A DNA stretch of 64,000 nucleotides, from contig NZ_AUHN01000006.1 of NCBI RefSeq assembly GCF_000423205.1, positions 310,001 through 374,000 of the forward strand. The letters run 5' to 3'. The notes beneath the pieces were generated by a model. It was given only the letters and a program-made list of their open reading frames with translations, did no database searches and was not told where the DNA came from. Position 1 is the stretch's first letter, and the number at the start of each line of letters is the position of its first letter. The stretch comes from Jonesia quinghaiensis DSM 15701 (GTDB lineage Bacteria; Actinomycetota; Actinomycetes; Actinomycetales; Cellulomonadaceae). Positions 1 to 64,000 of the stretch are shown here, one piece after another. Position numbers and translations under genes: made by a program.

Positions 1-189
1 GTTCTTCCTGCTGATCCAGCCCGGGATCGTGAGCAAATACAACGCCTCACCTCAATTGCGGAGGCAGCGGGCCTTGACCCAGAATTTGCTGGCCAATTCC
101 GCGAGTTCATCGTGTCTGAGGTTATTCGCCATCATACAAAGATCGCGCAGGAGTACGGAGAAGTTAGACCTCTCGATACTTATTCTTGA
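1..189 (+). CDS. Chorismate mutase, 3' fragment
   Basis: Frame 1 is open from the first base to a TGA at 187-189 and encodes the last 62 residues of a protein that begins outside the window. The C-terminal text, with DPARDREQ, GLDPEFA, FREFIV and EVIRHH, matches the end of actinobacterial AroQ-type chorismate mutases, which convert chorismate to prephenate for Phe/Tyr synthesis. There is no ATG in this frame because the start lies upstream. A strong hairpin at 249-284 follows. Family assignment rests on recognition of the C-terminal helix; the catalytic N-terminal half is not visible. Confidence 0.75.
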   Translation, partial: VLPADPARDREQIQRLTSIAEAAGLDPEFAGQFREFIVSEVIRHHTKIAQEYGEVRPLDTYS

Positions 190-248
190 AGGTAGGCTCG
201 TGAACAGCGGACTGTAACGCCCGCCGAGAGCCTGAGAACCTGCAAAAA

Positions 249-284
249 CGAGGGGCCCCACAACATTTGTTGTGGGGCCCCTCG
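249..284. terminator. Bidirectional terminator between convergent genes
   Basis: A perfect 17-bp inverted repeat (249-265 and 268-284) has a 2-nt loop. It is flanked by an A5 run on the left, which reads as a U-run on the minus strand, and by TT on the right. It lies between the chorismate mutase (plus) and the amino-acid ABC operon (minus), so it can end both transcripts. Confidence 0.85.
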
Positions 285-295
285 TTGCTTGTGTG

Positions 296-1084
296 CTATG
301 AATCTTTGTGTTCTTTGCCAGCCACAGGTGTGTGTGTTGGATCGAGAACTCGCTGCAAAAATTGCCGTGTTCGCTCTTCCTGCGGGTTTGAGATGACCTG
401 GGAGGCAGGCCCCTCTTCCACGATCACGCCACCATCCATGAAAAGGACACGGTCGGCAACATCGCGGGCGAAAGCCATTTCATGAGTGACCACAAGCATT
501 GTCATTCCTTGTTCTGCAAGTTCGCGCATCACCGAAAGGACATCGCCAACAAGTTCTGGGTCCAACGCTGATGTGGGTTCATCAAAGAGCATGAGTTGTG
601 GGTCCATGGACAACGCGCGGGCAATAGCCACTCGTTGTTGCTGGCCACCGGAAAGCTGGCGTGGATTGGCATCTCCACGGTCGCCAAGGCCGACACGCTC
701 AAGGTTCTCCTGCGCGATGCGTTCAGCGTCAGGTTTAGAGCGGCCCAATACTTTACGTTGCGCGATGGTGCAATTTTCTAGCACTGTCATATGCGAAAAC
801 AGATTGAACTGTTGGAAAACCATGCCAACCCGGGCGCGTACATCGTCAATGTCAATGTCTGGTTCGTGGTCGTCCGAGGCGATCGTTTGCCCCAGGACGG
901 TCACCGTTCCAGATGTTGCCTGCTCGAGTTGATTAACACACCGTAAGAGTGTTGATTTCCCTGAGCCTGAGGGGCCGATGAGACAGACGACCTCCCCAGG
1001 GGACACCGTAAGGTCTATCCCGCTGAGTACTTCAAGGTCACCGTAGGACTTGCGTAGGTTTGTCATGCTGATGACGGCGTTCAT
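296..1084 (-). CDS. Polar amino-acid ABC transporter ATP-binding protein
   Basis: This 262-residue ATPase energises uptake of a polar amino acid (GlnQ/HisP type). Visible are Walker [10 protein letters not shown], the Q-loop near FQQFNLF, signature LSGGQQQR, Walker [13 protein letters not shown] and the switch His in VVTHEM. The ATG at 1084 is chosen because it overlaps the permease stop as ATGA; a 22-codon upstream extension in the same frame runs into the permease and looks spurious. It is the last gene of an SBP-permease-ATPase operon. The substrate cannot be read from the sequence; Gln, Glu, Arg or cystine are all possible. Confidence 0.9.
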
Positions 1085-1908
1085 CGTGAGCCACCTCCTG
1101 TTCGTCGTTCCAACCAACGGGCGAGGAACCCTAGAGGGATGGTTATGCACAGGTAGGCTGCACCCACCACGAACAACCCGGTGAGGCCCCCGGTTCCGCT
1201 GTTCAGGGCGTCGCGGCCCACTTTTGTCAGGTCATAGGCGCTGGCACTTAGCCCCAAGAGATAAACCAGCGACGTGTCCTTAGTGAGCAGAATTAGTTCG
1301 TTGGTCATGGGGGGAAGAACGATCCGGAACGCCTGGGGAAGGGTCACCGTCAACATGGTGCGAGTCGGGGACATGCCAAGTGAACGTGCGGCCTCGATTT
1401 GCCCAGCAGGTACCGCTTGTATTCCTGCCCGGATTGTTTCCGCGATGTATGCCGAGGAGACGATTCCTAGTGCAATTGCTGCTTTAGCGGTGATGGAATC
1501 AATGCGAACCCCAAACGCAATGGGCACAGCGAAGCCGACGGTGAATACCACCAGTAGAGCTGGGATCCCACGGAAGAACTCAATCCACAAGGTCGCTATC
1601 CAGCGGTAGAGCGCTACTGAGGACAGCCGCATTAATGCGAGGATGATCCCGAGAGCTAACCCTAGCGCGAAGGCAAAGAGGGTGTAGATAATCGTGTTCA
1701 GTGCAGCTGAGGGGAGTTGCGGGAGCATCCGCAATGCGACCTCAACATTGAAGAGGTTGCTGGAAATTCGTTGCCAGTCAGCAGTTAACGCAATGATGAC
1801 TGCGACAACGAGGAGAATGCCGTATTGGACGCCACGAGAGAGCGCAGCACGTTGACGTGGCGTGAACTTTTTTCGACGTCGGGTTGGTGAGTTGAGCGTC
1901 GAGGTCAT
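1081..1908 (-). CDS. Polar amino-acid ABC transporter permease (HisMQ family)
   Basis: This 275-residue inner-membrane permease starts with a basic cytosolic segment (RRRKKF), then a hydrophobic helix and the HisM/GlnP-type core. The EAA-loop region reads [14 protein letters not shown], which docks the ATPase. It overlaps the binding-protein gene by 4 bp (ATGA at 1905-1908) and the ATPase gene by 4 bp, so the three genes are translationally coupled. A single permease gene implies a homodimeric channel. Confidence 0.9.
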
Positions 1909-2681
1909 TGGGCTGCAGGTGCGTCGATGTGCGTCTCAATGATGGTGTTGAGGGTGTCGTCTCCCATGATCCGCTCAAGTGTGGTGTTGATGGAGGCGAC
2001 GAGTTCTTCGTTCCCCTTTTTCACGCCAAAACCGTAGCGCTCGTTGGTTTCTTCGACAAAAGCGATGGTGAGTTCGTCTGTGACGTAGGGAGTCAGTGTT
2101 CCTACGTCACCAATCGCTGCGTCTGTTTGTCCGGTGGCAACTGACTGGACAACGAGGCCGAGGTCTTCGAAAACTGTTGAGTCGAGACCTTGTTCTTCTG
2201 CCAGGGTTGCGCCAGTTGTTTCGATCTGGACGGCGACTTGCAGGTCACTAAGATCAGTCAGTGAGGAGATGGAGGTGCCTGCAGGGACAAGGACACCCTG
2301 GTTTGCGTCGTAGTAAGGGTCGGAGAAGTCAAAACGCTCAGCACGCTCGTCAGTGATTGTCATTCCGGTGGCGATGACGTCGCATTGATTGGATTCCAGG
2401 GAGGCGCCAGACTGCATTGCGTCGAATGCTGCTTCGACAATGGAAAGTTCAAGGGATAGGTCTTGTGCAACCTCAGCCATGATGTCCATGTCGATTCCCA
2501 CAACGGCGCCGGAATCGTCTTTGTATTCGAACGGGGCGAAGGGTGGGTTGGTGCACACGGTCAATGTGTCAGGTGTGACGAGTGCGATCCCTGATTCGGT
2601 TTCTGTGCTGTCCGTTGATGAGCACGCAGTGAGCGCGAATAGTCCGGCGGCTGCGAGTGCGATGGGGGCTGACTTTTTCAT
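1905..2681 (-). CDS. Amino-acid ABC transporter substrate-binding lipoprotein
   Basis: This is a 258-residue family-3 solute-binding protein. The start at 2681 gives a classic lipoprotein signal: MKK, a hydrophobic stretch, and lipobox LTAC before a Ser/Thr-rich linker. An AGGA lies upstream; a longer in-frame reading to 2738 has no signal peptide at its start and is rejected. The mature domain has the family opening LTVCTNPPFAPFEY and later GIDMDI and GMTITDERAERF. It is the first gene of the operon and is probably expressed from the promoter at 2718-2747. Confidence 0.9.
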   Translation of the reverse strand: MKKSAPIALAAAGLFALTACSSTDSTETESGIALVTPDTLTVCTNPPFAPFEYKDDSGAVVGIDMDIMAEVAQDLSLELSIVEAAFDAMQSGASLESNQCDVIATGMTITDERAERFDFSDPYYDANQGVLVPAGTSISSLTDLSDLQVAVQIETTGATLAEEQGLDSTVFEDLGLVVQSVATGQTDAAIGDVGTLTPYVTDELTIAFVEETNERYGFGVKKGNEELVASINTTLERIMGDDTLNTIIETHIDAPAAQ

Positions 2682-2717
2682 GTCATGATCCTGTCCGTTG
2701 GTGGTCTCCTGACAAGC

Positions 2718-2747
2718 ATCATACATATTCATGCACATGCATGACTA
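2718..2747 (-). promoter_or_regulatory. Promoter with palindromic operator candidate for the amino-acid ABC operon
   Basis: On the minus strand a -10-like TATGAT (2718-2723) and a -35-like TAGTCA (2742-2747) are 18 bp apart. A perfect 16-bp dyad TCATGCACATGCATGA (2729-2744) sits in the spacer and touches the -35 box. This is where a dimeric repressor would be expected to act. The regulator is unknown. Confidence 0.5.
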
Positions 2748-2776
2748 ATCATGCGCTGATTTTTTCTCCACCAATG

Positions 2777-2817
2777 CAGTGGCGGGGGGGGGAGAACTTC
2801 CCACCACCCCGCCACTG
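2777..2817 (-). terminator. GC-rich hairpin after the acyl-CoA ligase gene
   Basis: Arms 2777-2787 and 2807-2817 (CAGTGGCGGGG / CCCCGCCACTG) pair perfectly around a 19-nt loop, just past the ligase stop. No U-tract follows on the minus strand, so termination efficiency is uncertain. Confidence 0.5.
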
Positions 2818-2830
2818 TTTCGCTATGTGT

Positions 2831-4642
2831 TTACTCTCCTGCTGCTACTGGTCCGCCATAGAGGTCATCAATGGTGCCTGCGAAGTCTCGAAGAACTTGC
2901 TGGCGACGGACCTTCATGGAGGGAGTTAAATACCCATTGGCCTCAGTGAAGTCCGTGGTCAGGACCTGGAATTTGCGAATTGATTCAGCCCGGGAGACTG
3001 CTTCGTTTGATCGAGTCACAGCACGGTCAAGGGCGGCCAGCACCTGCTCGTTATCCGCAGCTTGGCTGACGTCCATTGGTGGGAGGCCGTGGTTTTGTAG
3101 CCATCCCGGCAACATGTCGGGGTCAAGAGTGATCAGCGCCCCAATGAATGGGCGTTGATCGCCTACCACGACCACTTGGGACACAATGGGGTGGCCACGC
3201 AGGCGGTCCTCTAGGACGGCAGGAGCAACATTCTTGCCCCCAGCAGTGACGATGATTTCCTTTTTCCGGCCCGTAATGGTGAGGTACCCGTCATCGTCTA
3301 GCGATCCGAGGTCACCAGTGTGGAACCAGCCGCCTTGCAAAGCCTCGCTTGTTGCTGCCTCGTTGTTGCGGTAACCACGGAACACGTGGTCACCGGCGAT
3401 GAGGATTTCTCCATCTTCCGCTATGCGGATGGACGTTCCGGGGAAAGGCGCTCCGACTGTGCCAATTTTGACGAGGCTAGGCCGGTTCACAACAGTTGGC
3501 GCACAGGTTTCAGTGAGTCCGTAGCCCTCTAAGATAGTGAGCCCGATGCCACGGTAGAAGTGCCCGAGCCGCTCACCTAATGGTGCACCACCGGAGATCG
3601 CGTACTCAGCGTGACCGCCAAGAAGTGCCCGTAGTTTTGAGAACACCAACGCTGAAGCGATGCGGTGTTGCGCTACCAAACCAACTGAAGGGCCTTGCGG
3701 CGTTTGTGTTGCCCGGGAATATTGGATCGCCACTTTTGCTGCCCAGCGGAACAGTTTAAGTTTGCGCGGCCCTGCTTTTTGTTCCGCAGAGTTGTACACC
3801 TTCTCGAACACACGTGGTACGGCAAGGAGGAAGGTTGGGCGGAACGATGCAAGGTCTGGAATCAGGTTGCGGGCATCTGGAGTGTGACCCAGGACAGCCC
3901 CTGAGGTGACACACAGCACTTCGATGAAACGGGCGAACACGTGCGCCAGTGGCATGAAAAGTAGTGTGCGTTTCCCAGGAGCACACACGTCACCGAGGTC
4001 TGCGATTCCGTTACGTGTCAGGAACACAAAGTTGCGGTGGGTTAATTCAACGCCTTTGGGGCGCCCAGTGGTTCCTGAGGTGTAGATGATTGTTGCCAGA
4101 TCTGACCCTGTCACTGCAGCAGAACGCTGTGCAACGAGGTCTTTGTCGATCTCGGTGCCGCGTCGAGCGAGAGTGACGACAGCGTCATCGTCTAGTACTA
4201 GCACGTCCCGCAGTGCTGGCAGGTTGGCTTGTGCTTGTTCAGCCACAGAGCGGTGGGTGCTGTTTTCCACGATGAGGAGGCCAACCTCGGCGTCTGAACA
4301 GATCCACTGCAATTGTTCAACAGAGGATGTTTCATACACCGGGACCGGGACCGCCCCAATCGCCCAGGCGGCGAAGTCCATGAGTGTCCACTCATAGCGG
4401 GTGCGTGACATGATGGCGATTCGATCGCCAGCTTGCACACCAGAGGCGATGAGACCTCGAGCTGTGATGTCAACTTGACGTTTGAATTCGTGGGCTGTCA
4501 CTGGCACCCACCCGGAGCCGAGAGCGGTTTGCCGCTCAAAGAGCGTCGCGGAACCAGCCGAGGCGACTCGGTCAGCCAGAAGGGTGTTAATTGATGCTTC
4601 CGGCGGGTAGTCGCACCGATCTGGTGCTGACGACTCATGCAT
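2831..4642 (-). CDS. AMP-forming long-chain fatty-acid-CoA ligase (FadD15-like)
   Basis: This 603-residue adenylate-forming enzyme activates a fatty acid to acyl-AMP and then acyl-CoA. Motifs are the phosphate loop TIIYTSGTTGRPKG, GYGLTETCAP, the hinge-region GDLGSLDDDGYL and the late catalytic-Lys region GRKKEIIVTAGGKN. Length fits the long-chain ligases common in Actinobacteria. I place the start at 4642 because TGAGGAAGG stands 7 nt before it; an ATG 24 nt upstream in the same frame lacks a ribosome site. It follows valS by 25 bp and is probably co-transcribed with it. Chain-length preference cannot be deduced. Confidence 0.88.
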   Translation of the reverse strand: MHESSAPDRCDYPPEASINTLLADRVASAGSATLFERQTALGSGWVPVTAHEFKRQVDITARGLIASGVQAGDRIAIMSRTRYEWTLMDFAAWAIGAVPVPVYETSSVEQLQWICSDAEVGLLIVENSTHRSVAEQAQANLPALRDVLVLDDDAVVTLARRGTEIDKDLVAQRSAAVTGSDLATIIYTSGTTGRPKGVELTHRNFVFLTRNGIADLGDVCAPGKRTLLFMPLAHVFARFIEVLCVTSGAVLGHTPDARNLIPDLASFRPTFLLAVPRVFEKVYNSAEQKAGPRKLKLFRWAAKVAIQYSRATQTPQGPSVGLVAQHRIASALVFSKLRALLGGHAEYAISGGAPLGERLGHFYRGIGLTILEGYGLTETCAPTVVNRPSLVKIGTVGAPFPGTSIRIAEDGEILIAGDHVFRGYRNNEAATSEALQGGWFHTGDLGSLDDDGYLTITGRKKEIIVTAGGKNVAPAVLEDRLRGHPIVSQVVVVGDQRPFIGALITLDPDMLPGWLQNHGLPPMDVSQAADNEQVLAALDRAVTRSNEAVSRAESIRKFQVLTTDFTEANGYLTPSMKVRRQQVLRDFAGTIDDLYGGPVAAGE

Positions 4643-4667
4643 GGTGTTGCCTTCCTCAGGTGTCATG

Positions 4668-7394
4668 TCAGTTGCGCGGAGTGCGAGCTGGGGCTTCGCC
4701 GAGTGTTACTCCGGTTATGCCAATTCCACCTTGTCCAGCTGCCGTTGCGTCTGAGGTGTCGTCGTGGGGTGTCACGGTGACCTTCTCAGCGCGCCCAGCA
4801 GAGCAGATATCTGGTAGTGCTACGCGAACGTACTCTGCCCAGGGGGATGGTACAAGGAGCTCTGCGGTGAGGATTGGGGTTTTCATCGATGCTTTTGCTT
4901 CAGACTTCACCTTGCGCAGTGCGGCAAGGGCCGCTCCTGCAGCAGTGAGGAGCTCAGGGTTAGCGCCCTGTGCGGCGGTGGTGAGCGTAGCAGCAGTTGG
5001 CCATGGTGCGCGGTGAATGGATTCAGTGTGCCACCACGACCACACTTCGTCTGTGGCGAAGGGGAGGACAGGTGCAAACAGTCGCAAGAGGGTGTCCAGC
5101 GCCAAGGCGAGAGCGGTTCTTGCAGACAAAGCTTCTGTTGTCACACTGTCGTGGCCATCAGCGTACGCACGATCTTTCACAAGTTCGAGGTAGTCGTCAC
5201 AGAAGGTCCAGAAGAACGTTTCGGTGAGTTCCAAGGCCCGAGTGTGATCGAAGTCTGTGAGTGCAGCAGTAGAACGCTCAACGACGCTGGCGAGCCCGGC
5301 GAGCATCGCCTTGTCGATGTCTTCGGTGACGAGTGCGGGGTCTAGTGATACTTCACCGTCCGTGGAAAAGGACAGCGCGAACTTTGACGCATTGAGAATT
5401 TTAATGGCTAGGCGGCGTCCGATTTTCATTTGCCCGATCTCGAAGGCGGCGTCTGTTCCCAGCCGTGCTGAGGCAGCCCAGTAACGTACGGCGTCGGAGC
5501 CATGTTCTTCGAGAAGCCCCATGGGGGTGACGACATTGCCCTTGGATTTGGACATTTTCTTGCGGTCAGGGTCAAGAATCCACCCGGAAATTGCCGCGTG
5601 ACGCCATGGCAATTGGTTGTGTTCGAGGTGTGAGCGAACAACAGTGGAGAACAGCCATGTGCGGATGATGTCTTGGCCTTGGGGGCGCAAGTCCATGGGG
5701 AAGACGCGCTCGAATAGTTCTGGGTCGCGAAGCCACCCACCAGCGATTTGGGGGCTCAATGATGAGGTTGCCCAGGTATCCATGATGTCGGGGTCGCCAA
5801 CGAACCCGCCTGCTTGGCCACGCTGTGATTCGGTGTATCCGGTAGGGGCATCACTGGAAGGGTCGATGGGAAGTTGGTCGCCGGTCGGAACGATGGGGGA
5901 GTCCCACTGTGTTTCGCCGTGGGCGTCAACGGGGTACCACACGGGGAAAGGAACACCGAAGAAGCGTTGACGTGAGACCAGCCAGTCACCATTGAGTCCA
6001 CCAACCCAGTTGGCGTAGCGTACCCGCATGAAATCTGGGTGGAATGTCAGTTCATCACCGCGGCTCAGAAGTTCCTCGCGTAGTTCGCGGCCTTCCATGG
6101 GACGGCCGCCGTTGCGGATGTACCACTGGCGTGAGGTCACAATCTCCAAAGGCTTGTCGCCTTTTTCGAAGAAGTTCGTTTTGCGTTGGGTCGCAACAGG
6201 CTCACCGTCTAGGTCTCCTGAGGCACGTAGCGCATCGACAACTTCCTTGCGTGCTGAGAAGGTGGTTTTCCCGGCAATTGCTGCGTAGAGTTCTTGCCCC
6301 GCGGGGGTGGTGATCCACTCGGGGGTTTCTGCGATAACGCGACCATCACGGCGGATGATGGAGCGGGTGGGGAGGTTGAGTTCGCGCCACCATTGGACGT
6401 CGGTCAGGTCGCCGAAGGTGCAGCACATGGCGATTCCGGCGCCTTTGTCAGGCTCGGCAGCAGTGTGCGCAAGCACAGGAACCTCAACACCAAAAAGTGG
6501 GGAGGTAACAGTGGAGCCAAAGAGGTGTTGGTAGCGCTCGTCATCAGGGTGAGCGATTAGCGCAACACACGCGGCCAGAAGCTCAGGGCGCGTCGTTTCG
6601 ATAAAGAGCGGCTCACCGGTTGCTGTGTGGAAAGCAACCTTGTGGTAGTGACCTGGGTAGTCACGTGCTTCAAGTTCAGCTTGAGCGACAGCTGTTTGGA
6701 ACGTGACATCCCACAAACCAGGTGCTTCAGCTTGGTATGCCTCGCCGCGTGACAAGTTGTTGAGGAATGCTTGCTGGGCAACTGCTTGTGCGTCGCGCCC
6801 AATCGTTTGATACGTCCGGGTCCAGTCCACGGAAAGCCCAAGACGGCGCCACAGGGCTTCGAACTGCTTCTCATCTTCAACGGTGAGGCGTTCGCACAGT
6901 TCAACGAAGTTCTTGCGGGAGATGGGTTGCTGGTCTGCTGCTTTCACTGACTTACCTTCGCCGCCCGCGAAAGGAGGCTCGTAATTCTCTACGTAAGGAA
7001 GGGTGGGGTCACAGCGCACCCCATAGTAGTTCTGGACGCGGCGTTCAGTGGGTAAACCGTTGTCGTCCCACCCCATGGGGTAAAACACGTTCTTGCCTGA
7101 CATCCGCTGGAACCGAGCAATGACATCGGTGTGCGTGTAAGAAAAGACGTGCCCGACGTGTAGCGAACCTGACACAGTAGGTGGGGGAGTGTCAATGGAA
7201 AAGACCTGCTCGCGGGTTGTCTCCGGATTGAAGGCGTAGGTGTGGTCGTTCTCCCACGCGGTGTTCCACCGGGACTCTAGACCCTCAACACCAACCCGGT
7301 CCGGGACACCAGAAACGCGCGCGGTTGCCGGTGGTACAGAGTCACGGGTGGTTGCAGATTCATCAAAGGCACTCATGTCCACTAATTCTTCCAT
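4668..7394 (-). CDS. valS: Valyl-tRNA synthetase
   Basis: This class I synthetase charges tRNA-Val. From the start at 7394 the protein is 908 residues. The HIGH signature appears as HVGH in SLHVGHVFSYTHTD and the KMSKS loop as KMSKSKGNVV near residue 613. The editing (CP1) domain lies between them and an anticodon-binding domain follows. The text GIAMCCTFGDLTDVQWW belongs to the ValS subtype found in many Micrococcales rather than the E. coli-like subtype. The ATG at 7394 has GAGGGG 7 nt upstream; a further in-frame ATG at 7376 is possible, and the 69-codon extension beyond 7394 is not supported. Confidence 0.93.
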   Translation of the reverse strand: MEELVDMSAFDESATTRDSVPPATARVSGVPDRVGVEGLESRWNTAWENDHTYAFNPETTREQVFSIDTPPPTVSGSLHVGHVFSYTHTDVIARFQRMSGKNVFYPMGWDDNGLPTERRVQNYYGVRCDPTLPYVENYEPPFAGGEGKSVKAADQQPISRKNFVELCERLTVEDEKQFEALWRRLGLSVDWTRTYQTIGRDAQAVAQQAFLNNLSRGEAYQAEAPGLWDVTFQTAVAQAELEARDYPGHYHKVAFHTATGEPLFIETTRPELLAACVALIAHPDDERYQHLFGSTVTSPLFGVEVPVLAHTAAEPDKGAGIAMCCTFGDLTDVQWWRELNLPTRSIIRRDGRVIAETPEWITTPAGQELYAAIAGKTTFSARKEVVDALRASGDLDGEPVATQRKTNFFEKGDKPLEIVTSRQWYIRNGGRPMEGRELREELLSRGDELTFHPDFMRVRYANWVGGLNGDWLVSRQRFFGVPFPVWYPVDAHGETQWDSPIVPTGDQLPIDPSSDAPTGYTESQRGQAGGFVGDPDIMDTWATSSLSPQIAGGWLRDPELFERVFPMDLRPQGQDIIRTWLFSTVVRSHLEHNQLPWRHAAISGWILDPDRKKMSKSKGNVVTPMGLLEEHGSDAVRYWAASARLGTDAAFEIGQMKIGRRLAIKILNASKFALSFSTDGEVSLDPALVTEDIDKAMLAGLASVVERSTAALTDFDHTRALELTETFFWTFCDDYLELVKDRAYADGHDSVTTEALSARTALALALDTLLRLFAPVLPFATDEVWSWWHTESIHRAPWPTAATLTTAAQGANPELLTAAGAALAALRKVKSEAKASMKTPILTAELLVPSPWAEYVRVALPDICSAGRAEKVTVTPHDDTSDATAAGQGGIGITGVTLGEAPARTPRN

Positions 7395-7510
7395 AGGTTG
7401 ACCCCTCACAGTGCCGTGTCCAGATAGCAGGTCACCGGCACGGTGGCACGTATGCTGAGAGCTGAGTAGGTCAGTATGAGACATACCAACATGCGAGAAA
7501 GGCCGGTTCC

Positions 7511-8305
7511 GTGGAGTTCCATGTATCAGCCCCCGTCGGACTACCTGAGATTGTTCCGGGGGACGACATCGGTGGCCTCGTGTGTCACAGTTCCATGCCA
7601 CTCGCTGACGGAGACATTGTGGCAGTCACCTCAAAGATTGTGTCGAAAGCAGAAGGACGCATCGTTGCAGCTGATGACCGCGAAGCCGCCATCGATTCAC
7701 AAACAGTGCGTATCGTTGCCCAACGGATGCGCCCTGATGGAACCAGTCTGCGTATCGTCGAAAACCCGTTAGGGCTGGTCATGGCAGCAGCTGGGGTCGA
7801 CGCGTCAAACACACCTGCTGGAACAGTATTGTTACTGCCCAGCGACCCTGATGCGAGCGCCCGCACTATCCGGGCCACCATCGCTGCGCTGCGTGGTGTC
7901 AACGTCGCTGTCATTATCACTGACACTGTAGGGCGCCCCTGGCGTGCGGGTCTGACAGATATTGCGATCGGTGCGGCAGGCATTCTCCCAATAGTTGACT
8001 ACCGCGGACACCAAGACACCGCTGGCCGTGAACTGTCAGTTACCCAGACAGCACTCATTGATGAGTTAGCCAGTGCCTCAGAAATCGTGCGCGGTAAAAC
8101 TGACGGTCGTCCGATCGCGGTGATCCGTGGACTGGCCGGGGCAGTCCTGCCAGCAGGCAACGATGGGGAAGGTGCACGCCAACTTGTGCGTCTTGGCCCC
8201 GACGATTTGTTTGCGCAAGGCAGTCAAGAAGCTTTCGATGCGGGGTACGCCGCTGGCCTCGCTGCTGCCCGCCAGGCTCAGCGAGCAGGCACCGACGCGG
8301 AGTGA
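7511..8305 (+). CDS. cofE: Coenzyme F420-0:L-glutamate ligase
   Basis: This 264-residue protein matches CofE/FbiB N-terminal domains, which add glutamate to F420-0 using GTP. Family text includes [18 protein letters not shown] near the N terminus, then TDTVGRPWR and [13 protein letters not shown]. It is the stand-alone ligase without the FMN-binding domain of mycobacterial FbiB. The GTG at 7511 is preceded by GAAAGG at about 8 nt. It is divergent from valS. Its 3' end overlaps the convergent ABC ATPase gene by 28 bp. No other F420 biosynthesis gene is in the window, which fits a salvage role together with the adjacent transporter. Confidence 0.88.
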
Positions 8306-9189
8306 GCCGCCTCAGAACCTCTCGTAGCAGCGCGCTGTTGGGATACCGGATGTGCCTGATCTGTTTGTGCACTGTGCGTCAGCGGAGCCAAAGCAACCAT
8401 GAACTCACCCGTGACCGGGTGTGACATGACCGCTGCATCAACGCCGTACACCTTGCGGATATTCGCCGGAGTGAGGACCTCTTGGACCTTGCCCGCAGCC
8501 ACAACGCGCCCCTCACACAGCAAAATCAGTTGGTCACAGTACCTCGCTGCAAGATTCAAATCATGCAACGCAACGACAACAGTCGGCGCCTCAGTGCCGG
8601 AAAAATTGTCAGACCCAGCTTGGGTAGCAACCTGACGCAATATGGCCAAAATATCGAACTGCGCTTTGATATCAAGGTGGTTTGTTGGTTCATCAACCAG
8701 CAGAACCCGTGGCTGTTGAACAAGTGCACGAGCAATGTGGACACGTTGACGTTCACCACCGGACAACGTGTCCAGGTCACGGTCCGCGAAGTCTGTCAGG
8801 TCCAACGCGCTGAGCACAGAACCAACAATCTGACGGTCCACAACGTGCTCACCACCAAGAAGTGAACGGTGTGGAATCCGCCCCAACGCAACAGCTTGAC
8901 GAACAGACGTCGGCTGAGACGTGCCATGATGTTGATCCATCACAGCCATCGTTCTAGCGCGCTGCCGCGAACCCAACGAGCCAATGCTGCGCCCGTCAAG
9001 TTCAACCAGCCCGGATGCAGGCGAGTTCAGCCCACTCAAGAGACGCACCAACGACGACTTCCCACTGCCATTCGGGCCCAATAAACCCGTCACAGCCCCA
9101 GCGCGGAACGCGTGGGAAATGTTGTCAACGATTCGTGTGTCACCGATACTCCAGGACACTTTTTTCGCTGAGAGTTGCGAGAAAGTCAT
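8278..9189 (-). CDS. ABC transporter ATP-binding protein, proposed F420-0 importer
   Basis: This is a 303-residue FecE/BtuD-type ATPase. Walker A is GPNGSGKSS, the signature is LSGGERQR, and Walker B is [12 protein letters not shown]. The last ~45 residues form a polar tail beyond the usual end of such ATPases. It overlaps the permease gene by 4 bp (9186-9189). By sequence alone it resembles siderophore or cobalamin transporters. The adjacent cofE and the character of the binding protein suggest the proposed actinobacterial F420-0 cassette (as I recall, TIGR03868, TIGR03869 and TIGR03873). That substrate assignment is inference. Confidence 0.8.
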
Positions 9190-10280
9190 GCTTCACCAGC
9201 TTTCGTTCGGTAGAGCACAAACGCGAAAAGAGGTGCCCCAACAGCTGCAGTGATCACCCCAACAGGAATTTCACGAGGGTCAAAAATCGTGCGAGCCAAG
9301 GTATCGCACCACATGAGAAACACCGCACCACATGCAGCACTAAGCGGCAGAAGCAAACGGTGACCCGTGCCAACAAGAAGACGAACCGCGTGCGGAATGA
9401 TGATCCCCACGAAACCAATCGCCCCACTCACCGACACCAAGGAACCGGTCAACACCGCCACAGCAATGAGTAACCCCCACCGCCAAGCCTCAACACGAAT
9501 ACCCAAACTATGTGCCGATGCCTCACCGAACGTAAACGCATCAAGAATATTTCCACTAACCATCAGCGGAACACCAATGACCACCAATGCGCCACCAGCA
9601 ATGGCAACAGTGCTCCACGACGCCCCACCAAGGGACCCCATCAACCACGCCAGCACTTGCCGGTAAGAATCGCCTGAAGCTGACCAAAAAATAATGAACG
9701 ACACCCCCGCCGAACAGACCTGACTAATAGCAAGGCCCGCAAGAATAGTCCGAACCGGGGTGACAGCCCCCATTGAGCGGGCAAGAGTCAAGGACCCAAC
9801 GAGTGCCAACAAGGCACCACTAAACGCGGCAATGGGTAAAGCAACGCCAACAGCAAACAACAACACGATCACTGCGCCAAGAGACGCCCCAGAGGACAAC
9901 CCTAAAAGGTAAGGATCAGCAAGAGGGTTCCGGGTCAGCGACTGCATGATCACTCCACACAACGCCAACCCGGCCCCCACAGCGCCAGCGGTGAGAACCC
10001 GTGGAAGTCGCAACTCCCACACCATCGCGTCGCGCAACGCGGAGATCTCAACACCGCCAGCAAACCCGCCCAAACCTAGGTGATGCAGGATCGAAGCCCA
10101 CACCTCACCAGCAGATAACTGGGCGGGTCCAATCATGACCGTGAACACCACAGTGACAACCAGCGCACACAATACGCCACTGGTGACAAGCACCCTGCGC
10201 CACGCGAACCCACCACGCACTAAATGATCCACGGGGGGAACATAGTGTGCAGAACTGTCAACCTGCTTCACGGCAGTCAT
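9186..10280 (-). CDS. FecCD-family ABC permease, proposed F420-0 importer
   Basis: This 364-residue type II importer permease has about ten predicted membrane segments. FecCD hallmarks are visible: LRLPRVLTA, GVIMQSLTRNPLADP and SGAIGFVGIIIPH. A ~30-residue cytosolic N-terminal tail precedes the first helix. It lies 4 bp downstream of the binding-protein gene and overlaps the ATPase gene, so the cassette is one transcription unit. The fold is clear; the ligand is inferred from the neighbouring cofE. Confidence 0.85.
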   Translation of the reverse strand: MTAVKQVDSSAHYVPPVDHLVRGGFAWRRVLVTSGVLCALVVTVVFTVMIGPAQLSAGEVWASILHHLGLGGFAGGVEISALRDAMVWELRLPRVLTAGAVGAGLALCGVIMQSLTRNPLADPYLLGLSSGASLGAVIVLLFAVGVALPIAAFSGALLALVGSLTLARSMGAVTPVRTILAGLAISQVCSAGVSFIIFWSASGDSYRQVLAWLMGSLGGASWSTVAIAGGALVVIGVPLMVSGNILDAFTFGEASAHSLGIRVEAWRWGLLIAVAVLTGSLVSVSGAIGFVGIIIPHAVRLLVGTGHRLLLPLSAACGAVFLMWCDTLARTIFDPREIPVGVITAAVGAPLFAFVLYRTKAGEA

Positions 10281-10284
10281 GAAA

Positions 10285-11346
10285 CTACGACAACTCGAGT
10301 GAACTCAATTGGCGGGAAAGATCTGCCGCCGCTGACACCGTACGAACCCCGGCTTCCGTTGGTGGAAAGTCGATGACCAAATACTGCTTATTCTTCACAG
10401 CCGGCAACTGTGCAGCAGCCGGCTGTGATTCAAGCATCTCGATCTTGCTGTCAGCAGTTGACCAACTCGCATCAACAAGAATGATGACATCAGGGTTCGA
10501 CTCAACAATGGCTTCCCATGACATCGAACCCCACGTGTCATCAATATCTTGCCCTACGTTACTCACTCCCACGGTGTCCATGATGAGCTGGGCCGAGCCA
10601 ATACCCCCACCAACAAACGGAACATCAGACCCCGAAGAAAACCACAACGCCTCAAGACCGCGATCGTCAGCAGTCACCGCTTCCAACTGCGCCCGCTGAT
10701 CCGCAACAACCTGCGCCGCCTGCTCAGAAGCATCGAAAATCTCACCAACAGTGGTGATCTCATCAAACAACGCCTCCCACGTCAGCGGGTCAGGCTGATA
10801 CCCCGGTGCTTTACACGCAGAGGGGGCAACGATCGTGTGCACCCCAAGATCCTCAAAGAAATCCCGGTCAGCGATCCCCTCAGCAGTCAACATAGATTCC
10901 CACCCGACATAAACAACCTCAGGCTCCACCTCGAGCACAGCCTCAGCGGACGGTAACTGCTCTGCCAACGGTGACGCAATCGCCTCATTACCCTGCGCCT
11001 GCTCCTGCAACCAATCAGGAATCGGACCATCGAGGTACGTCGTCGCCACAATGGAGTCACCTAACCCCAACGCAAGAAGAAGTTCCGTGGTTGACGACTT
11101 CGCGGTCATAACCCGGCGCGGAGCCTGCTCAAACGTCACCTCATACCCACAGTTATCGATCGTCAGCGGGTAGGCAGTTCCAGTGGACGTAGTCGACGGC
11201 GACGATTGGGCGGCAGGAGAAGATGTTGACTCAGCGCTGCAAGCACTAAGGAAAACGACAGTAGACAAGGTGACAACAACGGGAATAGCCACGCGGCGCA
11301 GACCCATAGAAGGGGCTGTGCGCTCGCGGAAAAGTGAAGGCATCAT
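10285..11346 (-). CDS. ABC substrate-binding lipoprotein, proposed F420-0 binding protein
   Basis: This is a 353-residue class III (BtuF/FepB-like) binding protein. An N-terminal hydrophobic helix ends in lipobox LSAC. The mature protein opens YPLTIDNCGYEVTF and includes KSSTTELLLALGLGDSIV, APSACKAPGY and SSGSDVPFVGGGIGSAQ. These segments resemble the actinobacterial proteins annotated as putative F420-0 binding proteins more than siderophore binders. The start may be the first or second of two adjacent ATGs. It heads the operon, and a structured stretch at 11377-11436 lies in its likely 5' leader. Confidence 0.8.
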   Translation of the reverse strand: MMPSLFRERTAPSMGLRRVAIPVVVTLSTVVFLSACSAESTSSPAAQSSPSTTSTGTAYPLTIDNCGYEVTFEQAPRRVMTAKSSTTELLLALGLGDSIVATTYLDGPIPDWLQEQAQGNEAIASPLAEQLPSAEAVLEVEPEVVYVGWESMLTAEGIADRDFFEDLGVHTIVAPSACKAPGYQPDPLTWEALFDEITTVGEIFDASEQAAQVVADQRAQLEAVTADDRGLEALWFSSGSDVPFVGGGIGSAQLIMDTVGVSNVGQDIDDTWGSMSWEAIVESNPDVIILVDASWSTADSKIEMLESQPAAAQLPAVKNKQYLVIDFPPTEAGVRTVSAAADLSRQLSSLELS

Positions 11347-11376
11347 CAGAGGTGATTCTTTCAGCCAAGAGTGGGC

Positions 11377-11436
11377 GGGAGGATGTGCTGCGAATGCCGG
11401 AGCAGATCAGCAGCGCAAATCGGCGCTGCACCTCCC
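11377..11436 (-). other. Structured leader element upstream of the F420-0 transporter genes
   Basis: On the transcript (minus strand) GGGAGG (11436-11431) can pair with CCTCCC (11382-11377), closing a ~60-nt element. Inside it is a perfect 7-bp hairpin (arms 11423-11429 and 11410-11416, 6-nt loop) and a weaker 4-bp stem (11401-11404 with 11386-11389), giving a three-way-junction layout. No U-tract follows. It may be a proC terminator, an mRNA leader structure or a regulatory RNA. I do not recognise a known riboswitch class. Confidence 0.4.
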
Positions 11437-11483
11437 AACCAATCGAGGCTGAGGGACCTTGTCGTTCTATGATGCCAGATGCA

Positions 11484-12296
11484 TCAGCCCTGTTGGTTGA
11501 GGTTTTTATCACGTGAGACGGTGGCAGCAACCGCGTCGGTAACTGTTGAAAGAAAACCGTGGCGTTCAAGTTCCAGCAAACCTGCAACAGTGGTGCCGCC
11601 AGGGGAGCAGACCGCGTCGATGAGCGCCCAAGGGTGTTCTTGTGTTTCTTGGAGGAGCGTTGCTGAACCAAGCACTGCCTGGGTGGCAACTTTGGTGGCG
11701 ACTGCTTTGGGCATTCCCGCAGCAACTGCGCCGCGCGACAGGGCATCAATGTAGAGGAACGTGAATGCCGGGGAACTCCCTGCTATGGCGGTGAATGCCG
11801 GGAATTGCGCTTCCTCAAGGACAACAACGTCGCCTACTGCTTCGAATGCGGCAACGACGCTTGATTCGTCACTGTCCGTGGCATTCTCGTTGAGACAGAT
11901 GGCGGTCATTCCAGCGCGCACCGTGGAGTTGACGTTGGGCATTGCCCGGGCAATGCGGGTGTTTTGCCCCAACATTGCGCCTAGGTCATTTAAGGTCAAG
12001 CCAGCGGCAACTGAGACCACAAGGGGTGTGCTTTCTTGGAGTTCTTCGCTGATCTCAGCGGCAACTTCAGCAAATTGGTGTGGTTTAACGGCCAAAATGA
12101 GGATGTCTGATTCCAGTGCGACAAGCGCGTTGGAATCAAGAGCTCGAAGGGAGAGCTCAGCCGCGAACTCGTCACGCTTCGTCTTGTTTCTCGAGGACAC
12201 CACAATGTCCTGTGACTGAACCAGTCCACTGGCGATAAGCCCGCGGATAATGGCACCTGCCATGTTTCCGATGCCGATGAAACCAACTGTGCTCAT
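11484..12296 (-). CDS. proC: Pyrroline-5-carboxylate reductase
   Basis: This 270-residue enzyme carries out the last step of proline synthesis, NAD(P)H-dependent reduction of 1-pyrroline-5-carboxylate. The Rossmann motif GFIGIGNMAGAI is at the very N terminus. The family C-terminal region has the equivalent of the DxVxSPGGTT signature, here DAVCSPGGTTVAGL. The ATG at 12296 has AAGGGG 8 nt upstream; the 40-codon extension to 12416 is not protein-like. A small hairpin (11470-11486) covers its stop codon. It is probably monocistronic, with the F420-0 transporter genes 137 bp downstream on the same strand. Confidence 0.92.
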   Translation of the reverse strand: MSTVGFIGIGNMAGAIIRGLIASGLVQSQDIVVSSRNKTKRDEFAAELSLRALDSNALVALESDILILAVKPHQFAEVAAEISEELQESTPLVVSVAAGLTLNDLGAMLGQNTRIARAMPNVNSTVRAGMTAICLNENATDSDESSVVAAFEAVGDVVVLEEAQFPAFTAIAGSSPAFTFLYIDALSRGAVAAGMPKAVATKVATQAVLGSATLLQETQEHPWALIDAVCSPGGTTVAGLLELERHGFLSTVTDAVAATVSRDKNLNQQG

Positions 12297-12465
12297 AATG
12301 CTTGCCCCTTTTGGTATTGACGTATTTTCTCTACCGTACCGCCGATCAACAGGGCTTTCGACGCGAGGTGGCGCTCTTGCTTCACGATGCGCAACACACG
12401 TCCACCAGTTGGGCACGAGATGTTTGCACTAGACGCAGTCTGGGTTTCTCGGTCATCATAGGGGC

Positions 12466-12567
12466 ATGACATTGAGCACCGTGAGTAACCATGACCAGCG
12501 TTCCACGCTGTCTGTCATGGGCCGTGTGTGCCTTTCCTGTTGTTGTCAGCCCGTAACTTTCCGCTGA
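12466..12567 (+). CDS. Putative Cys-rich leader peptide
   Basis: This is a 33-codon ORF whose C-terminal part reads MGRVCLSCCCQPVTFR. AGGGG stands one base before the ATG, and internal GTG/ATG starts are possible. Three consecutive TGT Cys codons (12538-12546) lie exactly in the left arm of a hairpin (12537-12550 with 12563-12578) whose right arm contains the stop codon. A terminator-like hairpin starts 13 nt after the stop. This arrangement is typical of amino-acid attenuation leaders, here for cysteine. The regulated gene is unclear. I cannot exclude a chance ORF. Confidence 0.45.
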   Translation: MTLSTVSNHDQRSTLSVMGRVCLSCCCQPVTFR

Positions 12568-12580
12568 CCACACAACAGAT

Positions 12581-12608
12581 GACGCCCCACAGGGGGCGTC
12601 TAGATTTT
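12581..12608 (+). terminator. Terminator-like hairpin after the Cys-rich ORF
   Basis: GACGCCCC (12581-12588) and GGGGCGTC (12593-12600) pair around ACAG, followed by TAGATTTT. This has the form of an intrinsic terminator on the plus strand. No other plus-strand gene precedes it, which supports a short transcript carrying the 33-codon ORF. Confidence 0.6.
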
Positions 12609-12619
12609 CCAGGATAAAA

Positions 12620-12892
12620 ATGTCATCTCTCGCCGTGGCACTTGCCACCCCTGTGCGCAGTGCTGTGCTCCCTTCCTCCTTGAACCTTGATGCTCCTCGC
12701 GTGATGCAACCGACTCCGGTTGCGCAGGAGCGAGTTGTTGACGTGGTGAAACCAGGACGTGCTGGTGCAGTCACCGTGGAGTACCTCGTGTTGCACGACA
12801 TCGAGCGCTTCAGCATGAGACGCGCCACAAGAACAGAAACACGCCAGACTGCCTCCCTGCGAGACGTGACGAATGGGGGCGTTGCAGTCTAG
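12620..12892 (+). CDS. Hypothetical 90-residue ORF between proC and ileS
   Basis: I do not recognise this ORF. AGGA stands 5 nt before the ATG, and it begins 20 nt after the terminator-like hairpin. The first ~65 codons use the G/C-ending codons usual in this genome; the last ~25 are Arg/Thr-rich and less convincing. No signal peptide, membrane helix or known motif is visible. It may be the gene controlled by the Cys leader, a decayed remnant, or not coding. It ends 12 nt before the ileS T-box leader begins. Confidence 0.3.
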   Translation: MSSLAVALATPVRSAVLPSSLNLDAPRVMQPTPVAQERVVDVVKPGRAGAVTVEYLVLHDIERFSMRRATRTETRQTASLRDVTNGGVAV

Positions 12893-12904
12893 GATGAAAC
12901 AGAT

Positions 12905-13201
12905 CGGCGTCGACCCGGCTATCACCGGCGAGCCTCCGGAAGAACAGGCCATGTCACGCGCAGTGATGAACCGTAAGGACTCACTCCCACCGGGACCCAC
13001 GCGCGAAGCACAGCCCTAGTAGACCCGGACGGGGAAGGCCCGTTACAGCTGAGAACGAGAGGTTGGTAGCTAGTGAACTCCCGCAACACGCGGAGCTCCT
13101 AATGCCAGCAAGCGGGGTGGTACCGCGGCCCCATGCCCCTGCGCATGGTGTTCGTCCTCGCAGTCACAGGTTTTATTGGTCCACCCTGGAGTGCTCACGC
13201 C
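12905..13201 (+). promoter_or_regulatory. Isoleucine T-box leader of ileS, translational type
   Basis: Conserved T-box parts are visible in order. A very short stem I carries an ATC (Ile) specifier at 12921-12923. A stem II block has AGTAGACCCGGACGGG and CCCGTTACAGC near 13018-13051. The T-box core GGGGTGGTACCGCGG is at 13114-13128. Its TGGT (13118-13121) can pair with the acceptor end ACCA of uncharged tRNA-Ile. GGGTGG(T)ACC (13115-13124) can alternatively pair with GGTCCACCC (13178-13186), directly before the GGAG (13188-13191) that serves the ATG at 13202. No terminator follows, so control of translation is likely, as described for actinobacterial ileS leaders. Confidence 0.88.
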
Positions 13202-16200
13202 ATGAGTAACAGCTCACGCTATCCGCTGCACCGCGACGCAGACTCTGTTGTCGCATCTCCTCATCTCCCAACAGTTGAAGAGGAGGTGCTGGCGTATTGG
13301 GAGTCCGACAACACTTTCGCGGCGTCCATTGCGCAACGTGACGCAGGGGACAAGGGTTCCAATGAGTTCGTTTTCTACGATGGCCCCCCGTTTGCCAATG
13401 GCTTGCCACACTATGGCCACCTCCTGACTGGGTACGCCAAAGACGTTGTACCCCGGTATCAAACGATGCGTGGCCGCCGCGTTGAACGTCGGTTCGGCTG
13501 GGACACTCATGGGTTACCAGCTGAACTCGAAGCCGAACGCGTTCTTGGCATCACGGATAAATCCCAAATTGATGAGATGGGTATCGCTGCATTTAACGAT
13601 GCCTGCCGCACCTCGGTGTTGAAGTACACCAAAGAATGGGAAGAGTACGTCACTCGGCAAGCACGTTGGGTGGACTTCGAAAACGACTACAAAACCCTCG
13701 ACAGCACCTTTATGGAATCTGTCATCTGGGCATTCAAACAACTTTATGACAAAGGCCTTGCCTACGAGGGGCACCGGGTCCTGCCATACTGCTGGCGTGA
13801 TGAAACACCGTTGTCCAACCACGAACTGCGCATGGACGACGATGTCTACCAGTCCCGTCAAGATCCAGCACTCACTGTCTTGCTGCCACTGCGTGACGCC
13901 CCCCAGGCGCTGCGTGACGCATCGTTGGTGATCTGGACAACCACCCCATGGACCTTGCCTTCGAACCTTGCCGTTGCTGTTGGCCCTGACATTCCTTATG
14001 TTGCTGTGCGCCCGACACAGGGTGACATGGCAGGTCGCACGCTGATTCTGGCAGCCTCCCGGGTGAGTTCCTATTCTCGTGAACTTGGTGAAGAGCCTGA
14101 AGTTGTTGCCCAGCTCACCGGAGCAGACCTCGTTGGACTGTTCTATCAACCACCGTTTGCATACTTCGCAGATCGGGACAACGCCCACCAGGTACTAGCC
14201 GCTGACTTTGTCACCACGGATGACGGAACAGGGTTAGTCCACCTTGCCCCAGCATTCGGTGAAGACGACGCCGCAGTCTGCGCGGAAGCGGGCATCGACA
14301 CGATCGTCCCAGTGGACTCTAAAGGACGTTTCACCCATGATGTTCCCGACTATGTTGGGCAACAGGTTTTTGATGCCAACCCGGTCATCATCAAAGACCT
14401 CAAAGAGCGTGGCATCGTTGTGCGCCACGAAACCTACCAACACTCCTATCCACACTGCTGGCGTTGCCGGAACCCTTTGATCTACAAGGCTGTGTCTTCG
14501 TGGTTTGTGCGGGTCACGCAATTCCGTGACCGCATGGTCGAACTCAACGACGACGTCACCTGGGTCCCTGACCACATCAAGCATGGTCAGTTTGGAAAGT
14601 GGCTCTCCAACGCTCGTGACTGGTCCATCTCACGTAACCGCTACTGGGGCACCCCCATTCCTGTATGGGTGTCAGACAGTGCAGAATACCCGCGCATGGA
14701 CGTTTATGGTTCACTAGCTGATCTTGAGCGTGACTTTGGGCGGTTGCCGCTCAACGAGCAGGGAGAGCCGGACCTGCACCGCCCATACATTGATGACCTC
14801 ACGCGGCCAAACCCCGATGACCCAACTGGGCAATCGACGATGCGCCGTATTCCTGATGTCCTTGACGTGTGGTTTGACTCCGGGTCCATGCCATTCGCGC
14901 AAGTGCACTATCCCTTTGAGAATGCCGAGTGGTTCGACAACCACTACCCAGGTGATTTCATCGTGGAGTACATCGGGCAAACTCGTGGTTGGTTCTACAC
15001 CCTCCATGTCCTTGCCACCGCACTGTTTGACCGCCCCGCTTTCAGAACTGCTGTATCCCACGGGATCGTGCTGGGCTCTGACGGGCGCAAAATGAGCAAG
15101 TCGTTGCGCAACTACCCTGACGTGTCAGAAGTCCTCGGTCGAGATGGCGCAGACGCTATGCGCTGGTTCCTCATGTCGAGCCCCATTTTGCGTGGCGGAA
15201 ACCTCGTGGTGACAGAAGAGGGAATTCGAGATTCTGTCCGTCAGGTACTGCTCCCTGTGTGGTCCACGTACTACTTCTTTACGATGTACGTCTCAGCGGT
15301 GGGGAAGGGCCAGGGATACCTTGCCCGCATGATTACCCCCGACGACTACGCAGATCTCCCGGACATGGACCGGTACATCTTGGCTCGGACGCGAACTCTT
15401 GTCGCTGACCTCACCGGGCAGATGGATGGATTTGACATTGCCGGTGCGTGTGAATCAGTGCGTGATTACCTCGATGAACTCACTAACTGGTATGTGCGCA
15501 CCCAGCGTGACCGCTTCTGGGGCGAAGACCACAACGCATTCAACACTCTCTACACCGTGTTGGAAACTCTGACGCGCCTCATCGCGCCACTAGCACCGCT
15601 AGTCTCCGAGGAAATTTGGCGTGGACTTACTGGTGGACGGTCCGTGCACCTAGAAGACTGGCCAACCCTGGCTGGAGCGTACGGTGAGATTCTCGTTGCC
15701 GATGACACTCTCGTGGGTGCCATGGACGAGATCCGTGAAACAGTGTCCCTGGCGTTGTCCTTGCGTAAAGCACACCGCCTCCGGGTGCGCCAACCACTGT
15801 CATCACTAACTATCGTCACTGACAACCCTGCCGCGATTTCGCCATACAGCACTGTGCTTGCTGGGGAACTCAACGTCCGTAATGTCAACATTGAACTTCT
15901 CGACGACTCTGCAGCGACCACCTATGGGATCTCAGAGAACCTTGCGGTCAATGCTCGTGCTGCAGGCCCGCGCCTCGGACGTGGTGTTCAAGCTGTCATC
16001 AAGGGCGCCAAAACTGGAGCATGGTCGAAAACAGCGGCCGGGGCAGTTGTGGTCACCACCGATGGCGGCGACGTGGAGCTCTTACCTGCTGAATACGAAC
16101 TCACGACAGTCGTCGATAACACCTCGGGTCAGCACACTGCAGCAGCCGTTTTGAGTGGCGGAGGGTTTGTTGTTCTCGACATCGAACTCACCGAAGAACT

Positions 16201-16420
16201 CATCGCGGAGGGTTACGCACGTGACTTAATCCGTGACATCCAAGAGGCACGCAAAAACGCAGGACTCAACGTGTCAGACCGTATTCACCTGACAATCACT
16301 GTGCCAGAAGAAAACCTTGCTGCTTTGACAACGCACCGTGACCTGATCGCACGCGAAACGCTCGCAATCGACATGGTTACCGAGCCCGGGGAACGCACCG
16401 TGTCTGTGCAGCGAGCCTAA
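13202..16420 (+). CDS. ileS: Isoleucyl-tRNA synthetase
   Basis: This 1072-residue class I synthetase charges tRNA-Ile. The HIGH signature is HYGH at about residue 70, the KMSKS loop is [11 protein letters not shown] near residue 630, and the CP1 editing domain lies between. The sequence is of the eukaryote-like IleS type found in mycobacteria and many actinobacteria, which is generally associated with low mupirocin sensitivity (family knowledge, not shown here). The ATG at 13202 is chosen from homology of the N terminus and the GGAG 10 nt upstream; a 23-codon upstream extension overlaps the T-box and is rejected. Confidence 0.95.
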
Positions 16421-16464
16421 ACCCAACCAAGCCGTTTGTGCCCGTGATAAGAAGGAGCACCCCC

Positions 16465-17847
16465 GTGCAGAGAAAGCCCCTGCCTACAGAACCAACTGAC
16501 CAAGAACTCGCAGAACTCCGCGAGATCTACGGGCAGATCATGACCCGCAACCCGGAACATGATTTTGAGCCAACTCTTGACCGGGTACGTCACGTACTCG
16601 ACCTTCTCGGAAACCCCCAAAATGCCTATCGGACGATTCACATCACGGGCACAAACGGAAAGACTTCAACGGCGCGCATGGTCGAAGCGCTTATTGACGA
16701 GCACGGATTGCGAACTGGCCGGTTCACCTCTCCGCACCTCACCTCGGTCACTGAGCGCATCACCATTGACAGCGAACCAATCTCTCCACGTGCTTTTGTG
16801 GAGGTTTACCACGATGTTGCGCCGTACATTGAGATGGCTGATGCCTCCTCACAAAGCGCAGGTGGGCCACGCCTGAGTTTCTTCGAGGTATTGACTGTCA
16901 TGGCGTATGCGGCTTTCGCTGACGCGCCGGTCGATGTTGCCGTCATTGAAGTTGGGCTTGGCGGAACCTGGGACGCAACCAACGTCATCGATCCTGAAGT
17001 ATCGATTATCACCCCGATTTCTCTAGACCACACCCAATGGTTGGGCGACACATTGCATGACATCGCCACGGAGAAGGCTGGCATTATCAAACCACACCGA
17101 CGGGTAGTAGTCGCTCAACAAGAAGAATCAGTTCACCAAGTCATTGTGGAAGCTGCGCAAGCAGTCTCCGCTCACCTCATCGGTGAACCAGCTGACATGG
17201 ACGTGACCGGGCGTGCACCAGCAGTGGGTGGGCAGATGCTAACCCTGACAACACCTGCTGCAACGTACACGGATATTTTCCTCCCACTATTTGGGCGCCA
17301 TCAAGCACACAACGCGTTGCTGGCACTTGTCGCAGCCGAAGGTGTTATGGCTTCAGGGGCTGCATTGCGTGGTGAAATTGTTGAAGCAGCCTTCGGGAAG
17401 GTGACGTCCCCCGGGCGTCTGGAACTGGTGCGGTCAAGCCCGGCTTTCCTTGTTGACGCCGCGCACAACCCAGGAGGTATCGATGCGCTCATCGAAGCGC
17501 TCGATGAATCGTTCCAGTTCCACCGTTTGATCGGTGTGGTCGGTATTTTTCAAGACAAAGACGCAGAAACTATTCTGTCGCTGCTTGAACCTGTGCTAGC
17601 CGAAATCGTTATCACACAGTCCGATTCTGACCGGTCACGTGACACACAAGAACTCGCAGAACTCGCCGAAGAGATTTTCGGCGAAGAACGTGTGCACCAA
17701 GCCCCAGCGCTTGATGAAGCTCTTGATATTGCTGCCACTCAAGCGGAACTCTATGACGACATCGGAACAGGCACAGGAACTGGGGTGATTGTTACCGGTT
17801 CGGTGATCCTTGCCGCCCAGGCCAGAACACTGCTCGGTAAGCGGTAA
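16465..17847 (+). CDS. folC: Folylpolyglutamate synthase / dihydrofolate synthase
   Basis: This 460-residue Mur-ligase-family enzyme adds glutamates to folates. The ATP loop is HITGTNGKTSTARM, followed by GRFTSPHL and the later SPGRLELV and DAAHNPGG motifs. The GTG at 16465 has AGAAGGAG 7 nt upstream; an in-frame GTG at 16438 has none. It lies 44 bp after ileS and is probably co-transcribed. In many actinobacteria folC is directly followed by a DUF4233 gene and ndk; here the dha operon stands between them. Confidence 0.93.
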   Translation: MQRKPLPTEPTDQELAELREIYGQIMTRNPEHDFEPTLDRVRHVLDLLGNPQNAYRTIHITGTNGKTSTARMVEALIDEHGLRTGRFTSPHLTSVTERITIDSEPISPRAFVEVYHDVAPYIEMADASSQSAGGPRLSFFEVLTVMAYAAFADAPVDVAVIEVGLGGTWDATNVIDPEVSIITPISLDHTQWLGDTLHDIATEKAGIIKPHRRVVVAQQEESVHQVIVEAAQAVSAHLIGEPADMDVTGRAPAVGGQMLTLTTPAATYTDIFLPLFGRHQAHNALLALVAAEGVMASGAALRGEIVEAAFGKVTSPGRLELVRSSPAFLVDAAHNPGGIDALIEALDESFQFHRLIGVVGIFQDKDAETILSLLEPVLAEIVITQSDSDRSRDTQELAELAEEIFGEERVHQAPALDEALDIAATQAELYDDIGTGTGTGVIVTGSVILAAQARTLLGKR

Positions 17848-17980
17848 ACGCCATGCGGTGTGGAACATCGCAACACCAGACACGCCGTGACCGACAAGCG
17901 TGAACAGGGTCGACAGTGATTGAATGACACAGTGGTCTTCATTCCCCACAGCCGACGTTGTCTGTCTTGGAAGGTGCACA

Positions 17981-18976
17981 GTGAAAAAGCTCATTAATGA
18001 CCCCCGCGATGTCCTGAGGGAAAGCGTTGAAGGGTTCGCGCTTGCTCACTCGTCCATTGTTGAGGCGCATTGGGACCCAACATTCATTTCCCAACGCAGA
18101 CCGCTGCCACACTCAACGGTGGCGTTGGTGTCCGGTGGGGGATCGGGCCACGAGCCCCTGCACGGTGGTTTTGTGGGGGATGGCATGCTTGCTGCCGCCG
18201 TGCCCGGTGCGATGTTTACCTCGCCAACTCCAGATCAGATTGATGCAGCATTTCACCACGCTGATGTTGGTGGCGGGGTTGTGGCGATCGTGAAAAATTA
18301 CACTGGCGACGTCATGAATTTTGAGATGGCAGTTGAACTAGCGCAAGCCGACGGAATCGATGTGCGTACAGTGCTCGTAAATGACGATGTTGCTGTTGAG
18401 GACTCGACATGGACGGCAGGTCGGCGAGGGGTGGCCGGCACAGTGTTGGTGGAGAAAATTGCTGGTGCTGCAGCGGCTCGGGGTGATGATCTTGAGACTG
18501 TTGTGCGTATTGCCGAGCATGTCAACGCCAACGTGCGGTCAATGGGAGTTGCGCTCAGTGCATGCACAGTCCCACATGCCGGGGTTCCCTCATTCGATCT
18601 CGGTGACGACGAAATCGAGTTGGGTATCGGGATCCACGGTGAGCCCGGGCGACGGCGAGAGAAACTGTCAGAAGCAGACACCATCACCGCAACGCTCCTT
18701 GAAGCGATCACTGATGACTTAGCGCTGGCTTCCGGTGAGCAGGTACTTCTTTTTGTTAATGGGATGGGCGGCACGCCGACTTCCGAGTTGTATATCGTCT
18801 ACCGTGCGGCTGCTGAACTACTAAGCCGCGCAGGCGTTGTCGTGAGTAGATCACTTGTGGGGAACTATGTCACCTCGCTTGATATGCAAGGGGTGTCGCT
18901 GTCTGTGTTACGGCTCGATGATGACATGACGAGCCTGTGGGACGCTCCCGTCCATACAGCAGCTCTACGCTGGTAG
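17981..18976 (+). CDS. dhaK: Dihydroxyacetone kinase subunit K
   Basis: This 331-residue subunit binds dihydroxyacetone covalently and accepts phosphate from DhaL. Visible are GGGSGHEPLHGGFVG near residue 55 and the substrate-binding His in the GIGIHGEPG motif. The GTG at 17981 is preceded by GGAAGG at 6 nt; the 19-codon upstream reading is discarded. It begins a dhaKLM operon after a 133-bp gap from folC that contains only weak dyads and no clear promoter. Confidence 0.93.
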   Translation: MKKLINDPRDVLRESVEGFALAHSSIVEAHWDPTFISQRRPLPHSTVALVSGGGSGHEPLHGGFVGDGMLAAAVPGAMFTSPTPDQIDAAFHHADVGGGVVAIVKNYTGDVMNFEMAVELAQADGIDVRTVLVNDDVAVEDSTWTAGRRGVAGTVLVEKIAGAAAARGDDLETVVRIAEHVNANVRSMGVALSACTVPHAGVPSFDLGDDEIELGIGIHGEPGRRREKLSEADTITATLLEAITDDLALASGEQVLLFVNGMGGTPTSELYIVYRAAAELLSRAGVVVSRSLVGNYVTSLDMQGVSLSVLRLDDDMTSLWDAPVHTAALRW

Positions 18977-18988
18977 CGAGTACAGGAG

Positions 18989-19633
18989 ATGACCGTGTTA
19001 ACCAACCAATGGGCTGTGAAGTGGATCGCTGGATGTGCCACCTCTATCCACGACCACCGCAGTGAACTCAGTCAACTCGACCGTGTCATTGGTGATGGTG
19101 ATCATGGAGAGAACCTTGCTCGCGGCTTCGCAGCGGTTGCACAACGACTTCAGGAGAACACGCCCGACACCCCCGCTGATGTGCTGCGGATGGTTGCTAC
19201 CACGTTGATGTCGACAGTAGGGGGTGCGTCTGGGCCACTATATGGGACGGCATTTCTCCGTGCAGCGAAGGCAATTGAGGGGCGTGATCTCGACTCGTTG
19301 GCTGTTGTCGATCTCCTGACAGCAGCGAGAGACGGAACTATTTTCCGAGGGAAAGCCGCGGTGGGAGAAAAAACTATGGTCGATGCTTGGGCGCCCGCTG
19401 TCGACGCCGCACGTGAGGCGTATGACCAAGGGCTGCCCCCAGATCAAGTACTCAGTGCCGCTGCCACAGGCGCAGCGCTTGGAGCACGCGCAACAACAAT
19501 TCTGCAAGCCCGAAAAGGACGAGCGAGTTACCTAGGTGAACGTTCCGTGGGACATAAGGACCCCGGAGCAACCTCAACTGCGCTTATCCTTGAGGCTGCA
19601 TCTCAAGCCGCTAAGAATGGAGAAGTATCATGA
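18989..19633 (+). CDS. dhaL: Dihydroxyacetone kinase subunit L (ADP-binding)
   Basis: This 214-residue subunit holds ADP, which is rephosphorylated by DhaM, and passes phosphate to dihydroxyacetone on DhaK. The metal- and nucleotide-binding motif GDGDHGENLARGF is at about residues 32-44; GGASGPLYG and the late KDPGATS are also family marks. It follows dhaK by 12 bp and overlaps dhaM by 4 bp (ATGA). Confidence 0.93.
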   Translation: MTVLTNQWAVKWIAGCATSIHDHRSELSQLDRVIGDGDHGENLARGFAAVAQRLQENTPDTPADVLRMVATTLMSTVGGASGPLYGTAFLRAAKAIEGRDLDSLAVVDLLTAARDGTIFRGKAAVGEKTMVDAWAPAVDAAREAYDQGLPPDQVLSAAATGAALGARATTILQARKGRASYLGERSVGHKDPGATSTALILEAASQAAKNGEVS

Positions 19634-20352
19634 CCCCTGCTGTTGCTTTGGTCTTTGTCTCACACAGCGGTCTGCTCGCTCAGGGCATCGTTGACCTCTG
19701 CCGCCAGATGGCGCCCACCACTGTGATGATTCCAGCTGGTGGTTTAGAGGATGGTTCTTTAGGAACATCTTTTGACACGATTGCTGCTGCCATCGAACGT
19801 GCCGCTGGGTTAGGTGATGACAGTGAAGACCCTCTGCGTGATGTAGTTGTTTTGGCTGACCTTGGGTCAGCAGTGTTGTCGACGCAGTCTGTGATGGAGT
19901 TTCTACCAGCGGAATTGGAGGGGCGAATCACTTTGGCTTCAGCCCCCTTTGTTGAAGGTGGTGTTGCTGCTGCTGTGTCTGCTGAAGGAGGCGCGCCTGC
20001 AGCTGATGTTGCCCGCAGCGCTCATCAAGCTATGGACTCTCTTCTGTCACCGTTGTCAGCGACTGAACACGTTACACCTCCAGGTGTTGAGGGCAGCGTC
20101 TCGCAAGAAGTTGAGGTACTGAACTCGCTGGGCTTGCATGCACGGCCAGCTGCTGTGCTTGCTCGACTGATTGCTTCTTTCGATGCACACGTGACACTCA
20201 ACGGAGCTGACGGAAGTTCGGTCATTGAGATCATGAAGTTGGGGGTGAGCGGCGGACAACGGCTTGTGATTACAGCACAGGGGCCGCAAGCAGAAGAGGC
20301 GCTCACCGCTGTTGTGCGCGCGATCACTGAAGGTTTCGGCGAACTGGCATAG
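19630..20352 (+). CDS. dhaM: PTS-dependent dihydroxyacetone kinase phosphotransferase DhaM (EIIA-HPr)
   Basis: This 240-residue protein has two phosphotransfer domains. The N-terminal EIIA(Man)-like domain has its phosphorylatable His at residue 12 (FVSHSG). The C-terminal HPr-like domain has LGLHARPA with His170. No EI-like domain is present, unlike E. coli DhaM. General EI encoded elsewhere would phosphorylate it with PEP, and it then re-phosphorylates ADP on DhaL. It is the last gene of the operon. Confidence 0.92.
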   Translation: MTPAVALVFVSHSGLLAQGIVDLCRQMAPTTVMIPAGGLEDGSLGTSFDTIAAAIERAAGLGDDSEDPLRDVVVLADLGSAVLSTQSVMEFLPAELEGRITLASAPFVEGGVAAAVSAEGGAPAADVARSAHQAMDSLLSPLSATEHVTPPGVEGSVSQEVEVLNSLGLHARPAAVLARLIASFDAHVTLNGADGSSVIEIMKLGVSGGQRLVITAQGPQAEEALTAVVRAITEGFGELA

Positions 20353-20372
20353 ATTGTCGCTATCCTTGGACA

Positions 20373-20795
20373 GTGACACATGCCCCAGCTCCCGGTTCCC
20401 GAATCATTGCTAAGAAGAGTGCGCGCCAACAGTTCACTTCTGTGACGCTGGTGCTCCAAGCCTTTGTCGTAGTGTTTGCGACGGTGGTCGCCGTCAGGTT
20501 TTCTGATATCGATCTCATCGCCGCAGAGCCCCAACAACTCTGGATCTTTGGTGGCGTACTGACTGCCTTCTTCCTCGTGATTTCTCGGTTGCAGGGCAGT
20601 GTGTATGGAGTTGTTGCAGGCACTGCAGCACAGGTCCCATTTGCTGCACTCAGCCTAGTGGTGGACACCTCGTTCATTGTTGTTGCGATTGTTTTTCTGG
20701 GTGTGTGGATCGCTTCAGTGTTGCTTGGTGCAAAGATTGACCGAGAACGGGCCGCATACGACGCACAGCATCCAGACACTGCGCCAAACGTGTAG
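20373..20795 (+). CDS. DUF4233 membrane protein
   Basis: This 140-residue protein has four hydrophobic segments and a short charged C terminus, as in the DUF4233 family that usually follows folC in actinobacteria. Function is unknown. The GTG start at 20373 is preceded by TTGGA. It lies 20 bp after dhaM, so it is probably read through from the dha operon. A perfect 16-bp inverted repeat follows it. Confidence 0.75.
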   Translation: MTHAPAPGSRIIAKKSARQQFTSVTLVLQAFVVVFATVVAVRFSDIDLIAAEPQQLWIFGGVLTAFFLVISRLQGSVYGVVAGTAAQVPFAALSLVVDTSFIVVAIVFLGVWIASVLLGAKIDRERAAYDAQHPDTAPNV

Positions 20796-20801
20796 AAGTT
20801 A

Positions 20802-20837
20802 CCTGCCTAGCAGGGGATTCATCCCCTGCTAGGCAGG
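20802..20837. terminator. Perfect hairpin between DUF4233 gene and ndk
   Basis: Arms 20802-20817 and 20822-20837 (16 bp, perfect) enclose the loop TTCA. There is no T-run. It probably ends or attenuates the folC-dha-DUF4233 transcript just before ndk. Confidence 0.65.
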
Positions 20838-20873
20838 GCGCGCGTGTCACAGAGACTAGGTAGAGTTGTTCTC

Positions 20874-21308
20874 ATGACACACCACACGACGGAACGCACA
20901 CTCATTCTCATCAAACCCGATGGGGTAAGGCGCGGTCTCATCGGGCAGATTGTGTCCCGCATCGAGTCCAAAGGGTACATTGTTGTTGCTTTAGAGTTGC
21001 GGGAAGCCAGCCGAGAACTGCTGGAGCAGCACTATGCAGAGCATGTCGGTAAGCCTTTCTATGAACCTCTGTGTGACTTCATGTCTTCAGGCCCTTTAGT
21101 TGCTGTCGTCGCTGAGGGGGAACGCGTCATTGAGGGATTCCGCTCCCTTGCTGGAACGACAGACCCAACTCAGGCTTCGCCAGGAACAATTCGTGGTGAT
21201 CTCGGGCGGGATTGGGGTCTACCTGTTGCCCAGAACCTGGTACATGGTTCTGATTCTCCACAGTCAGCAACACGCGAGATCGGTCTGTGGTTTCCTACGC
21301 TTTCTTAA
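20874..21308 (+). CDS. ndk: Nucleoside diphosphate kinase
   Basis: This 144-residue enzyme transfers the gamma phosphate among NTPs. It begins with ERTLILIKPDGV, and the phospho-His motif NLVHGSDSP is present. Length is typical of the family. The ATG at 20874 matches the family N terminus; ten codons upstream in frame look untranslated. It is 9 bp upstream of smc. Confidence 0.95.
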   Translation: MTHHTTERTLILIKPDGVRRGLIGQIVSRIESKGYIVVALELREASRELLEQHYAEHVGKPFYEPLCDFMSSGPLVAVVAEGERVIEGFRSLAGTTDPTQASPGTIRGDLGRDWGLPVAQNLVHGSDSPQSATREIGLWFPTLS

Positions 21309-21317
21309 GAAGTCTTT

Positions 21318-24300
21318 GTGTATCTCAAAACCTTGACCCTTCGCGGGTTTAAATCTTTCGCCAGTGCTACCCGGTTCGATTTCGAGCCGGGTATCACTTG
21401 TGTCGTCGGACCAAACGGTTCCGGTAAATCCAACGTTGTTGATGCCCTTGCGTGGGTGATGGGGGAGCAAGGGGCTAAAACCTTACGTGGCGGCAAAATG
21501 GAAGATGTCATCTTCGCCGGCACGTCAGCTCGCCAAGCTCTGGGGCGCGCCGAGGTTTCTTTGACCATCGACAATGCCGATGGCAAACTCCCCATTGATT
21601 ATGCAGAGGTAACGATCACTCGGACACTGTTTCGCAGTGGGGGTTCAGAGTATGCGATCAATGGGGCGCCAGTGCGGCTGCTCGACATCCAAGAACTGCT
21701 CTCAGACACTGGCCTTGGCCGGGAAATGCACGTCATCGTTGGTCAGGGCCAACTCGACACAGTCCTGCGCGCAACCCCAACAGAACGTCGTGGCTTCATC
21801 GAAGAGGCTGCGGGTGTTCTTAAACACCGAAAACGTAAAGAAAAAGCACTTCGTAAACTCGATAATATGCAGGGAAATCTCCTGCGGTTGACGGACCTGC
21901 TTGCTGAGCTCAACAAACAACTCGGGCCACTAGCGCGCCAAGCTCACGCTGCACGCCGTGGAGCAGTATTCCAAGCCGTAGCCCGCGATGCCGGGTTGCG
22001 TCTCCTCGCAGACGACTTGACCCACCTCGATGCGCGCCTTAAAGACCGTAGCGGTGCAGTGCACACCATGCAGGCCCAGGTCGCTGACATGAACCGTCAG
22101 TTGGCAGTCGCCCGTGAACACCTCGCGGAACAGGAGGTGATCGCAGCTCACGCTTCACCGCGTCGCTCGACTCTGTCAGCAGCAGTCATGGCACTCGCCC
22201 AACACCACGAACAGCTCAAAGCGATGGCATCACTCACTGCTGAACGCTTGCGCCACCTTGGGGCCCCTGATCAACATGCTGTCATCGATCGTTCGCCCGC
22301 AACAGAAGAAGCGTTGTCCTCAGCGCAGCGTCAACGAGAGGCTCTCGATGAGAAAATCTCCCAGGAGAACGCGGAACTACAGCGCGTCACATCACTGAAA
22401 ACTGCTGCCAGTGAGGCGCTCATTAAGGTTGAAACTGAGCGGTCCACTGCGTTCACTACTCGTCGCAACTATGAAAAACAGCGTGACCAACTATCAGCGG
22501 ATGTCACTGCGGCCCGCGCCATTCTTGATGCAGTGACTACCGATGTACAACAAGCGCATGAGGCGGTCACGGCTGCAGTGGCACGCCGTGATGATCTTGA
22601 AACGCCGGGCGAACTCCCGGTCCTTCACGACGATGGCTTGAGTGCTGTTCAAGAAGCACGATCTACGGCGACATCCATTGCAGAGCAACTACGGCAAGCC
22701 CGAGGTGAGACTAGTCGGGCAGAACAAGCGCTAGCTAGGTCCAGTGCGAGTGTGGAGGTCTTGACGAGTCAACTTCGTTCAGTTCCGGATTCGATGCTTG
22801 ACGCCGGAGGAGTTCACGGAACACTGCTGGAACATGTTCACTTAGTTCCCCGCTATGCGCCGGCGCTAACAGCACTATTTGAGCACTATCTCGAAGCCGT
22901 TGTGGTGGACTCACCAGAACTCGCACTGGATATAGCCGATGGCCATCCAGAATCGACCCTGACACTGGTGCACCCAGGCGCCCAGATACGTGCTCATGCT
23001 TCCACACTCACTCAAGACAACATTGAGCCGCCATTTGTGAATGTCGGAGCTCTCGTTCCACAGATAGTCGATTCTCAACGACATCGCGGAGCCGATGTGA
23101 CTGCACAGTTTATGCAGTTAATTGCCCGGCACGCCGTCATCGCGCCAGATCTTGAGCACGCGCAGCAGTGGGTTACTGACAATCCGGCAATGGTGGCAGC
23201 AACGATGGATGGGCACTTAGTCCGTCACGGATCTTTGCACCTGCACCCTGCGCAAACCGGGAAAGTTGCATTGAAAGAGCAACTGGATCAGCATCGGACA
23301 GACATAGTCCGTCATGAGCGCGACCGTGATGCTGCACTGATGCGTCAAGAGGAGCTTTCTCGACTGCATGACGAAGCCTTAGTAGCGCTGAAGTCTGCCC
23401 AAGATCGCCAGGCAGAGATTCGATCTCAACACGCACAAGCAACAGCAGAGCACCAACGATTGTCCGCGCTATGGCACTCAGCTAGTGCTGAACTACAACG
23501 CGCAGAGTCTGCTGTTGTGTCGTTAGTTGCTCGTAGGTCGAAGGCACAAGAGACACTGGAACAGCGAACCTTAGCGTTGGAGTCACTCACCGCTAAACCA
23601 ACTGAGGTTGTTCCCGAACAGGATTACGCTGATCGCATCAGCGACCTGCGCCAGCAGTTCGCTGATGTTCAGGAACATGAAACCCAAGGGCGTGTTCGCC
23701 TGCGTGCGCTTCAGGAACAGCGGACAACTTTGCACAACAAGATCAACAGTTTGACTCGAGCACTCGAGCATGAGCGAGTCGCTCATCAGCGGGCCGCGGA
23801 GCAGGCGCGCCGTCGATCAGAACAGCATGCCGCCACGACAAGCATCCAGAACACAGTCCACCGTGCGCTCACGCTCATTGACCGATCAGAACAGCACGCT
23901 CGAGCTGAACTTGCTGTGCTTGAGGAAAGTTACGCTCAGACCCACCAACATATTCAGGGGCTACGCGATCGTGAACGCGATCTGGGGACCGCACTTGATG
24001 ATGTTCGTGAACGCCTGCACCGTGAAGAGCTTTCACTGTCCCACCTGACAGCGGAGCACACACACCTCAGCTCCCAAGCCCTAGAAGACTTTGGGGTTGA
24101 CCCCACACTTCTGGTTGAACAGTTTGGTCCGCACCATGACACCCCGGACTATGCTGCTGCCCTGCGGTCACCAGACAAGGAAAACGGCGATAAACTCCTG
24201 CCATTTGACCGTCAGCGAGTGGAACAGGCTCGTGACACCGCTCAGAAGAAGTTCGGAAACCTCGGCAAAATCAATCCGTTGGCTCTTGAAGAGTACAAAG

Positions 24301-24884
24301 CTCTTGAAGAGCGGCATACGTTTCTCGCCCAACAGCTTGATGATCTCAAGCGTTCTCGGACGGACCTTATGGCACTGGTCCGGGACATTGATGATCAGGT
24401 TCGCACGGTGTTCCTTGAAGCTTTCGAAGATACTGCGCTGCAGTTTGAGCGCATTTTCCCTCGACTTTTTCCCGGGGGCACAGGGCGGATGTTCTTGACT
24501 GACCCTGACAACGCGCTCACCACTGGAATTGAGATCGAAGCGCGCCCTGCCGGGAAGAAAGTGACACGAATCTCGCTCCTCTCAGGTGGGGAGAGGTCCC
24601 TTACTGCGGTGGCACTTCTCGTTGCGATTTTCAAAGCCCGGCCGAGCCCTTTTTATGTCATGGATGAGGTCGAGGCTGCGCTGGATGACATGAATCTTTC
24701 ACGCCTGTTGACGCTGTTCAGAGAACTACAAGAGGACTCTCAACTCATCGTCATCACACACCAAAAACGGACCATGGAGATCGCCGATTCGCTCTACGGA
24801 GTGACCATGCATAAGGACGGCATCTCCACCGTTGTGACGCATCGCATGGACCACGACGACAGTGCGACCAAAATCATCACATGA
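21318..24884 (+). CDS. smc: Chromosome segregation protein SMC
   Basis: This 1188-residue ATPase of the Smc-ScpAB condensin has the expected five parts: N-terminal head with Walker [10 protein letters not shown] (residues 31-39), a coiled coil, a hinge near 500-650, a returning coiled coil, and a C-terminal head with signature LLSGGERSL and Walker B VMDEVEAALDD near residue 1112. The start is a GTG at 21318 giving MYLKTLTLRGFKSF, the standard family N terminus; the ribosome site is weak, suggesting coupling to ndk. It overlaps the next gene by 4 bp. Confidence 0.95.
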   Translation: MYLKTLTLRGFKSFASATRFDFEPGITCVVGPNGSGKSNVVDALAWVMGEQGAKTLRGGKMEDVIFAGTSARQALGRAEVSLTIDNADGKLPIDYAEVTITRTLFRSGGSEYAINGAPVRLLDIQELLSDTGLGREMHVIVGQGQLDTVLRATPTERRGFIEEAAGVLKHRKRKEKALRKLDNMQGNLLRLTDLLAELNKQLGPLARQAHAARRGAVFQAVARDAGLRLLADDLTHLDARLKDRSGAVHTMQAQVADMNRQLAVAREHLAEQEVIAAHASPRRSTLSAAVMALAQHHEQLKAMASLTAERLRHLGAPDQHAVIDRSPATEEALSSAQRQREALDEKISQENAELQRVTSLKTAASEALIKVETERSTAFTTRRNYEKQRDQLSADVTAARAILDAVTTDVQQAHEAVTAAVARRDDLETPGELPVLHDDGLSAVQEARSTATSIAEQLRQARGETSRAEQALARSSASVEVLTSQLRSVPDSMLDAGGVHGTLLEHVHLVPRYAPALTALFEHYLEAVVVDSPELALDIADGHPESTLTLVHPGAQIRAHASTLTQDNIEPPFVNVGALVPQIVDSQRHRGADVTAQFMQLIARHAVIAPDLEHAQQWVTDNPAMVAATMDGHLVRHGSLHLHPAQTGKVALKEQLDQHRTDIVRHERDRDAALMRQEELSRLHDEALVALKSAQDRQAEIRSQHAQATAEHQRLSALWHSASAELQRAESAVVSLVARRSKAQETLEQRTLALESLTAKPTEVVPEQDYADRISDLRQQFADVQEHETQGRVRLRALQEQRTTLHNKINSLTRALEHERVAHQRAAEQARRRSEQHAATTSIQNTVHRALTLIDRSEQHARAELAVLEESYAQTHQHIQGLRDRERDLGTALDDVRERLHREELSLSHLTAEHTHLSSQALEDFGVDPTLLVEQFGPHHDTPDYAAALRSPDKENGDKLLPFDRQRVEQARDTAQKKFGNLGKINPLALEEYKALEERHTFLAQQLDDLKRSRTDLMALVRDIDDQVRTVFLEAFEDTALQFERIFPRLFPGGTGRMFLTDPDNALTTGIEIEARPAGKKVTRISLLSGGERSLTAVALLVAIFKARPSPFYVMDEVEAALDDMNLSRLLTLFRELQEDSQLIVITHQKRTMEIADSLYGVTMHKDGISTVVTHRMDHDDSATKIIT

Positions 24885-25429
24885 TTCGCGATGAAGGCCC
24901 ACTTTTACGTGCTAAAAATGAAGACATGATGCCTGTTGTCGCCTGGTTTTTCGGTGCTTTTATCCTTGCTGTAGTTGTCCTTGTCGGAGCCGGGCGAGCC
25001 TCAATGATCGCGGCTGCTAGCGATGATGAAGAAGATGTGAAACGGCCTCTTGGTTCGCGTTGGCGTCTCCTGTGGAGCGACGCGGCAGGTGCGCTTAAAC
25101 CACTATCACTTCGTGTGCGGATCGCCTTGTTGAGTATGCTCGCCGCAGTTCGCATCGTGAGTCGTGAACGAGTCCGTGCAGTCCGCCGTGATTTGGCTGT
25201 TCATGTTGCCCAGCGACGCAACCTGAAAAAGTCAGGTGTACGCGTTCCTGCGTCACCGGCAACGGGACTCGCTACGGCAGGTCTATCAACCTTCACCTCC
25301 AACGTCACCTGGGACGAGTTCACTGAAGCCACAGCGCTTTCTGACAGTGACCACGACAGTTTCGATATGCTTGCGCAGCGTTTTGACAGTCTCTATGGAG
25401 CAGTGAGCGGGAGCCGCGACAGCGCATAA
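24881..25429 (+). CDS. Hypothetical membrane protein between smc and ftsY
   Basis: I do not recognise this 182-residue protein. One hydrophobic segment at about residues 17-38 is followed by an acidic patch (DDEED), a basic middle rich in Arg (about 60-120) and a polar C-terminal tail. It overlaps smc by ATGA, so it is translationally coupled. An in-frame ATG pair at 24926/24929 is an alternative start that would put the helix at the N terminus. The position between a condensin gene and the SRP receptor gene suggests co-expression only; function is unknown. Confidence 0.6.
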   Translation: MIRDEGPLLRAKNEDMMPVVAWFFGAFILAVVVLVGAGRASMIAAASDDEEDVKRPLGSRWRLLWSDAAGALKPLSLRVRIALLSMLAAVRIVSRERVRAVRRDLAVHVAQRRNLKKSGVRVPASPATGLATAGLSTFTSNVTWDEFTEATALSDSDHDSFDMLAQRFDSLYGAVSGSRDSA

Positions 25430-25455
25430 GGTGGGAATCTGTCACACTGTAATGC

Positions 25456-26631
25456 GTGACTGATCTGCTTCCTTACCTTGTCCCCACACTCGTTGTCCTT
25501 TCAGGACTTGGCTACGCCGGCTTTGTGCGGAGCAAACGCTCCTCCCGTGGTCCACAAGAGGGCCCGCAAAGCATTGAACGCGACACTGTTGTCACGGGGG
25601 ACGACAGTGACCTGCGTGATGGTGTGGGGGAGGAAAGCGAGCCGCGTTCTGCTGGGCCTGTTCACACTCCCGATGTTCCATTACCAGCCAGCGGTCGCAT
25701 GGCGCGATTGCGTGGCCGCCTCGCAGCTTCAGGGTCACCGTTAGGGCAGCGCCTCTTAGCGATTCTCTCAAAAGACCACATTGAGGAAAGCGACTGGGAT
25801 GAGTTGGAAGAAACTCTTCTCATGGCGGACTTAGGCGTAGGCCCCACCACGGAACTTATCGATGCTCTGCGAACTCGGGCACGTGTTGAGGATATTCGTG
25901 AGGCGGGGACCATCCGCCAGATTGTCAAAGAAGAACTCCTCGCAATTGTGGACCCAACGTTGGACCGAACACTCCACCTTGACCGTCCCGAATCTGCGGA
26001 TGAGGTTGTACCCCCCGCTGTCATCGTGGTTGTTGGTGTCAATGGGACAGGAAAAACCACAACGATCGGTAAACTCACCCGGGTTCTTGTTGCGGACGGC
26101 CAAAAAGTTCTGTTGGGGGCAGCAGACACCTTCCGTGCTGCAGCCGCAGATCAACTTCAAACATGGGGCCAGCAGGTCGGTGTAGAAACGGTGCGGTCAG
26201 ATCGTGACGGTGCCGATCCGGCGTCCGTTGCCTTCGATGCTGTTCGAACTGGCCGTTCCACCGGTGTTGACGTTGTTGTCGTTGATACGGCCGGGCGTTT
26301 GCAAAACAAGGCAGGACTAATGGATGAACTCTCAAAAATCACGAGAGTTATCACCAAAGAAGCGCCCATCAGTGAGGTGTTGCTTGTTCTTGATGCCACG
26401 ACCGGGCAGAACGGTTTGAACCAGGCGCGCGTATTCTCCCAGGTTGCAGGTGTCACGGGAATTGTCCTGACGAAACTTGATGGCACTGCCCGCGGAGGCA
26501 TCGTCGTCGCTGTGCAACGTGAACTCGGTGTGCCGGTCAAGCTTGTTGGTTTAGGTGAGGGCCCTGATGACTTGGCGCCGTTTGATCCTGAACAGTTTGT
26601 TGACGGTCTTCTTGGAGTGTCCGCTTCATAA
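25456..26631 (+). CDS. ftsY: Signal recognition particle receptor FtsY
   Basis: This 391-residue SRP GTPase docks ribosome-Ffh complexes at the membrane. It has an N-terminal transmembrane helix (residues 3-24) as in other actinobacterial FtsY, a short acidic linker, then the NG domain with GVNGTGKTTT (near 194), DTAGRLQNK and TKLDGTARGG. The GTG start at 25456 gives the membrane helix directly. It lies 26 bp after the preceding membrane-protein gene. Confidence 0.95.
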   Translation: MTDLLPYLVPTLVVLSGLGYAGFVRSKRSSRGPQEGPQSIERDTVVTGDDSDLRDGVGEESEPRSAGPVHTPDVPLPASGRMARLRGRLAASGSPLGQRLLAILSKDHIEESDWDELEETLLMADLGVGPTTELIDALRTRARVEDIREAGTIRQIVKEELLAIVDPTLDRTLHLDRPESADEVVPPAVIVVVGVNGTGKTTTIGKLTRVLVADGQKVLLGAADTFRAAAADQLQTWGQQVGVETVRSDRDGADPASVAFDAVRTGRSTGVDVVVVDTAGRLQNKAGLMDELSKITRVITKEAPISEVLLVLDATTGQNGLNQARVFSQVAGVTGIVLTKLDGTARGGIVVAVQRELGVPVKLVGLGEGPDDLAPFDPEQFVDGLLGVSAS

Positions 26632-26693
26632 AACTGGACAATCGTGTCCTACCCGTTGAGTAAAGCGGTACATATGTTCAAGAACAGTGATCC

Positions 26694-26762
26694 GAAACAC
26701 ACTGTTTACACGCGGGTCCAGAACGTCACCGCGACGAAACCAGAGACTGACATCACCGTAAT
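26694..26762 (+). promoter_or_regulatory. GlnR-type binding boxes upstream of amtB
   Basis: GTCAC (26725-26729), six bases, GAAAC (26736-26740), six bases, CTGAC (26747-26751) follow the alternating gTnAC-n6-GaAAC pattern described for actinobacterial GlnR sites. A further GAAAC-n6-TTTAC lies at 26694-26709. They stand 60-130 bp before amtB, the expected place for nitrogen control of the ammonium transport operon. The regulator gene is not in the window. Confidence 0.55.
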
Positions 26763-26821
26763 TCCCCTCCCGCACAGTTGATACAGGTCAGCCGCCCGGC
26801 TGACGAGGGAGGTGAAATCAC

Positions 26822-28431
<1,610 letters not shown>

Positions 28432-28512
28432 CCTCACCACCGGCGGCGACCCCGAAGAATGCCCAGGCGGTGGAAAACACCACCACAGGTCGCCGTCAAG
28501 CATCACCAACCT

Positions 28513-28556
28513 AACTGGCGCGGATCGTTTACCCACGGATCCGCGCCAGTTCTTTT
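28513..28556 (+). terminator. Intrinsic terminator after glnK
   Basis: Perfect 14-bp arms AACTGGCGCGGATC (28513-28526) and 28538-28551 have an 11-nt loop, followed by CTTTTG. It may end or attenuate amtB-glnK before glnD, whose ribosome site begins only ~8 bp later. Confidence 0.8.
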
Positions 28557-28574
28557 GTGAACCAAGGGGGAACC

Positions 28575-30305
28575 ATGGAACTTCAACAGCTGCGACCCAC
28601 GCTGATGGAGATTGCCCGCACCACACCACACGGTGCAGTTCGACGAGCACGCATCACCTCTACTGTGACGAAGGCTCTGAAAGATATGTGGCATGACGCC
28701 ACTCACCATGATCAAGACAACCGTGCCGCCGGAATGGCGTTAGTTGCGGTGGGGTCATTAGGGCGTGGTGATATGGGTGCGATGAGCGACCTTGACCTCC
28801 TCTTGGTATACGACGGAAACGTCGCTGATCCAGCCGCTGTTGAGGAAATAGCAAACCGATTGTGGTATCCGATCTGGGATGCAGGCATCGACCTTGATCA
28901 TTCAGTCCGGTCTCTCAACCAATGCCGCAAAGTCGCCTCCCACGACATCACCGCGGCAGTGGGCATGTTGAGCATGACCCATCTGTGCGGAGACAAGGAG
29001 GTCGCGAGTCGTGCATCGGCCGCTGTTTTGGCTGATTGGCGCAGCGCAGCGCGCACCCGTCTGACCGCACTACGCGCTTCCGCTAAGGTGCGTCAGGAAC
29101 GATTCGGTGAGGTGGCTTATTTGGTTGAACCGGATATCAAAGAAGCACGCGGCGGCCTGCGGGACGCACTATTACTGGATGCTCTAGCGGCATCATGGCT
29201 GACAGACCGTTCACATGGCGCGCTTGATGACGCTATCGCAGAACTCCTTGATGTCCGTGACGCGATCCATGTGGTCACTGGTCGACACGCAAATACGCTA
29301 CTCGCGGCGGACCGTGATGAAGTAGCCCAAGTCCTCCAACTCAACGATGGCGACCAGGTGACAGCGCATATTGCTGCTGCTGGTCGTCGCGTGTCGTTTG
29401 AGCTTGACGTGACGTTCCGCCGGGCGATGGGTGTTCTCTCGGGAGGGCAGGGAATATCGCGAACGCTCGTGATCCGGGGGCGTCGGAGCGCACCGAGACT
29501 ACGATATGTGGCACCCGACGTTGTGGAACTTGCAGGTGAACTGGCCCTCGCACCGCCAGATGGTGGGGTTCACGACCCCCTCGTTGCCTTGCGGATAGCT
29601 GCTGCATCAGCCAAAAGTGGTCTTCCGATCTCCGGTTCAGCAGTACCGGTACTTAGTGCCACTGCTGATCCGCCAACCCCGTGGTCACCTGAGGCGCGAG
29701 GGTTGTTTGAGACGTTATTGAGCTCTGGAAGTGCACTCATTGATGTCTGGGAGGTCCTTGATGTCGCTGGCCTACCCAGCAGATGGTTGCGTGGTTGGGA
29801 AGGGGTGCGCAATCGGCCACAACGAGCACCTGTTCACCGCCACACGGTTGATCGTCATCTCATTGAAGTTGTCAGCAGAACTCGATTGTGGAAGAGCAAA
29901 GTTGACTCACCCGTGACGCTGATGTTGGCGGCGCTCCTGCATGACATTGGTAAACAGCAGGGCATTGACGATCACTCCGTTGGGGGAGCTGAACTCGTTC
30001 CACAAATTCTTGAACCCTTAGGGTACGGTGCCAATGTTATTGCTGACGTCCGCATTCTTGTTGAACAGCACTTGATTTTGTCCCAACTGGCAACAACCCA
30101 GGACCCCCAAGACCCTGAGGTGATCGCTAAGGTTACGCAGGCGGTGCAGGGGCGGCGGGATATCTTAGAGATGCTCCGCGCATTGACAGAGGCAGACGCA
30201 TCATCTTTGGGGAGCGCTGCGTGGACGCGGTGGCGTGAACGACTCGTTGACGAGTTGTTCCACGGCGCCCTCCGCACCCTCTCTGACCGCCCCACAGGAA
30301 GCTAG
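28575..30305 (+). CDS. glnD: PII uridylyl/adenylyl-transferase GlnD, lacking ACT domains
   Basis: This 576-residue enzyme modifies and demodifies GlnK. The nucleotidyltransferase motif VGSLGRGDMGAMSDLDLLL is at residues ~59-75 and the HD hydrolase motif LLHDIGKQ near residue 455. The protein ends with the segment that in longer GlnD proteins directly precedes the two ACT domains, so the glutamine-sensing tail is absent. The stop is a single TAG with no frameshifted continuation: a hairpin (30313-30338) and ffh follow at once. AAGGGGG precedes the ATG at 28575. Confidence 0.88.
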   Translation: MELQQLRPTLMEIARTTPHGAVRRARITSTVTKALKDMWHDATHHDQDNRAAGMALVAVGSLGRGDMGAMSDLDLLLVYDGNVADPAAVEEIANRLWYPIWDAGIDLDHSVRSLNQCRKVASHDITAAVGMLSMTHLCGDKEVASRASAAVLADWRSAARTRLTALRASAKVRQERFGEVAYLVEPDIKEARGGLRDALLLDALAASWLTDRSHGALDDAIAELLDVRDAIHVVTGRHANTLLAADRDEVAQVLQLNDGDQVTAHIAAAGRRVSFELDVTFRRAMGVLSGGQGISRTLVIRGRRSAPRLRYVAPDVVELAGELALAPPDGGVHDPLVALRIAAASAKSGLPISGSAVPVLSATADPPTPWSPEARGLFETLLSSGSALIDVWEVLDVAGLPSRWLRGWEGVRNRPQRAPVHRHTVDRHLIEVVSRTRLWKSKVDSPVTLMLAALLHDIGKQQGIDDHSVGGAELVPQILEPLGYGANVIADVRILVEQHLILSQLATTQDPQDPEVIAKVTQAVQGRRDILEMLRALTEADASSLGSAAWTRWRERLVDELFHGALRTLSDRPTGS

Positions 30306-30312
30306 CGACACC

Positions 30313-30338
30313 TCGCGGGCCATCAACATGGCCCGCGA
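30313..30338. terminator. Hairpin after glnD
   Basis: Perfect 11-bp arms TCGCGGGCCAT and ATGGCCCGCGA enclose CAAC, 8 bp after the glnD stop. No T-run follows. Confidence 0.6.
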
Positions 30339-30413
30339 AAGTGTATGTGAGCGCCTGTGGCAGGTAGGCTAGGTGTCAATAGTTTTTACGTCTTTGCGAG
30401 TCAAGGGAAGCAC

Positions 30414-31988
30414 GTGTTTGCAACGCTGTCTGATCGGCTGACATCAACATTTAAGAATCTGCGCTCAAAAGGACGCTTGTCTGAGGCAGATATCGACGCC
30501 ACGATCCGTGAGATCCGGCGTGCACTGCTTGATGCAGACGTCGCGGTCTCGGTGGTGCGGGACTTCACAGGGGCGATCCGAGAACGGTCTTTGTCCTCAG
30601 AGGTTTCGTCTGCACTCAATCCTGCCCAGCAGGTCGTGAAGATCGTCAACGAGGAACTCGTATCGATTTTGGGTGGCGCGAGCCGTCCCCTCCAATTCGC
30701 GAAAAATGGCCCAACAGTCATCATGTTGGCGGGTCTGCAGGGTGCCGGTAAAACGACTCTGGCTGGGAAGCTTGCGCTACATCTAAAAAGCAAGGGACAC
30801 ACCCCTATTCTCGTTGCTGCTGACTTGCAGCGGCCCAACGCTGTTCAGCAACTCAAGGTTGTTGGTGAACGGGCCGGTGCGCCTGTCTATGCGCCGCATC
30901 CTGGGAATATGGGGGAGGGGGCTACCCCCGGTCTTTCCGCCGGTGATCCGGTTGCTATTGCCCGTGCCGGGTATGAGACCGCTAAGGTCCGTCAACATGA
31001 TGTTGTCATTGTCGACACCGCCGGGCGGCTCGGTGTTGATGCAGAACTGATGAAGCAAGCATCGGATATCCGCGATGCTATTTCTCCGCATGAGATTCTC
31101 TTTGTCATTGACGCAATGATCGGGCAGGACGCTGTTGCCACAGCGCAAGCGTTCGCCGAAGGTGTGAACTTCACTGGTGTCGTGCTATCGAAACTTGATG
31201 GCGATGCTCGTGGTGGTGCAGCCCTCTCGGTCGCGCATGTCACTGGGCGACCAATCTTGTTCGCTTCTACCGGTGAAAAACTCACTGACTTTGAGGTATT
31301 CCACCCCGATCGTATGGCGTCACGCATCCTCGATATGGGTGACGTGCTCACTCTCATTGAGCAGGCGGAGAAAGCCTTCGATTCTGGTGAAGCCGAACGC
31401 ATGGCACAGAAGGTCGCGGATGGTAAGGACTTCACCCTCTCCGACTTCCTCGTGCAAATGCAGCAACTTCGCAACATGGGATCCATGAAAAAAATGTTGG
31501 GCATGTTGCCTGGCATGGGGCAGATGCGTGAGGCTCTCGATAACTTTGACGAGCGTGAAGTCAACCGCATAGAGGCGATCATCCAGTCGATGACACCCGC
31601 TGAACGCGAGAACCCCAAAGTTATTAACGGTTCGCGACGTGCACGCATTGCCAAGGGGTCTGGAACCACAGTTCAAGAGATCAACCAACTGTTGCAACGT
31701 TTTGACGGCGCTCAAAAAATGATGCGACAGATGGCAAAGGCTGGCCCTGCAGGGGCTGCGATGCCAGGCATGGGCAAGATGCCTGGTGTTGGCAAGCGTG
31801 CTGGTGCCCGTCAGCCCAAGAAAGACAAAAAACTCACTCCTCAACAGCGTGCAGCCTTGGCACGTAAGAAAGCCAAAGAGGAAGCTCAGGGCGCGTCAGC
31901 GCCTGGCTCCGCTTTTGGAGTGAAGCAGGACGTTGACCCGGCGTCACTACAACTCCCCTCGGGTTTTGATAAATTCCTTGGCAAGTGA
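30414..31988 (+). CDS. ffh: Signal recognition particle protein
   Basis: This 524-residue SRP54 protein binds signal peptides and 4.5S RNA. NG domain motifs are GLQGAGKTT (near 108), DTAGRLGVD and KLDGDARGG. The Met-rich M domain contains MKKMLGMLPGMG and the RNA-binding SGTTVQEINQLL region. The C terminus has a Lys-rich linker and tail. The GTG at 30414 gives the standard N terminus MFATLSDRLT and follows AAGGGAAG. A small Met/Gly/Lys-rich segment near residues 440-480 is typical of actinobacterial Ffh. Confidence 0.95.
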   Translation: MFATLSDRLTSTFKNLRSKGRLSEADIDATIREIRRALLDADVAVSVVRDFTGAIRERSLSSEVSSALNPAQQVVKIVNEELVSILGGASRPLQFAKNGPTVIMLAGLQGAGKTTLAGKLALHLKSKGHTPILVAADLQRPNAVQQLKVVGERAGAPVYAPHPGNMGEGATPGLSAGDPVAIARAGYETAKVRQHDVVIVDTAGRLGVDAELMKQASDIRDAISPHEILFVIDAMIGQDAVATAQAFAEGVNFTGVVLSKLDGDARGGAALSVAHVTGRPILFASTGEKLTDFEVFHPDRMASRILDMGDVLTLIEQAEKAFDSGEAERMAQKVADGKDFTLSDFLVQMQQLRNMGSMKKMLGMLPGMGQMREALDNFDEREVNRIEAIIQSMTPAERENPKVINGSRRARIAKGSGTTVQEINQLLQRFDGAQKMMRQMAKAGPAGAAMPGMGKMPGVGKRAGARQPKKDKKLTPQQRAALARKKAKEEAQGASAPGSAFGVKQDVDPASLQLPSGFDKFLGK

Positions 31989-31991
31989 CCG

Positions 31992-33083
31992 ATGACCCAG
32001 TCGCAACGGTGGCGCTTACGTGGCCGAATCATTCTTGATGATGGTAGTGAGCGCCCCGAGGCTTGGGTCGTTGGTGGAAAGTTATCTTTGACTGCTGTCA
32101 GTGGCGATGTCACCACCCTTGATGGTGTCTTCCTTCCCGGACTCGTTGATATGCACTGTCACATTGGCTTGGACGCCCACGGAGCAACAACTCCCGAAAT
32201 TGCTTATCAGCAAGCGGTTGTCAATCGGGATTCAGGGGTTTTGCTGGTGCGCGATGCTGGTTCTGCCCTTGATACGTCATGGCTGCAAAGTCGCACTGAT
32301 GTTCCCCACATCATCAGATGCGGGCAGCATATCGCTCGTCCGCGGCGCTATCTCAAGGATTTCGCTTCAGAGATCGATCAGTCGGATCAGTTACCTGCTG
32401 AGATGGATCGACAAGCGAGGCGTGGTGATGGTTGGGTCAAGATTGTTGCGGACTGGATTGAACGAGAACACGGCGATCTCGCACCATTGTGGAGACCACA
32501 GGATCTGGCTGCTGGAGTCGCCCGCGCTCATGCTGCTGGTGCCAGAGTTACTGCCCATACTTTCGCGACGGAATCGGTCGGGGCGCTCCTCGATGCAGGT
32601 ATTGATTGCTTGGAACATGGAACTGGTATGTCAGAAGAGCACATGCGTCGTGCTGCGGAAGCCGGAATTCCAGTTGTCCCAACGCTGCTACAAATCGAGA
32701 GGTTTGACCAGATCGCTGCGCAAGGTGAGCATCGCTTCCCTGATTTTGCTCTCAGGATGCGGCGCATGCACGCGCAGCGTCGCGAGCAGGTCCACGCGCT
32801 CCACGCCTTAGGGGTTTCGCTCTTTGTCGGTACTGACGCTGGCGGCAGTATCGCCCATGGTCGTATCGCTGATGAGTGTGCAGCTCTTGTAGAGGCCGGT
32901 ATTCCTTCTGAACAGGTCACTGCTTCAGCGTCGTGGCAGTCTCGCCAGTACCTTGGTCGTCCTGGAATGCGCGAAGGTGAGGTTGTACAAGCGGTCCGAT
33001 ACGCGGATGACCCTCACCTCGATATCACGGCTCTTAGGTCGCCAACGACGATTATTACTCACGGCGTCCTTCAGCTCGTGTAG
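31992..33083 (+). CDS. Amidohydrolase-family protein
   Basis: This 363-residue metal-dependent hydrolase resembles imidazolonepropionase-like amidohydrolases. Metal-site motifs are DMHCHIGL, the middle WVKIVADW (Lys), VTAHTF, LEHG and the late FVGTDAG. It starts 3 bp after ffh, and the same arrangement recurs between ffh and rpsP in related actinobacteria. The substrate is unknown; metabolite clearance is possible but unproven. Confidence 0.8.
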   Translation: MTQSQRWRLRGRIILDDGSERPEAWVVGGKLSLTAVSGDVTTLDGVFLPGLVDMHCHIGLDAHGATTPEIAYQQAVVNRDSGVLLVRDAGSALDTSWLQSRTDVPHIIRCGQHIARPRRYLKDFASEIDQSDQLPAEMDRQARRGDGWVKIVADWIEREHGDLAPLWRPQDLAAGVARAHAAGARVTAHTFATESVGALLDAGIDCLEHGTGMSEEHMRRAAEAGIPVVPTLLQIERFDQIAAQGEHRFPDFALRMRRMHAQRREQVHALHALGVSLFVGTDAGGSIAHGRIADECAALVEAGIPSEQVTASASWQSRQYLGRPGMREGEVVQAVRYADDPHLDITALRSPTTIITHGVLQLV

Positions 33084-33181
33084 CGTCGCGGTTGAGCCTT
33101 TGTCAGCGGGGATGCAGGCACGGAGAATCGTGATGTGACCAAGATCTTTGGGGTTTGACGGTCTTTCGTCCACGCTGGTGG

Positions 33182-33210
33182 TGGAACAGGCCCTGAGGTT
33201 CTGGCATAAT
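33182..33210 (+). promoter_or_regulatory. Candidate promoter of the rpsP operon
   Basis: CATAAT (33205-33210, five of six to consensus) lies 17 bp after TGGAAC (33182-33187, weak -35), about 125 bp before rpsP. The 253-bp gap between the amidohydrolase and rpsP otherwise shows no gene. Confidence 0.4.
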
Positions 33211-33336
33211 CAGTCTCTGTACTCGACTGTTCTGGCCCCTCTCACCAGAAGATGTTGTGTCCGGGTGACGTCTCGATGGCTGTCCCCAAATCATCGTGAA
33301 CTCACCACTCCATCCGAAACAGGAGCGTCCACTCAA

Positions 33337-33750
33337 GTGGCAGTTAAGATTCGTCTCAAGCGCATGGGTAAGATCCGTGCACCGTACTACCGTGTTGTTG
33401 TTGCTGATTCACGCACTCGTCGTGACGGCCGCGCAATCGAAGAAATCGGTAAGTACCACCCAACCGAAAACCCTTCCTTCATTGAGATCGACTCAGAGCG
33501 TGCACAGCACTGGCTCTCTGTTGGTGCTCAGCCCACCGAGCAGGTTCTGAACTTGCTAAAGATCACCGGTGACTGGCAGAAGTTCAAGGGCCTTCCAGGC
33601 GCTGAGGGTCGCCTGAAGACCAAAGACGCCAAGGTAGACCCAGCAACGGTTATCTCCCAGGTGAATGACGACGCTGAGAAGGTTAAGGCTAAGGCAGCGG
33701 AGAACAAGGCATCTGAGCCTGCAGCAGAAGAAGCATCGGACGAAGCCTGA
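33337..33750 (+). CDS. rpsP: 30S ribosomal protein S16
   Basis: This 137-residue protein opens [18 protein letters not shown], the S16 signature. The conserved domain ends near residue 85; a Lys/Ala/Glu-rich tail of ~50 residues follows, as in other actinobacteria. The GTG at 33337 is the homologous start; AGGAG is 11 nt upstream. It overlaps the KH-protein gene by one base (TGATG). Confidence 0.95.
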
Positions 33751-33989
33751 TGTTGTCAGAAGCTCTCGAGCACCTAGTACGGGGTATCGTCGACAACCCC
33801 GATGATGTGACCGTTCGTGCGAAGCATTTGCGTCGCGGCGAACTCCTCGAGGTGCGTGTGCATCCCGAAGACCTTGGTCGAGTCATTGGCCGGTCAGGAC
33901 GTACAGCTCGCGCGCTTCGCACTGTCGTTGGAGCATTGGCTGGTGACAATTCCGTCCGCGTGGACGTTGTTGACGTCGACCGTCGGTGA
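33750..33989 (+). CDS. KH-domain RNA-binding protein (KhpA-like)
   Basis: This 79-residue single KH domain has the GRxGRTARALR loop (VIGRSGRTARALR). It belongs to the YlqC/KhpA family, which sits between rpsP and rimM in many Gram-positive bacteria and is implicated in RNA binding and cell-envelope control. Translational coupling to rpsP is evident from the TGATG junction. Confidence 0.92.
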   Translation: MLSEALEHLVRGIVDNPDDVTVRAKHLRRGELLEVRVHPEDLGRVIGRSGRTARALRTVVGALAGDNSVRVDVVDVDRR

Positions 33990-34009
33990 TCTCTCACGAT
34001 TGACCTTCT

Positions 34010-34045
34010 CAAGAGGCTCGGCCACGTTTGTGGCCGAGCCTCTTG
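34010..34045. terminator. Hairpin between the KH gene and rimM
   Basis: Perfect 16-bp arms 34010-34025 and 34030-34045 have a GTTT loop. No T-run follows. It lies in a conserved ribosomal cluster, so it may attenuate rather than end transcription. Confidence 0.6.
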
Positions 34046-34069
34046 ACGTAGAAACACAAAAGGACTGGT

Positions 34070-34660
34070 ATGCAACTCCGCATTGGGACACTCGGTAAAG
34101 CACACGGCCTCAAAGGCGAAGTGAGCGTGATTGTTCGTACTGATAATCCGGAAGAACGCTTGGCAGTAGGTGAAGTACTAGCTACCGAACCGCAAGAGCG
34201 TGGCCCACTCACTGTCGTGACGAGCCGACGGGCCCAGGGCCGGTGGTATGTGCGTTTTGCTGGCATCGATGGGCGCACAGCGGCAGAAAACCTTCGCGGC
34301 ACTGAACTCGTTGTGGACATTGATTCTTCCGATGAGGAAGATGCTTGGTATATCCACGAGCTCACCGGACTTGAGGTGCGGAACCTTGACGGTGACGTGG
34401 TGGGAACCGTTGTCGACCTTGAGCACTTTCCTGCTCAAGATGCCCTTGTTCTGAAAGAAGTGGGTGGGGAGCGCGTCTATCTTCCCTTCATTACCAAGTT
34501 TGTGCCGGTGGTCGACATTGCGGGTGGGTTCATTACCATCGACCCACCTGGTGGGTTGCTCTCTACGGACAGTGCGAGGCTTGTGGTGGTCCAAGATTCT
34601 GAAGGGTCTGTAGATCACGCGGAGCAGGATGATGCTGAGGAGAGGGACGAGAACTCGTGA
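34070..34660 (+). CDS. rimM: 16S rRNA processing protein
   Basis: This 196-residue assembly factor for the 30S head binds S19. It has the N-terminal RimM barrel (RIGTLGKAHGLKGEV) and the C-terminal PRC-barrel (LTGLEVRNLDGDVVG), then an acidic tail. AAAGGA precedes the ATG. The stop overlaps the GTG of trmD (GTGA). Confidence 0.94.
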   Translation: MQLRIGTLGKAHGLKGEVSVIVRTDNPEERLAVGEVLATEPQERGPLTVVTSRRAQGRWYVRFAGIDGRTAAENLRGTELVVDIDSSDEEDAWYIHELTGLEVRNLDGDVVGTVVDLEHFPAQDALVLKEVGGERVYLPFITKFVPVVDIAGGFITIDPPGGLLSTDSARLVVVQDSEGSVDHAEQDDAEERDENS

Positions 34661-35472
34661 ACATCGACGTTGTCACGATCTTTCCTGACTATCTGGCACC
34701 TCTGAATCTTTCGCTGGTAGGCAAGGCTCGCCAAGAGGGCGTTGTTGATATTGCCGTTCATGATCTTCGGGAGTGGACTACTGATCGTCACCGCACGGTG
34801 GATGACACCCCTATCGGGGGCGGTGCAGGGATGGTCATGAAGCCCGATGTGTGGGCGTTAGCCCTTGACGATCTTGTGGATCCAGCTACCCCCCAAGAAA
34901 ATCGCGACACGGTGATTGTTATCCCCACCCCATCGGGACGAACGTTCACCCAGGCACTAGCGCACGAACTTGCCTTAGCCTCTCATCTTGTTTTTGCTTG
35001 TGGGCGTTATGAGGGTATCGATGCGCGTGTAGCTGAGCACTACCGTGGCCAAGGCGTTCGGGTAGAAGAGCTATCCATCGGTGACTACGTGCTTAATGGC
35101 GGTGAAGTTGCCTCAATGGTGATGATCGAAGCTATCGCCCGACTAGTGCCCGGGGTTGTCGGGAACCCAGAATCACTGGTCGAAGAATCTCATGGTGCAG
35201 CAGGTTTGCTGGAATATCCGGTATATACGCGCCCGCCTCAATGGCGTGACACTTCTGTTCCAGAGATTCTTCTGAGTGGTCATCATGCAAAGATTGCCCG
35301 GTGGCGCAGAGATCAAGCTCTTCAAAAAACTGCGGTAAAGCGTCCTGACATGATTGCGCTCCTTGATGTGTCAGCGCTGGATCGCCACGACCGTATGGTG
35401 CTCGAAGAACATGGTTGGACTGTGACGTCCGACGGTAAATTGGTTTACTCCCCAGCTGCTGTGACAGAATAG
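34657..35472 (+). CDS. trmD: tRNA (guanine-37-N1)-methyltransferase
   Basis: This 271-residue SPOUT enzyme makes m1G37 from SAM. Visible are IDVVTIFPDYL, GGGAGMVMKPD, the knot region CGRYEGIDARV and LSIGDYVLNGGE, which binds SAM, and the C-terminal tRNA-binding domain. The start is GTG at 34657, overlapping rimM. Confidence 0.95.
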   Translation: MNIDVVTIFPDYLAPLNLSLVGKARQEGVVDIAVHDLREWTTDRHRTVDDTPIGGGAGMVMKPDVWALALDDLVDPATPQENRDTVIVIPTPSGRTFTQALAHELALASHLVFACGRYEGIDARVAEHYRGQGVRVEELSIGDYVLNGGEVASMVMIEAIARLVPGVVGNPESLVEESHGAAGLLEYPVYTRPPQWRDTSVPEILLSGHHAKIARWRRDQALQKTAVKRPDMIALLDVSALDRHDRMVLEEHGWTVTSDGKLVYSPAAVTE

Positions 35473-35599
35473 TGACTTGGTGTGTGCCATTGCCTTTCTG
35501 CCATGGGGGAGAGCGACCGGCTACAACGCGCCATCATTTGACAATGCGGGGTCATTCCCGCCAGATCGTGCCTGACCTGTGGCAGGGCGAGGAGAAAAC

Positions 35600-35956
35600 A
35601 TGCAGAAGCTTGACTTCGTGACCGAGAGCGCACTGCGCTCAGACCTTCCTGCTTTCCGTGCCGGTGACACTGTGCGCGTTAACGTGAAGGTTGTTGAAGG
35701 AACCCGTTCCCGTATCCAGGCCTTCCAGGGCATCGTCATCCGCCGTCAGGGTGGCGGAATCGCTGAGACCTTTACTGTTCGTAAGATCAGCTTCGGAACG
35801 GGTGTGGAGCGTACGTTCCCAGTACACACACCTAGCATCGAGTCCATCGAGCTGCTGTCGCGCGGTGACGTGCGTCGTGCAAAGCTTTACTACTTGCGTA
35901 AGCTCCGTGGCAAGGCTGCGAAGATCAAGGAAAAGCGCGACAACATCACTAAGTGA
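35600..35956 (+). CDS. rplS: 50S ribosomal protein L19
   Basis: This 118-residue protein carries the L19 texts [25 protein letters not shown] and [21 protein letters not shown] stands 6 nt before the ATG at 35600. A 127-bp leader separates it from trmD. Confidence 0.96.
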
Positions 35957-35982
35957 TCGTGACCGACGCAGCATAGAACGCA

Positions 35983-36016
35983 ACACAGGGCGGCCCCAGA
36001 TGGGGCCGCCCTGTGT
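35983..36016. terminator. Terminator hairpin after rplS
   Basis: Perfect 16-bp arms ACACAGGGCGGCCCCA (35983-35998) and 36001-36016 have a 2-nt loop, 26 bp after the stop. No T-run, as with most hairpins in this window. Confidence 0.75.
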
Positions 36017-36114
36017 CGTAAACTAAGACCGCACTGTCCAACAGGTGCGCCTTCCCGCGGTACCGGGACAGGTTTAGGTGGGACAATTATTCGGCAAGGA
36101 ATGGCAGGGAACGA

Positions 36115-36828
36115 GTGAGTCAAGGAAACGCCAACACTGACAATCCGCCGGGCCCTGGGAAGTTGTCGCTCCTCAAAGAAACGGCAATCATTGTCGTCAG
36201 TGCTTTGGTTTTGTCGTGGATCATCAAAACTTTCCTTGTCCAAGCGTTCTATATTCCCTCAAGTTCCATGGAAGACACGCTTCAGGTAAACGATCGCATC
36301 CTGGTGTCAAAGATGACGCCAACGGTGTTCGACATAAACCGTGGCGATATCGTGGTGTTTACAGACCCAGGCGGTTGGCTCGATGGGTACGTAACTCAGG
36401 ACACCCCGGGTCAGAACGCTGTACGTTCGGTGTTGACATTCATTGGTATCCTCCCGCAGGATGCTGGAAATCACCTTGTTAAACGCGTTATCGGCCTGCC
36501 TGGCGATACTGTGGTGTGCTGTGATGCTGACGGAAATCTCACGGTAAACGATGAACCAATCGTGGAAAGTTACCTCAAAGATGGTGTCGCGCCTTCAGCG
36601 GTAGATTTTGATGTTGTCGTACCGGACGATGCATTGTGGGTACTGGGAGACAACAGATCAGACTCTGGGGATTCGCGCTACAACATGGGTAAGCCAGGTG
36701 GTGGATTTGTGCCAGTCGATAATGTTGTTGGTACTGCCTTTGTCACAATGTGGCCATTCGATCGCTTGACGTGGCTTGGTAATCCTGAAGAGGTCTTTGA
36801 CAATGTTCCTGCGCCTGCAGGCAAGTGA
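36115..36828 (+). CDS. lepB: Signal peptidase I
   Basis: This 237-residue membrane serine protease removes Sec/Tat signal peptides. After a short polar N terminus comes one membrane helix (residues ~22-42). The catalytic Ser is in PSSSMEDTL (about residue 51) and the catalytic Lys in LVKRVIGLPGD (about 123). GDNRSDSGDSR is the box E motif. The GTG at 36115 follows AGGGA. Confidence 0.94.
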   Translation: MSQGNANTDNPPGPGKLSLLKETAIIVVSALVLSWIIKTFLVQAFYIPSSSMEDTLQVNDRILVSKMTPTVFDINRGDIVVFTDPGGWLDGYVTQDTPGQNAVRSVLTFIGILPQDAGNHLVKRVIGLPGDTVVCCDADGNLTVNDEPIVESYLKDGVAPSAVDFDVVVPDDALWVLGDNRSDSGDSRYNMGKPGGGFVPVDNVVGTAFVTMWPFDRLTWLGNPEEVFDNVPAPAGK

Positions 36829-36846
36829 AGTGAACGCCACTCAACT

Positions 36847-37761
36847 ATGACCGACGAACCTAACGCACTTTTTGATGTGAGTTTCCCCGTGCCTCCAGCA
36901 ACACCTGGTGTCCATGACATCGAACACGAGCCAACTCTAGATATATCGATCGAGTCCTCACTGATCAAGGGGGATGAGTTCGCTAGTGACCGGGAAGAGG
37001 TCGACGCGGACAATCTGCACGCAACCCACGTGCGTGCACGAAAGAGTCCTCGTGTTTTTGCTGACCTCACCCATGAGCGCTCTCTTTTTGATCGCGGTGC
37101 CCGGCTGATTGCTGGTGTGGATGAGGTAGGTCGCGGCGCTCTGGCAGGTCCAGTGGCTGTTGGAGTGTGCGTCATTGATGCTGGAACCCAGCCCCCGCCC
37201 GTTGGGCTCACCGACTCAAAAGAACTTTCTCCTGAAGCTCGTGAACTTTTTGTTCCGATGATCCACGGGTGGTCAGTAGATCACGCGGTGGGGATCGCCG
37301 ATTCCTCTGAAATAGATGCGATCGGGATTATCGGCGCTCTACGCCTTGCTGGGCAGCGGGCGCTTGGGGAAATTATGCAACGCATCGGCCCCGTTGACAC
37401 CGTGCTCCTCGACGGGTCGCATGACTGGTTAACTGAACCCGAACAAGACCTATTCGACGCAGTGACCAGTGAACCTCAACCGATTGAGGGATACATCGAA
37501 CCTCGTGTGGTGACCCGCGTCAAAGCGGACCTTGCCTGTGCAAGTGTCTCTGCAGCATCAATCATCGCCAAAGAATATCGAGATGCGATGATGCGTGACC
37601 TAGACCGTGACCACCCCCAGTATGGGTGGGTGACGAACAAAGGCTATGCCTCTTCAGGGCACACGTATGCTCTCAGTACCTTAGGCCCCACCCCCTATCA
37701 CCGAGTCTCATGGAACCTGCCCGGCGTGGATCCAGCAGCACACGCCACAGATAAGGCATGA
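36847..37761 (+). CDS. rnhB: Ribonuclease HII with N-terminal extension
   Basis: This 304-residue RNase HII removes ribonucleotides and RNA primers from DNA. Catalytic acidic residues lie in GVDEVGRGALAGP (about residues 90-102), LLDG and the later KADLACASVSAASI region. The catalytic domain begins ~60 residues later than usual; the extra N-terminal part is acidic and Pro-rich with no motif. The ribosome site at 36847 is weak, and an in-frame GTG at 37030 could shorten it. The order lepB-rnhB-DUF2469 is conserved. Confidence 0.9.
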   Translation: MTDEPNALFDVSFPVPPATPGVHDIEHEPTLDISIESSLIKGDEFASDREEVDADNLHATHVRARKSPRVFADLTHERSLFDRGARLIAGVDEVGRGALAGPVAVGVCVIDAGTQPPPVGLTDSKELSPEARELFVPMIHGWSVDHAVGIADSSEIDAIGIIGALRLAGQRALGEIMQRIGPVDTVLLDGSHDWLTEPEQDLFDAVTSEPQPIEGYIEPRVVTRVKADLACASVSAASIIAKEYRDAMMRDLDRDHPQYGWVTNKGYASSGHTYALSTLGPTPYHRVSWNLPGVDPAAHATDKA

Positions 37762-37768
37762 TGAGACG

Positions 37769-38068
37769 GTGAGTGCCGAAGAGCTTGAGAACTATGAAAC
37801 CGATATGGAGCTCGCGCTATACCGTGAGTACCGAGACGTCGTCCATCTGTTCTCCTACGTGGTAGAAACAGAGCGGCGCTTTTACCTCGCTAATAGTGTC
37901 GACCTCGACGTGAAATCTGCAGCTGGAGAAGTCTACTTTGAGGTGAAGCTTGCAGACGCTTGGGTGTGGGACGTGTACCGCTCTAAGAGGTTCGTCAAGT
38001 CAGTGCGGGTCGTGACGTTCAAAGACGTCAACATTGAAGAACTCACACCAGCGGAAATTTCCTTGTAG
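37769..38068 (+). CDS. DUF2469 family protein
   Basis: This 99-residue, highly conserved actinobacterial protein opens SAEELENYETDMEL and contains LFSYVVETERRFYLAN. Function is unknown. The start is a GTG 7 bp after rnhB, with which it is almost always linked. A long palindrome follows. Confidence 0.9.
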   Translation: MSAEELENYETDMELALYREYRDVVHLFSYVVETERRFYLANSVDLDVKSAAGEVYFEVKLADAWVWDVYRSKRFVKSVRVVTFKDVNIEELTPAEISL

Positions 38069-38086
38069 CCGCTGCACCCTTGTCCA

Positions 38087-38149
38087 TCAATCAACAACAT
38101 AGGCCTGCCCACACCATTGAGGTGTGGGCAGGCCTATGTTGTTGATTGA
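38087..38149. terminator. 29-bp perfect palindromic hairpin after DUF2469
   Basis: Arms 38087-38115 and 38121-38149 pair without mismatch around a 5-nt loop. It starts 19 bp after the stop. It probably acts as a transcription terminator, although its arms are much longer than the others here. The sequence continues AGTTTCCC. Confidence 0.75.
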
Positions 38150-38265
38150 GTTTCCCACAGGGCACATTCGTGGTGGCGGCTCGGACTTTATGCACAGAGA
38201 GGCGCGGAAAGGCCGCACGAATGATCGGGACTTGTCCATGATGGCGTGGACGAAAGGACTGACCT

Positions 38266-38661
38266 ATGAGAACCACCCCACAACAGACCGGGCGCTTCGG
38301 TGAAGACGTTGCAGCACAATGGCTGACAGAACATGGCTATGTCATTTTGGATCGTAATTGGCGGTGCAGCTCGCCGATCCGAGGCGAAGTAGACATCATT
38401 GCTAGGGATGGTTCGACCCTGGTGTTTATCGAGGTGAAAACACGTACAACAACCCATGCCGGGTACCCAGCTGAAGCGGTGACACCTGCGAAGCTGGTGC
38501 GCCTGCGTCAATTAACAGCTGCTTGGCTCAATCAGGCACGGTTGGTCATCCAACAAGTTCGCATCGATGTGATCTCCATCGTGCTCAATCCTGCGCCAAC
38601 ACACTCGACTGCAACCACTGGTGGGCCGTACATCGACCATGTGAAGGATGTGCGCTTGTGA
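38266..38661 (+). CDS. UPF0102 (YraN-like) nuclease-fold protein
   Basis: This 131-residue protein has the restriction-endonuclease-like core RGEVDIIARDGSTLVFIEVK, with the D...ExK pattern. The biochemical role is not established. AAAGGA precedes the ATG. It overlaps comM by 4 bp, and the UPF0102-comM-dprA order recurs in actinobacteria. Confidence 0.9.
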   Translation: MRTTPQQTGRFGEDVAAQWLTEHGYVILDRNWRCSSPIRGEVDIIARDGSTLVFIEVKTRTTTHAGYPAEAVTPAKLVRLRQLTAAWLNQARLVIQQVRIDVISIVLNPAPTHSTATTGGPYIDHVKDVRL

Positions 38662-40205
38662 GCATTGGGCGCGCTGAAACAATCAGTCTATTGGGGTTAG
38701 AAGGTCACACCGTCACTGTTGAAGCACATCTGGCACACGCGTTGCCTGGATTTGTGTTGGTGGGGTTACCAGATGCGTCGTTATCTGAATCGAAAGAACG
38801 CGTGCGTGCAGCCATTGCTTCATGTGGAGTGACGTTGCCACCAAGAAAAATCGTGGTGAACCTCGCGCCTGCTTCGCTTCCAAAATCTGGTTCAGGTTTT
38901 GATCTTGGTATTGCCGTGGCAGTTATGCATGCGGCTGGACTTCTGCCGTCGCATCAAGAAAATGCTGTGTTTCTCGGTGAACTATCACTGGACGGAACGG
39001 TGCACCCTATCCGCGGTATTCTTCCAGCACTGCATGCAGCTTACCGGCAGGGGCGCACGGTGGCTTATGTCCCAATGGGCAATGCGGCTGAAGCGCAACT
39101 CGTTGAGGATATTGATGTTCGCCCGGTGTACCACCTGAGCGAACTCGCCACCCAGTTGGGAGCGGATTTTGACGTTCCTGTCATATCACCTGCTCCACCA
39201 CAGCCTCCGGTGAAAGCGCCAGCGCCCTACAGCCCCGCTGGGGCGCCTGGAGTTAAGGATCTCAGCGATGTTTTGGGACAAGAGAACGCAAAGTATGCAC
39301 TCGAGGTAGCTGCTGCCGGTGGACACAATCTCCTCCTCGTAGGACCGCCAGGTACTGGAAAGACCATGCTCGCTGAACGTTTGCCCGGAATTCTCCCGGA
39401 ACTCACCAGCACTCAGTCACTTGAAGTGACCTCGCTCCATTCGTTATCTGGAACATTCGATCCATCACAAGGGCTCATTGTTACTCCACCTTTTGAAGCA
39501 CCACACCACACGGCAACACCTGCTGCCATTGTTGGAGGAGGCAGCGGAACACCGCGTCCAGGTGCCGCTTCACGCGCTCACCATGGCGTGCTCTTCCTTG
39601 ATGAAGCGCCTGAGTTCTCCCCGCGAGTACTTCAAACGCTGAGGCAACCGCTTGAAGGAGGGAGCATCGTCATCCAGCGGGCGGCCGCCACCGCGCACTA
39701 CCCGGCGCGCTTTCAGGTAGTTCTTGCCGCGAACCCGTGCCCGTGTGGGAATGCGATTGGTAAAGGAGACCTATGTGTATGCACGTCGTTACAGCAACGG
39801 CGTTACTTCTCTCGATTATCTGGCCCGTTGTTAGATCGGATTGATGTGCAGGTGGAGGTGTTGCCCACCTTGGTGACGGGACGCCCTGCAACGCAAGAAA
39901 CCACAGCAACTGTCAAAGCGCGGGTGCAAAACGCACGTGATCGAGCCACGCGCCGCCTGCTTGACACTCCCTGGCACACCAACGCAGCGGTTGCGGGGGC
40001 ATGGTTACGCGACTTAACAGGTCGAGCGCACCCCGTCATGAAGGAACTGGACCGTGCGACCGATACGGGTGCTTTGACCTTGCGTGGAGCAGACCGGGCG
40101 CTTCGAGTGGCCTGGACTCTGGCTGATCTTGATGGGCGTGATTCTCCTCGTGTGGAGCATGTCCACCGGGCAATTACTTTACGGATGAGAGGGCAAGGTT
40201 TGTGA
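38658..40205 (+). CDS. comM: ComM/YifB family Mg-chelatase-like AAA ATPase
   Basis: This 515-residue AAA+ protein has an N-terminal Lon-protease-like domain (VVNLAPASLPKSGSGFDL), a Walker A GPPGTGKTMLAE, Walker B VLFLDEAPEF, and a C-terminal Mg-chelatase domain. In naturally competent bacteria ComM drives branch migration during transformation; the role in actinobacteria is inferred. The GTG at 38658 overlaps the preceding stop (GTGA); the longer in-frame reading inside the UPF0102 gene is an artefact. Confidence 0.92.
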   Translation: MSIGRAETISLLGLEGHTVTVEAHLAHALPGFVLVGLPDASLSESKERVRAAIASCGVTLPPRKIVVNLAPASLPKSGSGFDLGIAVAVMHAAGLLPSHQENAVFLGELSLDGTVHPIRGILPALHAAYRQGRTVAYVPMGNAAEAQLVEDIDVRPVYHLSELATQLGADFDVPVISPAPPQPPVKAPAPYSPAGAPGVKDLSDVLGQENAKYALEVAAAGGHNLLLVGPPGTGKTMLAERLPGILPELTSTQSLEVTSLHSLSGTFDPSQGLIVTPPFEAPHHTATPAAIVGGGSGTPRPGAASRAHHGVLFLDEAPEFSPRVLQTLRQPLEGGSIVIQRAAATAHYPARFQVVLAANPCPCGNAIGKGDLCVCTSLQQRRYFSRLSGPLLDRIDVQVEVLPTLVTGRPATQETTATVKARVQNARDRATRRLLDTPWHTNAAVAGAWLRDLTGRAHPVMKELDRATDTGALTLRGADRALRVAWTLADLDGRDSPRVEHVHRAITLRMRGQGL

Positions 40206-41425
40206 CTGCTTTGACAGATCTCGATGCACGACTGAGTCTGAGTAGAATCGCGGAGCCTGCTGACCCTCTAGTCAGTCAAGTCATTGCTCAATGTGGGGCA
40301 CCTAAAGCCTGGGAGCTGATCTTCCAGGCGGCGCATGTTGAGTCCCTTGGAGCTGAGAAAGCCACGCAGAAACTCAGTGAAATTCTCTGCATTGAATCAC
40401 CGCAGCAACGCGGGCACCTCACCAAGGTAAAGACCCGATGGAATGCGCGGCTTCCGGTGGTAAATCCAGACCATGACCGGCGTGCAGCGATAGCGTTAGG
40501 TGCGCACCTTGTGTGTCCTCATGATGACTTGTGGCCAGCCCGCTTGGATGATTTAGATGACTGCGCGCCGTGGATGCTCTGGGTCCGGGGTAATCCCGAA
40601 ACGTTAGTGACCGCGCCAGCCCACCTATCTGTTGTGGGTAGTCGCAATCCCACTGCATATGGGGAACATGTCACGGCCCACATCATTGCTGGGCTCGACA
40701 ACACGCGAACGTTGCTGGTGTCCGGGGGAGCGTTTGGTATTGACGCGCGTGCACATCACGGAGCGCTAGCGCAAGAAATGCTGAGTGTTGCGGTGCTGGC
40801 TGGGGGAGTGGATCGGCTGTACCCGGCAGGTAATCAGCGTTTGTTGGAGTCACTCATCGCGCGTGGATGCGTAGTGTCAGAGATGCCGGTGGGCGCAGCC
40901 CCCTCTCGAGTCCGTTTTTTACGTCGCAATCGTTTGATTGCTGCACTGAGCGATGTCACGTTAGTTGTGGAGGCTGCGTGGCGCTCTGGGTCATTGTCAA
41001 CTGCGAGGCATGCTCAAGACATTGGGCGCACGGTGTTGGCCGTGCCTGGTCCAGTGACCTCTGCGCAATCTGCTGGCTGTCATCGTCTTATTCGGGACGG
41101 TGAGGCGCGGCTTGTTAGCGAACCTGCAGATGTTCGTGGCGCGTTGGAAAGCGCGATGCGTGGTAGTGGTTTGACCGAGATTCAGGACGGTGCCCAAGAC
41201 ATGCCCACCACCATGCGGTCTACGGGTGGTGGTGAGTTCGATCTTTTATCGGAGATTCAGCGTTGTGTATTTGAGGCGTTGAGTCCATACCGTTTTCGAC
41301 ATCTTTCAGATCTTGCCCAGATTGCAGGGCTGGGAATTCTCGAAATCCGAGATGTCTTGGGTTCTTTGGAGGTGAAAGGTCTTGTGACATGTGACCGTGA
41401 TTCGTATCGGCGCACCACTCAATAG
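40202..41425 (+). CDS. dprA: DNA processing protein DprA
   Basis: This 407-residue protein loads RecA on single-stranded DNA during transformation. The Rossmann-like core shows VVGSRNPTAYG and SGGAFGIDARAHHGAL, and later RFLRRNRLIAALSD. The C-terminal winged helix is in the last ~60 residues. The GTG start overlaps comM by GTGA. The downstream 279 bp before xerC hold two short dyads and no gene. Confidence 0.93.
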   Translation: MTALTDLDARLSLSRIAEPADPLVSQVIAQCGAPKAWELIFQAAHVESLGAEKATQKLSEILCIESPQQRGHLTKVKTRWNARLPVVNPDHDRRAAIALGAHLVCPHDDLWPARLDDLDDCAPWMLWVRGNPETLVTAPAHLSVVGSRNPTAYGEHVTAHIIAGLDNTRTLLVSGGAFGIDARAHHGALAQEMLSVAVLAGGVDRLYPAGNQRLLESLIARGCVVSEMPVGAAPSRVRFLRRNRLIAALSDVTLVVEAAWRSGSLSTARHAQDIGRTVLAVPGPVTSAQSAGCHRLIRDGEARLVSEPADVRGALESAMRGSGLTEIQDGAQDMPTTMRSTGGGEFDLLSEIQRCVFEALSPYRFRHLSDLAQIAGLGILEIRDVLGSLEVKGLVTCDRDSYRRTTQ

Positions 41426-41521
41426 TTGCCAACTGGAAACTATTCCCGCAGGTCCGCGCAACGTAACCATGGGAGAAAAAGAGAGGCGGAGCATCAAACG
41501 CTTTATATCTGCTCAAATGGT

Positions 41522-41532
41522 GTGATGATCAC
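41522..41532. repeat. Dyad GTGATGATCAC upstream of xerC
   Basis: A perfect 5-bp dyad with one central base lies 183 bp before xerC. The 12-mer GTGATGATCACC occurs again upstream of ispG (53023-53034). Possible operator; significance unproven. Confidence 0.35.
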
Positions 41533-41546
41533 CGGTGCGGATACCT

Positions 41547-41568
41547 GCATGGGGACTAGTCTCCATGC
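41547..41568. terminator. 22-bp near-palindrome between dprA and xerC
   Basis: GCATGGGGACT and AGTCTCCATGC pair with one G-U position, and TTGATTT follows. It could end dprA transcription or be an operator for xerC. Confidence 0.4.
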
Positions 41569-41704
41569 TTGATTTCGGATAGTCTTCGAGGCATTGACGA
41601 AGCAACCAGTCAAGAATGCACGTAGCCTCACAAGCATGACGCAACCTGAGGCAGGCCCCGCCAGGCCGAACAACCACGAAGAAGAGCAACCCAGGGAGTC
41701 ACGG

Positions 41705-42676
41705 ATGACCCTGCTCGATGAGTACGCGACACATCTCGCACTGCGTAAAGGCCTGTCTCAGGCAACAGTACGCGCCTATACGAGTGATGTCCGCGACCTG
41801 ATTGTATTCCTTGCAGCAGGTGGCGATGCAACGCCTATCGACCCAGAAACGTCACCCACTGATGACCACGAGCCACTCCTGAGCGCAGACCTCAATGATC
41901 TGCGTGAGTGGCTAGCTCACTGCCTTGCTCGAGGGGCATCTCGAGCAACATTGGCCCGACGAGGGGCAAGCATCCGGCAATTCTTCCACTGGCTAGAGGA
42001 CACTAGTCGGCGACCGGACAATCCGGCACGCCGCCTTCGAACTCCCGCGCCAGTTTCAGCGCTCCCTCACGTTCTTACTCGAGGGCAGATAAGCACTCTC
42101 CTTGATGCGTTACACGCGAACACTGTCTCCCCAGACATCCAACAAAGCGACGACGACATTCGTCTGCGTCAGGCCAAAATGGATCGACTCAGTGCAGCAG
42201 TGGAACTTATCTATGCCACAGGAATGAGAGTTGCTGAACTCGTTGCCCTTGACATGGGTGATATTGACCGATCCTCACAACTCATTACCGTCACCGGCAA
42301 GGGGGACAAGCAGCGGGTGGTTCCACTTGGAACCCCAGCACTGCACAGCCTTGACCAGTGGCTCAACCGTTCGCGACCACTTTTGACTTCTGACGCCAGC
42401 GGAACCGCAGTGTTCCTTGGCGTACGCGGGGGCAGATGGAACGTCAGACAAGTTCGCGAAGAAATCGAAAAACTGGCGGAATCCGCCGATCTGAATGTTG
42501 TGCGGCCCCACGATCTGAGGCACACAACAGCAACACATCTGCTTGAAGGGGGAGCAGACATGCGATCTGTCCAAGAGATCCTAGGACACTCGTCATTGCG
42601 TACTACACAGCGCTATACCCACGTGACAACGTCGCGGCTACGCGCAACCTACGCCCAGGCCCATCCACGAGCCTGA
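41705..42676 (+). CDS. xerC: Site-specific tyrosine recombinase XerC
   Basis: This 323-residue recombinase resolves chromosome dimers at dif with XerD. It has the N-terminal SAM-like core-binding domain and the catalytic residues: Arg in ATGMRVAEL, Lys in GKGDKQR, HxxR in HDLRHTTATHLL, His in LGHSSL and Tyr in TTQRYTH. ATG 41705 has GGGAG at 7 nt and gives the usual N terminus; upstream in-frame starts at 41594 (TTG) and 41636 are less likely. No mobile-element context is seen, so this is the housekeeping enzyme. Confidence 0.92.
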   Translation: MTLLDEYATHLALRKGLSQATVRAYTSDVRDLIVFLAAGGDATPIDPETSPTDDHEPLLSADLNDLREWLAHCLARGASRATLARRGASIRQFFHWLEDTSRRPDNPARRLRTPAPVSALPHVLTRGQISTLLDALHANTVSPDIQQSDDDIRLRQAKMDRLSAAVELIYATGMRVAELVALDMGDIDRSSQLITVTGKGDKQRVVPLGTPALHSLDQWLNRSRPLLTSDASGTAVFLGVRGGRWNVRQVREEIEKLAESADLNVVRPHDLRHTTATHLLEGGADMRSVQEILGHSSLRTTQRYTHVTTSRLRATYAQAHPRA

Positions 42677-42726
42677 GTTCCCACCAAGTCCTTGGTTTTA
42701 CCGCCATAAACATCAAGGGGCAGCAG

Positions 42727-43581
42727 ATGTCAACGATAGTTACTGAAACCCAGGGAGTAACACTCCCCGCCGGTCCACGAACCCCGGTGCCAGACCCAGC
42801 AGGCCATGCGTTGGAAGCTCTTTCTGAAATCCAACAGTTGTGGCTCGACTACAAAGCAACACCAACACCATCCGGCCGAGAGCGACTCATTTTGCACTAC
42901 GCTCCACTGGTGTCCGCTATAGCGGGACGAGTGGGAATGCGATTGCCGAATACCGTTGAGTCGGCTGATCTTGTGTCATACGGAATGTTCGGTCTCATCG
43001 ATGCGATCGACAAGTTTGATCCGAGCAGAGACATAAAATTTGAGACCTACGCATCCACCCGCATCCGCGGAGCAATCATTGATGAGCTCAGGGCATTGGA
43101 CTGGATCCCACGGTCAGTGCGATCACGCGCCAGGGAATATGACCGTGCGTGCCAGCATCTCGAAAACACTCTGCACCGCGAACCTACTAATGCTGAAATT
43201 GCAGGGCACATGGGCGTCAAAGAGAAAGATATCTGGCAACTCCAGTGGCAAGTCTCGAGTGGCAATGTCATTGCACTCGATGAAGTTGTTGCAACAGGAG
43301 ATCGCGTAGACCAGATTTCTGCCATGGAGAGCGTTCAACGAACAATGACTGATGACCCAGCGCAATCATTCGCTCAGGTAGAAATGCGAGAAATTCTTGG
43401 TTCAGCAGTTGACCAATTGAATGAGCGAGAGCGTGCAGTAGTGACCCTGTATTACTTCAAATCAATGACACTGAGTGAGATCGGACGCTTACTCGGAGTT
43501 ACTGAATCGCGAGTATCACAAATGCACTCAGCGATTCTTCTGAAGTTGCGGAAACAACTCATTGCAGTAGAAGCGGATTGA
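42727..43581 (+). CDS. FliA/WhiG-type sigma factor (sigma-28 family)
   Basis: This 284-residue group 3 sigma factor has region 2 (LVSYGMFGLIDAIDKFDP, FETYASTRIRGAIIDELR), region 3 (DWIPRSVRSRAREYDRA) and region 4 (LNERERAVVTLYYF, LGVTESRVSQMH). It could be FliA for flagellar genes in a motile species or a WhiG orthologue. No flagellar gene is adjacent. AAGGGG precedes the ATG by 6 nt. Confidence 0.9.
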   Translation: MSTIVTETQGVTLPAGPRTPVPDPAGHALEALSEIQQLWLDYKATPTPSGRERLILHYAPLVSAIAGRVGMRLPNTVESADLVSYGMFGLIDAIDKFDPSRDIKFETYASTRIRGAIIDELRALDWIPRSVRSRAREYDRACQHLENTLHREPTNAEIAGHMGVKEKDIWQLQWQVSSGNVIALDEVVATGDRVDQISAMESVQRTMTDDPAQSFAQVEMREILGSAVDQLNERERAVVTLYYFKSMTLSEIGRLLGVTESRVSQMHSAILLKLRKQLIAVEAD

Positions 43582-43627
43582 ACGAAAAGTGTACTGCGAC
43601 GTGGTCGGCTAAACATGGTGTGCATGG

Positions 43628-44260
43628 TTAGCCGACCAAACGCACGGTCTTCCAGGGCGCTAAAAGCAGCCATGGATCCAGGTAGGTGCGCCCGTCCTTA
43701 AGTCCCCAGTGGACGCATTGGATCGCTGCACAATGTGAGTGGTTATCCTCAGAAACTGTCGCGAAGTAGTCGCCAGCACGTACTGAGGTTCCCACCGGTA
43801 ACGTTGTGCGTGCTGGCTCAAAAGTTGACCGCAGACCACCCGGGTGCGTCACAACCACCAGATGTTTTCCACCAACGTTGCCAGCGAATGTGAGAGTGCC
43901 CGCTTGCGGTGCGCGAAGCTCCGTTGCTGGGGGTGCATAAAGGTCAATCCCACGGTGCCCTGCTAGCCAGTTCTGAGCAGGGGGATCGTAGTCATCTGTC
44001 AAAATTCCTGCATGCGTAAGAAGCTCGCGCTGGAGAGGGACTCCGTCATGCGCCACTGGAAGAAAACCCTCAACCGCAGATGGCTCCACCGGTGACTCAA
44101 CAACTGGACGACTCGCATGTGCAGTAGTGAGCGACCCTACGCTCAATAGTGCGATAGAAATGACAAGCCTCAGGTAAGTGAAGCGGTGAACGACCCTACG
44201 CCGAGATGAGGTAGGGGTCTGTGACGCAGTGCGTGGTGTACGTGCCATCTGGATGGTCAT
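43628..44260 (-). CDS. Secreted M23-family metallopeptidase
   Basis: This 210-residue protein has an N-terminal membrane helix or signal (residues ~31-49, ending near AHAS) and a LytM-type domain. The metal ligands fit HRGIDL (HxxxD) and VHWGL. The usual HxH is present as CVH, a form common in this actinobacterial group. It probably cleaves or binds peptidoglycan cross-bridges. It converges with the sigma-factor gene and is divergent from rpsB. Confidence 0.85.
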   Translation of the reverse strand: MTIQMARTPRTASQTPTSSRRRVVHRFTYLRLVISIALLSVGSLTTAHASRPVVESPVEPSAVEGFLPVAHDGVPLQRELLTHAGILTDDYDPPAQNWLAGHRGIDLYAPPATELRAPQAGTLTFAGNVGGKHLVVVTHPGGLRSTFEPARTTLPVGTSVRAGDYFATVSEDNHSHCAAIQCVHWGLKDGRTYLDPWLLLAPWKTVRLVG

Positions 44261-44603
44261 GTTTCTACGCTAAACGCGTGGCGTAGGCCGGGTGAGGTTT
44301 TCCACAGACGGTGACGTTGTGGAGAGGATCACCTTGGTGTCTGCGCCGATTGGTGTCCATGCTATGAAAGCATCGAGTACTATTTATTGTGCAGCACTGC
44401 GCTCATGCGCATGTGACTAAAAGCATCCTGTAGAGCCTCTCGTTGTCTTTTAAGACGACGACGTTGCTCCTGCTACGCGCCGTGGTCCCTTGTGGGCGCG
44501 CGTGACAGGGATGTGGAGCGACACTTCGTGTGTCGAAAACCCGGATATGCGGCGTCATGCCGCCAGAAACGCGCGCTTCGGTGCGCACTGAAAGGACACT
44601 GCC
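44261..44603 (+). other. 343-bp intergenic region, rpsB leader
   Basis: This region has no ORF with coding character. It includes a -10-like TACTAT at 44378-44383 without a clear -35, and several GC-rich dyads between 44450 and 44580 that suggest a structured leader mRNA before rpsB. I recognise no known ribosomal-protein leader class. AAAGGA just before 44604 is the rpsB ribosome site. Confidence 0.5.
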
Positions 44604-45476
44604 GTGGCAGTTGTAACCATGCGCCAGCTTCTTGATGCTGGTGTGCACTTCGGACACCAGACTCGTCGCTGGAACCCTAAGATGAAGCGTTTCATCTTCA
44701 CTGAGCGTAACGGCATCTACATCGTTGACCTTCAGCAGTCACTGTCATACATTGACCGCGCGTACGAGTTTGTCAAGGAAACCGTTGCTCGTGGCGGATC
44801 TGTTCTCTTCGTTGGAACAAAGAAGCAGGCACAAGAGCCAGTTGCTGAGCAAGCCGTTCGTGTTGGCATGCCATACGTGAACCACCGTTGGCTCGGTGGA
44901 ATGCTCACTAACTTCCAGACAGTGAACAAGCGCCTGCAGCGCCTGAAGGAACTTGAGCAGATCGACTTCGACGACGTTGCTGGGTCAGCTTTCACCAAGA
45001 AGGAACTTCTCATCATGCGTCGCGAGAAGGACAAGCTCGCTCGCACCTTGGGTGGTCTTCGTGACATGACCCGTCTGCCTTCTGCGTTGTGGGTTGTCGA
45101 CACAAACAAAGAGCACCTCGCCGTTGACGAAGCTCGCAAGCTCGGAATCCCTGTTGTGGCGATTCTTGACACAAACTGCGACCCAGACCACGTGGATTAC
45201 AAGATCCCAGGTAACGACGACGCGATCCGCGCTGTTGCCCTGCTTACTCGTGTCGTCGCAGATGCAGTAGCAGAAGGTCTTGTTGCTCGCAGCAAGGGTG
45301 GCAAGGCTGACGCTGAGCCACTCGCTGAGTGGGAGCGCGAACTCCTCGAAGGTGCACAGGAATCACCTGCAGCGCCTGCAGAGGCGCCTGCCGTTGAAGC
45401 TGCTCCTGCAGCAGAGGCCGCTCCTGTAGAGGAAGCAGCCCCTGCTGCTCCTGAGGCTGAGTCAGAAGCAAAGTAA
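44604..45476 (+). CDS. rpsB: 30S ribosomal protein S2
   Basis: This 290-residue protein contains [25 protein letters not shown] and [16 protein letters not shown]-terminal tail of ~55 residues is Ala/Glu/Pro-rich, as in many actinobacterial S2. GTG start after AAAGGA. It is followed by tsf as in nearly all bacteria, with a hairpin between. Confidence 0.96.
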
Positions 45477-45481
45477 GTCGA

Positions 45482-45512
45482 TGTGGTGGCGCTGGGGTAC
45501 AGCGCCACCACA
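45482..45512. terminator. Hairpin between rpsB and tsf
   Basis: Perfect 13-bp arms TGTGGTGGCGCTG and CAGCGCCACCACA enclose GGGTA, 6 bp after the rpsB stop. As tsf is normally co-transcribed with rpsB, this may be a partial attenuator. Confidence 0.55.
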
Positions 45513-45544
45513 ACCATTCACTCAAGCTAACCTAGGGAAACAAC

Positions 45545-46384
45545 ATGGCAAACTACACTGCCGCTGACATCAAGGCGCTGCGTGAGCGCACCGGTGCAGG
45601 CATGCTCGACGTCAAGAAGGCTCTTGATGAGGCTGCCGGTGACATGGACAAGGCAACAGAAATCCTTCGAGTCAAAGGGCTCAAGGGTGTCGCGAAGCGT
45701 GAAGGTCGCTCAACATCCGAAGGGCTTGTTGCTGCCCGCATCGTTGACGCAGGCGAAGGCCAGCGTGGCGTACTTGTAGAAATCAACTGCGAAACAGACT
45801 TCGTCGCAAAGTCGCAGAAGTTCATTGACCTCGCGGAGCAGGTTCTCGAGTCTGTAGTTGCTTCAGGCGCTACCTCTGCAGAAGACGCACTTGCTGCGGA
45901 AACCAACGGAACCCCGTTGCAGACCACTATCGACGAAGAAGCTGCGACTCTCGGCGAGAAGATCGTTTTGCGTCGGGTCGCTGTTGTTGAAGGTCCTGTC
46001 GTTACTCAGTACCTCCACCGCACGGCTAAGGACCTCCCACCAGCAATTGGCGTTTTTGTTGTCACTGACGCCTCGGGTGCTGCAGTTGCTAAGGACGTTG
46101 CACAGCACGTCGCTGCTTTGGCTCCAGAGTTCCTTGCTCGTGAAGACGTACCTGCTGACCAAGTGGCCAACGAGCGTCGCATTGCGGAAGAGACATCACG
46201 CAACGAAGGCAAGCCAGAAGCAGCTTTGCCAAAGATCATCGAGGGTCGCCTTAACGGTTACTTCAAGAACGTCGTTCTCCTTGAGCAGCCATTGGCTAAG
46301 GACCCAAAGAAGACAGTCGCACAAACAGTTAGCGATGTGAACGGTGAGCTGAAGAGCTTCGTCCGTTTCCGCGTCGGTTCCTGA
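45545..46384 (+). CDS. tsf: Elongation factor Ts
   Basis: This 279-residue guanine nucleotide exchange factor for EF-Tu opens with a UBA-like domain containing RERTGAGMLDVKKAL and has the core text VEINCETDFVAK. AGGGA precedes the ATG. Length is usual for the family. Confidence 0.96.
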   Translation: MANYTAADIKALRERTGAGMLDVKKALDEAAGDMDKATEILRVKGLKGVAKREGRSTSEGLVAARIVDAGEGQRGVLVEINCETDFVAKSQKFIDLAEQVLESVVASGATSAEDALAAETNGTPLQTTIDEEAATLGEKIVLRRVAVVEGPVVTQYLHRTAKDLPPAIGVFVVTDASGAAVAKDVAQHVAALAPEFLAREDVPADQVANERRIAEETSRNEGKPEAALPKIIEGRLNGYFKNVVLLEQPLAKDPKKTVAQTVSDVNGELKSFVRFRVGS

Positions 46385-46399
46385 TAGGCTTCACCCGGT

Positions 46400-46430
46400 A
46401 TGCCCGGCTCACAGAATGTGAGCCGGGCAT
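46400..46430. terminator. Hairpin between tsf and pyrH
   Basis: Perfect 14-bp arms ATGCCCGGCTCACA (46400-46413) and 46417-46430 have a GAA loop. No T-run. Confidence 0.65.
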
Positions 46431-46489
46431 CCGTGCACGTACGATCAAAGAGCACTGCGACATCCCGTTTCACAACTGCGGAGAACACG

Positions 46490-47248
46490 ATGACCTTTAC
46501 CACGCCCACAGCTACAACACCTCCAGAGATCGAGAAGACTCCCGCCCGTCGCGTTTTGCTGAAACTCTCAGGTGAGGCGTTCGGTGGAGGACAAATTGGT
46601 TTGGCATCGCACGTTGTACGCCGCGTGGCAGCCGAAATCGCTGAAGCCGTAGGGCGAGGTGTGCAAGTTGCCATTGTTGTCGGTGGGGGTAACTTCTTCC
46701 GCGGTGCTGAACTTTCCCAGCAAGGACTTGACCGTGCACGTGCTGACTACATGGGCATGCTTGGCACGGTGATGAACTGTCTAGCATTGCAAGATTTTCT
46801 CGAGCAGGCTGGTGTCCAAACACGAGTCCAAACGGCTATCACTATGGGTCAAGTCGCAGAGCCGTATATTCCACTTCGTGCTATTCGCCACCTCGAAAAG
46901 GGGCGAGTAGTGATATTTGGTGCTGGTGCTGGGATGCCGTACTTCTCCACAGACACGGTGGCCGTGCAACGTGCACTGGAAACCCACTGCGAAGAAGTTC
47001 TCATGGGCAAAAATGGGGTTGATGGTGTCTACACAGACGACCCGCGCACAAACCCAGACGCGACCCTTCTTGATGAGTTGACCTACACTGATGCCCTTGT
47101 CCAGGACCTTGGAGTAATGGACGCTGCAGCGATGAGCTTGGGACGTGACAACCACCTGCGCATGCGTGTCTTCGGCATGGATGAACAAGGTAATGTGACA
47201 CGTGCACTTGTTGGTGAACGTATCGGAACCACCGTAACGAGTAACTGA
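46490..47248 (+). CDS. pyrH: UMP kinase
   Basis: This 252-residue amino-acid-kinase-fold enzyme phosphorylates [13 protein letters not shown] is the phosphate-binding start; [17 protein letters not shown] and [12 protein letters not shown] follow. GGAG 6 nt before the ATG at 46490 fixes the start; 30 upstream codons overlap the terminator and are rejected. It is followed by frr. Confidence 0.95.
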
Positions 47249-47300
47249 CAAGGTTCCCCCGGAACAACTGGCTCGCCCAGCGAGTCGTAAAGGAGAAATA

Positions 47301-47858
47301 ATGTCTGACGAGATTCTGCTCGAAGCAGAGGAAAAGATGGATCGCGCCGTCGAGGTGGCCAAAGAGGAATTTGCAGGTATTCGCACTGGTCGAGCCAACG
47401 CTTCGATGTTCTCCAAGATCATGGTGGACTACTACGGTGCACCAACTCCGCTTCAGCAACTTGCGTCCTTCAATATTCCAGATGCTCGTACCGTCTTGGT
47501 TGTGCCTTACGACAAGTCAGCGATGGCTCTCATCGAAAAAGCACTGCGTGATTCCGACCTCGGTGTCAACCCATCAAGTGATGGAAACGCGATTCGCATT
47601 GTTTTGCCAGCTCTGACCCAAGAACGTCGTCGCGACTATGTGAAGCTTGCAAAAACTAAGGCAGAAGACAGCAAGGTTGCGCTGCGTAACATCCGTCGTA
47701 AAGCGAAAGACGGCCTTGATCGATCAGTGAAAGATGGCGACATCCCTGAAGACGAAGGCACGCGTGCTGAGAAAGAACTTGAAGCACTGACGAAGCGTCA
47801 CGTCGAAGAAATCGATAAGCTCCTTGCCGGCAAAGAAGCTGAGCTCCTCGAGGTCTGA
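47301..47858 (+). CDS. frr: Ribosome recycling factor
   Basis: This 185-residue protein splits post-termination ribosomes with EF-G. Family text includes [20 protein letters not shown] and [18 protein letters not shown] stands 6 nt before the ATG. It overlaps cdsA by one base (TGATG). Confidence 0.96.
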
Positions 47859-48721
47859 TGAGTTTTCAGGAAGGCCTGTCGAACACGGCGACCGCGAAAA
47901 GCGGACGAAACATCCCCGTAGCGATCGCTGTTGCGGTGGGTCTGCTTGGCGTGGTCGCTGCGTCGCTATATTTCCGTAAAGAGTTTTTTGTACTTGTCGT
48001 TATTGTCGCGGTTTGCTTTGGCATGTGGGAACTTGCGAAAGCGTTTGAACGTCGAGATATCAATGCACCGCTGCTACCTATGTGGGTAGGTGCAGCTGGC
48101 ATGTTGGTATCAACGTACCTTGCTGGGCCTGAAGCCTTGATGGTGTCGTTCATTTTGACAATAGCCGGGATCGTTGTGTGGAGAGTTATTGACGGCGGTG
48201 GGCAACATGCCGTCAGGGACTGCACGGCTGCAGTTTTCGCAACAGCCTACCTCCCTTTGATGGCAGGTTTTGTTGTCATGATGCTTGCGCAAGACGACGG
48301 TCCGATACTCGTTGCAATTTTTATCTTGTTGGCTGTTGCCAATGACACGGGCGGATTTTTCGCAGGGGTTGCCTTCGGGCGGCACCCTTTAGCCCCGTCA
48401 ATTAGCCCGAAAAAAAGCTGGGAAGGACTAGCTGGCTCATTTCTTCTAGCTCTCGCCGTGGGAATAGTTGGAACAGCGGTGGTGTTGGACTTCAATCCAA
48501 TGGTTGGTGTTGCACTGGGTGTACTTACCCCGATTACAGCTACCATTGGCGACCTGTCTGAATCCCTTATCAAACGGGACTTGCAGATCAAAGACATGGG
48601 ATCTATTTTGCCCGGCCACGGCGGGGTCCTTGACCGAATCGATTCAATGCTCTTAACTGCCCCTTTTGTCTATTTAATGTTTACTGCCGCTGCCAACTTG
48701 CCGACCGGACCAGTCGTTTAA
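47858..48721 (+). CDS. cdsA: Phosphatidate cytidylyltransferase
   Basis: This 287-residue integral membrane enzyme makes CDP-diacylglycerol for phospholipid synthesis. About eight membrane segments precede the CDS signature SLIKRDLQIKDMGSILPGHG. Coupled to frr. Confidence 0.94.
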   Translation: MSFQEGLSNTATAKSGRNIPVAIAVAVGLLGVVAASLYFRKEFFVLVVIVAVCFGMWELAKAFERRDINAPLLPMWVGAAGMLVSTYLAGPEALMVSFILTIAGIVVWRVIDGGGQHAVRDCTAAVFATAYLPLMAGFVVMMLAQDDGPILVAIFILLAVANDTGGFFAGVAFGRHPLAPSISPKKSWEGLAGSFLLALAVGIVGTAVVLDFNPMVGVALGVLTPITATIGDLSESLIKRDLQIKDMGSILPGHGGVLDRIDSMLLTAPFVYLMFTAAANLPTGPVV

Positions 48722-48752
48722 ACGACGGTCAGAGAAATTGTGAGAGAACACC

Positions 48753-49883
48753 TTGGTTGAAGTACGCCCTACCCCCAGCACGATTCCCCTGCAGATGACC
48801 GCTCCGCGCCGGGGTAAAGCTCCTCGACACTTTGCAGACATGAGTGTCGATGAGCGCAAGGAGGCTGTCACTCAACTTGGCCAGAAGCCCTTCCGTGCTC
48901 GCCAACTCAGTACCCACTACTTCACGCACTACACGGCAGATGCGCAGAGCATGACTGATCTGCCTGTTGGTATTCGCGATGATCTAGTGGAGCAGCTCAT
49001 GCCACCACTCGTTAACAAGATTCGCACTCTTGAAGCAGACCAGGGCGCAACAGTGAAAACACTGTGGCGACTCTTTGACGGCATCAAAGTTGAATCAGTT
49101 CTGATGCGGTATCCAAACCGATCAACTCTTTGTGTGTCAAGCCAAGCGGGCTGTGGGATGGCCTGCCCTTTTTGTGCTACTGGGCAGATGGGTCTGACAC
49201 GTAACCTCTCCACGGCAGAAATCGTTGAACAAGTTCGCCAAGCGAGCTTGTCATTAGCCAGCGGTGAGATTCCAGGTGGACCTGCTCAACTGAACAACCT
49301 CGTTTTTATGGGCATGGGGGAGCCGCTTGCAAATTACAAGGCGCTCATGGGTGCGATTCGGCAATTTGTTGCCCCTCAACCTGATGGCTTTGGGTTGTCT
49401 GCGCGAAATATCACGGTGTCGACAGTGGGTCTCGTACCGGCCATGAAAAAGCTGGCTAAAGAAGGGCTGCCACTAACGCTAGCGTTGAGTTTGCACGCCC
49501 CGGATGACGAGTTGCGTTCGGAACTGGTCCCCATCAACACGCGCTGGACCGTTGACGAAGCGTTGGACGCCGCTCGTGAGTACTTCGAGGCAACGGGACG
49601 TCGAGTTTCTATTGAATACGCACTGATCAAAGATATGAACGATCATGCGTGGCGAGGCGACCTCCTGGGGGAGAAACTCAACAGTAGGGGGCGTGGTTGG
49701 GTTCACGTCAACCCCATTCCACTCAATCCCACACCCGGGTCAATTTGGACGGCAAGTGACCGTGACGTCGAAAAAGAGTTCGTCGCGCGCTTGCGTAACC
49801 ATGGAATTCCCACGACAGTGCGGGATACTCGGGGAAGTGACATTGACGGCGCATGTGGCCAACTGGCAGCCGACGAGCAGTAA
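48753..49883 (+). CDS. rlmN: 23S rRNA (adenine-2503-C2)-methyltransferase
   Basis: This 376-residue radical SAM enzyme methylates A2503 of 23S rRNA and A37 of some tRNAs. The Fe-S motif is CGMACPFC and the substrate-contact text is [11 protein letters not shown]. The most upstream plausible start is a TTG at 48753 with GAGAG upstream. An in-frame ATG at 48795 is the alternative. Confidence 0.92.
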
Positions 49884-49892
49884 GGTGGAATC

Positions 49893-50432
49893 ATGTTCTC
49901 AACTGTCTCCAAGATGAAGGTCGGATACGACACAGAAGACGTCGACGACTTTTTTGCGCAAGCTCGTGAGACCTATGAAGGCGTCACCGCTGACATACTC
50001 ACCTTCCGCGACGTAAATACTTGTGTTTTCGAGACGCAACGTGGCGGTTATGACCCTGCAGAGGTTGATGCTGCACTAGAGCGCCTTGAAGTGGCTTTCA
50101 TTGCAAAGGAACGCCAGTTTCACACGAACCAAGGTGGCCAGCAAGCATGGATGGCGGTCATGGCCGAACGGGCTCAGACGCTGTACCCCCGTCTTCAGCG
50201 TCCTGCCGGCGAACGTTTTGAATCACCACCAAAAGGTCCTGGCTACAGCAAAGAGGAAGTTGACTACCTCTGTAAACGTCTTATTCGCTTTTTTGAAGGC
50301 AAAGGCAAGTTGACGTCAGCCGAGGTTCGCTCAGCGACATTTTCGCCAGCTCGCGGACGTAACGCTTACGAGGAAATGACTGTTGACGCCTTTTTGGCGC
50401 GGGCAGTTGAAGTATTGCTGGGCGTCGAGTGA
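49893..50432 (+). CDS. Protein with four DivIVA-like motifs
   Basis: This 179-residue protein has four copies of the DivIVA-type signature Gly-Tyr-x4-Val-Asp: GYDTEDVDDFF (11-21), GYDPAEVDAAL (52-62), GYSKEEVDYLC (117-127) and AYEEMTVDAFL (158-168). Spacing within each pair is 41 residues, so it looks like a duplicated two-motif module. DivIVA-motif proteins are often at poles or septa; this one lacks the long coiled coil of Wag31. It lies 9 bp after rlmN and overlaps dxr by 4 bp. Function unknown; it resembles the DivIVA-domain repeat family. Confidence 0.82.
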   Translation: MFSTVSKMKVGYDTEDVDDFFAQARETYEGVTADILTFRDVNTCVFETQRGGYDPAEVDAALERLEVAFIAKERQFHTNQGGQQAWMAVMAERAQTLYPRLQRPAGERFESPPKGPGYSKEEVDYLCKRLIRFFEGKGKLTSAEVRSATFSPARGRNAYEEMTVDAFLARAVEVLLGVE

Positions 50433-51613
50433 CAACATCACGAAAATCGGTCACGCTGCTCGGATCTACTGGCTCCATCGGTACGCAAGCGCTGGACGTT
50501 ATTACTCGCAATGCTGGACTTTTCGAGGTTTATGGGCTGGCTGCAGGCGGAAGTTCACTTCCGCTACTAGCAGAGCAAATCCGTCAGTATGCTCCCGCGA
50601 TCGTTGCGGTTCACAACTCTGAGACACGTGTGGAGTTGGAGAATCTCCTGGCAGGGGTGGAAAACCCTCCACAGTTACTATTCGGCCCAGAAGCCGCATC
50701 TGTCCTAGCATCTCATCCGGTCGATGTTGTGCTGAACGGTATGACTGGAGCTGTTGGTCTAGGGCCAACACTCGCTGCGTTACGTGCGAACAACACGCTT
50801 GCCTTAGCAAACAAAGAGTCGTTGGTGATCGGCGGTCAACTGGTTAAGGAAGCAATGAAGCGCTCTGACCAAATTGTTCCGGTTGACTCAGAACACTCCG
50901 CAATGGCACAAGCGTTACGTGGTGGCCGACGCGAAGAAGTCACGCGTTTTATTCTCACCGCATCCGGGGGTCCGTTTCGAGGTATGAACCGTGAGCAACT
51001 CCAAGCGGTTACCCCAGAGGAGGCGCTGGACCACCCAACGTGGAACATGGGCCCAGTCGTGACAATCAACTCATCGACATTGGTGAATAAGGCTCTAGAG
51101 CTTATCGAGGCGCACCTACTGTTCGATGTTCCTGTTGATGACATCGTTGTGGTGGTTCACCCGCAGTCAATCGTGCATTCCATGATCGAGTTCACCGACG
51201 GATCAGTCATCGCCCAAGCATCTCCACCAGACATGCGATTGCCCATCTCGCTTGGTCTGAGTTGGCCTGATCGTATTTCTTCTGGCGCTCAGCCCTGCGA
51301 CTGGACGAAGGCGTCTTCGTGGACATTTGAGCCCCTCGACACAGAGGTCTTTCCTGCCGTCGAGATTGCGCGACGCGCAGTGGCAGCTTCTGCATGGCAT
51401 CCAGCAGTTTTCAACGGCGCGAATGAGGAACTGGTCGACGCATTTCTCAGACATGAGGTGCGCTACAGCCAAATTGTCGACACTTTATCTGCAGTGCTCG
51501 ACGCTTTTGATGAATACCTCGTGACGAATTCTCTGACGCGATCGGTTGATGGCGTCATGCAGGCCGATGCGTGGGCGCGTTCATGGGTGCGCAACCAAGA
51601 CATCTTGGCTTAA
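50429..51613 (+). CDS. dxr: 1-deoxy-D-xylulose 5-phosphate reductoisomerase
   Basis: This 394-residue enzyme catalyses the second step of the MEP isoprenoid pathway. NADPH motif GSTGSIGTQAL is at residues 11-21, LANKESLV and VPVDSEHSAMAQAL carry metal and substrate residues, and FILTASGGPFR follows. GTG start overlapping the DivIVA-motif gene. It is clustered with rseP and ispG as in other actinobacteria. Confidence 0.95.
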   Translation: MTTSRKSVTLLGSTGSIGTQALDVITRNAGLFEVYGLAAGGSSLPLLAEQIRQYAPAIVAVHNSETRVELENLLAGVENPPQLLFGPEAASVLASHPVDVVLNGMTGAVGLGPTLAALRANNTLALANKESLVIGGQLVKEAMKRSDQIVPVDSEHSAMAQALRGGRREEVTRFILTASGGPFRGMNREQLQAVTPEEALDHPTWNMGPVVTINSSTLVNKALELIEAHLLFDVPVDDIVVVVHPQSIVHSMIEFTDGSVIAQASPPDMRLPISLGLSWPDRISSGAQPCDWTKASSWTFEPLDTEVFPAVEIARRAVAASAWHPAVFNGANEELVDAFLRHEVRYSQIVDTLSAVLDAFDEYLVTNSLTRSVDGVMQADAWARSWVRNQDILA

Positions 51614-51647
51614 AGACTAGTCATTTATACGCCGTCTGGAGGCGACA

Positions 51648-52961
51648 GTGGATTTTCTGTGGGGTGTACTCACAGTAGTTGTGGGGTTGTTAGCATCGAT
51701 TGCCCTCCACGAGGTTGGGCACATGGTGCCGGCCAAGAAATTTGGTGTCAGAGTTCCTCAATACATGGTGGGATTCGGACCAACTTTGTGGTCGACTCAC
51801 AGAGGTGAAACTGAGTACGGTATCAAAGCAATACCACTTGGTGGGTATGTGCGGCTGGTAGGAATGTATCCGCCGGAAAATACCGACCGTAAGCGTCGCA
51901 TGTGGTTTAGGGAACTCATCACCGGGGCTCGTGAAGCGAGCTTGGAAGAAATCCGACCCGGGGAAGAGAATCGTGCTTTCTATAAGTTGAGCACCCCCAA
52001 GAAACTCATCGTGATGGCCGGTGGTCCGCTCATGAACCTGGTGATCGCGGCGTTTCTCCTGACTGTAATTGTTGTTGCTTTTGGACGGTCAGAGCCAACA
52101 ACCCAGATCGCAGAGGTCTCGCAGTGTGTGGTGAGCGCCCAGGAGTCAAGGACTGAGTGCGAATCTACTGACCCTATCACTCCAGCAGCTCAAGCTGGTT
52201 TGTTGCCCGGTGACGTCATTACGGGCTTTGCGGATCAAGAAGTTAGTTCATGGGATGACTTGTCCGACCGTATTGCTCGCTATGGTGGGCAAGAGGTCTC
52301 GGTAACGTACCTTCGCGATGGTGCGGAAAGCGAAACAACACTGGTACCTTTGATCACCCCGCGACCGGTCCTTGACCGATATGATATTCCGCAGTTCGAT
52401 GACAGCGGAGAACTCGTGACAGAACAACGCGGATTTCTCGGGGTTGCTCCAACCTTCGAACAAAACCACCAGCCATTTGTTGTGGTGCCCGAATTAATGG
52501 GCCAGGGGATCACCGGCACGCTAGGCATCATTGTTCGTCTTCCTGAGCGAATGGTAGACGTGTGGAACGCGGCGTTTGGCGGTCAAGAACGTGATGTGAA
52601 TTCTGTGATCGGTGTCGTTGGGGTAGGTCGAGTAGCGGGTGAGATTACCTCGGCACCAGAGTTCAGTAGTAACTTGGCTGCGCAAACTCAGCAACTCCTT
52701 TCCTTGCTGGCTTCATTAAATATTGCGCTCTTCGCATTCAATATGATTCCCTTGCTTCCGCTGGATGGGGGACACGTCGCAGGGGCGCTTTATGAAGGTG
52801 GGCGCCGTCAATGGGCGCGACTGCGACATCGCCCTGACCCAGGACACGCGGATACGGCACAGATGCTCCCGGTGGCCTATGTTGTGTTTGTTCTGTTAGC
52901 AGGTATGGGGATCTTGTTGATATATGCAGACATCGTCAATCCTGTCCGTCTCATCCAGTAG
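51648..52961 (+). CDS. Site-2 membrane metalloprotease (M50 family, RseP/Rip1-like)
   Basis: This 437-residue intramembrane protease has the zinc motif HEVGH at residues 21-25 in the first helix, a PDZ domain around residues 165-260, and the third zinc ligand in PLLPLDGGHVAG. It cuts anti-sigma factors and similar substrates in the membrane. GTG start preceded by GGAGG. The dxr-rseP-ispG order is conserved. Confidence 0.93.
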   Translation: MDFLWGVLTVVVGLLASIALHEVGHMVPAKKFGVRVPQYMVGFGPTLWSTHRGETEYGIKAIPLGGYVRLVGMYPPENTDRKRRMWFRELITGAREASLEEIRPGEENRAFYKLSTPKKLIVMAGGPLMNLVIAAFLLTVIVVAFGRSEPTTQIAEVSQCVVSAQESRTECESTDPITPAAQAGLLPGDVITGFADQEVSSWDDLSDRIARYGGQEVSVTYLRDGAESETTLVPLITPRPVLDRYDIPQFDDSGELVTEQRGFLGVAPTFEQNHQPFVVVPELMGQGITGTLGIIVRLPERMVDVWNAAFGGQERDVNSVIGVVGVGRVAGEITSAPEFSSNLAAQTQQLLSLLASLNIALFAFNMIPLLPLDGGHVAGALYEGGRRQWARLRHRPDPGHADTAQMLPVAYVVFVLLAGMGILLIYADIVNPVRLIQ

Positions 52962-53020
52962 TCTGAACCCCTGAAGGTCAGATTTTGGTGTTTGTGCTGT
53001 GTGATGTCGCGGCGGCTGCG

Positions 53021-53035
53021 TGGTGATGATCACCA
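53021..53035. repeat. 15-bp dyad upstream of ispG
   Basis: TGGTGAT-G-ATCACCA is a perfect 7-bp dyad with one central base, 40 bp before the ispG start. It includes the 12-mer GTGATGATCACC that also occurs upstream of xerC (41522-41533). Possible operator. Confidence 0.4.
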
Positions 53036-53074
53036 TGGCATGGCCTCGCGGTGAAAAAGGAGATAATAGGTTCT

Positions 53075-54226
53075 GTGACTGTTCCAATCAACCTCGGTAT
53101 GCCGCAGGCGCCAGCGCCAGTACTCGCGCCTCGTCGTAAAACCCGCAAGATCAAAGTCGGGAAGGTGGAAGTTGGTGGTGATGCACCAGTAAGCGTGCAG
53201 TCAATGACCACCACCCGTACAACGGACATCAATGCCACTCTCCAACAAATCGCTGAACTCACAGCGTCAGGTTGTGACATTGTCCGTGTTGCGGTGCCTT
53301 CCGCAGACGATGCTGAAGCTCTGCCTGCTATCGCGAAAAAATCACAGATCCCTGTGATTGCTGACATCCACTTCCAACCCAAGTACGTGTACGCGGCGAT
53401 TGATGCTGGGTGCGCCGCTGTGCGAGTCAATCCTGGAAATATCCGGAAATTTGACGACCAAGTTAAGCAGATCGCAGCTGCCGCCAAGGACGCTGGGGTC
53501 TCGATCCGTATTGGTGTCAATGCTGGATCTTTGGATCCTCGTTTGCTCAAAAAGTATGGAAAAGCAACGCCAGAAGCGCTTGTTGAGTCAGCGGTATGGG
53601 AAGCATCGTTGTTTGAAGAGCACGGGTTCCATGACTTCAAAATTTCGGTGAAGCACAATGACCCTGTCATTATGGTGCGCGCCTATGAAATGTTGTCAGA
53701 ACGTGGTGACTGGCCACTCCACCTTGGTGTGACCGAGGCAGGTCCGGCTTTCCAGGGGACCATCAAGTCAGCGACGGCCTTCGGTGCATTGTTGTCACGT
53801 GGAATTGGGGACACCATTCGGGTCTCGCTGTCCGCTCCTCCAGTGGAGGAAGTGAAGGTCGGCAATGCAATCCTTGAGTCTCTCAACCTCAAACCCCGCA
53901 AGCTTGAGATAGTCTCATGCCCTTCGTGTGGCCGGGCGCAGGTAGATGTTTATACTCTTGCAGAACGTGTCACCGCTGGCCTAGAAGGGCTTCCCGTTCC
54001 GTTGCGAGTTGCCGTTATGGGTTGCGTTGTAAACGGGCCTGGTGAAGCTCGAGAAGCTGACCTGGGAGTGGCCTCCGGAAACGGCAAAGGGCAAATTTTT
54101 GTCAAAGGTGAAGTCATTAAGACCGTGCCGGAGTCAATGATCGTGGAAACGCTCATCGAAGAGGCTATGCGAATCGCAGACTCTATGGAGAAGACCGGGG
54201 AAAGCCCCTCTATTGTCGTAGGGTAA
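53075..54226 (+). CDS. ispG: 4-hydroxy-3-methylbut-2-en-1-yl diphosphate synthase
   Basis: This 383-residue Fe-S enzyme catalyses the penultimate step of the MEP pathway. The N-terminal TIM barrel has [11 protein letters not shown] and the C-terminal part has cysteines in [11 protein letters not shown] and [10 protein letters not shown] for the [4Fe-4S] cluster. The GTG at 53075 matches homologues (TVPINLGMP) and has AAGGAG about 12 nt upstream; an in-frame GTG at 53051 would contain that site. Confidence 0.94.
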
Positions 54227-54231
54227 CGGAT

Positions 54232-55137
54232 ATGGGATCACGGCGAGTTGAGTACCCCGTTGAACTGTTGCGTGATCATAGCGACATTGAAGCGGTCATA
54301 GAACTTGCCCGCCGTGATCCAGTGTCATACGTTCTTGCGCTGACCCATTTGGAGGATGGGTTAGCCTCCGGGGCTTTGCCGGGAGAAGTGTGGGCCTACA
54401 GGAATGGCGGTGAGTTAGTCGCGGCTTGTTGGGTTGGCGCAAACTTCATTCCCATTTTTGATCTCGCTCTCGCTGATAGCGCCGAATACGCTGCGGCATT
54501 ATCTGCGTTCATTTCTGCAGCGCGTTCAACTGGCAGGCGGTCATCCTCGCTGGTTGGGCCGGCGCAAACAGTTCTTCCGCTGTGGAATGCTGTAGAGGAT
54601 CTTTGGTCGCCGGCACGAGAGGTACGAGCGTCTCAACCCTCAATGGTCTGGGATCGCGAACCGCAGTGCACAGCAGACAGTCGGGTCAGGTGCGCAGAGC
54701 CCGAAGATTTTGATGCTCTGCTTCCAGCAAGTGTTCACATGTTCCTTGAGGAAGTTGGTGTGTCTCCGCTTCGCTATGGTTCCGTGCAGTATTCACGTCG
54801 TGTGCGTGAACTGATTGCTGAGCGACGCTCTTTCGTCATGCTTCGCCGGGACGTTGAGCCTGGGTGCACTGACTCGGTTGGGGATCAAATTGTCTTTAAA
54901 GCGGACATCGGAGCGCTGTGCAACGATGTTGCTCAAGTCCAGGGCGTGTGGGTTGATCCAGCTTTCCGGAGTCGTGGAATTGCTGCCCCTGCTATGGCTC
55001 AGGTTGCTCGGATTGCTCAGGAGCAATTTGACCGCACCATTTCGCTATACGTCAACAGTTATAACCATCGCGCATTAAAGGCATATCAGACATCAGGTTT
55101 TAGCGTGGCGGGGGAGTATGCAACCGTAATGTTCTAG
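54232..55137 (+). CDS. DUF4081 and GNAT-domain acetyltransferase-like protein
   Basis: This 301-residue protein has an N-terminal DUF4081-like region and a C-terminal GNAT fold with the acetyl-CoA loop region VDPAFRSRGIAAPAM, followed by LYVNSYNHRALKAYQTSGF. The substrate is unknown. It starts 5 bp after ispG, a position shared with other actinobacteria. Confidence 0.85.
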   Translation: MGSRRVEYPVELLRDHSDIEAVIELARRDPVSYVLALTHLEDGLASGALPGEVWAYRNGGELVAACWVGANFIPIFDLALADSAEYAAALSAFISAARSTGRRSSSLVGPAQTVLPLWNAVEDLWSPAREVRASQPSMVWDREPQCTADSRVRCAEPEDFDALLPASVHMFLEEVGVSPLRYGSVQYSRRVRELIAERRSFVMLRRDVEPGCTDSVGDQIVFKADIGALCNDVAQVQGVWVDPAFRSRGIAAPAMAQVARIAQEQFDRTISLYVNSYNHRALKAYQTSGFSVAGEYATVMF

Positions 55138-55189
55138 GTCACCATGATTCTCGGCCTGCGCCTCTAGGCATGGGCATTACGCTTAGAAC

Positions 55190-56974
55190 ATGCTCTTACG
55201 CCTATCGAACCTATTCGTTCGCACCCTTCGTGAAGATCCCGCTGATGCTGAGGTCGCAAGCCACAAACTTCTTGTCCGTGCGGGATATATCCGCCGCGCC
55301 GCCCCAGGTGTTTATTCGTGGCTTCCATTAGGACTGCGCGTCCTTGACAAAGTGGAGGCTGTGGTCCGGGAAGAAATGGAGCGGGCTGGCGCTCAGCGCG
55401 TTCATTTTCCAGCCCTCTTGCCCCGTGAGCCGTATGAAGCAACGGGCCGGTGGACGGAATACGGGCCAAATCTGTTCCGTTTGAAGGACCGCAAGGATGG
55501 CGATTATCTTCTTGCTCCAACCCACGAAGAAATGTTCACACTTTTGGTGAAGGATCTCTATTCTTCGTACAAAGATCTTCCCGTCACACTGTTTCAGATT
55601 CAGACCAAATACCGTGACGAAGCACGCCCACGCGCAGGTCTGATCCGTGGCCGTGAATTCATTATGAAAGACGCCTACTCCTTCGACATAAGTGATGAAG
55701 GTTTGAGTGCCTCTTATCAGGCTCAGCGTGATGCCTATGAGCGAATCTTTACCCGCCTAGGGCTTGAATATGTCATTGTGGCAGCGACATCTGGGGCCAT
55801 GGGTGGTTCGCGGTCTGAGGAGTTTTTGACTCCAACTCCAATTGGGGAAGACACCTTTGTTCGTTCTCCAGGCGGGTATGCCGCCAATGTGGAGGCGGTA
55901 ACAACGGTTGTTGGGGAACCGTTGGATGCTTCTGCAGTTCCAGCATCAGTCGTGATTGACACACCTGACACCGCCACAATCGAGTCACTTGTTACATGGT
56001 TGCAGGAAAATCACGGTAACGATGCCCCCCAAGGGGAACAGTGGTCAACTAAACACACCCTAAAGAATGTTGTGCTCGCTGTGTCACACCCAGATGGGCA
56101 ACGTGAACTGGTTGTCGTGGGTGTTCCTGGGGACCGAGAAGTTGATATGAAACGTATCGAAGCCGCGCTTGCGCCTGCAGAGGTTGAGGCGGCGGGGGAC
56201 GGTGACTTTGCGAAGAACCCACACCTGAAGCGGGGTTACATTGGCCCACAAATTCTTGGTGTTTCACACACGGGGCAAGAATCTGCCACGCGCTACCTGG
56301 TCGATCCACGCATCGTCGACGGTTCTGTGTGGGTTACTGGGGCCAATGTTGTCGGTCAGCACGCGCTGAATGTCGTTGCAGGACGTGATTTCCGTGCGGA
56401 TGGAGTGATCGAGGCCGCAGAAGTGCGGGCAGGCGATCCAGCTCCTGATGGTTCTGGTCCTCTAGAACTTGCACGTGGTATCGAGATTGGGCACATTTTC
56501 CAACTTGGCCGCAAGTATGCGCAGGCGTTGGGCCTCAAGGTTCTTGATGCCAATGGTAAACAAGCCGTCGTAACGATGGGATCATACGGTATTGGGGTGT
56601 CCCGTGTGATGGCTGCTTTAGCGCAGGCAAATTATGACGACAAGGGTTTGGCATGGCCACTGCAAATCGCCCCCGCTCATGTGCACCTGGTGGCGACAGG
56701 GAAAGATGAGGCAGTGTACGCTGCTGCAACCAGCCTTGCTGAGCAACTCGAATCACGTGGCATCGAAGTGATCTACGATGACCGCCCGAAGGTTTCTCCA
56801 GGCGTGAAATTTAAAGATGCTGAACTCATTGGAGTGCCCTTCATCGCCGTTGTTGGACGCGGACTTGAGCAGGGTGTCATTGAATTCCGTACACGCACCG
56901 GTGAGCCGCAAACTGTCCAATTGACAGAGGCAGTCGATGTGATCGTCGATGCGGTGACAAAAAGCACTTCCTGA
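55190..56974 (+). CDS. proS: Prolyl-tRNA synthetase
   Basis: This 594-residue class II synthetase is of the bacterial type, with an inserted YbaK-like editing domain (about residues 235-390) that removes misacylated Ala. Motif 2 is [17 protein letters not shown] and motif 3 is [11 protein letters not shown]. The ribosome site before the ATG at 55190 is weak. It is followed by a terminator. Confidence 0.95.
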
Positions 56975-57001
56975 TACTCCGTTCGCGCCATTGACATCAT
57001 G

Positions 57002-57038
57002 CAAGACGGTCCACCCCTTGAAGGGGCGGACCGTCTTG
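57002..57038. terminator. Terminator between convergent proS and the DUF4439 gene
   Basis: Arms CAAGACGGTCC (57002-57012) and GGACCGTCTTG (57028-57038) enclose a smaller CCCCTT/AAGGGG stem. TTGTTGT follows on the plus strand. The convergent position suggests bidirectional use. Confidence 0.7.
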
Positions 57039-57078
57039 TTGTATGTGACGGGAAGTGCCGTTTGTTCTGTCAGATTCT

Positions 57079-58116
57079 TTAGTTGCTGACTTCGGGTGTG
57101 CTTGCCGTAATGGCCTCAGGGCTCTCGATGAAGACAAATGGCCCCATGTCGCTTCCGAGCCGATTGGCGCATTGCGCCGCAGGGACCAGCAAGTCGAGAA
57201 TCGCGGCACGGTCTTGTGGTTCCACAGTGGCTAGCGCGGTGCTGTAGTGTTCCCCAAGGTCGATGCATAGTTCACGTCCGAGTCGCCGCGCTTCGCTTGG
57301 CTCGGGGGTGGGGGAGTCTGGGGTCAGGGTGAATGGTAGGTCGTAGCGTAGTGCGCGTGGGTCATCGCTGGTCCGATCTACAGCGGCGAGTACTGCGAGG
57401 TGTTGCGCCGTGCGGCGGTGTTCGCGAGCTTGTTTGGTGAAGTAGGCTCGATCATCGACCGGGAGCATGGCTGCAATGACTTCGAATCCGTATGCGGCGG
57501 CATCTTCTCGGGTGATCCACGTGATGACATTCGCCTGGGTAATGTTTGAAGGAAGCGCTTCAAGCTCGGAGTCGGTGAAATCAGGAGGCAACTCATAGTC
57601 GATCTTGCTGAGCCGTGCTATGTCAGAGGCTTGAAGCGCAAACCAGGTGGCAAGTGATCCGTAGGCTCGGGCAACATCTGGATCCTCTGGAAGATCGAGT
57701 GTTGACCGGATGCGGTTCGCTGCGTTGTTGAGTTGGTCGACAAGGTCCTGTGCAGTGGCTGGAGCCGTCGTTTCGCTGGATTGTGAAGGTTCTGGTCTGC
57801 TGGTTCGAAGTTCTTCGGGTAACCCTGAGTCATACTCACCGCCGAGTTGGGTTGCGGTGTCGCTCGCTTGGAGTGCTAGTGACTCGAGGGCCTGCACTAC
57901 GGCGTCGCTCTGTGCGTCGTCTTGTGTAAGAAGGGCGGCTGCTGCTGACACGCTGAGTAAGTCATTGACAACCGCTTGACGTGCCACTTCGTTACTGTCG
58001 GGTGTTGGTTCTGTTGGCGGCGCTGTCTCAATGCGCACTCCGCAGCCGGCGACGAGAAGTAGTACGACGAGAGATGTCAGAAACGTTCGAACGTTGATGC
58101 GAGCCACGAATGTCAT
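57079..58116 (-). CDS. Lipoprotein with ferritin-like DUF4439 domain
   Basis: This 345-residue protein has a signal helix ending in lipobox LVAGC (Cys25) and a Pro/Thr-rich linker. The C-terminal ~140 residues (DAAAYGFEVIAAML, AREHRRTAQHL) fit the DUF4439 ferritin-like helical fold. Function is unknown. It lies on the opposite strand between proS and rimP, where related actinobacteria carry the same gene. Confidence 0.75.
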   Translation of the reverse strand: MTFVARINVRTFLTSLVVLLLVAGCGVRIETAPPTEPTPDSNEVARQAVVNDLLSVSAAAALLTQDDAQSDAVVQALESLALQASDTATQLGGEYDSGLPEELRTSRPEPSQSSETTAPATAQDLVDQLNNAANRIRSTLDLPEDPDVARAYGSLATWFALQASDIARLSKIDYELPPDFTDSELEALPSNITQANVITWITREDAAAYGFEVIAAMLPVDDRAYFTKQAREHRRTAQHLAVLAAVDRTSDDPRALRYDLPFTLTPDSPTPEPSEARRLGRELCIDLGEHYSTALATVEPQDRAAILDLLVPAAQCANRLGSDMGPFVFIESPEAITASTPEVSN

Positions 58117-58308
58117 TTCCCTTGTTGGTAGGTATGGGATGATCTTACCGAGTTACGGAGTGGCTGTGGGACGCCTCACCGGGGCAGATGCGACGAGGAA
58201 TACACTAAAAGACAGCATGCAGGCCACGAGATTCTCGGTAGGCTTAGGGGAGAACAAGTTCATACCGGTCTGTTGTGTCCGGTAGTCAACACGACGGCAG
58301 GAGGACAT

Positions 58309-58842
58309 GTGGCGCGTTCAGAAGTTCCAGCATCCGTGGCAGACGCAGTCGGGCCGGTAGTAGATAGTGCAGATCTTGTCTTAGAAGATCTCGAATTCTT
58401 GGTACAGGGCAAGCAGACGATCGTTCGGGTTACCGTCGATCTGCCAGACCACAAACACGGGGCAGTGTCCCTTGAGAGTATTGCCCAAGTGTCGCGTGAG
58501 TTATCAAAGACTCTTGACGCTGTGCGAAGCCTAGATCCTGATTACACCCTCGAAGTGTCGTCCCCTGGGACAAGCAGGCCGTTGACACAAGAACGCCATT
58601 TTCGCCGTAACCTTGGTCGGCTCGTTGACGTCCGTTTAATGGATGGAACCCGCTTCACTGAACGCCTCGTCGATGTTGAAGATGCCAATGCCGTGTTTGA
58701 AACGCGAGGCATCGTTGAAATTTCTTCGATTCGCAAGGCGCGGGTTGAAGTTGAGTTGTCCCGTGCTGAGGCGGCCTCAGACAGTGACTTTGTAGATATT
58801 GCCGGGACGGACTCTGACCGGACGCAGGACAGTGAGGACTAA
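58309..58842 (+). CDS. rimP: Ribosome maturation factor RimP
   Basis: This 177-residue 30S assembly factor has the N-terminal domain ([19 protein letters not shown]) and the [19 protein letters not shown] motif. The GTG at 58309 has AGGAGG 4 nt upstream, which decides against the in-frame reading from 58273. It is followed by nusA after 2 bp. Confidence 0.94.
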
Positions 58843-58844
58843 AA

Positions 58845-59909
58845 ATGCATATTGACATGGCGGCACTTCGACTTTTGGAACGCGAGCGTGAGATCAGCCT
58901 GGATGTGTTGATCGGTGCGATCGAACAGGCTTTGGCTGTCGCGTATCAACGCACGCCAGATGCGCTGAAGCACTCCCGTGTGGAAATTGATCGTAAATCT
59001 GGCCAAGTTGTGGTGTGGGCACGCGAAGACATCGAGGTCGAACCAGCAACAGTTGATGACGAGGGGAACTACGTCTCAGCTGTTCGTGTTTTAGGTGAAG
59101 AATTCGATCACACACCAAAGGATTTTGGGCACGTCGCAACAGCGACAGCTCGACAAGTCATCTTCCAACGTATGCGTGATGCTGAAGACGACCAAGTGTT
59201 GGGACAGTTCAAGGACAAAGAAGGCGAACTTGTCTCGGGGCAAATCCAACAGGCTGCTAATCCGCGGGTTGTGAATGTTGATGTGGGGGGCGGCGTCGAA
59301 GCTGTGCTCCCGGAACATGAGCAAGTTCCCGGTGAAACCTATCGGCACGGTGAGCGTATCCGTGCGTACGTAGTTGAGGTTGCTCGCAGGGCCAAGGGTC
59401 CTTCCATCACCCTGAGCCGTACACACCCCAATCTCGTACGTCGTTTGTTTGAGATGGAGGTGCCGGAGGTTGCTGACGGCGCGGTAGACATCGTCGCTAT
59501 TGCACGTGAAGCCGGACATCGGACGAAAATGGCCGTCCGTTCCTCCGTTGCCGGCTTGAATGCAAAGGGTGCTTGTATCGGTCCAATGGGACAACGTGTG
59601 CGAGCAGTGATGGCGGAACTCAACGGTGAAAAAATCGACATCGTCGATTTCACCGAGGATCCTCAAGCCTTCATTGCTTCTGCACTGTCTCCTTCTAGCG
59701 TGATCTCTGTGACCGTGTTAGACCAGCAGGCCCGAATGGCCCGAGTAGTTGTTCCTGACTACCAGCTCTCCCTGGCCATCGGGAAAGAAGGGCAAAACGC
59801 TCGTCTTGCGGCAAAACTAACTGGATGGAAGATTGACATCCGTTCGGATGCCGATAACGAGCCGCGCAGTGAGGAACCCGCGGATATCGAAGAGGTTCCT
59901 GAAGACTAG
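58845..59909 (+). CDS. nusA: Transcription termination/antitermination protein NusA
   Basis: This 354-residue protein has the N-terminal RNA-polymerase-binding domain, an S1 domain ([20 protein letters not shown]) and two KH domains ([13 protein letters not shown] and [13 protein letters not shown]). The C-terminal acidic repeats of E. coli NusA are absent, as is normal for actinobacteria. GAGGA precedes the ATG. Confidence 0.95.
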
Positions 59910-59952
59910 ACGCCGTTGGCAAGGCGGTAAACACTCCCAGTGTGAGCAATCT

Positions 59953-59994
59953 CTGCCAGGAACTCGAGGTTTTTCCTCACAGAGTTCCTGGCAG
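59953..59994. terminator. Hairpin after nusA
   Basis: Arms CTGCCAGGAACTC (59953-59965) and GAGTTCCTGGCAG (59982-59994) enclose GAGG-TTTTT-CCTC, 44 bp after the nusA stop. The 243-bp gap before ylxR otherwise holds only a -10-like TAGTAT at 60001-60006. Confidence 0.65.
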
Positions 59995-60152
59995 TGGGGG
60001 TAGTATGGACACTAACCGCTATGGGCGTTGGTTTCGTTGCGCCCTTGACGGTATGTGATCTGTGACGTCGATACACAAAACACTCTCTGGTGTTCTGTGC
60101 CATCTACTCGCAGAGCTCAACGGCAGTTCAATGGAAGGAACGTGCAACACGA

Positions 60153-60524
60153 GTGGCTGACAATGCACCAGAACGAACGTGCATCGGGTGCCGCCAACGT
60201 GATGCACAGGACCATCTCCTGCGTCTCGTTTTGAGGCAGCGCACAACAACGCATCGCTTGATGCAGCGTTCCCTCGTCCCTGACGCGTCGCGAAGACTGC
60301 CGGGACGAGGCGCCTGGATCCACCCCGAAATCGATTGTGTCACTGTGACCCAACGAAAGCGGGCATGGCTTCGGGCCTTCAAAATATCCGGTGATGTTGA
60401 TGCCTCAACGCTCGATGAGCTCATGGCAAGCATCAGGTCACCAAGCAACACCACTTTGCGGTATAGAAATCCGCATGCTTCTGTCAGTGCGACAGAAGCA
60501 GACACGTCGACAGGAAGCGGGTAA
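60153..60524 (+). CDS. ylxR: YlxR family (DUF448) RNA-binding protein
   Basis: This 123-residue protein has the PERTCIGCRQR motif near its start and the GRGAWIHP segment of the DUF448 fold. It is encoded between nusA and infB in Gram-positive bacteria and may act in RNA processing or transcription. I place the start at the GTG at 60153 by homology; GGAAGG lies about 14 nt upstream, further than usual, so the start is uncertain. A Ser/Thr-rich C-terminal tail is extra. Confidence 0.85.
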   Translation: MADNAPERTCIGCRQRDAQDHLLRLVLRQRTTTHRLMQRSLVPDASRRLPGRGAWIHPEIDCVTVTQRKRAWLRAFKISGDVDASTLDELMASIRSPSNTTLRYRNPHASVSATEADTSTGSG

Positions 60525-60616
60525 GAAGCCGATGGGCACCCGATGAGTACTCAGCGATGAGTCCGAGAAACTAACGACGGTCCTCCCAGTTTCGGGTGGA
60601 CCGAGACTGGAGAGTT

Positions 60617-63600
60617 GTGGCTAAAATCCGCGTCTACGAGCTCGCGAAAGAGCTCGGGGTGGAAAGCAAGACAATTATGAGTAAGTTGACAGAACTCGGT
60701 GAGTTCGTGCGTTCAGCTTCCTCAACCATCGAAGCGCCAGTGGTGCGCAAACTTAAGGACTCCTTCCCAAGTGAAGGATCCTCGGCGTCATCAGGATCAG
60801 AACGACCCGCTGCGCCAAAGCCGCGTACACCGCGAGCACCCAAGCCCGGAGCATCACCACGTCCGGTATCGTCTCCTGCAGCACAAGAGACCCCAGAAGT
60901 TCAGCAGTCAGCACCCGAGGCACCCGCTGCCCCGGCTCCAACTGCAAAAACCCCCGCGCAGACTGCGCCTTCACCTGCGCCTGAAACGACGGCAACACCT
61001 GCTTCAGAGGTGCCAAGTGCTCCCGTTGAAGGTGCGACCCAGGCTCCGCGCGCATCATCACCAAAGCCAGGTCCTAAGCCAGCAGCCCCAAAGCCGGCCC
61101 CACGCAGCAAGCCTGCAGAAGGCAGCGGACGCGAAGGACGCGAGCAAGGATCACGCGGTGGTCCACGCCCTGGAAACAACCCCTTTGCTACGCAGCAGGG
61201 AATGCCACGTCAAGGCGGCCGCCCTTCATCGGGTCAACCTCGACCACCACGCGCCGGTGGAAACCAAGGTGGCGGTCCTCGCCCCGGAGCTCCTCGTCCA
61301 GGCAACAACCCATTTGCTACGCAGCAGGGAATGCCACGCCCAGGCAGCCGACCAGACCGTGGTGAACGCACTGATCGGCCAGCAAAGAGCCAGAATGCTG
61401 ATGCCTCGGCAACGCAAGAGCGTTCCGGTGGTCCACGTCCCGGTGGGCCACGTCCAGCAGCTCCCCGCCCCGGCGCCGGAGCATCAAGTGGCCCCCGTCC
61501 GAACCCAGGGATGATGCCCGGTCGTACCAGTGCACCTCGCCCTGGTGACCGTCAACCAGCTGGTGGTGGCGGAGGCCGTGGCGGCCGCGGCGGCCGTGGT
61601 GGTTCAGGTGGAGCGCCAGGGACTAACGGTCCAGGTGGCAACACAGGTGGGTTTGGACCAGCTCGCACTGGTGGTCGTCCCGGTCCTGGTGGCCGTGGTT
61701 CGACTGCGGGAGCTTTCGGCCGTCAAGGCGGAAAGCCAGTTCGCGGACGCAAGTCCAAGCGTGCGAAGCGTCAAGAGTTCGAGCAGATGCAGGCTCCCTC
61801 ACTTGGTGGGGTAACTGTTCCTCGCGGTGACGGTGCAACAGTAGTGCGGTTGCGTCACGGAGCTTCGCTGTCGGACTTCGCTGACAAGATTGATGCGAAC
61901 CCAGCAAGCCTCGTCACTGTGCTGTTCCACCTCGGTGAGATGGCAACTGCTACACAGTCACTTGACGAAGACACATTCGGAACTCTTGGTTCAGAGCTTG
62001 GCTACATCATTGAAATGGTGTCTGCTGAAGACGAAGACCGTGAGCTCTTGGGTGGATTCTCCATCGACCTCGAAGCTGAAGAAGCGGCAGAATCCGATGA
62101 GGACCTCAGCCCGCGCCCACCAGTTGTTACCGTCATGGGTCACGTTGACCACGGTAAGACTCGTTTGCTGGATGCGATCCGCAACTCGGACGTTATCTCC
62201 GGCGAAGCAGGCGGAATTACCCAGCACATTGGTGCCTACCAAGTGCGTCACGACATTGATGGTTCAGAGCGTTACCTGACCTTCATTGACACCCCTGGTC
62301 ACGAGGCGTTCACCGCCATGCGTGCACGTGGTGCTCAGGTTACTGACATCGCGATTCTTGTGGTCGCTGCAGATGATGGTGTCATGCCTCAAACCATCGA
62401 AGCGCTGAACCACGCTCAGGCGGCTGGCGTACCGATTGTCGTCGCGGTGAACAAGGTTGATAAGGAATCTGCTAATCCAGCGAAGATCCGTCAGCAACTC
62501 ACCGAGTACAACTTGGTTGCTGAAGAGTATGGTGGCGACACCATGTTCGTTGATGTCTCTGCAATCAAGGGTATGGGCATTGACCAGTTGCTTGAAGCTG
62601 TCATTCTGACAGCCGATGCTTCGTTGGACTTGCGTGCAAACTCAGATAAGGATGCGCGCGGTGTCGCCATTGAAGCGAACCTCGACAAGGGCCGTGGTGC
62701 AGTAGCAACTGTCCTCGTGCAGTCGGGTACGCTCCACGTCGGTGACTCAATTGTTGCTGGTACTGCCCACGGGCGTGTGCGTGCAATGTTTGACGAGCAC
62801 GGTGTCGCACTCAAGGAAGCAACCCCAGCTCGTCCAGTGCAGGTTCTGGGTCTTACCTCAGTTCCACGTGCAGGCGATGTATTCCTTGTTGCTCCAGATG
62901 ACCGAACTGCACGTCAAATCGCTGAGAAGCGTGAAGCTGCTTCTCGTGCGGCACAGCTTGCTAAGCGCCGTAAGCGCATCAGCCTCGAAGACTTCACCCA
63001 AGCTCTTGAGCAGGGCAAGGTTGAAACCCTCAACCTGGTTCTTAAGGGTGACGTTTCAGGTGCTGTTGAAGCGTTGGAAGACGCGTTGCTGAAGATCAAT
63101 GTGGGTGACGAGGTTGAACTTCGGATTATCCACCGTGGTGTTGGTGCAATCACACAGAACGACGTGAACCTTGCAACAGTCGATAACGCGATTATTCTCG
63201 GGTTCAACGTCAAGCCTGCGGAGCGCGTTAGCGAACTTGCTGACCGCGAAGGTGTTGATATCCGGTACTACTCGGTTATCTACCAAGCAATCGAAGATGT
63301 TGAAGCGGCTCTGAAGGGCATGCTGAAGCCTGAGTACGAAGAGGTTCAGCTTGGAACAGCGGAAATCCGCGAGATCTTCCGGTCTTCGAAGTTCGGAAAC
63401 ATTGCTGGTTCGATTGTTCGCTCTGGTGTGATGCGTCGTAACGCCAAGGCGCGCGTTCTACGCGACGGTGTTGTGGTCGGTGACGGCTTGAGCATCGATT
63501 CGCTGAAGCGATTCAAGGACGATGCAACTGAGGTGCGTGAAGGTTACGAGTGCGGTATTGGGCTCGGTTCCTTCAATGACATCCAGTCAGGCGATATCGT

Positions 63601-63637
63601 CGAGACATGGGAAATGCGCGAGAAGCCTCGAGCATAA
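60617..63637 (+). CDS. infB: Translation initiation factor IF-2
   Basis: This 1006-residue GTPase recruits fMet-tRNA. An N-terminal IF2N domain ([16 protein letters not shown]) is followed by ~330 residues of Pro/Ala/Gly/Arg-rich linker, then the G domain with GHVDHGKT (about residue 508), DTPGHEAF and NKVDKE, and domains II-IV. The linker holds two copies of [14 protein letters not shown]. The GTG at 60617 has GGAG 4 nt upstream and the family N terminus; seven codons upstream in frame are not used. Confidence 0.95.
61172..61338 (+). repeat. Direct repeat within the infB linker
   Basis: A 38-bp stretch at 61172-61209 recurs with few mismatches at 61301-61338 (129-bp, 43-codon offset). Both encode [13 protein letters not shown]. 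It indicates in-frame duplication in the disordered linker. Confidence 0.75.
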
Positions 63638-63649
63638 CCACAGATGAAC

Positions 63650-63686
63650 GTGGGAGCCGCAACACCGTTGCGGCTCCCACTGTTTT
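63650..63686 (+). terminator. Terminator between infB and rbfA
   Basis: Perfect 14-bp arms GTGGGAGCCGCAAC (63650-63663) and 63667-63680 have an ACC loop, followed by TGTTTTCTC. One of the few hairpins here with a T-run. Confidence 0.8.
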
Positions 63687-63751
63687 CTCATCGCCGAGAG
63701 TAACAACTCCCCAAGCAGTACTGTTGATACTGTCAACTGAAAGGAAGAGTG

Positions 63752-64000
63752 ATGGTAGATCACCCACGTGCCCGTAGGCTCGCTGAGAGAATCCAAGTGA
63801 TTGTCGCGCAGATGCTGGAAGGTCGGATCAAAGACCCCCGTCTCGGATTTGTCACCATCACTGACGTGCGTGTTACTGGAGATTTGCAGCACGCGTCTGT
63901 TTTCTACACCGTCCTAGGAGACGAGAACGAACGCCGTGATAGTACCCGGGCGCTGAACAGTGCTCGTGGCACGATTCGTTCAGAAGTGGGCCGTCAGGTA
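63752..64000 (+). CDS. rbfA: Ribosome-binding factor A, 5' part
   Basis: The first 83 codons of RbfA run to the window end. The text [34 protein letters not shown] and FYTVLG is the KH-like RbfA fold, needed for 16S 5'-end maturation. AAAGGAAG precedes the ATG. The rest of the gene lies outside. Confidence 0.93.

Follow-up and report, generated by a model that had tools for sequence, protein, structure and literature searches.

Which precursor of F420 is imported by an ABC transporter whose genes lie next to a gene for the last enzyme of F420 synthesis? The question is raised by the window analysed here, a stretch of 64,000 nucleotides from the genome of Jonesia quinghaiensis DSM 15701, in which a cofE gene faces the three genes of an importer that belongs to a family named in NCBIfam as a putative F420-0 ABC transporter. 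F420 is built in a fixed order, FO being converted by CofC and CofD to F420-0, to which CofE adds the tail that yields F420-n. A preliminary description of the locus proposed that F420-0 is imported and trapped by glutamylation; our own analysis points to FO.

Genes of the locus

The preliminary description had recognised a stand-alone CofE gene convergent with a three-gene cassette of the BtuCDF type, and these genes, as well as the quoted motifs YPLTIDNCGYEVTF, APSACKAPGY and SSGSDVPFVGGG, all of which occur in the binding protein, were confirmed (Table 1).

Table 1. Position of the features discussed, in coordinates of the window
Feature	Positions	Strand	Basis or content
cofE, stand-alone F420-0:gamma-glutamyl ligase	7511..8305	+	TIGR01916, PF01996, PDB CofE matches
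Importer ATPase gene, BtuD type	8278..9189	-	Best model TIGR03873; ABC_tran PF00005
Importer permease gene, BtuC type	9186..10280	-	TIGR03869; FecCD PF01032
Substrate-binding lipoprotein gene, BtuF type	10285..11346	-	TIGR03868; PDB 4mlz homologue
Binding-protein codons 293-304 (segment that tracks cofD)	10435..10470	-	A293 T297 S300 M304
Convergent 3'-end overlap of cofE and ATPase gene, 28 bp	8278..8305	.	ORF coordinates

The CofE protein of 264 aa scored 225.6 bits against TIGR01916 in the NCBIfam profile search (cut-off 180.65), matched PF01996 in Pfam with an E-value of 7e-53 and found the CofE structures 2g9i, 2phn and 7uld in the PDB. Its match to the 449-position model PRK13294 is limited to residues 14-265, and the protein has no C-terminal nitroreductase domain, so it is not a fusion of the FbiB type. 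In mycobacteria it is the nitroreductase domain of FbiB that reduces dehydro-F420-0; a stand-alone CofE without this domain would imply either that another reductase is present or that CofC takes a different acid.

All three importer subunits had an F420-linked NCBIfam model as their best match, by margins of 100 to 300 bits. The preliminary description had named TIGR03868, TIGR03869 and TIGR03873, and for two of the three proteins the match exceeded the cut-off, namely for the binding protein (442.0 bits against 392.4 for TIGR03868) and the permease (508.1 against 437.35 for TIGR03869). The ATPase, with 346.3 bits, stayed below the cut-off of 372.4 for TIGR03873, though this model led the next one, for heme, by 100 bits. 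On these scores chance is excluded as the source of the family matches, and the binding protein and permease place the cassette in the TIGR03868/69/73 family. The binding protein carries a lipobox-like LSAC with Cys36 in the translated reading frame.

The locus is flanked by valS on one side and by proC, then ileS, on the other. Rfam models found no RNA elements between positions 6500 and 13500, and a single-protein scan of the genome contigs returned one relative only.

F420 genes in the genome and in related genomes

The other F420 genes were sought by family profile searches in the genome that holds the window (3.04 Mb, 12 contigs, 99.99% complete). A complete pathway, which would have spoken against the preliminary description, was not found, cofG and cofH being missing; cofE is however not its only gene, cofD and a cofC-like gene having been kept. 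In detail, cofD lies on a separate contig (C1:186945-187892) and scored above the cut-off (274.4 against 257.45 bits), while the adjoining cofC-like gene (C1:186144-186740) is divergently oriented and, with 99.8 bits, falls under the NCBIfam cut-off of 105. The CofD protein aligns along its length to FbiA of M. smegmatis, with 258 bits as compared to 138 for CofD of methanogens, and has kept the metal ligands Asp45 and Asp57, which are among the catalytic metal-ligand residues of FbiA named in PMC8498797. No cofG was found in the J. quinghaiensis genome by profile search, and the sole cofH signal there, of 19.9 bits, belongs to MoaA, so that a hidden FO synthase was rejected. FO synthase is thus absent from a genome in which both CofD and CofE are present. 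When compared to the canonical actinobacterial synthesis by FbiC, FbiD, FbiA and FbiB, J. quinghaiensis has an FbiA-like CofD, no FbiC and a CofE that stands alone without the nitroreductase domain of FbiB.

Nine luciferase-like oxidoreductases are encoded in the same genome. Five of them were scanned, and four scored above the cut-offs of F420-dependent models (TIGR03559, TIGR03842 and, twice, TIGR03560); the fifth exceeded the cut-off of TIGR03557, yet scored higher against an FMN model. Taken together, these gene contents suggest that the J. quinghaiensis cell probably needs F420 and that exactly one stage of its synthesis is missing, the formation of FO.

The same combination of genes is common in the GTDB family, of which 200 genomes were surveyed, a match to TIGR03551 at E < 1e-60 being taken as FO synthase. 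Above cut-off, the transporter was present in 175 genomes, cofD in 144, cofE in 190 and FO synthase in 25. Transporter and cofD occurred together without FO synthase in 110 of the 200 genomes and all three were present in 18, and FO synthase without cofD was found in none. The transporter genomes without cofD are a minority in this sample (47 of 175), and nearly all of these 47 have kept cofE. In 47 genomes of the family cofD lies at most 5 kb from the binding-protein gene, and 44 of those lack FO synthase. The usual layout is SBP-permease-ATPase-cofD> <cofC <cofE, cofD and cofC occupying the junction between cofE and the ATPase gene in many relatives, and the convergent cofE of the window looks like this layout minus the cofD/cofC pair.

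In an order-wide sample, 273 genomes from outside the family contained the transporter above cut-off in 50 cases, FO synthase in 52 and both in none, an exclusion with a Fisher p of 1e-5 if the relatedness of the genomes is ignored. The status of cofD was scored here from the transporter locus only (about 15 kb), and in 40 such loci from other families the gene turned up 13 times (in f7, f9, f13, f19 and f20); none of the genomes of these 13 loci had FO synthase.

There is also a counter-case, as at least six genomes of one genus (g10) and one further genome (G106) have cofD without either the transporter or FO synthase, which means that FO-dependent F420 synthesis in them, if any, would have to proceed by another route. 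In the g10 loci that were read, cofE lies near a cystine-like amino-acid ABC system, which is no obvious substitute for the importer, and also near a luciferase-like gene of the F420/FMN type. The 18 family genomes in which the transporter coexists with a full pathway likewise count against import of FO as the reason for keeping the transporter.

Two types of binding protein

If the cargo differs between genomes with and without cofD, the difference may be visible in the binding protein. We compared 144 binding proteins over about 250 alignment columns, with cofD status as the trait. In the family, 66 of the 70 genomes that have cofD show Ala at position 293, whereas 27 of the 34 that lack it show Ser; one genome (G132) was counted here as cofD-less, but was reassigned in subsequent analyses on account of cofD fragments at its contig ends. 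Outside the family, Ala293 was found in 12 of the 13 proteins whose locus contains cofD; of the 27 whose locus does not, 22 have Ser293 and five Ala293. Positions 297, 300 and 304 vary in the same way as 293, and the strongest columns thus form one stretch of 12 residues, which reads Ala293/Thr297/uncharged 300 in the cofD type and Ser/Ser/Lys-His in the cofD-less type. Exceptions are genus g23 and genome G271, which have cofD together with Ser293, and some cofD-less genomes with Ala293.

The binding protein of the window (Q130 A293 T297 S300 M304) is of the cofD type. Jonesia denitrificans, the other sampled genome of the genus, is without cofD, and its protein (R130 S293 S297 K300 I304) is of the cofD-less type.

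The association was evaluated on a tree, which for the pair test was built without the residue columns in question. On the binding-protein tree cofD status changes about 14-15 times. Of 11 pairs that are independent in the phylogeny, about 7 had residues 293, 297, 300 and 304 changing along with it, and essentially 0 went against it; an identical scan gave 4.5 of 8 pairs for the best permease column and 4.3 of 9 for the best ATPase column. As the columns had been picked from about 250, the trait was also simulated on the tree, and an equally strong best column arose in 2 of 71 simulations. The association between these residues and cofD, allowing for the selection of the columns, appears to be real but moderate.

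The two types also differ in charge. Inside the family, the mean net charge at positions 130 and 300 is +0.11 with cofD and +1.61 without it; for genomes outside, the corresponding values are -0.15 and +1.48. A higher positive charge in the absence of cofD would match the binding of F420-0, which bears phosphate and carboxylate groups, FO being neutral.

A model of the binding protein made from a two-sequence alignment, of a mean pLDDT of 33 and too poor to serve as evidence, has a strand at 289-292 and a helix at 298-307 and would put 293 at the strand end and 297, 300 and 304 on the helix.

Cargo of the transporter

Salvage of an F420 precursor at this locus is well supported, and we consider it likely that the window holds the FO-importing end of the route. 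Were F420-0 imported, CofC and CofD would have nothing to do; the predicted cargo is therefore FO, with which every enzyme present would be used. The lipoprotein would bind FO (7,8-didemethyl-8-hydroxy-5-deazariboflavin) leaked by F420-making neighbours, and the BtuC/BtuD-type permease and ATPase would bring it inside. In the cytoplasm, CofC would make the activated phospho-acid, which CofD would couple to FO, giving F420-0 or dehydro-F420-0, and CofE would add glutamates, so that a strongly anionic molecule is retained for the F420-dependent oxidoreductases. Cargo, direction of transport and trapping step are what we infer from the features read in the sequences, i.e. the gene identities, the absence of FO synthase, the intact CofD, the CofC-like gene, the patterns in family and order and the co-varying residues.

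A source of FO outside the cell is documented, as culture supernatants of F420 producers typically contain it, up to micromolar concentrations (PMC11917521), and FO released by a bacterial symbiont has been proposed as a 'vitamin' or signal for the fungal host (PMC11104420). As reported in PMC11917521 with reference to Kern 1983, FO can also pass through membranes, which accounts for its release, yet lessens the need for an importer, which might therefore not be essential. In the literature searched we came across neither an FO importer nor the wording 'putative F420-0 ABC transporter'.

It is unlikely that the transporter is a broad importer that takes up FO, F420-0 and perhaps F420 by way of their common ring and ribityl part. 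Such breadth would be in line with the presence of orthologous transporters in genomes with and without cofD, across the many changes of status on the tree, and with the most conserved residues of the binding protein, which are mostly identical in both types (e.g. W149 E150 S151, W235, W272 and W295). A fully promiscuous protein would however have no need for four linked residues that shift with cofD status.

That F420-0 is the cargo of the window's transporter, held back in the cell through glutamylation by CofE as first proposed, we regard as improbable, although salvage as such stood up well. The names of all three NCBIfam models and the cofE gene next door speak for F420-0, as do the 47 family transporter genomes without cofD, including J. 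denitrificans, nearly all with cofE. J. quinghaiensis, on the other hand, keeps cofC and cofD upstream of CofE and misses FO synthase only, cofD lies within the transporter operon of many relatives, and the window protein has the Ala/Thr/uncharged segment of cofD genomes, unlike that of J. denitrificans. The models behind the name are of the type hypothetical equivalog, and the name presumably rested on a handful of cofD-less actinobacteria, J. denitrificans among them. The annotated cassette likewise consists of three genes beside cofE in an actinobacterium without FO synthase, and two of the three window subunits exceed its cut-offs. The context that defines the F420-0 label, however, with cofC and cofD absent and cofE present, is not that of the J. 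quinghaiensis genome, and most surveyed relatives, too, have cofD and miss the FO synthase step; FO would be the expected cargo there, unlike the named one.

Import of F420-0 does fit J. denitrificans, in which cofD is absent and the binding segment is differently composed. Its binding protein is 100% identical to PDB 4mlz, a 'Periplasmic binding protein' for which the depositor states no function and to which the window protein is closely homologous (E 5e-127), though 4mlz is of the Ser293/Ser297/Lys300 type. The orthologous binding proteins of the two Jonesia species, one of them with a solved structure, would then be expected to prefer different F420 precursors, and the predicted cargo of an annotated transporter family would change from F420-0 to FO. 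It is conceivable, if slightly doubtful, that the whole family consists of FO importers in genomes with cofD and F420-0 importers in genomes without it, repeatedly interchanged by changes in a single segment of the binding protein about the size of a helix, and that F420 use in much of the order depends on cross-feeding of precursors, FO being the vitamin chiefly shared. If true, FO would be an extracellular vitamin that soil actinobacteria pass to one another, and many of the genomes now counted as F420-negative for want of FO synthase would be those of F420 users.

A cargo unrelated to F420, such as a siderophore, heme or a corrinoid, is very improbable and was rejected on model scores: the binding protein belongs to a BtuF/FecB-like superfamily and has the siderophore-binding EitA as its second-best model, with 142 bits against a cut-off of 640, whereas the F420-linked models lead for every subunit, the cofE/cofD/cofC neighbourhood recurs in several families and the transporter excludes FO synthase outside the family. 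A best match of the binding protein to heme, siderophore or cobalamin families, which would have spoken against the preliminary description, was thus not obtained. With the B12 importer BtuCDF the cassette has the type II architecture in common, i.e. a BtuC-like permease, a BtuD-like ATPase and a BtuF-like binding protein, but the binding protein is only weakly BtuF-like (29 bits, the cut-off being 234) and its genes lie in a context of F420, not of corrinoids.

Cofactor genes of J. quinghaiensis

The cofC and cofD genes of the Jonesia quinghaiensis genome form a divergent pair (see the table). In the CofD tree, its CofD is a long branch close to the root of the clade formed by operonic CofD proteins, and because of this placement the gene may have been relocated or regained. 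The CofE encoded in the window is a stand-alone protein without an attached FbiB-type reductase domain for dehydro-F420-0, and no such reductase was seen adjoining cofE or cofC/cofD in this genome.

Locations and surroundings of the features discussed (L, extracted loci)
Feature	Location	Surroundings
Stand-alone cofE	window 7511-8305	
Binding protein gene	window 10285-11346 (-)	
Divergent cofC/cofD pair	G000:C1:186144-187892 (L006:9444-11447)	MFS transporter on one side, ABC exporter genes on the other
cofC-like match, genome G184	L156:9917-10498	directly after transporter ATPase; genome without cofD
Cystine-like ABC importer genes and luciferase-like oxidoreductase, genus g10	L240:2988-7852; L238:7314-11399; L239:3703-7977	directly before cofE

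Cysteines of the binding protein

In addition to the lipobox Cys36, Cys66 and Cys178 are invariant in the 144 binding proteins compared, possibly forming a disulfide or contacting the ligand.

Related genomes

About 18 genomes of the family, with matches in genera g7, g19 and g20, encode FbiC-like proteins scoring approximately 220-313 bits, under the TIGR03551 cut-off, and most of them also carry the transporter. These proteins are candidates for a divergent FO synthase type. The cofC-like match in G184 is possibly a remnant of cofD loss.

The g10 genomes contain cofD and cofE without the TIGR03868 transporter or an FO synthase. The cluster preceding their cofE is kept in the genus, and in L240 it is adjoined by a class I tRNA synthetase gene.
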